Positions 1 through 64,000 of a stretch of 64,000 nt of DNA are shown here, in pieces; position 1 is the stretch's first letter, and every line of letters begins with the position of its first letter. The translations under genes were made by a program, and so were the position numbers. The DNA is from Pyropia haitanensis (Eukaryota; Rhodophyta; Bangiophyceae; Bangiales; Bangiaceae). A model generated the notes under the pieces. It was not told where the DNA came from and searched no databases. It saw only the letters and a list, made by a program, of their open reading frames with translations. The stretch covers positions 877,501 through 941,500 of the forward strand of contig SDUX01000006.1 of the NCBI GenBank assembly GCA_008729055.1. Direction: 5' to 3'.

Positions 1-207
1 CGTGTAGATGGTCGAGCCGTCCACAACGCCCGCGTCCGCCAGCGTCAGCGCGTCCTCGGCCAGCTCGCGGGCGCCGCCAACCAGGCGGAGCTCCGCCGTT
101 GACACGCCAGACACGGCCGCCGCGGACGCGCGCAGTTCCCCGACCGTCGACGCATCGCGCACGACGGCGGTGCCGGCGGCGAGCGTCTTGACAAAGACCT
201 GCACCAT
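1..207 (-). CDS. Ubiquitin-like domain protein, N-terminal 69 codons, cut by the window edge
   Basis: Reading leftward from the ATG at 205-207, the protein begins MVQVFVKTL, the beta-1 strand of ubiquitin-fold proteins (ubiquitin: MQIFVKTL). It continues with TVGELRASAAAVSGVSTAELRL, in the place of the ubiquitin helix and strand 3, then GARELAEDALTLADAGVVDGSTIY, matching the ubiquitin pattern L-x-D-x-x-T-L-x-D-x-x-x-x-x-x-S-T-L. The frame is still open at base 1, so the C-terminus lies outside. Known for the family: such domains occur as conjugatable modifiers or fused to a partner, for example FUBI-RPS30. The sequence is far from true ubiquitin (no KAKIQDKEGIPP), so a diverged Ubl or a FUBI-like fusion is more likely than polyubiquitin. 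What follows the Ubl fold cannot be seen. Confidence 0.6.
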   Translation of the reverse strand, partial: MVQVFVKTLAAGTAVVRDASTVGELRASAAAVSGVSTAELRLVGGARELAEDALTLADAGVVDGSTIYT

Positions 208-1002
208 GACGGGCGACGCAACAGGGGACAGGGGGCCCGCAGGCAGATTAGGCAGCGCGCGTCAACGGCGCGCCGGTGTGCACAGTCTGGTGAGGGCCCG
301 ACGTGGAGCCGTCACGTCATCAACTGCACAACGGGCACGACGTCGACGTCGGCACGGGACTCGGTGTTGTCGGAGTGGAGACCCACGACGAGAGCGACGG
401 CTTTGTCCAATGCAGTGGACCCCCCCCGCACAACTAATTCCGTTCGCAACCGGATTCAACATGACAGTCTGTCTCACACCGATCGTGCCGCATGTATGCC
501 ACGTTGCCATTCAAGTATGCACTCTATATGGCTAACGATCATCAATTTGCAGTCCTACAGGAGCCGTGTATGCATCCAAGACATCAGTGGGGGCGGCACA
601 CCCCCCCCCGGCGGCGCCAATCGACAGCAGCTCCCGCGAAAAAGTGGCGGGATCAGGGTCACCTCGCTGCGCGCCGTCTCGAGCGGCTTGCGCCGCGCCG
701 ACAAATGCCCCCACACCATCTACGCCCGTATCGAAGCGGCCCCGCCGGCCGTCGTGGTGCTGGCGGCATCGCCACCCTCTTCCCCGGGCCCATTGGTGCC
801 GCCCTCTTCCCACTCATCCTACAATCTTTCGGACCCTGCCTCGCGACAAGGTCCCACCAACCTTCATGTGCGTCTCGGCTGCGCGGGTCCGTGCTGCCAC
901 CTTGGTCCTGGCTTCCCTCGTCTCTCTTTCGCTCCCCACCTTCTCGTACGTCCTTTTTTTCGGTCCTCCCTACCCTCCCCTTTCGCTCCCCCTTGCTCCC
1001 TG
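208..1002. other. Intergenic: probable divergent promoter region
   Basis: No conserved protein is visible on either strand. A TATA-like CATATAGAG (minus strand, 531-523) lies about 315 nt upstream of the ubiquitin-like start. The stretch is less GC-rich than its surroundings around 400-560 and pyrimidine-rich around 890-1000, as expected for leaders of two divergent genes. Confidence 0.35.
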
Positions 1003-4000
1003 ATGATACCCCTTGGGTCAAGTGTGGCCCCCCCTTTGGCCCCTGGCCTGCCCCCCCCCCCCCGCCGACTCGTCGTCCTCGTCGACACCACCGGCGTCAC
1101 CGCCCCCCCGGGCACCCTCACCCCCCCCGCCGACGCCGCCGTCCGTGACCGGTGGGTGGACCTCACCGCCGCAGCCGTCGCACGGCTCGTGGCGTGCACT
1201 CGCCCGGCGGCGGGCGTGTCATGGCGCGTCGTCGATGGGCGCCTGCCCGCCACCGCCGCCGCCGCAGCTGCGAAGGGTACCCACCGCTTGCCATCCGGAG
1301 CGGGGGGGCGGGGAGGGGACCTCCTCGACGTTAGCGCGTGGGCGGTCGACGTTCTCAGGCGGCAGCTGACCGACCGGCTCGCCGAGGTGGCCGCGGCCGC
1401 CGCGGCCGCCGCTGCCGCTGCAGGTGGTGGTGATGGCGGTGGCGGCGGCGTCGCACCCGTCGGTGGCAGGCCGGCGCTGACCGCTGCGGACTGGGCGGCG
1501 CACCTCGACGCTGTTGCGGCAGACCTGCGCCGCTGGGCAGCCGCCGACGGGGTGCCGGGAGGGGGGGGGCGGGGGGGGGCGGGCATTGGTGCCTCCGCCG
1601 TCGCCTCCGCCACTGCCGCGTTGGCCGCCGCAGTCGGTGGCGGCGGCGGTGCAGCGGCGGCCGCCGCCGCGAGCGAGTCGGATGATGGGGAGCTGGCGAC
1701 GGACGAGGACCGCCGACAAGCGGCATCCAGGTTTGACGATGGGGGCGGGGCGGGAGGGCGCACCGTATCGCCGGCAGCTGCGGCGGTGGCGGCAGCGGCG
1801 GCGCCCCCGCCCGCGCTGGTGGTGGTGCTCTCCCGCCACCCGCGGACGGCCTCATCCCTGGCCCGCTTCATGGGCGACGCCGCCGCCGCGGCCGCCGCGG
1901 TGTCCGGCACCCCTTCCTCCCCCCGCCCCCCCACCCCCCCCGGCATGGCCGCCCTCACCGCCGCCGCGGCAGCCGTGGCGGCCGCGGGCGGCACCACCGT
2001 CTGGCTCGACACGGTCACCGCGGCAGAGGAGCGGGCGGTGCACCCGCCAGCGGCTGCCGCCTGGGCCGCCGCCGCCGCCTCGCTGCCGGCCTCGACGGTG
2101 GGCGCGGTGGAGAGCGTGCTACTGCCGCCGACGGTCATGCCGTCTGCCGCCGTCGTGACGGCGCTGCGGGCGCGAGGGGGGGGGGGCGCCGGCTAGCCGG
2201 CCAGCCGCCGGGCGCGGTGGTGCCCCAGCCGCAGCGGGTGCGGCTGCTGGCGCCAGCGGCGGTCGCGGGCGGCCCGCCGACGCTCGTCTGCACGCTCGCG
2301 CTCTCCCCCGTCACGGCGGACGCGTGGGCCTGCGTCGTCGCCGCGCCAGCCACCTCCCCCACCCTCTCCCCCACCACCGCCGTCGACGCGGATGCGCCCG
2401 CGTGGACGGCTGTCGGGGTGGTGGTGGAGGCGGCGCTCCGCCCCACCGGCGCGGCCGCCCCCGCGGTCGCTACGGGCGGCACCGCCGGCTGCATCGCGCC
2501 GCTGGCGAGCGTGCTCCTCTGCCTCGCCGCCCGCGGGCTGGCGCTGCTCGTCGACGGCGCCGCGCCGCCGCCGCCGCCCGTCGTCGCACCGTCGCGGCGC
2601 GGCGGCGACGGCGGCAGCAGTGACAGCGACGGCGGCAGCGCAAGCCGCCCCCCGCCGCCGCCCGCCGTGGCGGGCGGCGGCCCGTGGGCGCTCCTCCCCC
2701 TGACCGCCTCGACCGCGTCGGTCGTGGCCGTCGACGCCGCGTGTGTGCCCGGCGCGGCCGCGGCGGCCGCCGCCGCCGCGTCGGGCACGCGTCCAGAGCC
2801 GCCGGGGGTGCCCGCCGCCGACATTGTCGCCGCGATGGCGCCGGCCAACGCGTGCTCGGTGGTGGTTAACCTCCTCGACGTGTGCCTGCCGGCGGTGCGG
2901 GAGGCCGCGGCGGCCAAAAAGGCCGCCGCTGCCGCCGCTGCCGCCGCTCCCGCTGGTGCGGACGCGGCGGCGGCGGCGGGCGGCCAGCGCCCGCGTGACC
3001 GACGGCGCCCCCCCCCCCCCCTCACCCCCGTCGAGGCTCTCCACGCCGCGGCCGCGGCGGCGGGCACGGCGGCGGCGTCCCCCGCGGCGCTCGAGTACCC
3101 CCTGTGGGAGGAGCGCGGCGGGGCGGTGCCGCCGGCGGCGACCGCGTCGCTCGCCGCCGCCGTTGGCGGCGACGCGTGGGCGGCCGAGCGCGCGCAGGAC
3201 GCCGCGTGTGGGGCGGACCGGGCGGCGCTTCTCGCGGCGTTGCGCGACTCGCTGGGCGCGGACATGGGGGGGAGGGACGACGATATGTCGGACGGCGACG
3301 ACGCGGCGCCGTTTTTTACGCTTGACGTGTGTAGGGCGGCGGCGGCCGATGCGGCGGCGGCCGCCGCGGACGCCGCTGCTGCCGCCGCCGCGACGGCCGC
3401 TGGGGGTGGCGCCGGCGGGGCAGGCGCCCCTCGTCTCCCCCTCGCCGTTGGCGCGCCCCCCTCATCCCCTGACGCGCTGCTGTCACGGGTGGTGGTCGCC
3501 TCGCCGCTGACGTCTGGCAGCCTCGCGTCTGACTACGCCGCCTTCCTCCCGTGCCTCCCCCACACCTGCCCGTCTGTCTTTGTCGGCGCCCTCCTCCGCG
3601 CGTGGCCCGCCGCCGCCGCCTCTGCCGACGACGTCGCCGTCGGTGCCGCCACGTCTGCCGCCCGTGGGCGCGCCCGCCGTGCCACGACGGCGCTGCTGCA
3701 GCCCGCCAACGCGGTCGCAGCGGCGGTGGCGTCTGGCACGACGCCGCCCGCCGAGGCGCGCCTGCAGGCGCTCCTCCACTTGGCCGTGCCGCTGCTGCTA
3801 AAGGGTGCCGCCGCCGTCGACGCGCGGCCGGGCCGGTTTGCGCGCCCGGTCGTGCGGGTGCTGCTCGCGTTGATGGCGGCGGCGGGCGCGGCGGGCACCG
3901 CGGCGGCTGACGGCGCGGGGACGGCAGCCGCCGCGGCGGGCCCCGTCGCTGGGGACAGCCGCGGCGCGGCGGCCGCGTCGGCGGCCAGCCCCACCGCGCC

Positions 4001-5357
4001 CGTCGACGCGTTTATTGATGGCCCCCTGCGGGCGCTCTACGCCGCTGCCCTGCCGCGGACGCTCGCCGAAGTGTGCGACGCGCTGGACCGGCCGCCGGTG
4101 GCGCCGCTGGGGGGGGGGCGGTCCCCGCCGCCGAAGGCGCCGCCGCTGCCGCCGCCACGGACGGCGACGGTGGGGGGGGGGGGGGGAGGGGTGCCGGTCG
4201 ACCGCAAGCGCCGCTACAGCGCAGACGCGGGGCCGGGGGGTGGCTTGAGGGCGGGGGGGCGGGCCGGCGGCGGCTCCTCCGCTCGTGGCTGCGGTCCCCC
4301 GCGCCGCCGCCGCACCGTCGCCGCTGTCGACCTGGGCAGCACCGGCGCGTGTGGCGTGCCCGATGATGGCGGTAGTGGCGGTGGTTACGGCAGTCGCGGC
4401 ATGAGGGCGGACGTCCCGCCCGCGCCCGCTGGCGCCCGCACCGCCGCTGCGCCGGGCCGCTCGCGGGTCTACGCGGCGCCACCCGTGGCGTCTGCGGTGG
4501 TGGCCGCGTCGCCATTGCCGGGCGGCGGCGGCATGCCCCCAGGTGCTGAGGCGACCCGCGACCCGTCGGCGGGAGGGCGTGGTTGTGAGCGCCGGGGGAC
4601 CGCCGTGGCGGACGGCGCACCCCGCCCCTCGCAGTTCGCGCTGGCCGCCACGGACGACGCTGGCGATGGCGGTTGCGGCGGCGGCGGCGGCGGTGGCAGT
4701 GGCGGTTGCGGCGGCGGCGGCGACGGCGGTGGCGAATACGGCGGCACCGTCTGTGACGGGGACGGTTGTGGTGGCGGCGGCGGCGATGACGGCGGCGCCG
4801 GTGACGGCGGCGCCGGTGCCGGCGGGCAGCAGCGGTCCCGCCGCCGGCGGTCGTGGTCTGATGACAGCGCCACGGTGGGTGGTGGCGACGGCGGCGACGG
4901 CGGCGGCGACGGCGTGGTGGCGGCTGGGTCCGCGCGGGTGCCATCATCCCGCCTTGCCGCCGCAGCCGCCGACAGTGTCGCGTGCAGCGGCCATGGGGCC
5001 GGGAGCGGCGCGTGCCGGCGGCGGCGCAGCGTGGCGAGCGACGGCCGCAGCAGCAGCAGCCGCTTCGTCGCGGCGGCGGCGTCGGCGGTGACAACGGCGG
5101 CGGTAGCAGCCGCATCAGCGGTAATCGGCGAGAGCGCCGGCGCGGCGGCCGCCCGCCGCCGTCGCCGCCGCCAGTCGGCCGGCGACGCGCCGCGGTCTCT
5201 CGCCGCCGCGCGGGTGGCCGACGCGCGGCGGGCGGCGGCGGCGGGGGTGCTGCCGCGGCGCGCGCCGCCGCCGCCGTGCCGGGTGGTTGTGACGCTGGCA
5301 TCACGCCACGGGGGGGGGGGAGGGGCGGCAGGCGGCGCCGTCGGCAAGGGAGGGTAA
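1003..5357 (+). CDS. Large Ala/Gly/Pro-rich protein, function unknown; one frameshift at a G-run
   Basis: The start at 1003 (MIPLGSSVAPP) is the last in-frame ATG before structured sequence. Part 1 (1003 to about 2175) has a Rossmann/vWA-like opening, RRLVVLVDTTG, followed by amphipathic segments such as WVDLTAAAVARLVACTRP, and later PALVVVLSRHPRTASSLARF, a buried strand followed by a helix. At the 11-G run 2176-2186 the open frame switches and continues for about 1,000 codons to TAA 5355-5357; the first frame stops at 2196. Part 2 has moderately complex regions (around 3450-3870, for example DYAAFLPCLPHTC and LLHLAVPLLL) and a long basic/acidic low-complexity tail with RKRRYS and RRRRSWSDDS. 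The strand/helix order at the N-terminus loosely recalls Treslin/MTBP-type replication factors, but this is only a resemblance. The stop overlaps a donor-like AGGGTAAGGT, so a further exon is possible. Confidence 0.5.
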
Positions 5358-7182
5358 GGTATGCATCTCGGCGAGGCGCGGACGGGGTGGGGGTGGGTGT
5401 TGTCTCTCTAAAGGCGGGGCTAATGGATGGTGGGGGCGGGAGAGTTGCGGCGCTCCGCCCCCCGCCCTCGCTGCCTCTCTTCTTCCCCCGTCGTTCGCCT
5501 TCCCGCCGCGACCGCCGCCGACGTGGCAGGCGCGCCGTCGCGTCCGGGACCGGCTGTGCCTCTGGTGACGTGGTGGCGCAGTCAGCGTTGTTGCGGCTCG
5601 GTGGACACCGGCCGTCGGTGACCAGCCGCGGCAGCTTCCCAGGACGCTCACACCGCTGAATTTCTGCCGTCGGCCGCCAGCCGCCGCCACCAACGCCTCC
5701 GCCGCCGCTGAACTGGGTGGCCGGCGTCGGCCAGAACGCAGACGGGGAGGAAGGGTGGTGGACGCGTTTACGGTGTGAGGGGGGTGGCCTTGGTCATGTG
5801 GGCCATTGCCGCTGTCTCCGCACCGCCAGCTCCTTGGTTGTGGTCGCCGTCGTGCCTGTGAGGGGGGGTTCCCTTCCCATGGAGAAGACGGCCGGTACGC
5901 CCCTGGCTGGTCGTCCACCGCCTCGCCGCCGCGCCAGGACGGTCGACGACAATCCGCTGGCTGTCGCCCGACAAACTCCGGCCGCGACATAGTGCCATGG
6001 CAGTGCCTTTGGTGGGAATCGAACCTGCGTCTGTGAGAAGGTGCGCAAGGCTCGGACGGGGGGGGGGGGGTGTGGACAGAGACTGCACGGTACGCGTCGT
6101 GCACACACGACGGTCGGCAACAGCCGGCCGCCAGAAGAAGAGACCACAGAGAAAAGCTCCGGTGGGAAATGGAAGTCTGATGATGAGAATATGTTCCGAG
6201 TGAGCGGCGCGCTGTTTCGACCATGTTCCCTTTTCAACTTTTTTAACAGTTGACTGGTCCCGCACGTCGCCGTCTGGGTGTCCGCCACTGTGACGACGTG
6301 GAAGAGTGCCAGCACGATGAGTTCATGAAACGGGAGTGGTGGCGGCGTCGGCCCGCGCACACATTGCTTGACCCGGGTGGATTCTTGTGCGGCCGGGCGC
6401 TGCCGGTGGACTGCCCGGGAGACTTCACTCGACTTGCAAAGGACTGGGTTGGTTCGCTTAGGCATCGGTACACCCTCTTAAGCATGTACTGCCCGCTGTC
6501 TCGGCCACCGCCGCCGCCGTCTGGATCGCCGGTGGGCCGCTGTGCACGTGACGACGGCGGGTGCGACGGGTGGCGGCGGTGGCGGCGTTGGATACGGCAG
6601 TGGCGGCGGACGTGGCGGGCGGATACACTCCGCCCCCCCCCCGGCGCTCACCGTGGTGGCCAGTGGCCGTGGCCGCCCCCGGGTTGCACGAGAGACGGGC
6701 ACCATGCAGCAACGTCCTGTATACAAGCAATCGGAGTCAACTTTAGCGTGCGACTGCCAGCGGACATCCACCAACGGACACCGCCTCCCCCCTACTCCAC
6801 CGCTACTGGTACGACCGCGAGCCGAATTCGGGTCCGGAGAGGCCAGTCCGACCGCCCCGGTCGCTACGGCTGCCGGCAGCGCCAATGTCGTGTCTACTAT
6901 TCTATCCGAGGGAGAGGGTGAGGAGTAACTGGTGGCACACACCCCCCATAATCAAAAGTCAAGTGGGAGGCGGCGTGCGTCGGGACACTCGCGGGTGGGC
7001 CCCCCCCAAACAGCCCGGCAGGCTCCGAGCACAGACACCCAGGTTGGCGCGAAATCGGCACTGCCCGAGCAGCAGCTGCTGTCTTCCACCGTCCCTACGC
7101 CACACGCACCCCTCCTCCCCTCCGACGTCAGCCCATCGCCCGTCGCCGCCCCTCACGACAGAGAGGGGCACGGTCCTCCTCA
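5358..7182. other. Intergenic, no gene supported
   Basis: Open frames exist on both strands, but none shows a recognisable domain or consistent composition. It holds a tRNA-like fragment near 6000 (listed separately) and a 13-nt G-run near 6060. The right part lies directly downstream of the Cys-rich gene and probably includes its 3' UTR. Confidence 0.4.
5996..6052 (-). repeat. tRNA-like fragment (SINE-like), Pol III B-box present
   Basis: The minus strand reads GGTTCGATTCCCACCA near 6025-6009, a perfect TpsiC-loop/B-box sequence with acceptor-like tail, preceded by GAGCCTTGCGCACC, which looks like the end of a D-arm. The expected anticodon stem and T-stem do not pair and the 5' side runs into poly-C, so this is not a functional tRNA gene. 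Related fragments occur near 14660 and 46851. Confidence 0.35.
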
Positions 7183-8022
7183 TCAAAATCCGGTCCAGTA
7201 GGTGCCTTGCGTGGGCGACGGGACGCTGGCCGACACCAAGCACCGGCCATGGAGGTACCGGCAGCAGCCGTCGAGGTAGATGACAGAGGAGCCAACCAGG
7301 TTGACCATCGACGTGCAGCCAATGTAGCAGCACGACACGCCAAAGGGGAAGTAGTAGCGTTCGCACCGTTCGCACCCGACCAGGCCCTTCTTCTTGGAGA
7401 TCCCAAACGGCGTGCTCTTGGACACGTGCTTCCCATGCTTACGCAGCAGCGCCGCGTAGGCTGCGCCGACGGCCATCTCAGCCGACTCTTTGAAGCACAC
7501 GGTGGGGGGCTCAACAGCCTTGCCCCCCACCTTGCACGGCTTGGCCCGTGCCCGCACCAGCAGCCCGATGCCCGCAGCCTTGGCCGCCGGCACCTTCTCC
7601 ATCTTTTCAAGCCGCTTCCTGGCGGTCTTGATGCCGGTCTCCAGTTTGGCGACCGTCATGCACATGGTCGGCGAGCACTTGGGAGGCTTGCTGCCACCCT
7701 TCTTGCCGCCACCCTTCTCACCAGCCGGCTTCTTGGCGTCCGCGGGGACCACCGACAGGACGAGCGCGAGCACCATCACCGCCAGCATGAGAGCAGCCAC
7801 GTAGCTTGCGCGCAGGCCACGGGCAGGGCGCGACATCCGCCACCGGCGGCATGCTGCTGGTCGGGTCGACGGGGAGGGGGAGGCGGACGCGCAGGCCAAG
7901 GGGGACCCCCGCGCGGCCGCCGGCGACGCGGATGGCGTCGACAGCGGGGAGGTGTCCGCGGCGGGCATGGCGCTAACAGTGGCGGGCCCCCCGCGGGGGT
8001 GCTGGCGTGGTTCCGCCATCAT
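7183..8022 (-). CDS. Cys-rich secreted or signal-anchored protein, unknown family
   Basis: The frame is open from ATG 8022 to TGA 7183-7185 (279 aa). A strong hydrophobic stretch, VAALMLAVMVLALVLSVV, follows the basic MSRPARGLRASY whose ATG is at 7836. Starting there the protein would have a textbook cleavable signal peptide ending near VVPADA. Starting at 8022, the first ATG after the TATA-like element at 8261-8273, it would be a type II signal-anchored protein. The lumenal part has a Lys/Gly-rich linker (KKPAGEKGGGKKGGSKPPK), a charged helix (TGIKTARKRLEKMEKV) and about a dozen cysteines, with clusters GCERCER, SCCYIGC and GCCRYLHGRC near the C-terminus, suggesting a disulfide-stabilised extracellular domain. 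The frame is free of homopolymer breaks and the real codon pattern is clear. I do not recognise the family; a cell-wall or matrix role is only a guess. Confidence 0.6.
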   Translation of the reverse strand: MMAEPRQHPRGGPATVSAMPAADTSPLSTPSASPAAARGSPLACASASPSPSTRPAACRRWRMSRPARGLRASYVAALMLAVMVLALVLSVVPADAKKPAGEKGGGKKGGSKPPKCSPTMCMTVAKLETGIKTARKRLEKMEKVPAAKAAGIGLLVRARAKPCKVGGKAVEPPTVCFKESAEMAVGAAYAALLRKHGKHVSKSTPFGISKKKGLVGCERCERYYFPFGVSCCYIGCTSMVNLVGSSVIYLDGCCRYLHGRCLVSASVPSPTQGTYWTGF

Positions 8023-8260
8023 GGCGATGGCGGCTGGCCGGGGCGTCGTTGAGCGCGTGGGTGCCCTCGTGTGGTCAGCGGGCGGGTGTGGCCCAGCCAG
8101 CGAGTCGACGGTCTTGGTGTGGGTCACACGGACGAGGCAGGTGGGGGAGAGAGAGACAGGCGTGAGCGAGGGGGGCAAGAAGGCTTGTGGGGAGGGGGTG
8201 GTGGCTGGCGAGCGACGCTGATGCCCGCCGCCACGACCGACGTCTGGGGCGGCACACGCG

Positions 8261-8273
8261 TGCCTATTTGTAG
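8261..8273 (-). promoter_or_regulatory. TATA-like element CTACAAATAGGC
   Basis: An A/T island in very GC-rich surroundings, reading CTACAAATAGGC on the minus strand about 240 nt upstream of the first ATG (8022) of the Cys-rich gene. Similar CAAATA cores precede the mARC-like gene (46726-46735) and the hypothetical gene at 21986-22600. Confidence 0.35.
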
Positions 8274-11200
8274 TCCCCCACCGCGTCACATCCACCGCCA
8301 ACGCCAGCCGCCGCCGCCCGTCCCGGCGGCACCCTCCCCCCCCTGCCTCGCGCGGCCGCCTTCCTGCCCGGCCGGCCTCAAGACGCGTCGCCCCGTCGCC
8401 GTCCGGCAGGTGCACTGGCCGCCCGCCAGACGCGTCACCCGCCGCCGTCCAGGAACTGCCCCTCGGGGTGGGGCCGCTCCCGCCTGGAGCGCGCGGGTGA
8501 CGATCCCCCAAGTGGCGCGGCCAGCGATCTGGTGTGGGCGGCCGGCCGGCAGGGGAGGGGGGGGGGGCTGCGAGGCTCCTCCCGCCCACTCAGGCACGTG
8601 CCCCTGGCGCCCCCCCTCTGCCGGCGCAGATCGACCGCATCATCCGTGGCCGCGCGGACCCCACCCGCACCCCCAGCGCAGTCGACGAACGCGGTGGGGT
8701 GAGGCGGGGGAGGAGTCAGAGGGGGGGGGGCGGCGGCGGCCGGCGGGTGTGATGCAGGCGTGGAGGGCTGGAGAGGGAGCGCACCAGGCGTCGGGGGATG
8801 GAAGAGCTGGCGCCTGCTGAGGAGTCCAAAAAGAGCACAGGGTTGGGCGCGCGTGACGGAGGTGCGCGTCAGGTCCAAGGAGGGGGCGCGGGTGGGGCGG
8901 CCTCGCCGCCGACACCCGCAGCGCCGCAAGCGGCGCGCCGGCGCGCCGCGGCAGCTGCTGCCGCGGCTTCCGCGGCTGCCGCGGCTCGCTGCGCCACCCG
9001 CACGCATCCCTGCCGGTGGGGGATGTGGGCTGGCTTGCGCGTGCGCGCCGCCGCTGTCCCGCTCCCGGCAGCTGCCGCGGCCGGGCGGCCACCGGAACGG
9101 GTGGGCCGGAGCGCGAGCACGCGCACGCGCGCCCGCCGCGCCAGCCTGGCCCACCCGTGCGCCGCGGCAGTTCCGGCGGTGCCGCCGCCGGCAGCGGTCC
9201 CGCCATTGGCCCGGCGTGAGGACGGGGGGGGGGGTGGTGGTGACGCTGTCAATGAAGGCGTGACTGGCAGGGGCGGGAAGGCCGCTCGCGAGGCCTCGCC
9301 GGCCTGGTACAGCCACCCCTCAACGCGAGGAGCGGGTGCAACTAGCGTGCCGCGGGGGCGCCAGCGCTGGCTAGCACGGCGCTGGCGCCGCCCCCACTGC
9401 ACGGAGCGGCCGCAGCCGACGGCCGGCGAGCAGGCGGGTCGCGGCAAAGCGGCGCCCCCCACGTCCCCCCCGGCCGCCCCCCCCCCCCCCCCCCCCCCAG
9501 CCCAGATGCCGTTTGACAGGGGGGCGGCGGTGGGACCCCCAGCCGCGGCACGACCCTCGCGGGTCGGCGGCGCGCCGGCACGACGGCCGCCTGGCTACAC
9601 GCGCGGGCCTCAGGTATGCAGGCGCCCACGCCCGAAATCCGCCCCCTGCGCCCTCTCCAGCAGGAGCTGCATGCAGCTGCAGCCGCTCTCGCTGCAGCTG
9701 TCGACTGCCCGACGCTGCCGCTGCCCAGCGTCGTGACATCACCACCCCCCCCCCCCCCCCGGAATCCTACCGCCCCCGGCCCCCCCCTGAGCCCGCCGCC
9801 TCTTTCTCCGCCAGCGGAGGCCGTACCTCGTTCCACGCGGGCAGGCGGCGGCGGCCGCCGTCCCGGCCGGAGGCGGCAGCGGGAATGGATGCGCGACCGC
9901 CTGTATGCGGGCGCCGCGGCCACCGACGGGGCGGCAAACGCGCGCCGTCGCGGCCGTCTGGGCCAGGACGCTGGGAGAGATGGGCGGCCGGGCGGGTGGC
10001 CGGGCGCCGCGCGCGGCACGACGGCGTGCCGCGGCCGTGTCCCTTGCACGGGCGGGGGGCGTGGCCTTGCCGGTGGGGGGGGGGGGGGGTGCCCTGCCGT
10101 TCCGGCTGGCGGCAACAGCGCGCCAGCGGGGCGTCCACGCAACGAATCGGTCGCGGGGCGGCGGGCGGGCGGCAAGTGGCCTGGTGACACCCGCCCGCCG
10201 TCCGTCCCCCTCTCGGCCCCTCCGACACCGTACGCACCCGGCCGGCCGTCCGTGGGCAAATATGGACCTCGCTTGGGGGGGCGCGCGTGGGCAGGGGTGG
10301 GGTGGGGTTGGGTGGGGGGAGGGGGGGGGGGAGGGGGTGGGAGGGAGCGCGGATGCAAGCATGGTGGGCGGGAGGAGGGAGATGAGGAGCTGAGCCAGCG
10401 TGGGTGCAAGGGTGGCTGCCCGTCGCGGAAAGGGAGAGAGGAGGCCTCATCATCCAAACCGCGGCGCCGGCGCGGGCCGGGGGGCACCCGTCCCCCCCTC
10501 TCACCACCCTCCTGGCCCCGCGTGCGCAAGATTCAAACCCATTCCGTACCGGGGGTGGCGTGGGGGAAGTGGAGCGCGCAGCGCCCAGACGTGCCCCGCT
10601 CCGACCCCCCCCTGTCGCTGTCGACGTGGCCCCTTCAGCCGCTACGGGTGGGGAGTGTGCCGCGGTCGCCGGGGTGCCTCCCCCGCCCCCCCCCCGCCAA
10701 CGGGCGGCCTTGCGGCCGGCCGATCCGCGACACGGGAAGGAGGGCGCCCCCTCGGCCGTCATCGTGGGACTGGGCAGGGTCTCGTACGCTGCGCGCCCGC
10801 GCGCAGCCGGCGTCGACCGTGGGGAGACTAGCGCACCACCCACCACGCCCACGAGAGGCGCCCCCGCTGCGAGCTGTGGTGGCCGGCCGCGACGGCAGCC
10901 ATTTTTGCAAGGGAGGTGGTGGACATGGGAGAGGGGGGGTGAGAGACGGGGGCCGGGGGGAGGGTGGAGCCGCCAGTCCTCTCTCGGTGGCCCCAATGTC
11001 GCCGCCGGCGCGCAGGCGGGGATAGTTGCGAAAGCCGCGGTTCCGGCGGCTGGGCGGCGGCCACCTCACCCGTGGGAGGCCCACTCCACCCGCACCCCCG
11101 TCTGTCGGCACACTGGCGGGGCACGAAGCGGTCGGCGCGCCGGTCCCGCAACCCAGTCCCGGGACCTCTCCCTATCCGCGCTCTCGCGCTGGCGTGCCCG

Positions 11201-13263
11201 TTTTAGTCCGCATCCCGTGTTGGATAGGCGCCGCCGGCTGCGCCGGCGCCGCCACGCGGCGGAGGGGGCTGCTGCCAGCCAACGCCCGACGGGCGGGTCG
11301 CAGAGCGCGCGCCAGCGTCAGCAGCTACAGCAAGGGACGAAGGAAAACGAGGGGTGGCTGGGGCGGGTGTGGGCGGGGGGGTGTGGGGGGGGGGGCGGCG
11401 GGCGCCCGGCGGCGATCGTCCGCCAGGCCACGCGCTGTGGGATCAACCAATGCTGATTTCGATCGGACCACCGTCACGCGCAAAGTGACCCGGGACGGAC
11501 AGCGCACCCTCGTTGGGCAGGCGGGAGGGTGCGGCGGCCGGGCGTCCTCGCGGCTACTTCGGCTGGGGGAATGATCTCCTGTCGTCGCGACTCCTCCCAC
11601 GAGAGAGCCGCCGGGGAGGGGGTATGTGGCGGGAGGGGGGGGGGCGTGGAATGGCGCACAGCGGCGCGTTTTGGGTGGTGCAGGCCTGCGGTTGTGGGGG
11701 GTCGCGACGGGGGGGAAGCCAACGGCTGGAGTGGCGGCCGCCGGCATGATGGGCGGCCCCAGGCGGGCGCGGCGCCCGGCGACTCCCCGCCCGACCGCCC
11801 TTCCGTCACCCCTCTGGCGGCGGTCCCCGGGTGCTACAGGTGCGCCCGGGTCTGGTGTGCTGCAGACAGCTGTCCTGCGCGTGCGGCTGCCCGCCACGGC
11901 GTGGAGGACAGGGTGGCCGCGGGAGCGCGGTGGCCGCGGATGTATCGCGGGGAGGGGTTGGAGACACACCCGTACGACGTTGGCGGAGGGGGGAACCGGG
12001 GGTCGAGACACACCCTTGGATTGATTTTTGGAGGGGGGGAGTGGAGGGCGGGGGGCCTGGGGTGGTGTGGTTCTTTTTGTTCTGTTTCTTGCGTTGTTTG
12101 GGTGTGTGAAGGTGGTTGCAGCCGTGGTCGTCACCGGCTGTGACGGCTGTGAATATGGGTGGGTGGGGGCGCTTTTCGATCGCTCAGCGCAAAGGGTCGG
12201 GGCGGGGAAGATGCGCTGCAAAGGGGCGGGCACGTCTTCGTTTGCGCACCGCCACACTCGACGACGCAATGGCGGCGGCCGCGCCTGCAAGATGCAGCGG
12301 CGGCGGCCGAGCCTGCTTGTCGCGGCGCGCGTGGCTCAGCCGGCAGACACATCTGCCATCACCACCCCTGCACAGGCCGCCGCCGCCGCGGGCGACTGGT
12401 GCATTTGGGTGCCCCCCTCGCGAGGGGTGGGCATGTGTGTGCGCAAAGGGGGCACGGGGTGGAGGCCAGAAGGAGGGGGGGGGGGGGGGAGGGGGGCGGG
12501 GAGCGCACCGATAGACGGCACCTTGCGCAGGCGAGGGAAGACAGAACAAGAGCGCCGGCGGGCGGTCGAGGCTGGACGAAAGTGAAGATCTAGCAGGCGG
12601 GAGAGAAGACAAGAAACAGAGGTCAACGCGGGGAACGGAGAATAAGGGGGGAGAGTGGACGATACAAGACGACCAGCGAGGGGGAGCGTGCTCGAAACAA
12701 GAGGACCAGCGGGTGGATTCTGGGAGGGAAACAGTGGAGCAGATGCGACGCCCCTGAGCCCTCTCCGGGTCTCCGTCGCGGTCGACTTTCTGAACGCCTT
12801 GCATGATGTAGACGTCGACCACGTCCCTCCTAGCATTTTCTGACGTGCTTTGCGAGAAGAACGGCCCCCCGACCATTCTCAGACGTGCAGCCAGCAAGCA
12901 CGGCCAAGCTACCTCTTTCCCAAGCGTGGGGAGTGCACTACCAGTCCGAGGAGGCACGTCCCCTTTCTCCCTCTCAGGGCTCGGTCGGGCGCCGCCCTCG
13001 AGGGGGCGGTGCCCAAAAGCGGGTCCCACGGGAGAGGAGCCCAAGCAGGGTCGGCTGCGGAGATGAAGGCGAGCGCATGGCAAATGCCCGGCGCGGGGGA
13101 TGGACAGCGCGGGGTAGGACGAGAGAGATTCCGCTCCCCAGCACGGTCGCCGCTGGGACACCATCCGAGGTCCTCCACCACGGAGGAGGGGGCTCATGAC
13201 GCACGCGGGACGGGGCCTTTGGACAGGCGCCCCCGTGACCATTGGTCCCCATACGTTCGGCGC
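8274..13263. other. About 5 kb without a supportable gene
   Basis: Long open frames on both strands are explained by extreme GC content (few stop codons). Their translations are Arg/Pro/Ala-rich in every frame and none keeps a domain. The stretch contains several poly-G/C runs (for example 9481-9499 and 10318-10332), GC-rich inverted words around 8930-9190 and a less GC-rich part from about 12590 to 13260. An unrecognised multi-exon gene cannot be excluded. Confidence 0.4.
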
Positions 13264-13505
13264 ACAGCACCTCAAGAAAAGCCGAATCAGAACGGATTTG
13301 AACTATCCGAGCGGCGCGAGAGCCCAGTAAGACGAATCCTCTCTCGACGCGATCGCCAGACGGTTAGAAAGCACTGGCGACCAGTGAGACACAATCGTAA
13401 GTGCCAGTCGAGACATCGCATGGCATCTTGCCACGGTGGATCGGATATGATCTGGCGCCTACGAGGTCTGACAGGATGTTGAGCGCCATCTTCTGCTGGC
13501 GGGGC
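13264..13505 (-). repeat. Dispersed repeat family 1, copy A
   Basis: Starts CAGCACCTCAAGAAAAGCCG and shares a 60-bp block (ending near ACTATCCGAG) with the copy at 26284, in the same orientation. Both copies again share GCCAGCAGAAG..GGC..CATCC (minus strand) further in. Shorter, more diverged relatives of the terminal motif GAGGTGCTGT occur at 14715-14724 and 28025-28034. No intact ORF remains. It is probably a decayed transposable element end. Confidence 0.5.
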
Positions 13506-14649
13506 TGCTGACAATCCTGCCGGTGCCGTTCTGAGCAGTTCGGCCGAATGCAACGCGGACGTTTCGAACGCCGCAGCTCGTGCGCCCCGCGGCGCAACGG
13601 TCGCAGCTGGTTCAGTCGTCACCCCGACCCCGCGCCCGCTGTCTCCCGCGCCGTTCCACCCTCGGCCGTGCTTCTATTGCACGACGGCGCTGGCCCTTCT
13701 CACTACGCTGCCTCCGACCGACGTCGTCCCCTACATCCCCTTGACTGTTGCCATGAACGTACGTGCCTATCCCGATTGGAGGAGAGGCGGAACCCGACAT
13801 TGTGGTGCTGCGAGGGGGACCTGTGGCATTGTTTTTGAGGCTTGGGGTCAGGGCAACGGGACGCGAGGTGGGGCGCGGCGCGGCATGGACATCTGTATGC
13901 TGACTCGCGGATGGACAGGAGAATGAGCTGTCCCTTTTTCTTGAAGTGTGCCTGGTGCGTTCGCTTCCGGTCGGTTGCTTGCTGGTGGTGTGAGATTCTC
14001 TCGTGTCGGTCAGCGCACGATACGAGCCTGGTACGTCTCCTGTTCCCTTGTCGATTGGTCGCCGGCTTCACTGCGCAGGTGTTGTTGTGTGCACTGGTCT
14101 TGTTTGGGGGGAGACTGCGGGCGAGTTGCCGAGTCAGGGGTGAGGACGACGAGGGGAGTTGTTTGGTGATGGCTCTACCCCCGTCGGCGCGCATGTGCAG
14201 TGCCATGTGGGGTGGGGGGCGGGGGCAGACCTGGCTGGTTGACAGGCTTGTTGGAACGTTTTGCTGATGCGAGGTGCTGACGTGATGGGCTCTTGGTGTT
14301 TGTCACTGGGTGTTTTGTTTTGCCAAGGTGTGTAGGTTTGCGGTCATGAGCGACACATGCCGTGAAGACCGCTGTTCCGTATGCCACATGGATGCGCTGT
14401 GTATGGCTGGTTTGTGGCGGTGGAGGGGAGGGGGACGGGGGAGGTATGCATGCGGACAGGGGGGGGCGGGGAAAGTAGGAAGAAGAACGAAGAAGTTGGG
14501 CACAACACATCTCGCGCCCGAGTCGTCCGAAGATCGCCAGGCCGATCGGATGCGCACTGGGGCCACGAACGGTGGATGACTCTGGACCACTATTGAATCA
14601 GAGCTCTTGACCTCGTTCAGCAGAGCAATATGTTACATCCGCTATCGAT

Positions 14650-14724
14650 GTGTATGGGATTCGAACTGGCCGACCCAACCTACTATCGGTTAATTTGACG
14701 GCTTTCGCGAGGTGCTGTGCGGCG
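14650..14724 (-). repeat. Repeat family 1 end joined to a tRNA-like B-box
   Basis: On the minus strand it begins CAGCACCTCGCGAAAGCC, like copies A and B, and about 45 nt later contains CAGTTCGAATCCCATAC, a TpsiC-loop-like B-box. This links the CAGCACCTC family to tRNA-like sequence. T-stem pairing is poor, so it is not a tRNA gene. Confidence 0.35.
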
Positions 14725-15028
14725 CACCGCCATCATAGAGGGGGTCGTTGGCTGCCGCCGCCGTCAGGCTCACCTGTCGGGATCAATATGCCACCCCGAT
14801 TGTTGTACTTTGGACGCCTTTACCGTGGGTGTCGCCCCAGCGCACCCGGAAGACGTCATCGTCAGCCACTTTCCCCCCGTCCCCCCCGCGCACCGCCGTG
14901 CATCTGTCGTCTTTGAACCGCCCGCACATGTACCAGACTACATGGCCTACGAAAACCGGGGCGGGGTCACGCTGGGAACACTCGGCAGACGTTACGGGTG
15001 GAGGCGAGAATTTCGAAGACGAAAATGA
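14725..15028 (+). pseudogene. Protein-coding fragment, unassigned
   Basis: One plus frame reads as ordinary mixed-composition protein, for example HPEDVIVSHFPPVPPAHRR, then VVFEPPAHVPDYMAYENRG, before stopping near 15028. It differs from the Arg/Pro-rich noise around it, has no convincing start and lies among repeats. I read it as an exon or decayed gene fragment. No family is assigned. Confidence 0.25.
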
Positions 15029-15208
15029 TCGAACCGAAATCTTAACATAGAGCAGGGAAGCGCCAGCGGACATGCCCCACAGTGTGCCAAGAGAGGAGAC
15101 TCTGCGCTGTGCCAATGGCCCTCCGTCCTCCATCACGAGGCAACTCGTGGTTTGCACGTTGGCCAAAACGCGCCCCCCGCGCCGGACGCGTGCCTACTAG
15201 GCCGGTTG

Positions 15209-16216
15209 TTAGTGCCACCCTGGACGGTCAGACCGGCGCGTTGCAGCTTTGGTAGGAGGAAAAAAGGCACCCCATGCACGACAAGCGTGGAGGCAAGTGT
15301 CGCACGCACAGCGCTCGACAACAGAGGAGGCGCCACTGCAGATGCCCGCGTTTGTGGCCAGGCCGCTCAGGGTGACTGCCCATCTGATCTTGCCACAAAC
15401 GATCTTCGCAGACGCAGTCCATGTCATGGAACGGCCATGTAATGGAACGGCCCCATGGTGATGGCCACTTTCTCTTCTCGGACCATCGTGAAAGTCCCTC
15501 TTCGGATGACCATAGCCCGAGGGATCATAGAGCCTTGCACGCAATCGGCGGAATTGCAGCGCAGACATGCTCGCATTCCCACCGTCGCAGAGGCAGTGGC
15601 AAGGATGGCGCCCTAAATGAAAAGCAAGACATCAAAGTGGAGATCCGCAACGCCGCGGGCAGTCAGACGTGCCACGCATCCACCTGCGATCCGAAGTACC
15701 CTGCCTCCGTGGATATGCGGGGTCCCTTCCAGTCTGGACAAACATCATCCTGTTGGCGCGCCCGATGGACTCACCCTCTCGTAGCCGCCGCGTGTTATCA
15801 GAGCATCAGACCTGTGCACATGATGCTGACAGGACGTTCACCCACGTCTCGTCCGACCAGAATTAGCTACTTTTCTACGGTCAGCGGCCTTCAGCAGCGT
15901 AGCCTCGAAAGGACCTCTTCTTGAGCGGGCCAGTGGCATCGTGCCCGCGGTTCAACTCCATCATGAGGGGCATGCCATACAGCTGCAAGCCCGCGGCGAT
16001 GCCAGCCGCCAGGTTCTCAGGTGTCTTGCATCCAATCATCAAGCAGTGCTCGGAAGAGGGTGGGAGGCATGGTCATCACGCGAGCCAAGCAAGCCCGTCC
16101 TGCAGCTCTTCGTCAAATGAAGGGACCAAGAAGGCCTCTACGGGCAAGACTTGCATCTCGTAGCGCCTCGTAACTGTGGGGCTGGTACGCCGTTGGCAGC
16201 GAGCACCTGTGGGGAA
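15209..16216 (-). pseudogene. Decayed transposon-like coding region
   Basis: The minus strand carries protein-like blocks in different frames separated by stops. After a good splice-acceptor-like TCTCTTCCCCACAG (near 16216) comes SLPTAYQPHSYEALRDASLA; then RVMTMPPTLFR; then EHCLMIGCKTPENLAAGIAA and GLQLYGMPLMMELNRGHDA; then WSDETWVNVL near 15840-15870; then LRARLYDPSGYGHPKRDF near 15540. Frame changes here are not at homopolymers, unlike in the working genes, which points to real decay. WSDETWVN is reminiscent of the second acidic motif of some DDE transposases, but this is a weak clue. Base composition is less GC-rich than in neighbouring genes, as in other repeat-rich stretches. Confidence 0.35.
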
Positions 16217-16441
16217 GAGAGAGTGCAGACGATGAACGGGAGCTGTCGCGTCACTGTGCGACCTCAAGGCCACAACGTGTACCAAAACGTGTCCACGTGG
16301 CGGGCGGCGACCGCGGCAGTGGTCGCCGCACCGCGCTGGACCTGATCGCATCCGTCGTGGTGACGCTGTGCCCCCCCCCGCCCCGGGACCATCCTGACGG
16401 GGTAATGGCGACCACGGCGGCGCAGACGCTGCCGCCACCAC

Positions 16442-17401
16442 TCCTGGTACTCATCTGATGCTCATCCATCGCGCCCCGTCACGAGTCGCCGACATGACGG
16501 TGGGCGGCATCGACGGCCTGTGTAGCTGACGAGCGCGGCCAAGCCGGCCATGCCGGCGGGGCGGTTGGAGCGAGGCGCGTCATTCGGGGGGGGGCGGGTG
16601 GCCGTGCCCCAGGCTGCCACCACCGCCGGTGTGGTGGGCGACGCGCTGCAGTGAGCAGTGGTGGACGCGCTGCTGCAGGGGGGGGGGAGAGAACGGCGAT
16701 GGGACGGCTCGGGAAGGGAGTGCAGGCAGGGAGGGGGGAGTAGGGACAGGACCAGCTGCCAGAGATGGCCGCCGCTGCGCCCGCCGTGCGAGGTTACCAC
16801 GGCCCACCACAACACAGAAACGTCCCACGCCTGCCGTCGGCAACAACGCACAGCGGGTGACTCGGACTACGATTGCGACTATTCCCCCCCCCCTCCCCCC
16901 GCCCACCGCCCAACACATCCCCCGCGCCCCGCCCACGGCGGCAGTCGCCTCCCGTGGGGCGCGCCTGCGGCCGTCCCACTCTTCCACCTCACGCCCCCTC
17001 GCCACCCGGCAGGACGGGCTCACGGCACGATCCCCCCCCCCGACCCCCCCGACGGGGGAACCCCCCCAGTGGCCGCGTCCGCCCCGCCCGCCACGTCGTG
17101 GGCGTCGAGAATCCTGCACGCCAGCGGCAGAAACAGCAGCAGCGACATCAAGGACAGAGACGGCGACGAAGGCGGCGGCGACGGCGGAGGCGGCGACGGT
17201 GGCGACGGCGGCGGCGACGACAGCGGCGGGAACGGCGGCAGCGGCGGCAACAGCGGCGACAGCGGCGACAGCGGTAGTTGCGGGTGACAGCCGTCGGGTG
17301 GCGGGAAACCCGGGCGCCCCAATAAGGAAGACACCAGACCGAAGGGCACCAAGGCGGCGGTGCAGCGGTGGACGGGTGACCGTGTCGTCAGTAGGCCCGT
17401 G
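16442..17401. other. Intergenic / low-complexity stretch
   Basis: No conserved frame is seen. The part from 17157 to 17285 is a GGCGAC/GGCGGC-type imperfect tandem repeat. The right end is the 3' flank of the minus-strand gene ending at 17402. Confidence 0.35.
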
Positions 17402-18811
17402 TCACACCTTGGCGTCGGCGCGGGTGCCCGTCGGACACACACAGCCGCTGGCCTCCATCCCCACCTCGAACGGCGCATCGCGGGGAAGCACCCCACCTCG
17501 GCGGGTGAGGAGCGTATCCCACAACGGGACGGGTGGTAAAGCGGGCAAAGCAACAGGGGTCGGGCACCCCAACCTTCCCCGCCCACCTACCCCGCTACCT
17601 CCACCCTCCCCCCCCTCCAAGCTCCCCACGCCCTCACACCCACCAGCGGGTGACCACAGAAGAGAAAAAAGCATCCAACAGAGAAAGTAACCGAGGATGT
17701 CCACCCCCCTCCCCCTCCCCAACCCCCCAGAAAACGTACTGTTCCGCCTTGGCCAGGTTGGCGCGCACCCGCTCCACCTGCTCGCGGATGGTGCTCACCT
17801 GCCGCTCAAAGTCGCTGCGGCGCTCACAATCCCCACCCGCCACCTGCCCGCGCTTGCCGCCGCCGCTGCCGCCGCCGACGCCGCCCCCAGAGCTCCCCGC
17901 CCCACCGCCGGTGGCGCCCTCCGACGGGGGACCGCCAGCAGCGCTCGCATGGGCGGTCGCCCCCTGCCGCTGGTGCTATAAGCAGTTGGGTGTGAGAGGG
18001 TGAGGTAAGGGTAGGTCGGGATGGGCATTCGCCCCGGCGTGCCGCCCTCGCACAGCCACGTCCGACCACCGCACGTCCACCTCCGTGACACGATGCCAAT
18101 CCTCGTCAGTGACATGGCTACAGCAGACAAAAAAAGAAGCCCTCAGCGCTGGTAGTGCCGCTCAGCCCGCCATCAAATTGGGGTGTTGGGCACCCCCTCG
18201 AATACACCCTCCTTCCCCCGCCACGCCTCCAGCCATCCCCGCTAGTCATCCCCACCCCCCTCCCGTCCCCACCCCCCCCCACCCAGCAGCAGAGCGGCAG
18301 ACTCAGCCCCCATCGTCCGCCCTCCATCACCAAAAAAACACAGAAGACGCCAACAAAGAGGCGACCACGGAAGCAACACCTACCGCTGGGACAGGCAGAG
18401 GCTGCGGCGGCTGCGCCCCCGCCCCCGTCCCCCCCACCACCGCCCCTGGCAAAGACGCGGCCGCTCCCGGTAGCAGCGGCCGCTGCGGGTCCATGCCTGC
18501 CCACCTGCCCCCCCCTCCCAGGAGCAGCAAGTGGGCCTCGAAAAGCAGGCGCGCCGGCGGACCGGCAGGCAGACAGTCGGGGAAGCGCGCGAGCAGGCGC
18601 GCAGGCGGACAGGGGGTGTGCGTACCAACACCGCGCGGTCGTCGAGGTGCGGCCGACGGTCCGCGACAAGACGGCCGCCGTGAAAGCCAGCAGGAGTGCG
18701 GGGCTGGGGCAGAGTGAAGGGTGGCAGCACAGGCCTCCTCTTCTTTTTGAAGATGGAGACGCCAGCGTGACATGTCCTGTCTCTGTTGGCACGAGATAGA
18801 ATTCCGGACAC
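17402..18811 (-). CDS. Multi-exon gene of unknown function with a short coiled coil
   Basis: Inferred from splice signals and phase. A strong acceptor TTCTTTTTTTGTCTGCTGTAG opens an exon 18117-18054 encoding HVTDEDWHRVTEVDVRWSDV, ending at donor GTGCGA. A 78-nt intron ends TTATAG and the next exon, 17975-17741, continues in phase 0 with a Gly-rich linker and the coiled coil CERRSDFERQVSTIREQVE..RANLAKAEQ, ending at donor GTACGTTTTC. The last exon probably ends LPRDAPFEVGMEASGCVCP... at TGA 17402-17404, and needs one extra G in the run near 17614. Upstream, PHLDDRAVL followed by donor GTACGC (18624) may belong to the first exon, with ATG near 18811. Exact upstream exons are unresolved. No family is recognised. 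Confidence 0.4.
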
Positions 18812-19864
18812 AAGGACACACCACGACCACCACAGTGTGTTTCAAAAATTGCAATGGACACAGCAACTTTCGTGAACAAGACGCAACGAGGTTTGTAGGA
18901 CTTTCTCTTTGCTCAGTAATTTCTGGTCAGTCGCGCGCCGATGCGGTGCGCGCAGCATGCACACGGCCGCGCGCCCCCACCACACTCTCCACCGCGAGCG
19001 ACGATGGCCACCCGCCCGCTGGGCCCCGCCGGTCTGCGTTTATCCCCGAGCCCCGCCCCCCCCCCTCCGCAGCGCGGCCGCACTGCCGCCAGTTTTCCCC
19101 AATCTTCTAGGCGCTCATGCAGGTGACGGGGGGGAGGTCAGGCACGGAGACGCCCATCCGCTTCGCCGTCACCGCCTCTGATGCTCTTGTCCCCCTGCTC
19201 CGTATTTATTTCTCTTCTCGCTCGTTTTTTTTCCCGTGCCGCGTCACGGCGCTGCCGTTCCCGCCGCTCGCCCCTCCCCTGTCTTCGATCAAGGCAACGA
19301 GCACCACCACCGCCCCCGCGGCGCCCACCTCCCTCCTCCGTCCTCTTTCCCACACACTACCGACACTGCGTCATGCACTGGCTGTGGTGGTGGGCGGTGC
19401 GAGCAGCACCGTCGCCGCCGTCGCCCCGTCCGCCGTCTGTCACATCCCGGCTACTACCAGCCGTCGTGCCGTAACCGCCCCGCTGTTGACGCGTCACGTT
19501 CTCGCACTTCGGCAGCCACTGCGGCTGACCCACCGCAGCAGCAACAACAGCTGGCGTACTTTTCTTTTCTTCCTTCTCTTGTCCTCTTTCTGCTCCTTGT
19601 CACCCTGTCACCTGTTCCAGCCTGGGGCACTGAGCTGACCGCCGCTGTGGAGGGTCACGCCCTTACCGGTCCCCAGCCTCCCACTCTCCCCCGGCGGTGC
19701 TTGCGGCTGACCGCGCCGCCCCTGCCACCTCTCACCTCTGGTGAGCTCCCCCGGGCTGCCCCTCGCCTCGGGCGGCAGTCTTGTTTCCTTTGACACGTGC
19801 CACGTTAGCTCTCGCGTCGCACCCCCTTCCACCTCACCCCTTGTGGTGCACACCAATAACAGCC
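18812..19864. other. Upstream region and probable 5' leader intron of the RING gene
   Basis: No conserved protein. A pyrimidine tract with many TTC/CTT ending CACCTGTTCCAG at about 19562-19620 is an excellent 3' splice site. A TATA-like GTATTTATTT lies near 19201. Both suggest that the RING gene has a non-coding or short first exon and a leader intron. Confidence 0.35.
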
Positions 19865-21201
19865 ATGGGGGATGGTGGGTGTTTCACCCTGGATCCCTCT
19901 CTCGGCGGCGAGGCGCCACCGTCGCCGACGTCGGTGGCCACCGCGGCGGTGGCGGGCGGTGGCGGCAGCGGCGGCAGCGGCGGCGGCTGCGTCGCCGGCG
20001 CCGGCGGCCGGGACACGCCGTTTGGAGACGCGCCACCTGCGGGAGCCACGCTCGTTGGTCTGACGGCCTACACCCGAGGGCCTCGGCTAGTAGGTATCCG
20101 CGGTCTCTACGCTCCGGCGGCGGCGCCGGCGACGACAGCGGTCGCGCCCGCAGCAGCGACCGCGGCGACGGCAGTGGAGAGAGTCTCTGTGGCGGCGGTG
20201 GCGGCGGCCCAACCGACGACACGCGGACGGCTACACGGCCACGGCGGGCGTCCCCACCGGCTGGCGCTCCCTTCCGGCGACCTGTCATTGCGCATATGGC
20301 GTGACACGGCGGGGGTGTGTGGCGTGCGCGTGCGGGCGGTGGGCCGGGGTGCGCCAAGGGGGAACGGCGGCGCCGGCGGCAGCGTTGGACTCCGCGGCGG
20401 CGATGCGACGGAACTGTTACCAGAGGGGGGAGGGGTGGCGCGCCTGTGGGGGCACCTCGATGCGGATGGTCGCCTCGCCGACCTGCGCGCCGACGCGTCG
20501 CCGGGGGGGGAGGCGACGTGGGGGGCCAACGCCGTCGCCGCCGCCCCTATTGGCAGTGACGCGGGGGGCACCGGCGGCGACCTGCCTGGCGCCGTCGGCG
20601 TGCGGCTGGTGTTGGCCGCCGCCGGCAGTGGCGACGACGGCGACGGTACCAGCGGTGGCAGTGCCTCCCCGTGTCCGTTTTGCGGGTGGGTGGCGGGGGG
20701 AGCGTATCCACCCCCCGACCTGCCCCCGTCGGCGCACGAGGCGGCGGCGGTGGGCGACCGCGCCGTCCACGTCCTCCGCTGCATGGACGCTCGCATCGCC
20801 GCGCGGGCGGCGGCGGGGGTGGGTGCCGTACCATCGCTGACGGCGGCCGGCGGCGGCGACGGTGACGAAGTTGGTGCGGCGGACGCGGCCGCCGCCGCCG
20901 CGGCGCGCCTCGCCGCGACTCCCTTCCCCCCCGGCGACGCGGCGGAGCTGCGCGCCGCCCTCGTGGACGCGCGGGCGGAGATCCGGCGCCTCCGCGCGAC
21001 GTTGCCGCCCGCCGCCGCCGCCGCCGCCGACCGGCGGCGGTGCGTGGTGTGCCGCGACGCGGACACCGCGGTGGTGCTCCTCGGCTGTGGCCACGCGGTG
21101 CTGTGTGGGGGTTGTGCGGCGGCGGTGGTGGGGGGGGGGGGGGGTGCCCGCTGTGTGGGGGGCGCATTGAGCGCGTGGCCCGCGTGTTTTTTGAGAGCTG
21201 A
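19865..21201 (+). CDS. RING-HC E3 ubiquitin ligase candidate
   Basis: The start ATG 19865 sits in a good context (ACAGCCATGG). The first two thirds form a Gly/Ala-rich region with an ordered stretch around LALPSGDLSLRIWRDTAGVC, then a CPFCGW pair, a helix with heptad leucines (AAELRALVDARAEIRRLRATL) and a C-terminal C3HC4 RING: CVVC, LGCGHAVLCGGC, then CPLCGGRIERVARVFFES. The last CPLC pair and the natural stop TGA 21199-21201 are reached only if one base is added in the 15-G run 21130-21144; the literal frame runs on into unrelated sequence to about 21703. Known of the family: such terminal RING-HC domains recruit E2 enzymes and ubiquitinate substrates. The substrate is unknown. Confidence 0.8.
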
Positions 21202-21985
21202 GTCCCAGTGGGTCGCGTGGGGGGAGGGTGCGAAACCGCACGAGTTATTGGGTCACTTGCACCTCCAAGAGAGAGGACCCGAGGAGCGCCGTTTGTCTGC
21301 CCATGCCGGCTGTCCCGGGACGACCACCGCGCTCGCAGGGCCCGCCCACGCAGAGGTACCCTTGCCGTCGGGTCCCAGGTCCCTTTCTCTGTACTGTGCT
21401 CCAGTCCACCCAACGGGTGTGGGCAGTTGTCGTCATTGGACGTGGGGGGGGGGGTGGGGCAGGGTGAGGTGTTTGACCTGCCATTCTGCGTCGCGGTCAG
21501 GCGGCCGGAGGTCGTTGGCGGGTCGCCACAAAGGCGCCGCGTCCCGGCGAGTATCCGACTACCGCGGATGCCACGCAGCTCGGTGTTGGGGACTGATGGG
21601 GTGGTGGGGTGAGGGACGGTCGGGCAGGCGGGGTGGCGCGGAGAATCCCGCACAGGTCTGGGGAGCGCTTGGGGCGTCTGTCGTTCACACAAAGGCGATG
21701 TAGACGGGTCAAGCTGGCGCCGGTCGCAAGCGAGGAGCACCTCACCCCCTCGCTCTCACTCATAAATACACAACAGTGGCGCCCTTGGTGCGCCCACCAC
21801 CCGGTCGTCAGCTAGGGCTACGGACAGCCTCCCCCACCTCCGCGGCGTTGACGCTCGTTAGCGCACCACGGTGACGCCACTGACGCGCCACGCAACGAGG
21901 CAGAGCAGGTCCCCCACGTACTACCCTCTCGTGCACAGCGTCATCCCCCCGCTCCCCCCGCTCCCCCCCCGGCACTCCATGTCCC
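21202..21985. other. Intergenic
   Basis: 3' flank of the RING gene and 3' flank of the convergent minus-strand gene. An A/T island CTCATAAATACAC lies near 21757-21769. It is TATA-like on either strand, but no gene starting from it was found. Confidence 0.35.
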
Positions 21986-22137
21986 TTACACCACCGTCAC
22001 CGGCACATGCCTCTGCCGCGGCGAGAGGGGCCACGCACGCGCAACTTCCGCGAGCCCCGCCGGCAACTGTGATACGGCGCGCCCCCCACCCCCAGGACGG
22101 GGGTGGACCACCACGTAGACGGCACGCGCCCCCTGGC

Positions 22138-22169
<32 letters not shown>

Positions 22170-22600
22170 CCACAGCCGGCAGCGTCGGCCACACCTGCAG
22201 CGGCGGGCAGCTCCGCCACGGCCGGCTCAGGGGTGGCCACCCGCGCCGCCGACAACGCCACCGTAGGCGGGGCGGGCGGCAGCCGAGACCGGGGGGGCGT
22301 GGGCACCGGCGCCGGCGACGGCGGCGGGGAGGCCCGCGGCGACCGCCGCGCGACGACCGCCGCGAGCGGCGGCACCCGCCCGTCGTCCGCGACGGCCATG
22401 ACGGCGAGGCTGCCGACGGGAACCCGCACCGCTGCAGCGGCAGCGGCAATGGCGGCGAGCGTGGCCGCCGTGGCCGGCGCCGGGGGGGGCGGCTTGACGG
22501 CGGCGGCGGCTGCGGCAGCGGCGGCGGGCAGGTGAACGCCGGGGGGGGCGCCGCCGCAGAGGTCGCGCCATAGGTCGAGTCGCCGGGCGGCGGGCGGCAT
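21986..22600 (-). CDS. Hypothetical protein
   Basis: The frame from ATG 22600 to the stop at 21986 (204 aa) begins MPPAARRLDLWRDLCGG and contains a regular segment VRVPVGSLAVMAVADDGRVP followed by low-complexity Pro/Ala/Gly and a C-terminal RAVYVVVHPRPGG. A CAAATA-type element lies about 200 nt upstream (22801-22810), in a position similar to those before other minus-strand genes. No homopolymer break is needed except possibly in the Gly tract near 22150. No family is recognised; the call rests on composition and the promoter. Confidence 0.4.
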
Positions 22601-22800
22601 GATGCGGGGGGCGGTTGGAGCGTCGGACGTGGTGGGGAGGTGGGGAGAGCGTCGCAGCGGCTCGCACGGGCGGAAGGGGATCGGAGAGGACTCTGCGTGG
22701 AGCGGAGACGGTGCGGGGCAGAGGCGAACCGGCGGGGGGTGGAAGCTGGGAGGGACCGGCGAGCAGGCAGAGGTGGTGGACAGTGACACGGCCTCGGGGG

Positions 22801-22810
22801 CTATTTGAGT
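22801..22810 (-). promoter_or_regulatory. TATA-like ACTCAAATAG
   Basis: An A/T island in GC-rich DNA, about 200 nt upstream of ATG 22600 on the same strand. It shares the core CAAATA with the elements at 8261-8273 and 46726-46735. Confidence 0.35.
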
Positions 22811-24095
22811 CGTCTCCCAGCGCCGGTAGCAGAAGATGTAGTGGTTCGCAGGTGCTCACCAAAAAGACGCGGGCGACGGGGGTTGCGGTGGCCGTCACCA
22901 CACGACTCGGAGCGGCCGCCGCGGGAGGAGCATGCGCAGCGCAGCGGTCCAGCCGCTGGCGGGAGCAGAGACCCTGGCGGCCACCACCCCGCCCGCCGTG
23001 TGCGCGGGCACCTTGTCCAAACACAGGCGGGGCGCGCCGGCACGCCGGCCATACGCGACACGCGCCGGCGCGTGCCAGGCACGCGCGCGTGACGCCCCCC
23101 CCCCCGCCACGGCGGGGCATCCCCCTCAGCGTGCAGACACTTCCGCCTTGAGGGGGAGTGAGGGGGGAAGGCCGTATCTCACCTGCCGGCGGCGGCGGCC
23201 GTGGCTGTCTGCGAGCGTGCGCTCAGCGCACCTCTCTGGGGTCGTGGCGGCCGACCACGTGCACGGGGGTCGGGCCGTCGCCTCACGAAGAAGACCAAGG
23301 TCCCGCCTTGGACCTTGCCTGGGGCAGCCGAATGAGGCAGGCCCGCGAGTGGCAAGATATTATTTCGAGGACCATGTACTGTACCGGGGTGGGGCCCCCA
23401 AGGGTCTCCGCGCTGCGCACAGGCCAATTTTTTTTTTTCGCGTCAAGGATTCTGGACGGGCGGCCACCGCACACGCACCCCATCCACCCGCTCCGTCTTC
23501 AGTGGCCACGGCGCCCCGAGAAAAAAGAGAACAGACGCGGCCGCTGTGTTTATCGTCCCCGCCGCCAGCAGAAGCACAAAACGAACCAACAAGACAAACC
23601 AGCAGCGGTGGCGCCACCCTCACCCCCCGCCCCCGCGCTATAGGACGGCGGCGACAGTGGCCGCGGCTCGGCAGTGGCGCCCAGACGCACACAAGCAGGA
23701 AAGATTCCTACGGCGGGCGAGCGACCCGCGCCCGCGCCACCACCCACCCGCTCCACCCGTCACCAACGGTGTGGCTGCGCGCGCACCACAGGGTCGTGTG
23801 TCTTGGTCGCGGGCGGTTCTTGCCTCACCCGCGTGGTCCACCCGCCGCGGCCGCTCGCATGCAGGCGCAAGGCGATCTCGGCCACGCGCGCCATCCGTCC
23901 CCACGAGAGGCAGCCGCACACGCCAGCGGTCTTTGCGCTCCGACGCGCCCAAAGCGTCCAAAAGACAGACAAAGAACAGACACTTTGGTCGCCCCCCGCC
24001 GCGCGTACGTATCACACGCCGTGCCTCCGGCGCGCGGCGCGACACGGCACAGCGTTCGCAGCCGGCGCCCACGCAACAGACGGCGGTGGCGCCTG
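22811..24095. other. No gene supported
   Basis: Both strands are open for long distances because stop codons are rare. Protein-like pieces on the plus strand around 23300-23420 (for example RYYFEDHVLYRGG) cannot be joined to anything. The segment ends at the stop codon of the minus-strand gene at 24096. Confidence 0.3.
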
Positions 24096-25448
24096 TCACC
24101 GCTGCGTGGGCGGCGCCGCGGAGGCCACCCCCGCCGGCCGTCCTCCCCCTCCACCGCCGCCGCCACCGCCCCCGCGCCTGGACACCGCCCGCCGCCGCCA
24201 CCGGCGCCGCTCACACAAGGCACACGGCGGCGGTGGAACCGTCGCGGCGGCCACCCCGACGAGAGCCGCTGGCGTCGTGGCGGCGGCAACGGCCGGCGCC
24301 GCGGCCGCCACCTGCCGCGCGGTGGTGAGGGCGGCGGCCAGCCGCGCATTCTCGGCGTGCAGGCCCGCGATGGTCACCCTCAGGGCCGTCTCGGTGGGGG
24401 AGGGTGGAACAGTGGTGGGGGCGCCCGCCGCCGCAGTGGGAGCGACCGCCCCCTGCGCCGCCGCCGGCGCACCGGCCGTGGCCGTCACGGTGGCGGCGGG
24501 CAACAAGGGGGCGCCGGCGGCGGCTGCCGCGATCGCCGCCGCTTCCTCTGGGTCCGCGTCGAGCTCCTCCTCCCCCGAGTCGTCCTCGTCATCTGACGCG
24601 GGCGCCCACCGAAGCACTTTCCCCATGTCAAACGACGCGGGCGCAGACGAGACCGCCGGCTGCGGCCGCCGCACCCGTGCCGCCGCCGCGGGCGGCGGCC
24701 CCCGTTGCCGCACGCCACGCCTCCCCCTGCCAGGGCCATCGGCCGACGAGTCTGTCAGCGCCGAGCCAAACGCCGAGTCGCCAACGTCGCCCGCCCACAC
24801 GACCGGCCGCCTCCGCCCTGGCCCGCCGCCGCGCGTGTGGGCCAACGGGGTAGCGGGCAGCGTCGTGCTGTGCACCAGCGCGCCGCCGCCCGTCGGCCCC
24901 GTCGATAGCCGCCCGACCGCGTCGCAGACGCCGACCCACTCGCCGCTGCCGGCGCCTCCCCCCTTGCCGCCATCAAGACGGGCGGCTGAGGTGGAGGCGG
25001 GCGTCGGCGCCGAGAGGGGGGACCACCCCGATGGGGACCGCCGCCGCCGCGCCGAGCCGTCCGCGTCGCTGTCCACAGACGACCGACCGCCATCGTCGCC
25101 ACGGCCGCCACCGCCACCGCTGCCGCCACTGCTGCTGCCGCCACCACCCGACACGCCCGTCAGGCCCTGCAACGGCGACCTGGGGGCCAACACGGGCGCA
25201 GACGAGCACAGCCGGGCGGTGCGGTAGTCTGGCAGAGGGCACCCGCCGGTGGTGGCCGGCGCGATGGGGACCGCTGGTTCGTTGTTACTCCCGTGGAGCC
25301 CCTCCACGGCGGTGGTGGCCTTGCCGCAGCAGCCGCCATGGCTCGACGCCCGAGACGGCTTGTCGGCCATATCCAGCGACCACGGCAGCGGGAAGCCCAT
25401 CAGCTGTGTCGTCAGCTGGTCCGTTGCGGTGACCACACCCTCATCCAT
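24096..25448 (-). CDS. Hypothetical acidic protein with leucine-zipper-like segment
   Basis: ATG 25448 opens MDEGVVTATDQLTTQLMGF and the frame stays open to 24096 (450 aa). Features in order: a Gly/Ser-rich linker; SVDSDADGSARRRRSPSGW, a plausible phosphorylation/nuclear-localisation region; SFDMGKVLRWAPASDDEDDS followed by GEEELDADPEEAAAI, a strongly acidic patch; then LRVTIAGLHAENARLAAAL, a short coiled coil of bZIP-like spacing without a clear basic region beside it; and CALCERRRWRRR near the end. The last 40 residues run through a Gly tract, so the true C-terminus may be in another frame. A nuclear regulator is possible, but no DNA-binding family is recognised. Confidence 0.45.
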   Translation of the reverse strand: MDEGVVTATDQLTTQLMGFPLPWSLDMADKPSRASSHGGCCGKATTAVEGLHGSNNEPAVPIAPATTGGCPLPDYRTARLCSSAPVLAPRSPLQGLTGVSGGGGSSSGGSGGGGGRGDDGGRSSVDSDADGSARRRRSPSGWSPLSAPTPASTSAARLDGGKGGGAGSGEWVGVCDAVGRLSTGPTGGGALVHSTTLPATPLAHTRGGGPGRRRPVVWAGDVGDSAFGSALTDSSADGPGRGRRGVRQRGPPPAAAARVRRPQPAVSSAPASFDMGKVLRWAPASDDEDDSGEEELDADPEEAAAIAAAAAGAPLLPAATVTATAGAPAAAQGAVAPTAAAGAPTTVPPSPTETALRVTIAGLHAENARLAAALTTARQVAAAAPAVAAATTPAALVGVAAATVPPPPCALCERRRWRRRAVSRRGGGGGGGGGGGRPAGVASAAPPTQR

Positions 25449-26281
25449 AACGTGGAGGGAGGCCGTGGGCAAGACCGGCAACCGGAGGGGCGAGAGGAGC
25501 GGGGGTGGAGGAGAGAGGATGGGCGGGGGGCAGACGCGGAGATGACGGCAGGCGGTAGAGGTTGGAGCAGACGGGTTGTGAGGGGGCGGAAGGTGCGCAA
25601 AGAAGGCCGCGCCGACGCCACAGGTCCCCGACCGGGCTAAAAGGCGCTGCCGACGGCCGGCCGACCGGGGCTGTCCCGCCCCCTGCCACCGGCTAATGCA
25701 CTGAACGTCCGCCGGCCGGCGGCGGCCGCACCCCCTCCACGCCCGCAGCGGCGAGGGGGGTGGCCGCCGCCGGCGGCGGCGGAGAGGGGGACACGCGGCG
25801 GCGCGCTGCAATCCGCCTCCCCCCCCCTGCCGCCACCATAACCGGCGGCCGCCGCGCCCGGCCGCCGCCGCACGTGCGCGCGCGATGAACTTGGTACGCG
25901 ACGCCGACGGGTGCGGCGGGGGGCGGGGTCCAAGTTGCAAGCTAGCCTCCACCGCCGTCACACACACCCCGCGCAGTGGGTCTATCACCGGGTACCTTAA
26001 TTTTGACGGATGCTGATGCATGCACGTGCGAAAGCGTTTTTTCGGGCCGATATTTGGCCCTCGCGACGCTTCGCCGGCCAAAGGTCGAATTCGGGTCGAT
26101 GCATGTAGCCGGCATTCGATTGCAGCGCAACCGTGCAGATTCACGTTTGACAGTCGCCCCCCACCCCAACAGAGAGCGTCGCCACGACTCCTCGCACGGA
26201 TGTCAGCGCAAGACGACGTTGGAACGCGGAACTCGGCCGATTCGGGCCCAATGCGCGGAAATAAGGGTACTGCGTGATAGA
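25449..26281. other. Upstream region of the acidic protein gene and unassigned sequence
   Basis: No conserved protein on either strand. The part after about 25930 is less GC-rich and leads into repeat family 1 copy B. Confidence 0.35.
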
Positions 26282-26440
26282 TACAGCACCTCAAGAAAAG
26301 CCGTTTCGGAACCGATTTGATCTATCCGAGAAGCGAGAACGCCTCATATCGCAAAACAACTTGGCAGCGAGATCGTCAAAGTGTTCGTCAAGCCTAGCGT
26401 CAGGCAAGAGGCCAATACGGATGGTGGTGCCGACTTCTGC
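26282..26440 (-). repeat. Dispersed repeat family 1, copy B
   Basis: Begins ACAGCACCTCAAGAAAAGCC, the same 5' block as copy A at 13264, then GATTTGATCTATCCGAG. The minus strand has a 60-codon open reading with ordinary composition (for example ARLDEHFDDLAAKLF) that ends just inside the terminal block, which may be the tail of an old element-encoded ORF. Copy A shows the matching GCCAGCAGAAG motif but no open frame. Confidence 0.5.
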
Positions 26441-26570
26441 TGGCATCTGGAGAGCGTTGAACGAGATCTAGATACCCAGCGAGAGTCGTCGATGGATCGG
26501 TTCCTGTAGACCGGGCGGGCGGCTGAAAATGTTTTTGTCAGCAGGTGTGGGACATCGCTTGCGCGGTCGC

Positions 26571-27487
26571 ATGGCCACTGCCAGCGGTGTGGGCATACGG
26601 GGTTGCACGCAGACAAACGCGGTGACGTTCCACTTCTCAGCAGGGACGACACCCTCTCCCCCCGCCCAGACAGGGAGCCTTCCGCCCTCCCCCGAAGCCG
26701 CCCGCCCTCTCCCGGCGCCCTTTCCCCTTCCGCTTGCCACTGTCTCCCCAAACCCTGTCCCATTGCGTCACCCCGTCCTCTCCCTCTCTCTCTTCGCCCT
26801 CATCCCGTCTTCCCCCCAGGCGCCGCGGACGTCGGCGCCTCCGCCATCACCGCCACTGGCAGTAGGGGCGGCAGGGGGGAGGCGCCACCGCGTCCCCTCC
26901 CCATCCCCGCCAGCGCGCTGGGCCTGGTCCCCTCCGTTGGCGACGGCGCCGCGCTGGGCTTGGTCGCCTCCGTCGGCGGCGGCGCTGGGCTGGCTTCCTT
27001 CTCTGTCCTCCGGGAGTAGGCCGGCGTGGCGGTCGACGCCAAGGCGTCAGGGTTGGTCGCCGCGACACGCGCGCCGTCGGCGGCGAGCGCGGACGTGGGC
27101 GCTTGCCGATGCGACGGCCAACCGTCCTTGGCTGTTCTTCAAGACGCGGCCCTTGTCGTCGGGCGCTTTGGTGGCGCGGGCCAAGACGCCGGTGTTTTGC
27201 CGCCTGCGGGGAGGCCCTTTGTGGGGGGGGGGGGCACGGGGTGGCGGCTGCCGCCGCCGGCGTGCCCGCAGCCGCCGCGGAGGGGGAGCTCGGACTGGCC
27301 GCCCACCGGTTGTGGACCTATCTGGCCGAGAGAGCGGGCGGCAGTAGTGGCGCCAACATCGGTGGCGGCCGCCTGGCGCGCGATGGAGGCCGTGGGCCGC
27401 TCCCGTTCTCTCCGTGCGTCGTCGCTCGGCACGGTGGCGGCGCTCACCACGTGGCCAGGAGCGGTGGCGGCGTTTGCCAACGGCTGA
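26571..27487 (+). CDS. Weak hypothetical gene
   Basis: Two overlapping frames join at the G-run 27221-27232 under the same one-base rule as in the recognised genes: RTWALADATANRPWLFFKTR..., then after the run ...VAPTSVAAAWRAMEAVGR and a stop at 27485-27487. The proposed start ATG 26571 is arbitrary. No domain is recognised, and much of the N-terminal half is Pro/Ser-rich. Confidence 0.2.
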
Positions 27488-28398
27488 CGAACGGCGCGCG
27501 GGGGAGGGCACGAGCAGTGGCCAGTTTGGACCGACCTTGTGGTCGGCGTCGAGTGCTGTACATGAGCTTGGCTACTGGAGGGACTGTGGAGAGAGAGCTG
27601 ACTTGCGAGGGTGATCGTGTGCCGCTCTTGTTGTTGGTTGTGTCGTATTGTGCGACGGTACTGTTCACGAGGGAAGTGGTGAGGGTGGAGTGGGTGGAAG
27701 AGGGGAGTACGGGGGAGGGGGTGAGGGCGGCGACCGAGGAGAGGCAAGGAGAGCGGTGGAGCGGGGAAAAGCAGCGGGGACGCGCAGCGCTGAGAAAATA
27801 GAGGCTTGTGTGTCTGTAGAAAGTTCGAGGCAGCCAGTGCTACGCCACGCGAGTCATCCAGCGATCGCGTGCTCGAACAGCGAGTAAGTGTTGAGTGCAA
27901 TGGATGTGATAAGACGCAACCGCGTTAAAGACGACACCTTTCATCGTCCCCGTGCGATCACCACTCGATTTGCCATGCCAGTCGCGATCTGAAATCCGAT
28001 AATTTCAGGCGTTCCGCGAGGTGCTGTGGATTCCACTGCGCCGCGACCGTTGTATCAGGTAGGTGAGAGGGGCGGGGGGGACACAACGAGGAGAGGAGAG
28101 GCTGGAGGTCACGTGTATGCACATGCGGCGGCGGCTCTTGGTGGGGGGCGATTGCCGAGCGGATGACTGCACGTGCAAGCGGTTGCCAGCCGCCTCCCCC
28201 GCCCCCCCCGCAAAAAAATCCGACTGGTGGCATGCACGCTCTGTCTCGCCTGACGGAGCCCAAATAGGCCTCTACTTTGCACGTCCCCGACCACACACCC
28301 CCGCACGCGCCCGTCCACCGCGGATTGCACGCACGCTTGCGCGTGCCAACCAGACGTCCAGCCCAATCCCTCTGGCCGGCCGGCCGGCAGGGGCGCTC
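27488..28398. other. Intergenic with repeat-family relict
   Basis: No gene seen. A relict of repeat family 1 (terminal motif GAGGTGCTGTG) lies at 27960-28036. A CCAAATAGGCC element near 28262-28271 resembles the CAAATA promoter motif, but nothing recognisable starts downstream of it. The segment is the 3' flank of the ferroxidase gene. Confidence 0.35.
27960..28036 (+). repeat. Repeat family 1 relict
   Basis: GGCGTTCCGCGAGGTGCTGTG matches the terminal block of the copies at 14724 and, more distantly, 13264 and 26282 (reverse complement CACAGCACCTC). The rest is diverged. Confidence 0.3.
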
Positions 28399-29577
28399 TC
28401 ACGCCGCCGCGGCGGCGGCGGCCCACGGGGCGGCGGCGGCCGCGCGGCGCCCCGCCCCCCCCGTCACGCGCGCGCGCATGCCCGCGGCGGCCAAGTCGGC
28501 GGCGGCGGCCCCCCACACCCCCCCGTCCCCCCCCGACCCCACCACCTCGAGCACCGTCACGCCACCCGGGTAGGCGCTGCCGCCCGCCGCGTCGGCGGTG
28601 CCGCCGCCGGCCGTGCCGCCGGGCGCCAGCAGCAGCAGGCCGCCACCACCCCCACCCCCGCCGCCGCCGCCACCGCCGCCCGTGGCGCTGACGGGCGTCA
28701 GGCCGTCTGACAGCGCCGCCACGTACAGCCGCGTGACGCCGCCCGGCCGCACCACCAGCGGCGGCCCGTTGCAGTGGATGTGCCCCGAGACGGTGGCAAA
28801 CACCGGCCGCGGCGGCGGCGGCGGCGGCGGCCGGCCGCCCGGCACTGGCGGCGGCGGCGCGGGCGGCCGCGGCTCGAAAAAGAGGTGCAGGCTGGCGGCG
28901 GCCTCGTCATCGGCGCCCGCGGCGCGGACCCCCCCCACGGCGGCCGCGTCTGGGACGAGGTCCGCGGCCGCCGCAACGACGGACAGCACGCCAAAGAGGC
29001 CGCTCGACGCGGCGCCGGCCGCGGCGGCGTAGACGTGCCCGGCGACGGCGCCGGCGCCGGGGCGGGGGCCCGCGGCGGGGGGGACCGCCCACGTGGCGGT
29101 CCACGTGCCGCCGGGGGGGGCGGGCGAGCCGCTGCTCGACGCCGGCTCGCCGAGGTCGGGGATGGACAGCGCCAGGGGGCCGCCGAGCCCGTTGGTCACC
29201 ACCAGCGTCAGCTGTCCGCCGACGACCGCGTGCAGGAGGGGGCCCACCAGCCGGTCTGGGGTGCCGCTGCCGGTCACGGGGCGGACACCGCCGCCGCCGT
29301 CGGCCGCGGCGGTCATCCGAAAGGCGGCCTTGCCCGGAAACGCCGTGCGCACCGACGGCGGGAGCGCGCGGCGGGCGGCGCTGCCGTTGGCGCCCGCCGC
29401 CGGCGGGCACGCGTCCACCCGCAGCGGCGCGTAGTCCCAGTCGACGGGCGTCGCGGTGAGGTGGTAGGTGCGGGTGGCGGCGGGGGGGGGGGCGCCCCCG
29501 CTGGGGGGGGGGGCGGGCCGGGCATGGGCTCTTTGGGTGCCCACGGCGGGAGCACCCCGGGGGTGGGGGGGGCGGAC

Positions 29578-29626
<49 letters not shown>

Positions 29627-30813
29627 TGCCGCCGCCGCTGTTGGCGCCAGTGGCCCACGGCGGCAAGACGGCCACACCGCCGCCGCCGCCGCCGCCACCA
29701 CTGCCCGTGTGCCACGGCGGCAAGACGACCCGGCTGCCGCCGCCGCCGCCACCACCGCCGCCACCACCACCGCCACCGCCGGGCGCCGCCGCCGGCGCGA
29801 CGGCCGGGCGGGCGGCGGCGGCGGCGGCGGCCGCGACCGGCCACGCCGCGATCATGCCCTTGGCCACGTGCCCCGGCGCGCCGCAGCGGAGGACGAGGCG
29901 CCCCCCCCCCCCCCCCCCCGGCGTCACGGTCAGGCTGGTGAAGAGCCCCGCCAGCAGCGGCTCGGCCGACGACAGCGCCGGGCGGGGCCCCCGCGGCGGG
30001 GCGACCCCCCCCCCCGCGGCGGCCCCCCCCGCCAGCAGCGTGTGCACGTCCGCCTCGGAGCCGAGCGTGTAGGCGGCCAGCGAGACGGGCGCGCCCGCCA
30101 CCAGCGGCGGCGCCCGCGCGCCGGCCGCGGCGCCCGCGCAGTAGAGCGTGCCGCCGAGCGTAAACTTGCGGTGCGCCGCGGCGGCCGCGGCGACCGCGTC
30201 GGCCGCGGCGCCCGGCGCGGGGGGCGGCAGGTTGACCCGCGCGTGCAGGCTGAGCGCCTCGTCCAGGATGCCGACAAAGAGCGGCGTCGGCGGCGGCGGC
30301 CGCGCGGGGCGGGCGGCGGCGACCGCCGGCGGCCGCGGGTAGACGAGGAGCACACCAAAGAGCCCCGCGGCGGTGTCGGCCACCTCGGCCACGTGCGAGT
30401 GGAGGAGCCACACCTTGCCGCCGCCGGCGCGCGCCTCGGCCGGCCCCGGCCCGGACCGGTCGGGCACCCCCCACGATACCGTCACGCGGTCGCCGACCGC
30501 GACCGCGTCGTCGGCCGCGTCGGCGCCGGCCGTGCCGTCGGCATAGGCGGCGCCCTCGGCGGCCTTTTCGTACCGCAGGCCGTGCGGGTGGATGGACACG
30601 CGGTGGGGGGTGGCGTCGAGGCTGCCGCCAGCGTTGAGGAGCGTCACCTCGACGGTATCCCCGACGGTGGCGGTGAGGAGCGGGCCGCCCAGGCCGGGGG
30701 GGATGCCCCCGGCAGAGCCGGGGGGGGGGGGCGCCCGCACCGTAAACGTCGCGTCCGTGTAGGCCACGTAGACGGTCTTGACGTAGGACGCGCGCGGCAG
30801 GGGCGCCGCGCCC

Positions 30814-30853
<40 letters not shown>

Positions 30854-32720
30854 GCGGCGGCGGCTGGCGGCGACCCGCCGCCATGGGCGGCGACACGATC
30901 GCGGCCTGCGCCGCCGTGTAGGGCTCCCCCGTGCACGCGTTGACGCCGCCGTCGCCCGCGGTGTAGTCCCACGCAACCTGCTCCGCGGCGAGGTAGTAGC
31001 GGCGGGTGGTGCCGGTGAGGGGGGGGGGGGGGGGGCGCCAGACGTGTCGACGCGGTAGAGCAGCGCCATGCCTGTTGGGAACGGGGGGGGGGGGGCACGG
31101 CGGGAGGGGGTCGGCAGGGGGGCGGGGGGGGGGGGGGGCGGGGGGGGGGGGGGGGGGGAAAGAGGGGGGCGGTGCACCCCGACGCGGCCGTCACGGGCGC
31201 GCCAAGGCAGCGGCCGGGGTCGGCGGCGCCCACGGGCGGCAGGACGCACGGGGCGGGTGGGTCGTCAGTCGGCCATACCATCGGGCGGCGCCCACCGCCA
31301 CGGGGCGGCACGCGCGGCGCCGCCCCCACGCCTCCCCACCCCGTCTCGCACGACCGACTCCCGCTGGCGCGACCCACCGCCATGGGCGCGTCGCACCCCC
31401 CCCCCCCCCCAACCCCCCCAGCCACGTCCCCCCCCCCCCCCCCCAACCCCCCCCAACCCCCCCCCCCCAAACCGTACCCGCCGACACGTGGTCATTCAGG
31501 TGGCAGTGGCCAAACCAGACGCCCGGCACGTCGGCGTGGACGGCGAGCGTCCCCCCCCGGCCCGGCACGAGCGGCAGCACGTCGGTGTGCCCCCCCCCCC
31601 CGTCCGGCCCGTCAGGCCGTGCAGGTGGAGCGTGTGCACGTCGCGGCGGGCGGCGGCGGCGGCGCCGCCCGCGGTCAGCGCGTGCCACAGCGTCGGCGTG
31701 GCGGCGCGGAGGCGCCAGCGGCGGCCGTGGCAAAAGAGGCGGCCGTTGATGGCGTGGAGGAGGTTGGCCTCGGCGCCTTCCGGGGGGGCCGCCACGCGCA
31801 GGGGGGGGGGGAGGAGGGGGGGGGGGGGGGCAGGGGGGGGGGGGGGACGCCAGCGGTGACCGCGACTCGTCGTGCACTTGGAGGAGCGTAAAGACGTGCT
31901 CGTAGCCTGGGGGGGGGGGGGAGGCGGCCGTGGAAAGGGGGGGGCGGCACCACAGCACAGGGGGCGGCACCACAGCACACAGGGGGAGGGCGCCCACGCG
32001 GTCAGCGGGTCGGCCGTGCATCCGTGCCGCGGCGGCGGGCGGGCGGGCGGGCGGGCGGTGGTGGCGGCGGCCGTGGCGGCAGCGGCCGCCGCCGGCGGCG
32101 GCGGCGGGACCCGGCTGGCGGGCCCACCCGCGCGCGCGTGCGCGCGCGCGTGCGCGGCACGGGGCGGGGCGGGGCGGGCGCGGCGGCGGCGGCGGCGGGC
32201 GGCCGCCCCCCCCCCCCCCCCGCGGCGGACCCCCCCCCCACCAACGCAGGCCCTCCCCTCCCAACGCACCCGGCGGCATCCCCCGCGCGTCCGCCTCGGC
32301 GGCGCGCGTCACGACGAGGGGCCCGATGAGCCCCCCCCCCCCCCCCCCTCCCCCCCCGTATACACGTGCACCGCCGACGGCGTGTACGGCCCGCCCGCCG
32401 CCTCGGGCGGCACCCAAAAGTACGACGTCCCGACCGCGCCGGGCGCCACCGCCGCCGCGTCGCCGCCGCCGCCGGCGGTGCCGTTGCCGCCGGCGGTGCC
32501 GTTGTCGCCGGCGGTGCCGCCGCCGCCGCGGCGGGCGGCCAGCCGCAGCACCCCCGCTGGCTCAAACGTGACGGCAAACGGCGTTGCCGCCGCGACGGTC
32601 ACGGCGAGCACCTCCCCCGTCGCGGCGTAGAGCGGCGGCCCGAGGAGGCCCAGCGGCGACGCGGCGGCGGCAGCCGCGGCGGCGGTGGTGGGAATGGCGG
32701 TGGTGGCGGCGCCACCGGCA

Positions 32721-32760
<40 letters not shown>

Positions 32761-33681
32761 CGGCGTCCCCCCCCCGGGCGGCTCCGAGGCGGCCAGCCCG
32801 GCGGGCGGCGCGACGGTTGTGAAGGTCGCGTCGGTGTAGGCGGTCCACACCGCCTTGGTGTAGACGCTGCCGCGGCCTGGCGGCCGCGCCGCCGCCGCGC
32901 ACGCGTCGGCGCCCGCGTCGGCGGCGGCGGCCGCGGCGGTCGGCGGGGGGGCGTCGCGCAGGTAGACCGCCTCGTCGGGCGTCAGGGGGCGGCCGTAGCA
33001 CGCGTGATAGTTGCCCAGGGGGGCGTAGTCCCACTCGATGAGGGAGGCGCGGAGGAAGTAGGACCGCGTGGGGGGGGGATCCCGCAAGGGGGGGGGGGGG
33101 GGGGGGTCCGCTCCGTTCCCGCCGCCGCCACCGCCGCCGCTACCGCCGCCGCCGCCGCCACCGCCGCCGCTACCGCCGCCGCGGCGGCGGCACCGGCAGT
33201 CGGCCGTGTCACCCGCCGCGGCGCCCTCCGACAACAACAGCGGCGACGGCGGCGCCGTCGGTGGGGCGCCGCCGCCGTCGCGGCGGCGCCGCCCATGGCG
33301 CGCGGCCGCCGCCGCCGCCGCCGACGCGCGGCGGCGGCGGCGGCGGCGGCGGGACGCGGCGGGACGGCCGGCCCGGCCCGCCCGTGCCGCCGCGGGGTGC
33401 CGCCACGGGGCGGCGGCGCGCCGCGAGGCCGGCCGCGGTGGCGGCGGGCGGGTGGGTGTGTGCAGCGTGTGGGCGCAACACTGTTGGGGGGGGAAGGGGG
33501 GGGGGGGGGGGGGGGATGGGACGTTGGTGTGGGGGGGGGGGGGGGGGGGGACGAGCGGGGGCCGATGGCGCCGCCGACGCCGACACGGCCGGCGGTCGAC
33601 GGCGGCGCGCACCCGCAGCGCGTACACGCGTCGGCGCGGTGCGCGGCTTCCACTCTTTTTTTTTTTTGCCGCGTGCCTCAT
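28399..33681 (-). CDS. Six-domain ceruloplasmin/hephaestin-like multicopper ferroxidase
   Basis: Predicted to oxidise Fe(II) at the cell surface for iron uptake, as known for ceruloplasmin, hephaestin and algal FOX1. Domain order on the minus strand: D1 (about 33060-32270; SYFLRASLIEWDYAPLGNY, VYTKAVWTAYTDATFTTV, GLIGPLVVT) without copper ligands; D2 (31906-31478; YEHVFTLLQVHDESRS, DVHTLHLHG, VWFGHCHLNDHVSAGM) with His-Cys-His; D3 (31071 to about 30350; YYLAAEQVAWDY, SIHPHGLRY, WLLHSHVAE, GLFGVLLVY); D4 (to about 29860) with C-x5-H-x4-M; D5 (YHLTATPVDWDYAPL); D6 lacking the type 1 Cys. Two introns fit exactly: 32269-31907 (GTGCGT..CAG) and 31477-31072 (GTACGG..CAG), both phase 1. Frames change at G/C-runs 32767-32775, 32331-32348, near 31800-31850, 31590-31601, 31021-31035 and 29482-29513. 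The N-terminus before D1 is unresolved; no clear signal peptide is seen. Stop TGA 28399-28401. Confidence 0.8.
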
Positions 33682-34552
33682 GGGGGGGGGGGCGCCGGCG
33701 TTGCGTGGCGGTGGCTCCGCCGCCGCCCCCTGTGGGCGGGATCAGGCAAGGGAGGGGGGGGGGGAGGGGGGGGCGGCGGCAACGCCGGCTTCCCACTGTC
33801 GGAAGAATCCCGCCGCATGTCGGCGGTGCGTGTGCGGCCGCGGTGGTGTCAACGTGGCAAGCCACCGCACGAGGAACCCCCGCGCAATTGTGAGACAATG
33901 GTTGGTGCTCCTGTGGCGTCTACAACCGTCGGCCAGGGCCTGCACAAGTATATACGTGGGAGCGGTTTGGCCACGCCCGCTGGTGTGGGAACCCCGCCCG
34001 CCGCCGCCACACGCGCGGCGTCTACCGGAAAAAAAGTCCCGCGTCTGCCCACACCAAAAAAAAAAACACGCGCCCAACACCCGCCCACGCCGGCCACCCG
34101 CGGCCGGTTTGAAACCGCACACCGCCCGCCCCGCCACCCCCATCCGCCGCCGCCCTACCGGCCGCCGCCTCCCCCCCCCCCCCCCCCACCCCACATTCCC
34201 GTCCCCGCCCTCATGCACGCGCCGACACGCAGCGCCCCCCCCCCCCCCCGCCCCCCCCCCCCCCCCCCCCCCCCCCCGCCGCCGCCGCGCGGCCGGCCCG
34301 GCGCCCTCACGCGCGGGCGGGCGGGCGGTCCGCACCGGCGGGCCGCCCCCCGCGTGGCCGCCCGCCCCCGCCGGCGCGGCCGCCCCGCGCGGCGCGGCCG
34401 CGGTGGGGCGCGGCGGCTCCGCGGCGGCGGCGGCGGCGGCGGGTGGCAGGCAGGCAGGCAGGCACGCAGCCGGCGCGACCGCGCCCGCGGCGCGGTCGTT
34501 GCGGCGGCGGTCGCTGCCGCCGCCGCCGCTACCGCCGCCGCCCGCCGCCGCC

Positions 34553-34596
<44 letters not shown>

Positions 34597-35195
34597 TCGC
34601 CGCGGCGGGCCGCGGCAATGGCGGCGCCGCGGCGGCCGTGCCGCGGCGCCGCGCCGCCGCGCGGCGCGGGCGTCCCCCCCCCCCGCGCCGCCGGCCGGCG
34701 GGCCGCGTGGACGCGCGGCGGCAGCGGCGGCAGGGCGCCGCCGCCGCGGCGCCGCCGCCGCCGCTGCCGCCGCTGCGGCTGTGCCGCCGCTGCCGGCGCG
34801 GCCGCCCGCGTCGACGGCGTTGCGCTCCCCGCCCGCCGGTGCGGGGGGGGGGGGGGGTGCCGCCGCGCCCGCCGTGGCGTCGACGGCCGCGGGGTTTGTG
34901 GGCGCGCCGCGGGCGGCTGGCGGCTGGCGGCTGGCGGCTGGCGGCACCCCGTGACGCTGGCGCGGTGATCGCGCTGCGTCACTCGCACGCGGCAGACGGC
35001 CGGTGCCGCCGCCCCTGGCGGCTACGCTGGTCGGCACCGAGGGGGCTCCCCGGCTCCCACCGTCTCCACTCGGCCCTCCACGTCCCCTCGCGGCCCCCCC
35101 TTTCCCGCCCATCCTCCCACCCCCCCCCCCCCTGCAGACCGACCCCCCTACCCCGGCCGGCCGCCGCCGCCGCCGCCGCCGCTGCCGCCGCCGCC
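33682..35195. other. Intergenic with very long poly-C tracts
   Basis: No gene supported. Long C-runs occupy 34168-34188 and 34232-34277. A (GGCTGGC)n 7-bp tandem lies at about 34915-34945. The left part probably includes the leader of the minus-strand ferroxidase gene and the right part the leader of the zinc-finger gene at 35196. Confidence 0.4.
33948..33955 (-). promoter_or_regulatory. TATA box GTATATAC
   Basis: A palindromic GTATATAC inside GC-rich DNA, upstream of the ferroxidase coding region on the minus strand. The next plus-strand gene starts 1.2 kb away, so the minus-strand assignment is preferred. Confidence 0.4.
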
Positions 35196-35966
35196 ATGGC
35201 CACCCCCCCCACCCGGCGGTTCCCCGACGTGCCGCGGCACGCGGTACCCCCACGCCGGCGCTCCATGCCGCAGCTGCCCACGCCGCGGTTGTCTGGGCCG
35301 CCCGCCGCGCCGCGGCGGGTGCGGTGGGAGGCGCTCGCGCTGCCGCCGCCGTTTGTGGGTCTGCCCGCGGCGGCGGCGGCGACGGCGACGGCGGCGGCGG
35401 CGGCGGCGTACGACCCGGGTGGTGCCGACGGCACGTCGACGGCGGCCGCGGCGCTGGCGGCTGACGACGCCGACTGGGTGGACGCGGCCGCGGCGGCGGA
35501 CGCGTCGTGGGTGGACTGGGAGCCGCCGCCGCCGGCAACGTGGGCGCCGCCGCCCGGCTTGGTGCCGTCTGTCAGCGCGCCGGCGGTCGGGGGGGGGCGG
35601 GTCGGCCCGACGGGGGAGGCGTTCCTGCACGCCGCGCTGACCGATGGCGCGCCGCCGCCGGCCGAGCCGCCGGTGGACGCCGCGGCGGCCGACGGGGACG
35701 CAGTCACGCCAGTCTCGGCGGCTGTGCTCGCTCGGGAGCTGGGGGAGGGGGCGCCGTCGTCGGTGGTGGATGCGGCGGGTGGTGCCGCCGCCGCCGCGTC
35801 GGACCGCCACGGCAGCGGGATAAACGACGAGGCGGTGGTGGCGACGGCGGTGTCTGTCTCCCCCGCACCGCCGCCCGCGTCGCCAGGGCTCGCCTGGCGT
35901 GTGTTCGCTCCCACCACCACCGCCTACGCACCCGCCGCGTTGCGGCGGCCGCACCGTGGTGGCGGT

Positions 35967-36018
<52 letters not shown>

Positions 36019-36796
36019 TGCAGTTTATCTTCCCGCCGTTGATTGTGCCCGTGCCGTTCCGCCTCGCCGTCCCCGACGTGCTCGCGATCGACGCGCGGCT
36101 GCGGTCCATCATGGGCGGCCCGTCGCTGATGGGCAGGGGCGTCCACCTGTCGGGGTTGCGCCTCGAGCCGCCGCGGACGCCGCCGCGGACGCCGCCGCGG
36201 ACGCCGCCGCGGACGCCGCCGCGGACGCCGCCGCCGGCTAGCGGCCGCGACGGCGGCGGCGGCGCCTCCCCTCCTCGCCGCCCTTCCTCCCCTCACCGCT
36301 TCCGCCGCTTCCGCCGCCGCCGCCGCGCTCGCGCCGCCGACCCGCGTGTCGGCGACGATGGCCACATGCGCCGGTGGGTGCTGGCGCGCACCTACCTGCT
36401 ATCGTCTGGGGGGGGGGCGTGCCGGCCGACGTGGCAGACGGGACGGCAGAGGCGGTCGACGCGCCAGAGGGCGCGGAGTTGCTGGCCGACGTGCCGAGGC
36501 TGGCGGGTATCCCGGCGGACGCGGCCGGCCGGTCGTGGCGGTGCACGCTGTGCAGCGTGTGGACGTTTGCGACGGCGCGGGCGCTCGCCACCCACGTGAT
36601 GGTGTGGCACCGCCGGCGGGGCATCTACGTGTGTGGCGCGTGCGACGGGCGGCAGCTGTTTTCGTCGCACGGCCGCGTCGTGGCGCACGGCGTGGCCGCG
36701 CACGGGGTGGACGCGCGGGCGGTGTGGGGCTCGGCGGGGGTGTTTGAGGTGGACCCGCCGCCCGAGCGGAAGGTGAAGAGTGACGGGGACGGCTGA
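35196..36796 (+). CDS. Double C2H2-type zinc-finger protein, paralog 1
   Basis: The start ATG 35196 has a CCGCCATGG context. The N-terminal 280 residues are low-complexity with short ordered pieces (DDADWVDAAAAADASWVDWE). Then come FIFPPLIVPV, DVLAIDARLRSIMGGPS, a PPRT repeat, RRWVLART, and a C-terminal pair of fingers: WRCTLC-x13-H-x4-H, seven-residue linker, YVCGAC...H-x4-H. The frame must shift at the 10-G run 36408-36417 to reach the fingers and stop at TGA 36794-36796; the literal first frame would end at 36599. The motifs ARLRSxMGGP, RWVLART and the paired fingers recur in the gene at 40780 and, more loosely, at 55312. C2H2 pairs usually bind nucleic acid or protein; the target is unknown. 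Confidence 0.7.
36168..36227 (+). repeat. 12-bp tandem repeat encoding Pro-Pro-Arg-Thr x5
   Basis: Five near-perfect copies of CCGCCGCGGACG in frame inside zinc-finger paralog 1, giving a (PPRT)5 linker between the ARLRSIMGGP motif and RRWVLART. Confidence 0.8.
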
Positions 36797-37601
36797 GGGT
36801 GGGGGCGGGGGGGGGGGGGGGGCGCGTCCTTGGCGGGTCTACTCGAGGCGCCCCGTCGGCGTCGCGGGTGCGCGGAGCCTGGGGTGGTTGCGCGCGGCGC
36901 CGCGGCGGGTCGTCATTGTGCTCTTTGTGGCATGGTTTTTACTGTGGGGGCGTCGGGGGCGGGGTGGCACGCGCGCCGCTGGTGCCAGTACGGGGCTGCC
37001 GATGAGCGTAGGGACGGGTGAAGGTGGCGGGTGTGGGAGAGGCCATGCAATGTTTGTTCGTACCACCCCGTCACCGTATCCGTGAAGCGCTACTCATATG
37101 TCTTGTCGTTCGCTGATACTGTATCGCGAATTGGTCGACAGTCGTGGCTTGCTTCACCAGAAAAGAAAAAGTGTTTCACCGTCCCAATGGAGAATTTGAG
37201 GACCAGCCAATGAACGACTGTTGCGCGGCACTCGTGCTCGCGTAATAGAACCAAATTCAGGCCAGTGTGCTGTCCAAGCTGTGCGCTCGCAAGAGATCAA
37301 GCACGTGCTCTGCCAGCTAGCGTGATCTCGACTGTCGATCTGCGCTGTCATCAGCGTCTCGAGGGTGCGGCTGCGCGAGAGGGAGTACAACCCACGCCTT
37401 TTGCCTGATATGGAGTGCGGGAGACGCCACCTCACAGGACACGTTCCCTACTGCACATGCGTAATCGAAAATAACCACTCATGGCCACGAACAGGAAGCC
37501 GGCCATCCGCGGCGCGTGCGCCGACCGCCAAGCGGGTGCCGTCCTTCCGACCGCGCCAAGCGGCTGTCACCCAATACTCTCATTTCTGCGCAAGATGGGC
37601 C

Positions 37602-37994
37602 TCACTGGGCCGTCAGAGCCTGCCGACAAGAGCTGACGCCCCCGAAGAGGCCGCAGACGTAGCTCTGCGTGAGAAGCAGCGTACCCGTTGTCGGACCCGC
37701 CGAGCCCCGTCGTCCGTATCTGGAGATTCTTCCCCCCTTCTCACTACTTCCTCTAACTCCACTCTGTCCATTGTCGGGTGGGGTGATCTTGGCATTGGGA
37801 GGCGGCCTGGCAGTAGATGTATTGGGCACGGGTACCCGTCCGTGGCCACAGATTAAACACTGAGGGCATTGTGGATCCGCACAAGCGAGCGCGGGACGAG
37901 TTCCGGTTATTGTGGCTATCCCCCGTATCCTCTCACCAGCGTTAACCCTCATGCGTGTGAGAAGACGAGCGCAGGGAGCGCAAGATGCCCCCAT
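37602..37994 (-). pseudogene. Coding fragment with CPQCLICGHG
   Basis: A minus-strand open frame of mixed composition includes ALACADPQCPQCLICGHGRV, which resembles a zinc-knuckle or small zinc-binding motif, followed by polar sequence. Surroundings are decayed. It may be part of a retroelement or an old gene; not assignable. Confidence 0.2.
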
Positions 37995-38127
37995 ACGGAG
38001 TGCGCCGTATGACGCAGCCGCCCGTCAAACACGGGGACGCCGAGAATAGACCGTTGAGCGCCAGGGGGACTCCGGATGCCAAGAGCCATGCAACGTGTTT
38101 TGGTCTAAGGGATGCGGGCTCAGTGCG

Positions 38128-38481
38128 CTACGGAAGTCCACGACGTCGCGACATCACACGTTTTCGCATCCACTCATCCGACGCCTGTGCCGCCCCGGCC
38201 ATGTCGGCTCCGAATACTTCTTTGTTGACTTTGATCAAAGGTGGACCACCGACGTCTTTTGGAAACAGTAGCACGGTTGCACTGTAGGGCGTGCGCGCAC
38301 GGTCGGACTCTCCGTGATACGGACGAGGCAATGAACGATCGTCAGGACGTGGGAGCTCGGCTGTCGAGTGATGTCGGAACAACACTATCGTCGTTAAGCT
38401 CTCAACACACCAGCATTGGAGCTTCGTTCCAGTTTCCAGGACTCCATGTGCGGCGGGTATATCCACGTGTCCAAGACACAT
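38128..38481 (-). pseudogene. Coding fragment, probable element relic
   Basis: A minus frame contains a run of ordinary protein: TVLLFPKDVGGPPLIKVN, then KEVFGADMAGAAQASDEWMR. It has no recognisable start or partner exon and lies in the low-GC stretch between two gene-dense regions. Confidence 0.25.
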
Positions 38482-39101
38482 TCTGTGAAGTTCAGGACTC
38501 GCATGAAGTACCTCTGAGCTTGCCGTCCGATCGCCTACCTAAAACTTACACTTTGATGTACTCTCCAAAACACGGACAGATCGCGCCTACGCATGGCCCT
38601 GTCATGTCGAGGTCTCCTGAGCCTGCACGAGGTCCGTGCCACGGCTGCAGCACAGTTGGCTTCTGTCTCACAGCTGTGGACCCCATCGTGCCCTTCCCGT
38701 CCCCCCGCTTCTGAACAGAAGAGAGCGCACTGGTCTCGACGCCCCCGAGGGGCTCGACGGGCCCCACACTGGCTACCTCTGCCCCGTTGGAAAACGCCGC
38801 TCGAGTCTCCCCATGTGGGTCTAGGTGGTAGCTGTGCGAGACGCTTAACGACCCCCACGCGCCCGCACCACCTCCTGTGTTGAAGCGGTTCGGGCGGGGA
38901 GGATTTCCCATCTGATACTCACGGGGCGCGACTTCCGCGGCCGGTGATACTTTCACATGCCGCGCACGTGCGCGGCCGGCCGGCTGTTACCGCGAGCGCC
39001 GATCGCCCGGCGGCGACGTGTTCCCCCCCGTCCCCGCCCCATCCCGCAACCTCCCCTCCACGATAGCCGTTTCGATCCGCCCGCCGATTCAGCTCGACTC
39101 A

Positions 39102-39584
39102 GAGCATCTCCACCAATGCAGCCAAAAGCCAAAAGCCAACTACGTGGCACCCGTTTCACCGGTTTGGCTTTGGCTCTGACTGGTGGGCCGTGTGACGGTC
39201 CAAAACTAAGACTGTATCACAATTCTTAATCGCTCTGGAGACCACCTTAATGCGCCTCGAGAGCTCTCGAGTTTTTGGCTCTCAACGGCAGCGGAGCCAA
39301 CCCCCGCGCCAAACGAGCCTTTTTGGCGCGGTGTTTTGGCTTTTGGCCAAACGCGAAGCCAACCTGCGCCAATAGGAAGCGTGACCCGTGGCTTGCAGAC
39401 AGTCCCACAGGACGCTAGTACGGCGTGAAATCGGCTGCTCTCTCCAGGCGCCCCACTAGGTGCTTTGCTTGAGACGTGACGTGCGCGGCGTTGGCTTCTC
39501 GGTTGGAGTGGCCATTCACAGTCGCCCACGTTGCGCCACGTGTCTCGTTTGGGTTGGCTTTTGGCTCCATTGGTGGAGATGCTC
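39102..39584. mobile_element. 483-bp MITE with TIRs and TCA target-site duplication
   Basis: The ends are GAGCATCTCCACCAAT (39102) and its exact reverse complement ATTGGTGGAGATGCTC (ending 39584), flanked on both sides by TCA (39099-39101 and 39585-39587). The subterminal part is an array of GCCAAAAGCC/GGCTTTTGGC words in both orientations; there is no coding capacity. A 3-bp duplication and a GAGCATCTCC-type terminus are typical of plant Tourist/PIF-Harbinger-like MITEs, so that superfamily is the likely one. The duplication here is TCA rather than the usual TAA/TTA. Confidence 0.75.
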
Positions 39585-39587
39585 TCA

Positions 39588-40551
39588 GCCTTCCCGCCCC
39601 GGGCGCGGTGCGGCGGCCGCTTGTACAGTATCTCTAGCAGGCCGCCGAGACTCACTCCCATCCCCGTGGCACGGCCCACCCCCCCGACGCCCTCCCATTC
39701 CCTCGTCCTGCGGTTTCCACGCTGCCCCCGGCCGTCGTCGTTGCCGTCTCGCGACCGCTGCATGGCCCTGGCGGGGGGGGGCCCGTCCGCCGCGACCGGC
39801 CGTGGCGGCCGCCGCCGCACTCCCGGCGTGCCGACGGCGTCACCCGCCACCAGGCTGGAGCCTCGGCTCTGCTTCCGCGGACGGCGGGGGCCGCCCCCCC
39901 GCCCAGCCCATCCGACCGCCGCCGTGCACTCGCCGCCGCCAGGCCATGGTGACCCACGGGGTGATCCGGTCTGGGCCGTCGCGCGACGGCGGCTGCGGCG
40001 GCGGCGGCGGCGGCGTCGACGGCGACGGCGGCGGCGGCCGCCGCCGCATGAAGTTCTGCTGCACAGGCTGCCGCTGCCGCACGCCACCTGCCACGCATCC
40101 CAGACCACCCGTGGCAGGAGCCGACGCGCTCCCGCGACCGCCCACCTACCCGGGCCGCGCCCGCCCTCACCCCACACACGTGCCCACCGGGCTGGGCGCC
40201 GTCGCTGCCTCGCCGGCCGCAATTGGGAAGGGGCGGGGGGGGGAACGTGGGTGACGCGCCAGCCGCCGCCATCACCTCCCCGCCGGCGGATGCCCATAGG
40301 CCGTTCGGGGCAGGGGGGGGGGAGGGCGTCCGCGGACGGCGGGTGATGCGGACGTCGAGGGGGGGGGGGGAGGGGGGCATGTGGGTGGCACGCCGGCCGC
40401 CGCCGTCACCGCGCCGGCCACCCCACCTGCCCGTGCCCGCCGGAGGGGCTGCACGTGAAGGGTTGCCGTGGGGGACGCCGCCCCCCCTCCCCCGCGCCCA
40501 CCTTTTCCCTCGCTTTGAGTTCTACGGTGCCTGCTGTTCCGCCAGCCACCG
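39588..40551. other. Intergenic
   Basis: No gene supported. Both strands carry long GC-driven open frames without domains. It is the upstream flank of zinc-finger paralog 2. Confidence 0.35.
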
Positions 40552-40560
40552 CTATATGAA
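40552..40560 (+). promoter_or_regulatory. TATA-like CTATATGAA
   Basis: An A/T island about 220 nt upstream of ATG 40780, in the expected orientation for zinc-finger paralog 2. Confidence 0.35.
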
Positions 40561-40779
40561 CACGGACCCGCCTCGACTCGTCACCGGGGTGGGCGTTGCT
40601 GTCGGCTGCGCACCGGGTGTCTGGTGGTGTCGCCGCTGGCGTCGCCCCCCCCCCCGCCCCGTGTCGTGCTGCGCCGACCTCCCTGGCGGTTGCGGTGGTG
40701 TGTGGGTGCGCCGTTGAAGCCACCCGTGCGTCGCCGGCCGTTCTGCCGTCGGCGCTCCGCCGCGGGCGGCGCCACCGAC

Positions 40780-42474
40780 ATGGCCGACCCCAACCGCCGC
40801 CGGTGGAATGTGCTGCGCGAGGCGATGCGGCGCCTCCGCTGCGGCCGCCCGTCGTCGTCGCCCGACCGGACGTGGACGCCGCCCGAGGATGTTGCCACCG
40901 ACCACCCGTCTGACTACACCTGGGACGGCCAGCCGTGGGGCCAGGCGGGCACCGCGGCGCCCGAAGACGAGCCACCGGGCCCCGACGACCACCCGCCGAC
41001 GCCGCCGTCGCCAACCGTCGGCCAGCCACCGCGGCGGCGGCGGCGGCGGTGGCCGTGGCGGCGGCGGGAGCCGGTGCCGCCGCCGCCGCCGCAGCTGTCG
41101 CCGCTGGTGCGGCTCGCCATTGAGACGGTCATGAACCAGCGGCGGTACGGGGACGCACGCGACGCGGAGGATGTCGACGCGGGGCTGGCCACCTGGGAGG
41201 ATGGCTACCCGGTGGGGCGGCCGGGCGCGCCGCCGCGCGCCGCCGCCGCGCGCGACCGCGAGATCCGTGCGCGGCAGCGGGCGGCGCGGGAGGCGGAGCA
41301 GGAGGCGGCGGCGGTGGCGGCGGCGGCGGCGGCGGCGGGGGAGGGGGCGGGCCCGCGGCGGCGGGTGTCGGATACGCAGCCGGGGCGCCACGGCGGCAGG
41401 CGGTTGCCCGGCGAGGGCCCCGCGGCCAGTGGCCGCATCCCCGACGCGCGCGGGTCGTCCCCCGTGCGGGTGCGGGTGCCACGGCTGGGCGTCCCCCGGC
41501 CGCGGGCGGCGGAGGGCGAGGCGGGCCCGTCGAGCCGCCCCCCCTAGAGGCGCCCAAAGTACCTCGGGCGGCTCGACTGGCTCGACGGCGAGGCGGGCGC
41601 CGCCGCGTCGGACGATTGCCGGCCGCGGTATGGGTACCCCCCTATGGTCCTCCCCGTGACGGCGGAAATGCCGCACTCGGCGCTCGCCGCGCTCGACGCG
41701 CGGCTGAGGTCGCTCATGGGCGGCCCGACGGTCGTCGACGGCCCCGCCCGCCTGTCGATCGTGCCCGTCGCGACGCCCGACGTGGTCGCCGCACGGTCCA
41801 ACCGCTGGCAGCGGTGGGTGCTCGCGCGCACCACCGAGGCCCCGCGTGACGTGCCGCCAGTGCCGCCGCCCGGCGCGGGCCGCTACCGCTGGGTGTGCCC
41901 GCCCTGCCCGACGCTGCCGACGCGACCGCCACCCTTGGCCTACGCCTTGGCCGAACACGTCAGGCGGGAGCACCCGGAGCATCGGATGCTGGTGTGTGGC
42001 CTGTGCACGGGGACGGAGATGGTTGCAACATTTTCACTGGCGACCGCGCACATCGAGGCTGCGCACGGGCCAGCCGAGGTCGACGACTTGGACAACGCTG
42101 GGCGTGGCGGGCGGGCGGGGCGGACCGTCCCGGCCGGCAGACAGACCCGGCAACGATTGAGAGGGGGTGGCCACCTGGGCGGCTCGCGTCGTGGCCGTCG
42201 GCCGGCGGGGGTCGGGCGGCAGCCCTGCTGGCTGGGCGCTCGCCCCGCGGCGAGGCGGTGGTCGCTGACCCGACGCGGCGGCAGGGGCGGTTGCGCTAGT
42301 GCCGCCGTAGCGACGGGGACCGCGCGGTGCTGGTGGTGCGCGCTGGCCGCGGGAGGGGAGACACGGGCCCTTGACGCTGGCCGGGGGGGTGCAAGGCGTT
42401 ACACTACAAGTTCGATTGTTTTTTTCATACTTTTTTACTTTTTCCAGTTTTGGTGGATGAGTGCAGAACTTTGA
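40780..42474 (+). CDS. Double C2H2-type zinc-finger protein, paralog 2
   Basis: ATG 40780 opens MADPNRRRWNVLREAMRRL. The first part has DYTWDGQPWGQ, a basic region, a helix with PLVRLAIETVMNQRRYGDAR and an Ala/Glu-rich stretch. The literal frame stops at TAG 41545-41547, but the same frame right after it continues with KYLGRLDWLDGEAG, YGYPPMVLPV, LDARLRSLMGGPT, RWVLART and two fingers: WVCPPC-x16-H-x4-H, seven-residue linker, LVCGLC...H-x4-H. The TAG follows a C-rich tract (GCCCCCCCTAG) and would serve as a 3' splice site; a donor GTGCGG at 41464 gives an 84-nt phase-0 intron, so I treat this as one gene. The tail after about 42100 is Gly/Arg-rich and then runs into AT-rich 3' UTR-like sequence, so the true stop may be earlier than 42474. 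Confidence 0.6.
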
Positions 42475-42496
42475 GCGCACAGATCAACAGGCTCAG

Positions 42497-42543
42497 CCAA
42501 TCGCGTGTTGTTATTGTGACCAACCACCCAATGGCGTGTTGTT
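42497..42543. promoter_or_regulatory. Tandem CCAAT-box 16-mers
   Basis: CCAATCGCGTGTTGTT (42497) and CCAATGGCGTGTTGTT (42528) are direct repeats differing by one base, 31 bp apart, in a less GC-rich promoter-like stretch with TAAATTAAT at about 42600. They lie about 500 bp upstream of the aquaporin ATG, which they probably serve. Confidence 0.45.
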
Positions 42544-43016
42544 CTGCTTCTCGGTCGTTCTTTCCTTGTCAGCTGACAAGACATTGTTCCGCAAGCTGCT
42601 AAATTAATCGGCCGAGTGGCCGTCGGCCCATGCGTGGCCAAGAGACGCCGGCGCCTCGCCGCGTCGGGCGGCTGCACCCCTCTCGACTGCGTCGCGCGAC
42701 AGACGCAGTTTCCCGGCCGCGACGCGCCGCGTCCGCCGCCGCCGAGCCCGTCGGCGCCGCGCCCTGCTGGCGCCGACGACGCCCGCCGGCGCCCGCCACC
42801 ACCGGCAGTGCGCCTCCCCCCCCCCCCCCCCCGCCGTCGCGGTCGACCGAGCAGCGTGCCCGCCGTCGCCGTGGCCCCATCCCCCGCACCCCGCTCGCCG
42901 CCCTTTGCCACGCCCGCCGCCGCCCATCCCCCCCCGCCGCCGGGACCCCTCCTCGTGGCGAGCCGCCGCCCGCCCGCCCGCCCGCCCGGCCGCCCGCCCG
43001 CCGGGCGGCGCCGCCC

Positions 43017-43920
43017 ATGGCGCCGCGCGCCCCCCCCGCGCGCGTCGTCCTCGGCCGCGAGGCCGCCGCGTCGGCGCTGTGGACCGCCGCGGTCCTTGCC
43101 GCGCTCGGCGTGACGCACGCCGAGACGCTCCACGCCGCCGCCCCGACGGCGGCCTTCCCGCGCGCCGCCGCCGCGGCGGCGGCGGTGGGCGTGCGCCCGC
43201 CCGCGGCGGTGCCACCGTTTGGGCTCTTCCTGTCGGCACTGCTGCCGCTGATGGTGGTGTGGGAGGGGCTGGGGCTGGGGCTGGGGGCGACCATGAACCC
43301 GGTCGTCGCCGTCGCGGCGACCGTGGCGGGGCAGGTGCGTGGTGGCGCCGAGGTTGGGGGGGGGGGGGGGCTGATGGGAGGGGGGGGGGGGGGGGGTGGG
43401 GGGCGGCGGACTGGTGAGGTGGGGGCGGGGGGGGGGGGGGTTGGGGGGGGTTGGGGTGATGCAGGGACGCCGGGGGCGGCCCGCCGATGGGTGCCGGCCA
43501 GGGCGGCGGGGGTGGGACGGCGCGTGTGAGGGCGGCCACGCCTCCACGGTGGCCCTGTTCAGGCACTCACGCTGCTCTTCCGCGGGAGGTGGTCACGCAG
43601 CTGCGCTGGGCGCCGGTCGGCGCCGCCCCTTTGTCCGGCCTTCCCCGCCCCCCCTCTCCCCTGTTCCTTCTCACTGGCAACACAGCGGTCGCTGTGGGAG
43701 CTGGCGCTCGCCCTCCCCGCGCAGCTGGCTGGCCACACGCTCGCCGTTGCCGCCGCCTGGGCCGCCGCCCCCGCCCGCTCCGCGCTAACCGCGGGGCTGC
43801 TGGCGCCGCCGGCGCCCGCGGCGGGCGTCAGCGCCGCCGCCGCGGCGGCGGCCGAGGCGGCGCTCACCGCCGCGCTCACCGCGGGGCTGCTGCTGCTGCC
43901 GCGGCTGCTGGGCGAGGACA

Positions 43921-43951
<31 letters not shown>

Positions 43952-44029
43952 GCCGCCGGCACTTGTGCGGGCGGCTGGCGTTGCCGGCGGGGCGGGGGGG
44001 GAGGGTGGTGCTGCCGCCGCCGCCGCCGC

Positions 44030-44060
<31 letters not shown>

Positions 44061-44419
44061 GCCGCTGGTGCTGCTGGTGCGGCGGCCGGCACGGCAAAGA
44101 CGGCGGCGCCCGCGACGGGGGTGCGGCTGCTGGCGCCCGCGGCGGCGCCCGCACTGGTCGTTGCGCTCATCGCGTCGGGCGCGGGGGTGAGCGGCGCGTC
44201 GATGAACCCGGCGATGGCGCTGGCGCTCGCCGCCGCGGGGGGGGGGGGGGTGCCCCGGCTGGGCGTCTACGTCGCGGCGCCGCTGCTGGGGGCGCTCGTG
44301 GGGGGGGGGTGGCGCGCGCGGTGGCCGCCCGGGGGGGGGGGGGAGTGGAGGGGGGGGCCGCGTCGCCGCCGTCCGCAGAGGCGGCCGCAGCCAAGCGGGC
44401 GGCCGCAAAGAGCGAGTAG
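43017..44419 (+). CDS. SIP-type aquaporin (small basic intrinsic protein)
   Basis: Membrane channel of the MIP family; SIPs are ER-located in plants. Exon 1 is 43017-43334 (ATG in CGCCCATGG): TM1, then TM2 with the first pore motif GATMNPVVAVAATVAG. The donor is CAG/GTGCGT and the intron 43335-43685 ends CAACACAG, both phase 0. Exon 2 begins RSLWELALALPAQLAGHTLA (plant SIP: S-L...R-F-P-A-Q), then a TM, a poly-Pro/Ala insertion, and VSGASMNPAMALA with the second motif NPA. The residue after NPA is Met, not the selectivity-filter Arg, as in SIPs, and the first motif is NPV. The literal frame after the G-run 44300-44309 ends at 44462 with Arg/Pro-rich sequence; adding one G gives LLGALVGGGVARAV and a lysine-containing tail ending AKSE at TAG 44417-44419, which fits the family better. 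Confidence 0.75.
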
Positions 44420-44772
44420 GGAGGCATTCCCCCCGTGGACGGGGGCCGTACAATGCAGGTGACAACGTGTGCTTTGGGTTGGCTATGCGTGCCCCTCTCG
44501 CTGGTGCGCTTGCGCACGCCGCGGCGCCCCTGCCCCAGGGCGCTGGCGATGACTGCTACGGGGGACGCGCGTTGCCGCTCGTGGCGCCGCGCGCGTGGCG
44601 AGCCGACCTCCCGACCGCACGGCCGGCGAGGTCCGCGCCGCCCGCGCGAGTGCCGCCGGCCACCCCGTGAGCACAGAACAGCAACCGTTGTGGGGGCTGT
44701 GCTGCCCCACGGGTCGGTCAGCGGGCGACGACCACCGCCCAACCCCCAGCCCTACCGCGGGCCGTGCGCGCC

Positions 44773-46651
44773 CTACCCCTGGTCACCACCCCCGGCGGCG
44801 TCGGCCGCGGCGGCCGTCTCGATCGACACGATATCCCCCACCGACACAGTCGCGCCCGCCGGGCTGTCACACACGAGGTTCATGCCAAACATGACCTTGC
44901 CGTCCACCCGCCGCGCCTCGTCCATCGTCCGGTAGTACACGTTCGCGACGGGAGCGGGGTCGGCCGCGCCCTCGTCGGGCCGCACCGTCGGCACCTTGCA
45001 CCGGTCACACGGCTTGGCCACCTGGAAGACGACCGGCGCGGCGGCCGCCGGCGCGGGCCCGCCGTCGGCGGCAGCGTCGGCGGCCGCCACCGCCGCGGGC
45101 GGCGCCGCCACCGACAGGCGCGTCCAGCTGTCCTCCACCCACGGCGGCAGCGGCGCCGCGTCGGGCCCGTCCGCGGCGGCCACGACCACGTTGGGCCGGA
45201 ACCGCCGCATGTCAAAGACGGGCGCCTGCACCGGGTCGGCCGCCGCCGTCGCGGCCATGCGGGCGTTGAGGTCGGCGAGGCTGGCCTCGGAGGCGAGCAG
45301 CCACGGGTAGCCGTCGGCAAAGGAGACTTGGAAGAGGCCCGGCGGGCCGTTGGTAAAGCCAGGCTCCACCGGCCGGCGGGCGTCGTTGGCCATGCGCTGG
45401 GGAAGGGGAGGAAGCAGGGGGGTGGGGAGGGGCACGAGACAAAAGCACGACAGTCATGCAATCCAACCGAGACAGGCGATACACGGGTTTGTCAGCTTGT
45501 GGCCAGCGCAGCGTCCGGGGTTGTCCAGACAAGGGTCGCCGCCGGTGTCAGCCGTAGCCAACTCCACCACCACCACCACCACCACCACCACCACCACCAC
45601 CACCACCACCACCACCACCGCCACCACCGCTACCGCCACCGCCGCCACCGCCACTGCCACTGCCACCGTCACTGCCACCCATACACCGTCAACCACAAGA
45701 CCACCGCTCCCACCGCCGCGACCGCCATCCGCGCGGTGCCCACGTGCCAACCCCCGCCCGCCCAAGGCTCTCACCCACCTCACCGGTCACGGGACCACCC
45801 CCCCCCCCCCCCCCCCCCGTCCACACAAAAACGTACCACCAGGCGCACGCCGGGCTGCTCCAAAAACGCGGCCAGCCACGCGGCCGCCGCGTCCCCCTGA
45901 TCCACCGCCGCGACCTTATCCCCCCAGACGGTCACCTCCACCGGCGGCGGCCGGCCCTTCCCCCCCCCGCCACCGGCGTCACCGGCACGTCGAGCGGCGC
46001 GACGGCCGGCCCCGCCAGGACGAGGACGTCCCCCCCCGGCCCCGACGGCGACGGCGGCTCGGTGCGCACCGACGGGGTGATGAGGGCGAGGCGCGGGAGC
46101 TTGCGCTGCGACAGGAAGCGGCCCGTAAAGTCGACAACGAGGAAGGAGCGGTCGTGCACAAAGCCGCGTGACGAGACCGTCGCGGACGCCACCGACACGC
46201 CCGCGCAGGACTTGATGGGGTAGAGCATCAGGCTGCTGATGCGCACCGTGGGGGGGGACCGCGCCGGGGGGGGCGCGGCGGGGGTGGCCGCCCCCTCCGC
46301 TGCTGCCGCCGACGAGGGGTCGCCGCGCGTGGCGGTCCCGGTCGCGGCGGCGGCGCTGGCACCGCCATTGGCACGGGCGGCGTCGGCGTTGGCAGCGGCG
46401 GCGTCCGCGTCGGCGGCGGCAGCGTCGGCGGCCGCGGCCGCCGGGGCAACGACCGGCGGCGGCGGCGGCGCCGTCACGGGCGTGTCGTCGTCGGTGATGG
46501 CCTCCATGGCGACGCCCGGCACCAGCTCGACGGTGGGCCCGCCCGGCGGGCCGCCCCACACCGCCGGCAGCAGCAGCCCCGCGCCGACGCCCGCGGCAAA
46601 GCCCGCGGCCGCCCACGCCCACCGCCGGTCGGTGGGGGCGGGGAAGGCCAT
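44773..46651 (-). CDS. MOSC-domain protein, mARC-like amidoxime-reducing molybdoenzyme
   Basis: Known role: mARC proteins carry a sulfurated or Cys-ligated molybdenum cofactor and reduce N-hydroxylated compounds on the mitochondrial outer membrane with cytochrome b5. The start ATG 46651 has a CCGCCATGG context, followed by an N-terminal anchor WAWAAAGFAAGVGAGLLLP. After a long Ala-rich insert comes the MOSC_N region VRISSLMLYPIKSCAGVSV, FVHDRSFLVVD, RFLSQRKLPRLALI. Exon 1 ends at 45837 (donor GTACGT); the intron 45836-45397 contains a (CAC)n microsatellite; exon 2 (45396-44773) carries ASEASLADLNARM, FRPNVVV, VEDSWTRL, CDRCKVPTVRPDEG (with the conserved cysteine) and a VGDIVSIE end. One G must be added in the C-run 45960-45968 (plus strand) to join VPVTPVAG to VEVTVWGDKVAAVDQGD; exon 1 is otherwise 3n+2 long. 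Confidence 0.85.
45564..45619. repeat. (CAC)n microsatellite in the mARC-like intron
   Basis: An uninterrupted CAC/GTG trinucleotide run of about 55 bp followed by degenerate CCA/GCC repeats to about 45680, wholly inside the intron. Confidence 0.9.
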
Positions 46652-46725
46652 GGCGGAAACGACGGGGGTGGGGAGGGGGGGAACGGGACCGCCCACAACG
46701 GGCGCGCCGCGTAAGGGGCGGTAGG

Positions 46726-46735
46726 GTTTATTTGA
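46726..46735 (-). promoter_or_regulatory. TATA-like CTCAAATAAA
   Basis: On the minus strand, about 75 nt upstream of the mARC-like ATG. It is one of several CAAATA elements ahead of minus-strand genes in this window. Confidence 0.45.
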
Positions 46736-46843
46736 GGGAGGAGGGTGGCGAGGCGTCGAGGGGGGACGAGCGCGGTCGGGACGGCGGCAGAGCGGGGGGG
46801 CACCGACAGCGGCCACGGCAATGCCGCCTGCACAGCGCGGGCG

Positions 46844-46913
46844 GTGGTGTTAGTTTAGCGGGTTAGCACCTGCGAAACGATCTCCAGATCTCGGTTCGTA
46901 TCCGTACGCGTTG
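46844..46913 (+). repeat. tRNA-like (SINE-head-like) sequence with A and B boxes
   Basis: TAGTTTAGCGGGTTAGCACC (46851) matches the Pol III A-box/D-arm consensus, and GGTTCGTATCC (46893) matches the B-box with one change. The start-to-start distance of 42 nt is near that of a tRNA. The acceptor and anticodon stems do not pair, so it is a tRNA-derived relic rather than a tRNA gene. It lies between the divergent mARC-like and E2 genes. Confidence 0.4.
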
Positions 46914-47403
46914 TGCACGCACGTCGCATGATGTGGATGTGCTGGTGGTGCACATGTAATTACAAAGACTGCTGGAAGAGGTGCGGACGCGAGAGGAACT
47001 TGGCCAAGCCATCACGACCAATTATTCTTCTTGCGGGCACTCGCGGGCGGCCTCGACTGATCTGTTGACCGTGTGCCGGCGGGTGCGCCGCCCAGCCGCG
47101 AACCGCCTGCCCGCGTAGAGGGGCACGCCTGCTGCCGCTCGCCCCTCGGGCGCCCCCGTAGCTATCCGCTCTCGCCTCCCGCCGCTGCTGGGTGCGCGCC
47201 CCCGGCAGCCTGTTCCCCTCTGTCTGCCCGCACGGTTACCTTGTTTGTCACGCCCCTGCTGCGCACCGCGCCCGCTGTGCGCTGTCGCCCCGCCCCCCGT
47301 CTGTCACCGCGCCGGCCGGCCGGCCGGCCGGCCGCGGCCAGACGCGTGCGCCGCTCGGCGGTGCCGCCCGCGGCGGCGTTTCGTCGCCGGCGCGGCGGTC
47401 CCA

Positions 47404-47586
47404 ATGGGGCCCCCCGACGCGGTGCTGGTCGTGGACGATGAGGTCGTGCCGGCGGCGGCGGCGACGGCGGCGGCGGCGGCGGCGCGCCCGCCCGCCCCTA
47501 TCGGCGGCGCCGCCACCGCCAACGCGGAGGACGTGGTGGTGCTGCTCAGCGATGACGAAGACGCCGCCCCGGCAGGCGGCGGCGGT

Positions 47587-47630
<44 letters not shown>

Positions 47631-48578
47631 CCCGTCTGGCCGCACCGACCCGGTGGCGGGGGGTGCCGACGGGGCGGCGCCCGCGGCCAAGCGGCGTCGC
47701 CGCTCTGGCCCAGCCGCTGACGGTCTTGCCGGCGAGCCTGCCGACGCAGGCCGTGTGAGGCGTGTGCTTGTAGACGAGGGTAAGGACGGCGGCGGTGGTG
47801 GGGGCAGCGGCGCGCCTCGGGCGGCGCCCGCGGCGGAAGCGGCAGAAGCAGCGGAGGTGGTGGACCTGGTGGACGATGCGGACGACGAGGAGGAGGCGCC
47901 GCGGCGGCCGCCCGGCGCGGCGGTCCCCCCTCCCCCCCGCGGGGTGGCGGCAGCGGCCCCCCCCCCCCCGTCGGCGGCGGCAGCGGCCGCCACCCCCACC
48001 CGCGCGCCCGTCTTTGCGACGCCCATCGCGACGCGGCGGCTGCTGCGGGAGCTGGCCGCCCTCACCGCCGCGGGCGCCGCCGAGGGCATCCGCGTCACGC
48101 CCATTGACGACAACCTCTACGCGTGGACGCTGGCCATGACGTTTGCCGACGCGGCGGCGCCGCGGCGGCTGGACGCGGACTTTGCCGCCGCCGCCATCGA
48201 GCCGGTCGTGACGTTTGAGGTGCGCTTCAGCGGCGACTTCCCGATCGTGCCCCCCTTTGTGCGCGTCCTGTCGCCCATCTTTCGCTACCCGTCCACGTTT
48301 GTCGACGCGTCGGGCGCGCTGTGCATGGAGGTGCTGACGACGGAGGGGTGGGCGCCCGCGGTGGGCATGACGGGGCTCGCCGTGTGCGTCAAGGCGACGC
48401 TGCTGAGCGTGGACGCGCGGCTGGACGTGGCGCGCAGCCGGGGGGGGGGGGGTACGGCGCGGGCGTCCGCGCCGCCATGAGCGCGTTCCGGGGGATGGCC
48501 GCGAGCCACGGGTGGCGGGTGCCAGACGCGCAGGCGGTGGTGGGGGACGAGGCCGCCATGTTTCCGGGCGGCCGTTGA
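47404..48578 (+). CDS. UBE2Q-type E2 ubiquitin-conjugating enzyme
   Basis: ATG 47404 begins MGPPDAVLVVDDEVVP. The N-terminal 190 residues are disordered, with three hydrophobic-acidic patches (VLVVDDE; VVVLLSDDED; EVVDLVDDADDEEE) and a KRRRR cluster. The UBC fold follows: VTPIDDNLYAWTLAMTFAD, VTFEVRFSGDFPIVPPFVRV, SPIFRYPSTFVDASGALCME with the catalytic Cys in ALCMEVLT, EGWAPAVGMTGLAVCVKATL and SVDARLDVA. At the 13-G run 48440-48452 the literal frame ends in seven unrelated residues; with one added base it continues YGAGVRAAMSAFRGMAASHGW, equivalent to the C-terminal helix of UBE2Q (animal members end ...IHEKNGW), and stops at TGA 48576-48578. Known for the family: transfers ubiquitin, including to non-Lys residues in mammals. 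Substrates are unknown here. Confidence 0.85.
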
Positions 48579-49123
48579 GGGGGGGGGGGGGGGGGGGGGG
48601 GCATCGACGTGGGGGGAAAGTTGGCAGGGTTTGGGGGGGGGGGGGTGCGGGGGGATGCATGAAAAGCGTAGTACACTGTGGGGATAGCAGTGGTATCGCC
48701 TCATCGTCTCTGCACACGGCAACCGTCCAAGAGTCCAGGGCGGCCGCCCGGTTCGTGGCCAGCAGACGGCGACGGGGATGACTGGGATGGTGGGGCGTGG
48801 ACCGTCGCGGCGCTCCACGCTTGTCTCGGTGGTTTTGGCTTTGGGGGCGCTTGTCCCCGCTGCCGCCGCTCGGCGTGCACTGATGGACCGCTGCACCGGC
48901 GGGCGCGCGGCTGCGTAGGAAACAACACAAAGAGCAGAAACGAAAACAATACACAACAAACTCGGGGAGCACAGCCATAGAGCGCTCCGCTCCCTCCATG
49001 CCGAGCACCCACCGCATCAGACGCGCTCCAACGCGCACAACCTGCACACGAGGCCGGGCGGGCCTGGCGGCCGCACCGCGACTCGCTGGTCCACACCAGC
49101 GCCACCGGTGGCCCCGTCCGCCG
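48579..49123. other. Intergenic between convergent genes
   Basis: A 20-base G-run at 48581-48600, then 3' flanks of the E2 gene (+) and the PB1 gene (-). An A-rich patch at 48920-48960 could hold minus- or plus-strand 3' ends. No gene. Confidence 0.4.
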
Positions 49124-49508
49124 CTACTCCATCGCCGCCCCCCCCGCCCCCCCCCCCCCCCCAGCCGACGCCGGCTCCCCCACCCCCCCCCCCGCGCCGG
49201 CGCCCGCCCCCCCCGGCCCCGACGCCATCGCCACCGGCACCCGCGCGTCGACGAGCGACGACAGCGACGCGGCGGTCATGTCGTCGTACACCCCCCCGAC
49301 GAGGACGTCGAGGCCCATGTCGCGCTGCAGCCGCGCCACCGCGGCGGTCGTCGCCGCGCCATAGGCGCCACCGTCGGCGGCGCCGTCGGCGGCGGCAAGG
49401 ACGCCGACCGCCACGAGCGCCCGCTGCAGCCGCGCCACGCCGTCGCCGGTAGAGCCGGGCTGCAGCAGCGCCGGCGGGACCGCCAGGGGGCCCGCGGCGG
49501 CGGCGGCG

Positions 49509-49549
<41 letters not shown>

Positions 49550-50071
49550 TGCCTCCGCCGCCGCAGGCGCGGGCGGCGCGCGCGCGCCCGACCCGACACC
49601 GCCCGGGCCGCCCTCGCGTGCCATGTCCTCCTCCCGGACCAGCCCCAGCACGGCCACCACCGCCGGGTCGTTGGCGCCGACGGCGGCCGCGTCGGCGACC
49701 GCCGCCGCGGCGGCCCCCCCCAGCAGCGGCGCCAGCTGCGCGCCGAGCGAGGCGGCCAGCGCGGCGACCGCGTCGGCCGACGGCGCCGCACCCGCCGCCG
49801 CGGCCGACGACGGCCCCGCCTCGCCCGGCGCGACGGCGCGGCCCGCCGCGGCGCCGACCGACTGGGCCGCAAACGAGCGCACCGTCGGGACGACCACGTC
49901 CGTGGCGGCGGCGATGAGGGCGGGGACGCCCACCCCGGCGGCCATCACCGCCTGCACCGCCGCCAGTGCCGCGTCGCGGGTGGCGGCAGAGACGGCCTGC
50001 GGGAGGCCCCGCAGCGCGTCCACAACGGGGGGGGAGAGGCCGCCAAAGGAGGGCGGCCCGTCACCGCCCCA

Positions 50072-50107
<36 letters not shown>

Positions 50108-50733
50108 CAGCATGGCGGCGAGGGCACCCATGCCCCCCATGCCGCCCATGCCACCCATGCCGCCCATACCGCCCATCATTCCCATCATGTCTGGCGGCCC
50201 GCCGTCACCACCCATGCCCCCCGCCATGCCACCGGGCATGCCGCCCGGCATGCCCGGCATGCCCGGCATGCCTGGCATGCCGCCGACGCCACCGGCGCCG
50301 CCGGCACCGCCCGCACCACCCGCGTGCGGCGGCGGCGGCGGCGGCGGCGGCATCGTTGGCGGCCCGTCGCGGTCGCCGTGGCCGTGACCACCGCGGCCGC
50401 CGCCGGCACCACCGGCGCCACCAGCGCCGCCACGGCCACCGGCGCCGCTACGGCCGCCGGCGCCGCCGTGGCTACCATGGCCACCGTGGCCACCGTGGCC
50501 ACCGTGGCGCCCATAGCCACCATGGCCACCATGGCCACCATACCCCCCACCCCACCCCCCCCCAAACCCGCCACGCCCGCCCCACCCCCCCCCCACCCGC
50601 CCCGCCCGCCGGCGGCGCCAAACCCGCCCCCCCCCCACGCCCCCCCCGCGCCCAGCCGCCCCATCGCGCCGCCGCCGACGCCGCCGCCCGGCGACGCCCA
50701 CGCGCCCCAGCCACCGCCGCCAGGCCCGCCATG

Positions 50734-50766
<33 letters not shown>

Positions 50767-51683
50767 CCCCCCACCCGCCATCAGGCCAGGGAGGAAGGCG
50801 CCCAGGAGGGCTTCCAGGCCGGGCCCGCCGCCGCCAGCACCGCCGCCAGCACCGCCGGCAGCACCACCCCGCGGCGCGGCGCCACGCGGCACGCCCGCGG
50901 CCGCGGCCGTGCCGCCACCCGCCCCGCCCGGCGTGGCCCGGGGCGCCCGCCCCGCCGCCGCCGCCGCCGCCGCCGCCGCCCGGGCCGCGGCGGCGGCGCC
51001 CGCCGCCGCCGCCGGCGCGGCCGCCGCCTGCCGCGCCGCCGCCGCGCCCGTCGCGGCCGCCTGCCGCGCCGCCGCGCCCGCCGCGGTCGCCGCCTGCGCC
51101 GCCGCGCCGCGTGCGGCGGCCGCCGCCTGCCGCGACGCGGCGGTCGCCTGCGCCGCCGCCTGCCGCGCCGCGGCGGCCGCTTCGTCGCCCGCCGCCGCCG
51201 CCGCCGCCGTGTCGGCGGCGGGGGGGCGCCGCGTGCCGACGCGGCGTCGGCGGGGGTGGCGGCGGCCGGCGACGCCGCCGGCGCCACCACCCCTTCCATG
51301 CCGTCGGCGGCGGGCGGGGTCAGCGTGTCGTCGCGGCGCGCCGGCGCCGCCGCGGGCGCGGGGGATGGCGCCGCCGGCGACGCGGGGGCGGCGGCACCGC
51401 CGCCGCCGCCGGTCGGCACCACGTCGGTGACGACCAGGCGGAGGACGCCCGACGGCCCGACGACGCGGAGGGCCTCGTCGAGCTCCGCCGCCGACGACAG
51501 CGCGACCGCGTCGCCCTCATCGTCCGTCCACGTGACCGTCGGCGTGCCGCCGTACGCGTCGGCCAGGGCGGCCATCAGGGCGGGAAAGGTGAGGGGGGAG
51601 GGCGCCCGGAGGCGCCGCGTCGGGCCGCCGGGCGTCGTTGCCTTGATGCCCAGCACCGGGACGGGGGGCGGGGGGGCCGACAT
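49124..51683 (-). CDS. PB1-domain protein with Gly/Met-rich middle and C-terminal peptidoglycan-binding-like domain
   Basis: The second ATG (51683, GCCGCCATGTCG) is the better start than 51695. Residues about 10-90 form a PB1 domain: VLGIKATTPGGPTRRLRAP with the basic-cluster Lys, then TVTWTDDEGDAVALSSAAEL, an OPCA acidic motif, and VLRLVVTDV. Ala-rich helices (AARQAAAQATAASRQ) follow, then Gly-rich repeats (GGHGG, MPGMPGM, MGGMGG), then an ordered helical region (DALRGLPQAVSAATRDAALA). Near the end, LLQPGSTGDGVARLQRALVA ... GAYGAATTAAVARLQRDMGL ... YDDMTAASL fits the three-helix PG_binding_1 fold. Two frame changes, at the 7-base run 51220-51226 and in the C-runs near 50555-50600, are each worth one missing base. 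PB1 domains mediate homotypic scaffolding. The partner and the ligand of the second domain are unknown. Confidence 0.7.
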
Positions 51684-52148
51684 GGCGGCAGGCACCGCGG
51701 GAACAGGTGGGAAACACGTAGGGAGGGGTGGGGGGGGGGGGGGGGGGAGGCGAGAGGGAGTGGGCGCACCAGCCGCACGGGCTGCGCAACAGAGCAGACG
51801 CCACAGCGGTCACGGCGAGGGGGGAGCGTACGAGGGGTAAGCGGGGTCCCGGCAGCCTGATGCCGACGGGCCAGCGGGGGTTTTCAACGCGATGGGCACA
51901 GCGCGGCAGCGACGAGGGAGGGCGGGGGGGGCCCTGGAACGCTGTCCCAGCGTGTGCCCGCGAGGCAGAGGACAGACGCCCGACCGCTGCACCAGCGCGG
52001 GGAAGGCCCCCTCCCCCCCCGAGCAGAGCGTACGAGGGGGAGCCCCGCGCACAGCCATGTGGAGGGGGGTGCCCCGACCTTGCTGTCTCTCGATCTGTGG
52101 AGGCGTCCAGAGTGCTGGGACAATTCGTCCGCAGTTGATCCGGTCATT
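51684..52148. other. Upstream region of the PB1 gene
   Basis: No conserved protein. A 17-G run lies near 51732-51748. The region is the promoter side of the minus-strand PB1 gene. Confidence 0.35.
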
Positions 52149-52395
52149 CTCCCATTCTATCCGGGTCGGATACTATCCGGGGGTTGTAAATTATCGACAC
52201 GCTTACAGCTCGTCGACTGTGCTTCACGGTGCGATCTTGGCAGGTGGGCATTTGGGTCAGATTGAATGTGAAATGGGACCGTCCAGGAAGGGGCGATCCT
52301 CGGCCATGTACGCTGTATCCAGTTTGATTCGAGCAAATCTGTTGCTGCCACGTGGGGGGATGGAACTGGAGAATGACGGTACTGTACTTTGTACA
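52149..52395 (+). repeat. Repeat family 2, copy 1
   Basis: Shares left flank (TTCTATCCG..., ending CTTACAGCTCGTCGAC at 52216) and right flank (GTTGCTGCCACGTGG ... GACGGTACTGTAC) with copy 2 at 54037-54279 in the same orientation. The core of about 85 bp between them (52230-52306, GGTGCGATCTTGGCAGGTGG ... CGATCCTCGGCCA) is present in copy 2 as its reverse complement. The left flank holds a direct repeat of CTATCCGGG. Confidence 0.7.
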
Positions 52396-53126
52396 TCGCA
52401 AAATGTTTCTAAAGCTTTAGTAGCTAATGGAACCGCTGTGGGGGGACCAGGAGGGACATGCGGTCCATGACGCCATCCGGGCAGCCGGCCGCCTCCTACA
52501 GTGAAGGCGGCCATCATGGTAAGGTGGCCCAGCAGGTGCGCTGCGTCTCGGCGATGGCGCGCCGGCACGGTGCAGCACGGAGCTGGGTGGAGCAGAGAGA
52601 GAAGCAAGACGCGGCTCTGTACATCGTCCACAACGCACGACAAACCCACAGGCCCGACCCAGACTCGGCAGTCTGCCACCGCACGCGGCCGCCTGCCGCC
52701 CACCACATCCGGGGTCTACCGCACGATAGCTTCTGCATCGTCTCCCTCTTGCGCGCGCGCCAGACGGTACCCTGTCTGCGCGGGCCGCAAGGTGCTCGGC
52801 GGCTGCGCCCGTTGCACCACGTGTGCTCTGTCACTGGCCTGCACGGGCACGGTGGTCGCCAGGGGCAGGACCTACCGCCGCGCGGGGGGGGCATTGCAGC
52901 GGCGCGTCGTACTCAGCGACGCGGCCGACCACGGAGGGAGCGGTGTAGCTCTGGGGTCCGCTTGCGCCTGCGCGGAAGGATAGTCGCTCCCCAACCGGTC
53001 GTGGTCATGGATAGGCGGGCGGGCAAACCGGCACCAAACACCAATCCGTCGAGCTCGATGCACCCCACGGCGTGCGGGTCGTGGTCAGTATCCAGCGCCA
53101 GGACGGGAGCACGGCCCTACGCTCCC
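52396..53126. other. No gene supported
   Basis: Less GC-rich flank of repeat copy 1, then GC-rich sequence downstream of the homeodomain-like gene. Plus-strand Cys-rich readings near 52760-52860 (VCAGRKVLGGCARCTTCAL) have no start or family. Confidence 0.3.
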
Positions 53127-53651
53127 TCAGGAGACAGTTTGGAGAAGCACGGGTCGGAGAAGCGCCGGCATTGCCTTCGGCTGATGCCACTCGTACCACA
53201 CATACGCAAGGCGTTCAACCGGTGCGTACAAGTTGTTAAAGTAGGTCCTCACCTGCTCTTGCGAGATCTCCTGCCCACACTTATTCGTCGCGTCCTCGGC
53301 CATTTGGGCAATCTCGTCACTGTCGGGAAGGCCGGCGCCACCCGGGTTCTCTTTTCGCCACTGGCAAAACACCTCGTGCGCCGCGGCCGGGAGAGAGCGG
53401 CTGCCAGCAGAGCCACCGCCGCTGCCGCTGCCGCTGCCGCCGCCGTCGTGGCCGCTACTATCGTCACATCCCTCGCCATCCTCGCCGTCCACCGAGTCGC
53501 GGTCGCACCTCTTGTCGAACTGTTTGATGGCTGCCTCCACCGCGGCAGTTGTGCTACCGCAGTCGGACTGGTCCATGTCGTCGGCGTCGGCAGACGGGGA
53601 CGCCTCCCGCGACGAGTATCCGTCGGCAGAGGACGCCTCGTCGGAACTCAT
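53127..53651 (-). CDS. Homeodomain-like (TALE-resembling) regulator, divergent
   Basis: ATG 53651 (MSSDEASSADGYSSREASPS) is the first after a TATA-like CATTTAAGGC (53711-53720). The frame of 174 aa is uninterrupted and composition is normal for this genome. An acidic/Ser N-terminus (DSVDGEDGEGCDD) is followed by LPAAAHEVFCQWRKENPGG, DSDEIAQMAEDATNKCGQ and ISQEQVRTYFNNLYAPVERL. This matches the TALE/KN homeobox layout: Leu-Pro start of helix 1, extended loop, and recognition helix Q-V-x-x-W-F-x-N. At the recognition helix Trp is replaced by Tyr and the usual Arg after N is Tyr, so DNA contact may be altered. The C-terminus is rich in Trp/Tyr/Pro (YVWYEWHQPK). Probable nuclear transcription factor; family assignment is moderately sure. 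Confidence 0.6.
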   Translation of the reverse strand: MSSDEASSADGYSSREASPSADADDMDQSDCGSTTAAVEAAIKQFDKRCDRDSVDGEDGEGCDDSSGHDGGGSGSGSGGGSAGSRSLPAAAHEVFCQWRKENPGGAGLPDSDEIAQMAEDATNKCGQEISQEQVRTYFNNLYAPVERLAYVWYEWHQPKAMPALLRPVLLQTVS

Positions 53652-53710
53652 CGCGCGGGATAGGTGCACTGCGCTCTCAAGGACACCGTTTGTGGGATGG
53701 GGGTCACCGA

Positions 53711-53720
53711 GCCTTAAATG
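53711..53720 (-). promoter_or_regulatory. TATA-like CATTTAAGGC
   Basis: Minus strand, about 60 nt upstream of ATG 53651, a spacing consistent with a core promoter and short leader. Confidence 0.45.
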
Positions 53721-53840
53721 CAGGCGCGTCCGTGTGCCGCGCACAGGCCACGCACGTCCTACGATTCGCGCCATGCTACTATTGACTCGAGCTCCCGCAG
53801 CCCCCAGGCAGCCCTGAAGAAACGCACCGCACGAGGGGGT

Positions 53841-53893
53841 GTCCAGGTAGTACGATTGGGCCGTGCGCTTGGAAGGACCAATCGTACCTGGAC
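53841..53893. other. Near-perfect hairpin (inverted repeat)
   Basis: GTCCAGGTAGTACGATTGG (53841-53859) pairs with CCAATCGTACCTGGAC (53878-53893): 7 bp, a 3-nt TAG bulge, then 9 bp, with an 18-nt loop. It lies about 190 bp upstream of the homeodomain-like ATG and just before repeat copy 2. Confidence 0.6.
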
Positions 53894-54036
53894 CAGGGGA
53901 GCGCGGCAGGGACGGTCAGGACGACCGGCTGCGGCGCCATCGACCCAATCACCATCCGAGGCCCGCTCTTTTCATAATCCGTCCGTGAGCCCGAATTCAG
54001 GGCCAATGGGATGCGAGAAAGTGTACTACAGTCGCG

Positions 54037-54279
54037 CTCCACTTCTATCCGTGTGGGATCCTATCCGTGGGGACATAGACCGACACCCTTACAGCTCGTC
54101 GACCGCGGGTCTTGGCCGAGGATCGACCCTTCCTGCGCGGTGCCTTTTTCCTAGCAATCTGGCACAAACTCCCACCTGCCATGATCGCACCATGTAAGCC
54201 ACGCCCGGTCTGAATCGAGCACGTCTGTTGCTGCCACGTGGGAGGGAATAGAACGGGAGAGTGACGGTACTGTACCGGT
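54037..54279 (+). repeat. Repeat family 2, copy 2 (core inverted)
   Basis: The flanks align with copy 1 in direct orientation (CTTACAGCTCGTCGAC at 54088-54103; GTTGCTGCCACGTGG at 54228-54242; GACGGTACTGTAC near 54263). The core 54110-54190 reads TTGGCCGAGGATCG ... CCCACCTGCCATGATCGCAC, the reverse complement of the copy 1 core. Short TGGC/GCCA words sit at both core ends. Confidence 0.7.
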
Positions 54280-54867
54280 TTGCAGCCTGGTTTGCTGCGC
54301 GTGTTCCCGGCTGCACGTGCGCGGCCACAGGCCCCTCCGGAAAACGGTCGGCAGACGGATGACGGCTCGGGGCCGCGCGCCCGGCCACCGCGACGCCCAC
54401 CGCCACCGCCACCGCCGCCGCCGCCGCCGCCGCTGCGGCCGCTGCGGGCGGCGGCCAGTTTGAATCCCCCCCCTCCCCCCCCCCCCCCCCCCCCGCCCCG
54501 CACGCCCCAGAGCCCGCCGCCGCAGCGCCGGCCCCCCCCGTGCCGCCGGAAACGGCCGTCGCCGCGTCGCCGCGGCGGCGGCACGGCGCGGCGGCCGCGC
54601 GTCGTGGCGGCGGCCGCGCGTCGTGGCGGCGGCGGCCGCGGCCGCCGACCCCCCCCCCCGCCCGCCCCCCTCTCGCCGTCCACCACCCCCCCCGCACACG
54701 CCCACGATGCGTTGTCGGGCGCGGCCGCCGTGGCCGTGGCCGCGCGGCGCGGCGAGGCGCGGCGCGGCGAGGCGCGGCGCGGCGAGGCGCGGCGCGGCGG
54801 GGTGCTGCCCGAGCCCGCCCTGACGACTGGCCGCGGCGGCGGTGGTGGTGGTGGCGGTGGGGGTGGC

Positions 54868-54911
<44 letters not shown>

Positions 54912-55311
54912 ACGCACGGTGGCCGGACGCGGCACGCGGGGGGCGGCTGGTGCGCGCATCGCACGGACGATGGCTGCCTCCATGGTGGGGCGGACTCCAT
55001 AGGGCGCGGCGCCACCGTTTCACCCCCTCCCGTCCCGCCCGTCAGCATCCCTCGTGTGTCTACTGCGGGTGCCGCCCGCACGGTCGGTCTGCCCATCTGT
55101 TCCGGCTGTGGACGTTGGCGGGCGTGGCCGCCGTGCGCCTCGGGCGGCATCCGCGACCTCCCTCGGCCAACACGGCGCTCCGCTTCCTCCCCCTCCCCTT
55201 TACGGGTGCCGCCACGTGCTGGCGTGCACCCCTTCCTCCCCAACCCCCCGTCCCCCCCCCCCCCCCACCCTCCATTGTGGCTCCGCCGGGTCACACGCCC
55301 GCAGCCCGGCC
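54280..55311. other. Low-complexity intergenic
   Basis: Contains 10-15-bp tandem GCGCGGCGAG repeats (about 54745-54800), a GGC/GGT tract (54835-54910) and C-runs. Open frames on both strands are repeat-derived. No gene is supported before 55312. Confidence 0.35.
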
Positions 55312-56183
55312 ATGTCCCGGTCACCACTCGGCGACCGCCGCAGCCCGGTGCGATCCCCAGCGGCGAGCCCCCCCCCCCCCCCCCCCCCCCGCCCCCCCCG
55401 CCGTTGCGCAGCGGCGGCGTCGGCCACGGCGCGCTGCCGTCTGCGGCGAGCAGCGGCTCCCTCGGCGGCGCCTCCCCCGCCTCGTCGCGGTGGTCGCTCG
55501 CCGCGGCGGCGGGCTCCTTTGCGGTGGCGGCGGCGGCGGCCGGCGGCGGGCGCGCCGCCGCCGCCGCCCGCCCGCCGCCGCCGCCGCCCGTGGCCGCGGG
55601 CGGCGGCGCGCCGGGCGGGCGGTTGCCGCCAGCGGGCGGCGGCGGCCGCCTCACGCTTCCTCTCGCGCCGCCGCCAGCGGGCGGCGGCGGCCGCCTCACG
55701 CTTCCGCGTGCACCGCCGCCGGCGGGCGGTGGCGGGCGCCCGACGCCTCTGCTTGCGCCGCCACCGCCGGGCAGAGGCGGCCGCCTGACGCTTCCACTCG
55801 CGCCGCCGCCAGCGGGTGGCGGCGGCCGCCTCACCCTCCCGCTCGCCCCGCCGCCGCTGCCGCCGCCGCAGCGGCCGGCGGGCCGGCGGGCCACGTGGCC
55901 GCCGCCGGCGGTCCCGCGGCCGCGACCGCCGACCGCCGCCGGCGGCGGCGGCAGCGGCAGCAGTGGCAGCGGCGGCGGTGTCCCAGAGGCTCGCGACGAC
56001 GCGCGGCACCCCCCCGCGCCGTCGCCACGGTCGACGCGGGCGGTGGCGGGCTCGGCGCCGCGGCGGCGCACCGGCTGGGGCACCCCCGACCCGGCGGGCA
56101 CGGCCGACGGGGCGTGGCGGCGGCGGCGGCGGTGGGCGGGGGGGGCGGCCGCCCGCCCCGCCGAGCCGCGCCCGTTGGCGGCA

Positions 56184-56251
<68 letters not shown>

Positions 56252-56837
56252 CGCGGCGGCGCCCGCGGCGGCGGTGGCGCTCCCGCCGCTGGCCTACCCC
56301 GCCCCGCGCGGCGGCAACGCCGCCGCCGCTGCCGTGCTCGCCGCCCGAATGGCGGCGGCGATGGGCGGCCCGGCGGCGCTGGGGCTGGCCGCCGACGAGG
56401 GCGGCGCCTTTGACGACGCGGTCGTTGCCCTCGTGGGGATCCCCCTCCGCCCGCCGTGGCGGTCGCGGCGGCTCGTCGGCCCGGGCGGCCACCTGCCGTT
56501 TGCCGCCCGCGTGGCGGCTGACGCGCGGCGCGGCGCGGCGGCGGCCGCGGCGGCGGCCGCGGCCGGCGGCCGCCGCCGCTGGGCGTGCCCCTTGTGTGCC
56601 GCGCCGGCGGCGGCGGCGGCGGCGGCGGCGTCGTACGGCTCGGTCGCCGCCCTGCGCGTGCACCTGGCCGCCCGCCACGGCCGGGCGGGCGTCTACCTGT
56701 GTGCGCAGTGTGGCGACGGCGGTGGGGGTGGGGGTGGCGCCGGCGGTGGCGGCGGTCACACGCTGTACCGCTCCCGCGCGCGGCTCGTGGCGCACGTGAT
56801 GGCCGTCCACGCCGGGGGGGGGGCTTGGGGGGCGTGA
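55312..56837 (+). CDS. Double C2H2-type zinc-finger protein, paralog 3
   Basis: I choose ATG 55312 (MSRSPLGDRRSPVRSPAA), whose reading joins the downstream frame after the C-runs 55369-55399 (one-base change). Upstream readings of the downstream frame are Arg/Pro noise. Then come SAASSGSLGGASPASSRWSL, five 15-residue repeats (PPPAGGGGRLTLPLA), a poly-Ala tract, AARMAAAMGGPA (counterpart of ARLRSxMGGP in paralogs 1 and 2), DDAVVALVGIPLRPPWRSRR, and the finger pair WACPLC-x21-H-x4-H, seven-residue linker HGRAGVYLC, C-x2-C ... H-x4-H, ending at TGA 56835-56837. The first finger has an Ala-rich loop expanded relative to the others. Function is presumably the same as its relatives. Confidence 0.6.
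55623..55847 (+). repeat. 45-bp coding tandem repeat x5
   Basis: Five in-frame copies of a 45-bp unit encode PPPAGGGGRLTLPLA with few changes (copy 3 PTPLLA; copy 4 PGRGG). They lie within zinc-finger paralog 3. Confidence 0.85.
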
Positions 56838-57301
56838 GCGCCGCGGGTCCATTGCTGTGGAGGGGGGGGGGGGGCGCCGGTGGGAGAGGGGGGGGGCGGG
56901 GTAAGTGGCAGGCTGACTGCAGCGGCAGGCGTGTGGGCCGCGTGTTGGCTCTGTGTGTGTGTGTGTGTGTGCTGACTTAATGTACCGCGGCCGCCCGGCC
57001 CTGTCGGCGGCTGCACGGCCAGAGGGGGCGGACGCGGGGAGGGGTTGCCGCGAGGCGGCGCGCGGGGCGGCGCCGCCCGCCCCTCCGCGCCGCCCCCCCG
57101 CCCAGCCATACCCCCGCACGCGCCGCTGCGGTTCCCCTGCGCGAGCAGTGGCTTGGTGCACGGCGCGCGGCGCCGACCCGGCGAGCGCGTCCGTGCCAGA
57201 GACAAAAGCGGCAAAGACAAACGGCGGCGGTGTCTGTATTCAAGCGGCCCCCGGGGCACGTCCCGCCGCCCGCGGCGGGGCGACGCGGCCAGCCCCGGCC
57301 G
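56838..57301. other. Intergenic with (TG)n microsatellite
   Basis: Between the convergent zinc-finger and sulfotransferase-like genes. A (TG)n run at 56952-56970 and G-runs at 56863-56873 and 56887-56897. No gene. Confidence 0.5.
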
Positions 57302-58140
57302 CTACCCCCCAGCCTTGGTCACCCGCCACACGCCCACCGCCACCGCCGCGGCGGCCGCCACCGCCGCGCCGACCGCGGCGGCCACCAGCGCGGCCGGCAG
57401 CCGCATCGCGGCGGCGGCGCCCTCTGAGATGGCCGCCACGTTCGCCGCGCCCGCGTGCGCGTGCGGGTAGTCGACGCCGACGGGCACGGGCAGCCGCAGC
57501 GCGTCGCACAGCGGCTGCCACCCCCCGCCGAGGCGCACCACCGCCAGCCGCTCGGGCGGCACCCCCGCCCGCACCGCCGCGTAGTGCGCGTCGTACCAGG
57601 CGAGCAGCTCGGCGCGCGTGTACAGTACGAGCCCGGCCACATGAGCGCGCCGGCCGCCTTGCCCGGGCAGTGCGGCGTCACCAGCCGCGTGCAGATCTGC
57701 CACGCGTGGCGGGCGAGGCGGGAGCGCCAGCGGGTGCGGAAGAAGGGGGCGACCGCGACGAGCGCGGCGTCAAAGCTGGCCGCCCACGGGCCGGGCGGCC
57801 GCTCGACGAGCAGCACCATCGCGTCGGGGTAGGCGGTGGCGAGGTCCGCCCAGTAAAAGCAGGCGGGCGCGTCGCCAATCGAGCCGTAGCCGCGGGCGTC
57901 GAGCAGGGCCGCCCAGTCGGGCGTCGTGCCCGCGCGGGCGGCGGCGGCCCAGGTGGGCGCGTCGGGCCCGCCGACCGCGTCGGTGCCGCAGTGGTAGGAG
58001 GGGGCGTCGAGGAGGATGGCGAGCGCCGCGGCCATCGTCGCCGTGCCCGTCCGCGGCATGCTCGCGTTGATCACCCGCACGGTGCGGGGGAGGCGCCCCG
58101 CCGCCGGCGCCGCCCCGGCCGTCCCCGCGGGCGGCGCCAT
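57302..58140 (-). CDS. Sulfotransferase-like P-loop protein with C-terminal membrane anchor
   Basis: ATG 58140 (MAPPAGTAGAAP). The 5' phosphosulfate-loop region is RTVRVINASMPRTGTATMAA (family signature VIGAGFGRTGT-L-S-x-K-x-A-L). It is followed by DAPSYHCGTD, DWAALLDARGYGSIGDAPAC, YPDAMVLLVERPPGPWAASF (3'-phosphate-binding strand and helix) and RAELLAWYDAHYAAVRAGVP, LAVVRLGGGWQPLCDALRLP, VPVGVDYPHAHA, typical of the Sulfotransfer_4 type (often P-loop proteins of unknown substrate). A hydrophobic C-tail AALVAAAVGAAVAAAAAVAV ends at TAG 57302-57304. One missing base near 57640 (CCGGGCTCGTA), not at a long homopolymer, separates the halves; the total length is 3n+2. The upstream frame stays open to 59718, so a longer N-terminus cannot be excluded. 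Confidence 0.65.
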
Positions 58141-59446
58141 CGCCGACCGGCGCGTGGGAGGCGGCGGCGTTGCGTGGGCAGGGGGGGGGGGAAGACGGCG
58201 GGCGGGGAACGGTCGGCCGACGCGGGCGGCCGGCACAGGGGCGGGATGCGCCGGAACGACGGCGCGTCGCAACGGCCACAGACGCGCACGGGGCACAGGG
58301 CGGTGGCGGCGCGGGTGGCACCGCGGTCCAGTGGGTACCGCCGCGTCGACGACGGGCGGGATGGGTGCAAGGCGCGTCCCTTTTTCAATCGCTTCCTCGG
58401 GGGGCCGCGCCGCCGCCGCCTGGCAGCTGCCGCCAAGGCGCACAGGGGCGCCCGCACGCGCCCATTGATGCGACGACGCGCCCGTCACGCGCAGACGGGG
58501 GGGCGCCGCGCGCGGCGGCCGGGCCACCGGCGGCAACGATCGACGCGCGGGGGTGGGTGGCCGAGGGGGGGGGGCGGGGGGGGTCGAGCGCCCCCGCAAC
58601 ACCCCTCGTGCGGGCGCGTGTCCTCCGCGAGGCCCCCCCCCCGGCCAGCGCACACCCCCCCCCCCCGGCTGGACCGCCGCGACGGCGGCCGCGGCCGCCC
58701 CGCGGCGGGCCCCCGCCAGCGCACGGACATCCGACAGCGGATGGCAACCACACGGGGGGGCGGCAGCCGCGGCGCGGCCGCCGTGCGCGGCGCGCGTGCC
58801 GCGGCGCGCCGCCGCGGCGCGTCCGCCGTGCGCGGCGCGCGTGCCGCGGCGCGCCGCCGCGGCGAGTGGCGCCGCCACAATAGCCACGGCCGCGGCGGCG
58901 CGTGGCGCGCGCGGCGGTGGTCGGCCCGACGGCGCGGCTGCCGACGTGGCCCCGTACCCAAACCCCGGCGGTCGCTTCCCCCGCGGGCGGCGGCGGTGGC
59001 AACCGCCACCGCCGCGCGGTCCCGCTCCCGCGGCGGCACCGCCGCGCGGCGGCTGTCGTCCACCCCCCCCTCCCCCCCCCCCCCCCCCCCCGCCTCCTCC
59101 CCCCCCCCCCCCCGTTCGTTCCCCCCTTGCTGTGCACGCCCCCCCCCCTCCTCTGCCGCCGCCAGCCACGCTGTCGACAGCCACGCTGCCGCCACAGCCG
59201 GCACGGGTGCCATGGCCGGCGGCACGGGCGGCGGCTGCGGGCGGCCGCGGCGACGGCGGCGGCCAGCGGCCCGCCGCCGCGCGGCGGGCGGCCGCGGTCG
59301 TTGCCGTCGGCGCCCGCGGCGGGCCGGCCGACGCGTGCGCGCGGCGCCGTGGCGTCGCGTGCCGCCGCCGGCGGTGTCGCGGTGGCGGCGGCCGTGTGGG
59401 ATGGCCGCGGCAATGGCGGCGGGTGCGCGGCGGGCGCGGCAGCGGC

Positions 59447-59488
<42 letters not shown>

Positions 59489-59766
59489 CAGCGGCAGTGG
59501 GTGCTGCCGCCGCGACGGGTGGCGGCGACGGTGCCTGCGCGGCGCACGCCAGCGCCACCCCGTCCCGCCGCTGCGGCGGCGGTCGTGCGTGGCACCGTCG
59601 CGGGGCGTCCACGGCCCGCTGGCGCGCGTAGGGTGCGCGCCCCCTGGGGGTACGAGGCGCGCCTGTTCAGGCCCGACGCGATGCGCTCGGCCTCCGCGTT
59701 GGCTCTTCTTCTATTCACGCCCTCTCCCTATGGTCCGCGGGCCCCCCCGGCCGTGACCGCCACCCC
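58141..59766. other. No gene supported
   Basis: GC-rich stretch with C-runs (59073-59113) and GGC tracts (59430-59490). The minus frame ending in the sulfotransferase stays open here but is Arg/Gly/Ala noise except for its first 30 codons (MNRRRANAEAERIASGLNRR). A 45-bp direct duplication is listed separately. Confidence 0.35.
58780..58865. repeat. 45-bp tandem duplication
   Basis: GCCGTGCGCGGCGCGCGTGC ... is repeated with a 45-bp period (58780 and 58825), nearly identical over 40 bp. It is GC-only sequence with internal CGCG palindromes. Confidence 0.7.
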
Positions 59767-61561
59767 TCAGAGCTCCATCGGCCGCACCGCCATGAACTGG
59801 TCGATGACCTCCTCCGTCACGGCCGCCCGCCGTGCCTGGTGGCCCTCCACCAGCGGCGTCAGCACGTCAATCAGCGCGGCCTTGATCTCCCCCGTCAGCA
59901 TCCGGCCCGCCGCGTACTCGGAGCGGATGCGCTCCAGCTCCGCGTCGTCCTCGAGGAAGAAGGTCAGGTACCGGTACGGGATATCCACGTCCACGTTGGC
60001 CCCGTGCGCGCGGTGCGCCTCGACGGTCGCGCCGCCGCCCGAGAAGGCGTGCTTGTTCACCTTTTTTTTCACCGCCTTGGCCGTGTCGTCCAGGTAGATG
60101 GCCGACGACGGGTCCGACGCGGACATCTTGGTGTTGTCCCCCTGGAGGGCGGGGAAGAACTTTGAGTGGAGGAGGGCGGGCTTGCGCGCACCCAGCCGGG
60201 GTGTGACGTCGCGGGTCATCCGGAAGTAGGGGTCCTGGTCGATCGCGCACGGCACCACGCATGGCACGTCGGCGCGGCCGCCAAAGAGGGTGGGGAAGGA
60301 GGAGGAGAGGCAGGGCGCGGCCTGCACAGCGGGGAAGCCGTGCTTGCCGATATTGTCCGAGTCGGTAAACCCAAAGATCCCCTTGACCTGGTTGTACGTC
60401 ACCGCCCGCTGGATGCGGAGGACGTTCGGGTAGAGGGTCCCAATGTAGTCGGTGTCCATGAACATGAACGTCTTGGCAGGGTTGAAGCCGCACGCAATGA
60501 TATCCTGTGGAGGGGGAGACAAGAGGGCACGGTGCGGGCGTGTACAGACCACCAAAAACCACGACCAGGGGGGAGAGCGCAAGGCAGTGACGACCATCGC
60601 GAGAGGCTCCAGACCCCCCAAAAAAAGGTCAGCACCCCAAGCCACACACATCAGCGGCGGGAGCGTGGCGTGTCCGCCGCCGGTCGACAGGCGAGGAGAG
60701 AACGGCCCACACGCGTCGCTCGACCGACAGCAGCCAACGCACCTTGGCGTTTTCCCTGCCTAACCGCGTAAACTCTTCCAGCGGGCGCTTGAGCTCCTTG
60801 GAAAAGAGGAACTTCTCATCGTTGGTCAGCTGGATGACCACCACCGCGTCAAACGCGTCCTGCAGGTACTTGGTGAACATAAAGGGTGTGAGGTGACCTG
60901 CACAGGTTCAAGACAGATGACCATGCAGCACGGCACACGCAGAGGAGGAGACGCGTGGATGGAAGAGGAGGGCAGCGGTAGCAGCGACACCCGAAGTACG
61001 GCGGTTAGCGCTCAAACCACTGGGTGACGAGCAAGGCGGCCATGGAAACAGTGCCTGTTACTCCGGGTGTGTACACAGGGGAAGGCGCAGCGGACTGGCC
61101 CGAGCGCGTCACCCTCGCGTCCACTCAACTCCTGCCCGCGCACCCCCCCACAGGACCCCCCCCCCCCCCCAGCCCAACGCACCCAAGTGCAAGCTGGCGC
61201 TGCTGGGCCCCCGCCCCGTGTACAGGTAGAACTTTTTGCCCGCCTCGTACAGGTCGAGCATCTTGTCCAGATCCCGGTGGCTAAAGTAGATGCCCCGCCG
61301 CAGGAAGTGGTGCGCCGGCCGGCCGGTGACGCGCTCCAGGCGGGCGACCAGCGCGGGCGTCAGCGCCGTCGACCCAAACTGCAGGATGAGGTGGGAGTAG
61401 TCGACGACGCCAGACACCTCCCACGGGGTGACCACCACGGACGGGTCGACCAAGCGGTCGGGGCGGGGGAGAGCCACCCCGGGCTCCCCGTCCACGGCCG
61501 CCGCCGGCGCCGCGGGTGCCTCGGCAGCCACATCGGCAGGGGCGTTGCCATTGGATGCCAT
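59767..61561 (-). CDS. WARS: Tryptophanyl-tRNA synthetase, cytosolic type
   Basis: Class I aminoacyl-tRNA synthetase charging tRNA-Trp. Exons, all joined exactly in phase: 61561-61183, 60897-60743, 60504-59767 (423 aa). The introns are 61182-60898 (GTGCGTTGGG..CAG) and 60742-60505 (GTGCGTTGGC..CACAG). The N-terminal extension is short and Ala-rich, without a clear targeting peptide. Family landmarks: [32 protein letters not shown], the HIGH-equivalent HLGHL across intron 1, [75 protein letters not shown] and the KMSAS loop [16 protein letters not shown], then [16 protein letters not shown] and [16 protein letters not shown]. All are eukaryotic-cytosol specific. No frame break is present: this gene has no G/C run longer than about 7 inside its exons. 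Confidence 0.96.
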
Positions 61562-61996
61562 GCCGTTGTAGCGTCCAGGGGTAACACAGGCTACCGCGGG
61601 AAGCAGCCGGCCGGTCGGGGCCTGGACGTCAAGGGTGTGTCCGAGTCGACGACGTATCCGTTATCGACCGAGGTCTTGAAGCCGAGACGGAGCTGCCGGG
61701 CGTGCGACCACCCACCGAAGACAAGGCGGCTGACGTCGACACACAGCAACGGTCCACTCACTCCCTGACACACCTTGTGTTGTGGATCAGCAATTCTGTA
61801 GACTGAAAACACTAGTGCAAATACTACTCTGACACAGTAAATTGAGCCGTACCTTGGTCTGCAGAACGCCTTGAACCAAGTCGTGCCGACTCCAACAGGT
61901 ACTGCTGGCCGTACTTTGCAGAGCAACTCTCGTCCGACACGTCGGTGTGAGCGTCCGCCGACCCAATCCCTCCCTCCGCACGTCCTCCCTCGTACC
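61562..61996. other. Promoter side of the tryptophanyl-tRNA synthetase gene
   Basis: Less GC-rich (A/T-rich at 61780-61850), with no open frame of note. Also the 3' flank of the OCIA-like gene. Confidence 0.4.
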
Positions 61997-62518
61997 CTAC
62001 GGCCGCCGCTCCCGCACCACCGCGTCTGGCTCTACCTCCACCACGTCCTTGACCTTGATGCGCCCCCCCCAGTCGCCCACCGCGATGCGGAGTTCTTCGG
62101 CCAGCCGCGAGTCCGGCAGCGCCATGAGCGCCGCCGCGTGCGCCGGCACCGCCGATGCGGCGCCCGCGTACGCGGCGGCGAGCCCCCCGACGGCGAGGGC
62201 GCTCAGCCGCACCGCCCGCGGCAGCGGCGGCGACTGCCGCCGCGCCGCCGCCACCGTCGCCGCGACGGTCGCGACGGCGCCGACGCCCACCGCCGCGCGG
62301 GCGGCCGCGTCGGTGGCGGCGGCGGTGAGCACGTCGCGCTCGACGGGGGTCAGAGTGGCCCAGGTGAGGGGACGGGGTGGGGGGGCGCGCGCCCGCCGCC
62401 GCACGGGGCGGGGGGGGGAGGGGGACGGGGGGGCGCCATCGCCGGTCGTCTCGTCGACGGGTGGAGCCGCAGAGGGGGGAACGGGTGAAGCGCCCGTCGG
62501 CGTCGCCGTGGCCGACAT
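61997..62518 (-). CDS. OCIA-domain-like two-pass membrane protein
   Basis: ATG 62518; 173 aa. After a disordered Pro-rich N-terminus comes LTWATLTPVERDVLTAAATD (OCIA domains begin L-T-x-E-E-x-x-V-L-x-E-C), then a hydrophobic segment AAVGVGAVATVAATVAAA, a short polar link RRQSPPLPRAVRL and a second hydrophobic segment LSALAVGGLAAAYAGAASAV. ALMALPDSRLAEELR corresponds to the family's K-F-x-x-L-x-x-S-x-L-G-E-x-L-R. A C-terminal tail ends KDVVEVEPDAVVRERRP. Family members sit in the mitochondrial inner membrane (animals: OCIAD1/2, associated with prohibitin complexes). The conserved Cys and aromatic residues are missing, so this is a resemblance in layout and anchor motifs. The first helix is shadowed by Ala-rich bias, which weakens the call. 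Confidence 0.45.
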   Translation of the reverse strand: MSATATPTGASPVPPSAAPPVDETTGDGAPPSPSPPRPVRRRARAPPPRPLTWATLTPVERDVLTAAATDAAARAAVGVGAVATVAATVAAARRQSPPLPRAVRLSALAVGGLAAAYAGAASAVPAHAAALMALPDSRLAEELRIAVGDWGGRIKVKDVVEVEPDAVVRERRP

Positions 62519-63021
62519 GCTCGCCGCCTACAGAAACGGCAGAGATGAGTTCCTCGCGCAGAAAAAGATAGGAAGACAAATCGGGGAGATGTGCGCTACG
62601 CGAAGCCGATGGGGGGCGGTGCGCGAAGTGAACGACCACTCGGGTCGGCACAGGGGAGATGAAGCCCGCGCCCTATGGTGTCGGCAGGTAGTTTCAATTA
62701 CCTGGACGTCGCTCAAACATCTGGATTGCAGCCAGAGCGATCCATTCGATCTTCCAGCCGGGGGCGACCTCGGAGGGCGACCTTCCACGAGGCTACTTTC
62801 CAGCTCGCGCCCCGCGTGGTGCCGTTGGTCGATGCTGCCGCCGACGTCATCGCCTGCCCGTTTTGCTGCTTCCATCCCCATCGAGCGGCCCCATCCCTAC
62901 CGCTGGCGGCGCGTGGTCTGGTGCTTTTCTCGGCCTGTCCCCCATCCCCGTTGACCTCTGCTGCTGCATTGTAGTTGTCCTCGCCCGTTGACCCAGCGTT
63001 TGTTTGCCGCCCCCCCCCGCG
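62519..63021. promoter_or_regulatory. Shared divergent promoter region, OCIA-like gene / ClpP gene
   Basis: Head-to-head arrangement with about 500 bp between ATGs. Less GC-rich than the flanking coding sequence, with ATTACCTGG and GATCGATC-type words but no clear TATA box. Confidence 0.4.
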
Positions 63022-63828
63022 ATGGCGTTTGTGGGCAGCTTTGGCGGCGGCCGCCTGGCCGCGGCCACCCCTCGATCGCGCGCGGCTGCCGCGGTCTGCG
63101 GGCGGCGGGCGGCGGCGCCGGCGGCGTCGCTGCGGATGTCGGCGGCGTCCCCTCCCCGGGCGGACGACCCCGACCAGCCGGAGCAGCCCCCCCCGCCCGG
63201 GACGGAGCCGAAGCGGTCGGCCCCCCCCCCGATTCCGATGGTCGCCGTCGGCGACGGCCAGATGGACATCTATTCGCGGCTGGCCAAGGACCGTATTCTG
63301 GTGCTGGGCGCCGCGGTGGATGACACGGTGGCCAACCAGCTTGTCGCCCAGATGCTCTTCCTCGCGTCGGAAGACCCGGACAAGGACATCACGTTGTGGA
63401 TCAACAGCCCGGGGGGCTCCATCTCGGCGGGCCTCGCCATCTTTGACACGATGCAGTTTGTGCCGTGCGACATCCAGACCATCTGTTTTGGTACGGCCGC
63501 CTCCATGGGCGCCTTCCTCCTCGGCGCGGGCACCAAGGGCAAGCGCAAGAGCCTGCCCAACGCGCGCATCATGATCCACCAGCCGCTGGGCGGCGCGCAG
63601 GGCCAGGCGGCGGACATTGAGATCCAGGCAGGGGAGATCCTCTTCATGCGGGGGCTCCTCAACGCGTACATGTCGGGCTACACGGGCGTGTCGCTGGACA
63701 AGATTGAGAAGGACACGGACCGGGATTACTTCATGACGCCCGAGGACGCGGTGGAGTATGGCCTCATTGACGACGTCATCAAGACCAAGGTGATGCTGCC
63801 CAAGCCGTCGCGTGATTTTGTATTGTAG
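63022..63828 (+). CDS. clpP: ATP-dependent Clp protease proteolytic subunit, plastid-targeted, nuclear gene
   Basis: Serine protease core subunit that forms a 14-mer with a Clp ATPase for stromal protein degradation. The first ATG is 63022 (an in-frame TTG at 63004 is not a start). The N-terminal [10 protein letters not shown]..., rich in Arg/Ala/Ser and Pro for about 75 residues, is a transit-peptide-like leader; mature sequence starts near [16 protein letters not shown]. Motifs: [40 protein letters not shown], catalytic Ser in [16 protein letters not shown], catalytic His in [17 protein letters not shown], and catalytic Asp in [20 protein letters not shown] (D of DRDYF). It ends [10 protein letters not shown] at TAG 63826-63828. 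The intact triad means an active ClpP, not a ClpR. Red-algal plastid genomes encode clpC but no clpP, which fits a nuclear copy. Confidence 0.95.
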
Positions 63829-64000
63829 AGGATGGGGAGGTAGGGACGGGGGGGGGGGGGCGGGAGGCCACGGATAAAAGGAGTGATGTGGCTGCAGCGT
63901 GGTGGCCGACGCGTAGCGTCTGCGCGTATGGGGCAATGTCGACCTGGGGCGGCACCGCCGGTGGGCGCTGCTGCCGTGCCGCGCCCGCGCACGGCAGGGC
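63829..64000. other. 3' flank of clpP
   Basis: Contains a G-run (63851-63860) and no gene. The window ends 172 bp after the stop codon. Confidence 0.4.

What the first reader, a model, noticed from the sequence alone, without database searches (positions are those of the whole stretch)
28399..33681. Ceruloplasmin-like ferroxidase with copper-cluster ligands in domains 2 and 3 instead of 1 and 6
In ceruloplasmin the trinuclear cluster sits between D1 (two H-x-H motifs) and D6 (H-x-x-H-x-H plus H-C-H). Here D2 carries DVHTLHLHG and GHCHLNDHVSAGM, and D3 carries SIHPHGLRY and LLHSHVAE, while D1, D5 and D6 have lost these ligands and D4 keeps only a C-x5-H-x4-M type 1 site. The pattern is what a circular permutation of the six-domain ring would give: the cluster interface is D2-D3. 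That would be an independently wired ferroxidase fold.
Basis: partly seen in the sequence, partly recalled or inferred. Interest (0 to 1): 0.75.

Follow-up and report, generated by a model that had tools for sequence, protein, structure and literature searches.

The report
FOX1-type copper ferroxidase, red alga
The gene encodes a red-algal relative of the green-algal iron-oxidising enzyme FOX1, whose copper cluster sits between domains 2 and 3 instead of 1 and 6 as in human ceruloplasmin; that layout was already described for algae in 2013, so the gene is a new member of a known family.

Summary
A minus-strand gene (about 33.1-28.4 kb) encodes six cupredoxin domains. All four trinuclear-cluster (TNC) motifs lie in D2 (HTLHLHG; GHCHLNDHVSAG|M, the Met supplied across a GT-AG intron) and D3 (IHPHG; HSH). 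D4 keeps a type-1 site; D6 has lost its own.

The novelty does not hold. Of 118 proteins scored, 41 (the named ones all algae) have at least 3 of 4 TNC motifs at D2/D3; 76 (the named ones all animals) have them at D6/D1. The same genome holds four more apparently complete copies of this type.

Circular permutation is rejected. A phylogeny of two-domain units fits neither the permuted nor the collinear correspondence with animal proteins (AU p <= 8e-4 in two data sets). It favours independent triplication of a two-domain oxidase in algae and animals, each keeping a different one of three equivalent interfaces. The gene is probably a diverged FOX1-type paralogue with one type-1 copper fewer; ferroxidase activity is inferred. 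In passing: two database proteins keep complete His sets at D2/D3 and D4/D5 at once.

The parts
28399..33117 (-). FOX1-type six-domain multicopper oxidase gene; stop at 28399; true N-terminus unresolved, probably upstream of the poly-G run 33088-33106
32270..33117 (-). Exon 1, domain 1: TNC slots empty (VTFEPAG, HVYTGGE); contains frame changes at G runs
31907..32269 (-). Intron 1 (GT-AG, 363 nt), splits the Gly codon of MPP-G-YEHVF
31478..31906 (-). Exon 2, most of domain 2
31616..31642 (-). D2 motif DVHTLHLHG (type-1 His plus two TNC His)
31476..31511 (-). D2 motif GHCHLNDHVSAG (type-1 Cys and His, two TNC His; Asp before the type-1 His as in the D6 iron site of ceruloplasmin); the last two bases belong to the intron, the Gly codon being split
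31072..31477 (-). Intron 2 (GT-AG, 406 nt); same place and phase as the intron of the C3 paralogue; joins HVSAG to the axial Met
28399..31071 (-). Exon 3: axial Met of D2, then D3 to D6; frame changes at the C runs near 31019-31035 and 29482-29513
30570..30596 (-). D3 motif SIHPHGLRY (two TNC His)
30384..30407 (-). D3 motif LLHSHVAE (two TNC His)
30042..30044 (-). D4 type-1 His (EADVHTLL)
29853..29885 (-). D4 type-1 loop CGAPGHVAKGM (C-x4-H-x4-M)
29496..29852 (-). Glycine-rich D4-D5 linker with three LPPW repeats
28681..28710 (-). D6 slot of the type-1 His, lost (SDGLTPVSAT)
28477..28521 (-). D6 type-1 loop, Cys and His lost (GVWGAAAADLAAAGM)

Best explanation
The gene encodes a secreted or membrane-anchored FOX1-type six-domain multicopper oxidase of a bangialean red alga. 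Substrate electrons (most likely from Fe(II)) enter at the type-1 copper of D2, or at D4 and pass on to D2; they cross the Cys of the D2 HCH motif to a trinuclear cluster held by four His of D2 and four of D3, where O2 is reduced to water. Fe(III) would then go to an FTR1-type permease; the genome has three such matches, none on this contig. Ligand identity and order are shown. Copper loading, electron route, substrate and location are inferred. The D2/D3 placement is shared by the algal FOX proteins examined: a two-domain oxidase was triplicated into a ring with three equivalent even-odd interfaces, algae kept D2/D3, and animals, after their own triplication, kept D6/D1. This paralogue has further lost the D6 type-1 copper.
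Against: No transcript or protein data. The model changes frame at six homopolymer runs, so a pseudogene is not formally excluded. The branches are long and FOXw_U2 is misplaced in both trees. Of the ceruloplasmin iron-site residues only the Asp before the type-1 His was checked: the window gene has it in D2, not in D4, so the iron substrate is uncertain. P0122 ends in D3 and cannot confirm D4-D6. FTR1 matches are on other contigs. The own-genome search for copies used a D3-D4 piece and two Pfam families only.
Confidence: 0.82

Rival explanations
1. Circular permutation: the algal ring is the ceruloplasmin ring with shifted termini, so algal D2/D3 descend from the same ancestral domains as animal D6/D1.
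For: Against human ceruloplasmin (4enz, 1kcw, 2j5w) the best-scoring stretch pairs the query's D2 with D6, and against factor V it pairs D3 with A1; these scores include the shared ligands.
Against: Against rat ceruloplasmin (5n0k, 5n4l) the best stretch pairs D2-D3 with D2-D3 instead. With ligands and 3 flanking columns masked: AU p = 1.3e-8 with 10 algal-type and 6 animal proteins and 1.6e-6 without red algae, LG+R4. Animal U1-U3 form one clade with FastTree support 1.000 with or without the mask. Mean identities of algal to animal units show no shifted match.
Confidence: 0.03
2. Differential loss from one six-domain ancestor with three trinuclear and three type-1 sites (the scheme in PMC3600357): algal and animal domains correspond one to one.
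For: Same fold; residual motifs at lost interfaces in some proteins; published scheme (passages).
Against: The collinear constraint has AU p = 3.9e-6 and 9.2e-9. It would need within-protein homogenisation of units after the split. Only site-homogeneous models on 283 columns were used.
Confidence: 0.15
3. Decaying pseudogene: a FOX copy losing copper sites and frames, with the C3 and C10 paralogues doing the work.
For: Six frame changes in the model, lost D6 type-1 site, glycine expansion, long branches.
Against: The frame changes lie at G/C runs; P0122 is continuous at two, perhaps three, of them; ligand motifs in D2-D3 and splice sites of both introns are intact; the D3 region is 77% identical to P0122.
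Confidence: 0.12
4. An oxidase for another substrate (Cu(I), Mn(II), phenols) rather than a ferroxidase.
For: D4 lacks the Asp before the type-1 His and D6 is dead, so at least part of the ceruloplasmin-type iron sites is gone; remote six-domain relatives include the Mn oxidase MnxG.
Against: D2 keeps that Asp (HCHLNDH); the characterised algal relative FOX1 is described as an iron-uptake ferroxidase (abstract of PMC4259311 in the listing).
Confidence: 0.3

Closest known systems
Algal FOX1/FOX2 (Chlamydomonas) and the Dunaliella salina ferroxidase
   Same: Six cupredoxin domains; TNC His in D2 and D3; type-1 site in D4 (literature; named green-algal relatives).
   Different: The D6 type-1 site is lost here; long Gly/LPPW linker between D4 and D5. 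FOX1 itself was not in my alignment; C. reinhardtii XP_001693036.1 (P0036) was.
Ceruloplasmin, hephaestin, HEPHL1
   Same: Same six-domain ring, judged from the relative P0002.
   Different: Their TNC lies between D6 and D1; the domains do not correspond one to one in the unit tree.
Bacterial MnxG-type six-domain oxidases
   Same: TNC reported at D2/D3, with type-1 copper in D2 only (literature, passages).
   Different: Not compared by sequence here.
Two-domain multicopper oxidases (small laccases; P0123, Caulobacter L031)
   Different: Two domains per chain; active as homotrimers (PMC3738974, passages).

Membership tests
FOX1-type algal six-domain multicopper ferroxidase | Six cupredoxin domains in three units with W-D-Y odd-domain starts | tested here: met
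FOX1-type algal six-domain multicopper ferroxidase | H-x-x-H-x-H and H-C-H in D2, two H-x-H in D3, none at the other interfaces | tested here: met
   class (4,0,0)
FOX1-type algal six-domain multicopper ferroxidase | Type-1 sites in D2, D4 and D6 | tested here: not met
   D2 and D4 present, D6 Cys and His lost. The D6 Cys is also gone in 5 others of the 41 D2/D3-type proteins (P0044, P0072, P0074, P0110, P0111), so I treat this site as variable within, not defining for, the D2/D3 type.
FOX1-type algal six-domain multicopper ferroxidase | Its units group with red and green algal units in a unit tree | tested here: inconclusive
   FOXw_U1 groups with red-algal U1 and FOXw_U3 with C10/P0002 U3 in both trees; FOXw_U2 is misplaced in both (long branch)
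FOX1-type algal six-domain multicopper ferroxidase | Fe(II) oxidase activity, iron-deficiency induction, partner FTR1 | not testable with these tools
   three FTR1 matches exist in the genome, on other contigs
Ceruloplasmin/hephaestin | TNC between D6 and D1 | tested here: not met
   0 of 4 motifs at D6/D1
Circularly permuted ceruloplasmin | Algal U2/U3/U1 sister to animal U1/U2/U3 | tested here: not met
   AU p = 1.3e-8 and 1.6e-6
MnxG-type Mn oxidase | Sequence relation to MnxG | not tested
   no MnxG sequence compared

The most novel reading that the evidence does not exclude
Six-domain ferroxidases are not one lineage: the ring arose several times by independent internal triplication of a two-domain ceruloplasmin-like oxidase (algae, animals, and separately the lineages of P0006 and P0007). 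Each ring then kept a different subset of three equivalent clusters. P0006 (D2/D3 8 of 8 His, D4/D5 8 of 8, D6/D1 7 of 8) and P0007 (8, 8 and 6 of 8) would be living rings with two or nearly three oxygen-reducing clusters in one chain.
Probability: 0.5. Interest if true: 0.6.

Novelty: new member of a known kind. Interest (0 to 1): 0.3.

Why it matters
For the window itself: it adds a diverged red-algal paralogue to the FOX1 family and shows a copper site that can be dropped. More widely: the place of the cluster (D2/D3 or D6/D1) looks like parallel symmetry breaking in a three-fold ring, and the two multi-cluster proteins found on the way make the old idea of a ring with three clusters testable in living proteins.

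Tried and rejected
Protein search with the window model over D2-D4 found nothing (7977 candidates scored), I think because low-complexity words filled the candidate list; the C10 paralogue and a D3-only region worked. The first unit split was wrong (units 2 and 3 merged by a motif typo), so the tree is discarded; replace it. Circular permutation and a single collinear six-domain ancestor were tested and rejected or disfavoured. FTR1 linkage was sought and not found. Pfam scans of 16 of the 60 ORFs of 300 aa or more gave one RING finger (window 19781-21700) and nothing else at E <= 0.001. Pfam scans of six pieces of the gene matched PF07731 above its cut-off in D2 and PF07732 below its cut-off in D3. 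The species was not identified. In the listings I saw no paper on a Porphyra or Pyropia six-domain ferroxidase, in a library that lacks most subscription papers; PMC4460010 (passages) had nothing on it.

Full report
What is there. The finding lies on the minus strand of a GC-extreme contig (G000:C7; the genome has 52.9 Mb in 136 contigs). The coding sequence runs through three frames from about 33117 to the stop at 28399. Two changes are GT-AG introns: 32269-31907 and 31477-31072. Six further frame changes in the model lie at G/C homopolymer runs. The P. vietnamensis protein P0122 is continuous at two of these places and perhaps at a third. The window holds 172 single-base runs of 8 or more, 167 of them G or C, so run-length error or polymorphism is likely; I cannot prove it.

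The ligands. In a family alignment the window protein has the TNC motifs in D2 and D3 only. I scored 118 proteins by regular expressions: 113 of the 122 database hits listed (nine shorter than 880 aa were dropped), plus the window model, the C3 copy and three C10 copies. Result: 35 with 4 of 4 motifs at D2/D3 and none elsewhere; 4 more with 3 or 4 at D2/D3 and at most one elsewhere; 2 with 4 at D2/D3 and 4 at D4/D5; 76 with 3 or 4 at D6/D1; one with 2 at D6/D1. Some entries lack D1 (the C10 copies were entered from D2 on; their D1 exon, seen, has no H-x-H at these places), so 'none elsewhere' is untested at D1 for them. Among rows that bear a species name in the listings, the D2/D3 type is algal and the D6/D1 type animal. 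One search found 201 proteins, listed 120 and scored only the 7993 candidates sharing most words, so the counts are lower bounds. The four-motif order occurs in 0 of 20000 residue shuffles of the model protein.

Known already. PMC3600357 (passages only) says that the TNC histidines of the Chlamydomonas and Dunaliella ferroxidases, and of the bacterial six-domain oxidases analysed there, lie in domains 2 and 3. The same passages say that no protein with a cluster between D4 and D5 had been described.

Same genome. A D3-D4 search of the genome found the window gene, one copy on C3 and a cluster on C10. C10 holds three apparently complete copies and one locus with a match to the first unit only. 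The C3 copy and the three C10 copies keep type-1 Cys and His in D2, D4 and D6; the window copy has lost both in D6. The D6 Cys is also missing in five other proteins of the 41. In ceruloplasmin an iron ligand, D1025, directly precedes the type-1 His H1026 (PMC3738974, passages). At that place the window gene has Asp in D2 and Gly in D4; the C10 copies have Phe, Asp and Asn in D2, D4 and D6; the C3 copy has Asp in all three. The paralogues thus may use different entry sites; this is inference. Three FTR1 permease matches exist, none on C7.

Permutation or not. I cut 27 six-domain proteins into two-domain units and added one bacterial two-domain protein (81 units in all, one first unit being absent). 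I masked the 12 ligand columns with 3 neighbours on each side and built trees with and without the mask. Animal units 1-3 form one clade (support 1.000 in both). P0006's three units group together, and so do P0007's. Most algal units group by position, but the window's U2 is misplaced in both trees, and in the masked tree the red-algal U3 are misplaced too. Without red algae (7 named green algae and the unnamed P0040; LG+R4) the values are 9.2e-9, 1.6e-6, 7.6e-4 and 0.51. The sequence search alone is ambiguous: human ceruloplasmin pairs query D2 with D6, rat ceruloplasmin pairs D2-D3 with D2-D3. Independent triplication is the reading the trees favour; later homogenisation of units within a protein is not excluded, and no mixture model was run.

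How it most likely works. Electrons enter at the D2 (or D4) type-1 copper, pass by the Cys of HCH to the D2/D3 cluster, and reduce O2. Shown: the ligands and their order. Inferred: copper content, path, iron as substrate, and surface location. I put an active oxidase at about 0.8 and an iron substrate at about 0.6.

In passing. P0006 (1275 aa, eukprot) has complete His sets at D2/D3 and D4/D5 and 7 of 8 at D6/D1. P0007 (1265 aa, JGI, listed with PF03351) has 8, 8 and 6 of 8. Their units are 58-61% and 49-54% identical to each other. I searched for papers on proteins with two or three trinuclear clusters (6 of 6 papers listed, 10 of 30 listed); in these listings I saw none that bears on it but PMC3600357.

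Noticed in passing
database proteins P0006 and P0007: Six-domain oxidases with complete trinuclear-cluster His sets at both D2/D3 and D4/D5, and 7 of 8 or 6 of 8 His at D6/D1: candidate rings with two or three clusters.
   Followed up: partly
unit trees: Animal and algal six-domain ferroxidases look like independent triplications of a two-domain oxidase, against the published single six-domain ancestor.
   Followed up: partly
L016-L019, contig C10 4.426-4.488 Mb of the own genome: Cluster of three apparently complete FOX1-type genes, very alike by eye, and one locus with only a first-unit match.
   Followed up: partly
P0123; L031 (Caulobacter sp. S45, 76% identity): Bacterial two-domain ceruloplasmin-like oxidase, listed with PF02630, a model for the repeat unit.
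   Followed up: partly
P0036 (XP_001693036.1, Chlamydomonas): PMC3600357 (passage) says this protein lacks the D2 mononuclear site; in my alignment it has both D2 motifs (HNYHWHG, HCHVNQHMGGGM).
   Followed up: no
29496-29852: Glycine-rich D4-D5 linker with three LPPW repeats.
   Followed up: no
window 1-64000: 172 mononucleotide runs of 8 or more, 167 of G or C; in this gene the frame changes sit at such runs.
   Followed up: partly
19781-21700: ORF with a RING finger (PF13920).
   Followed up: no
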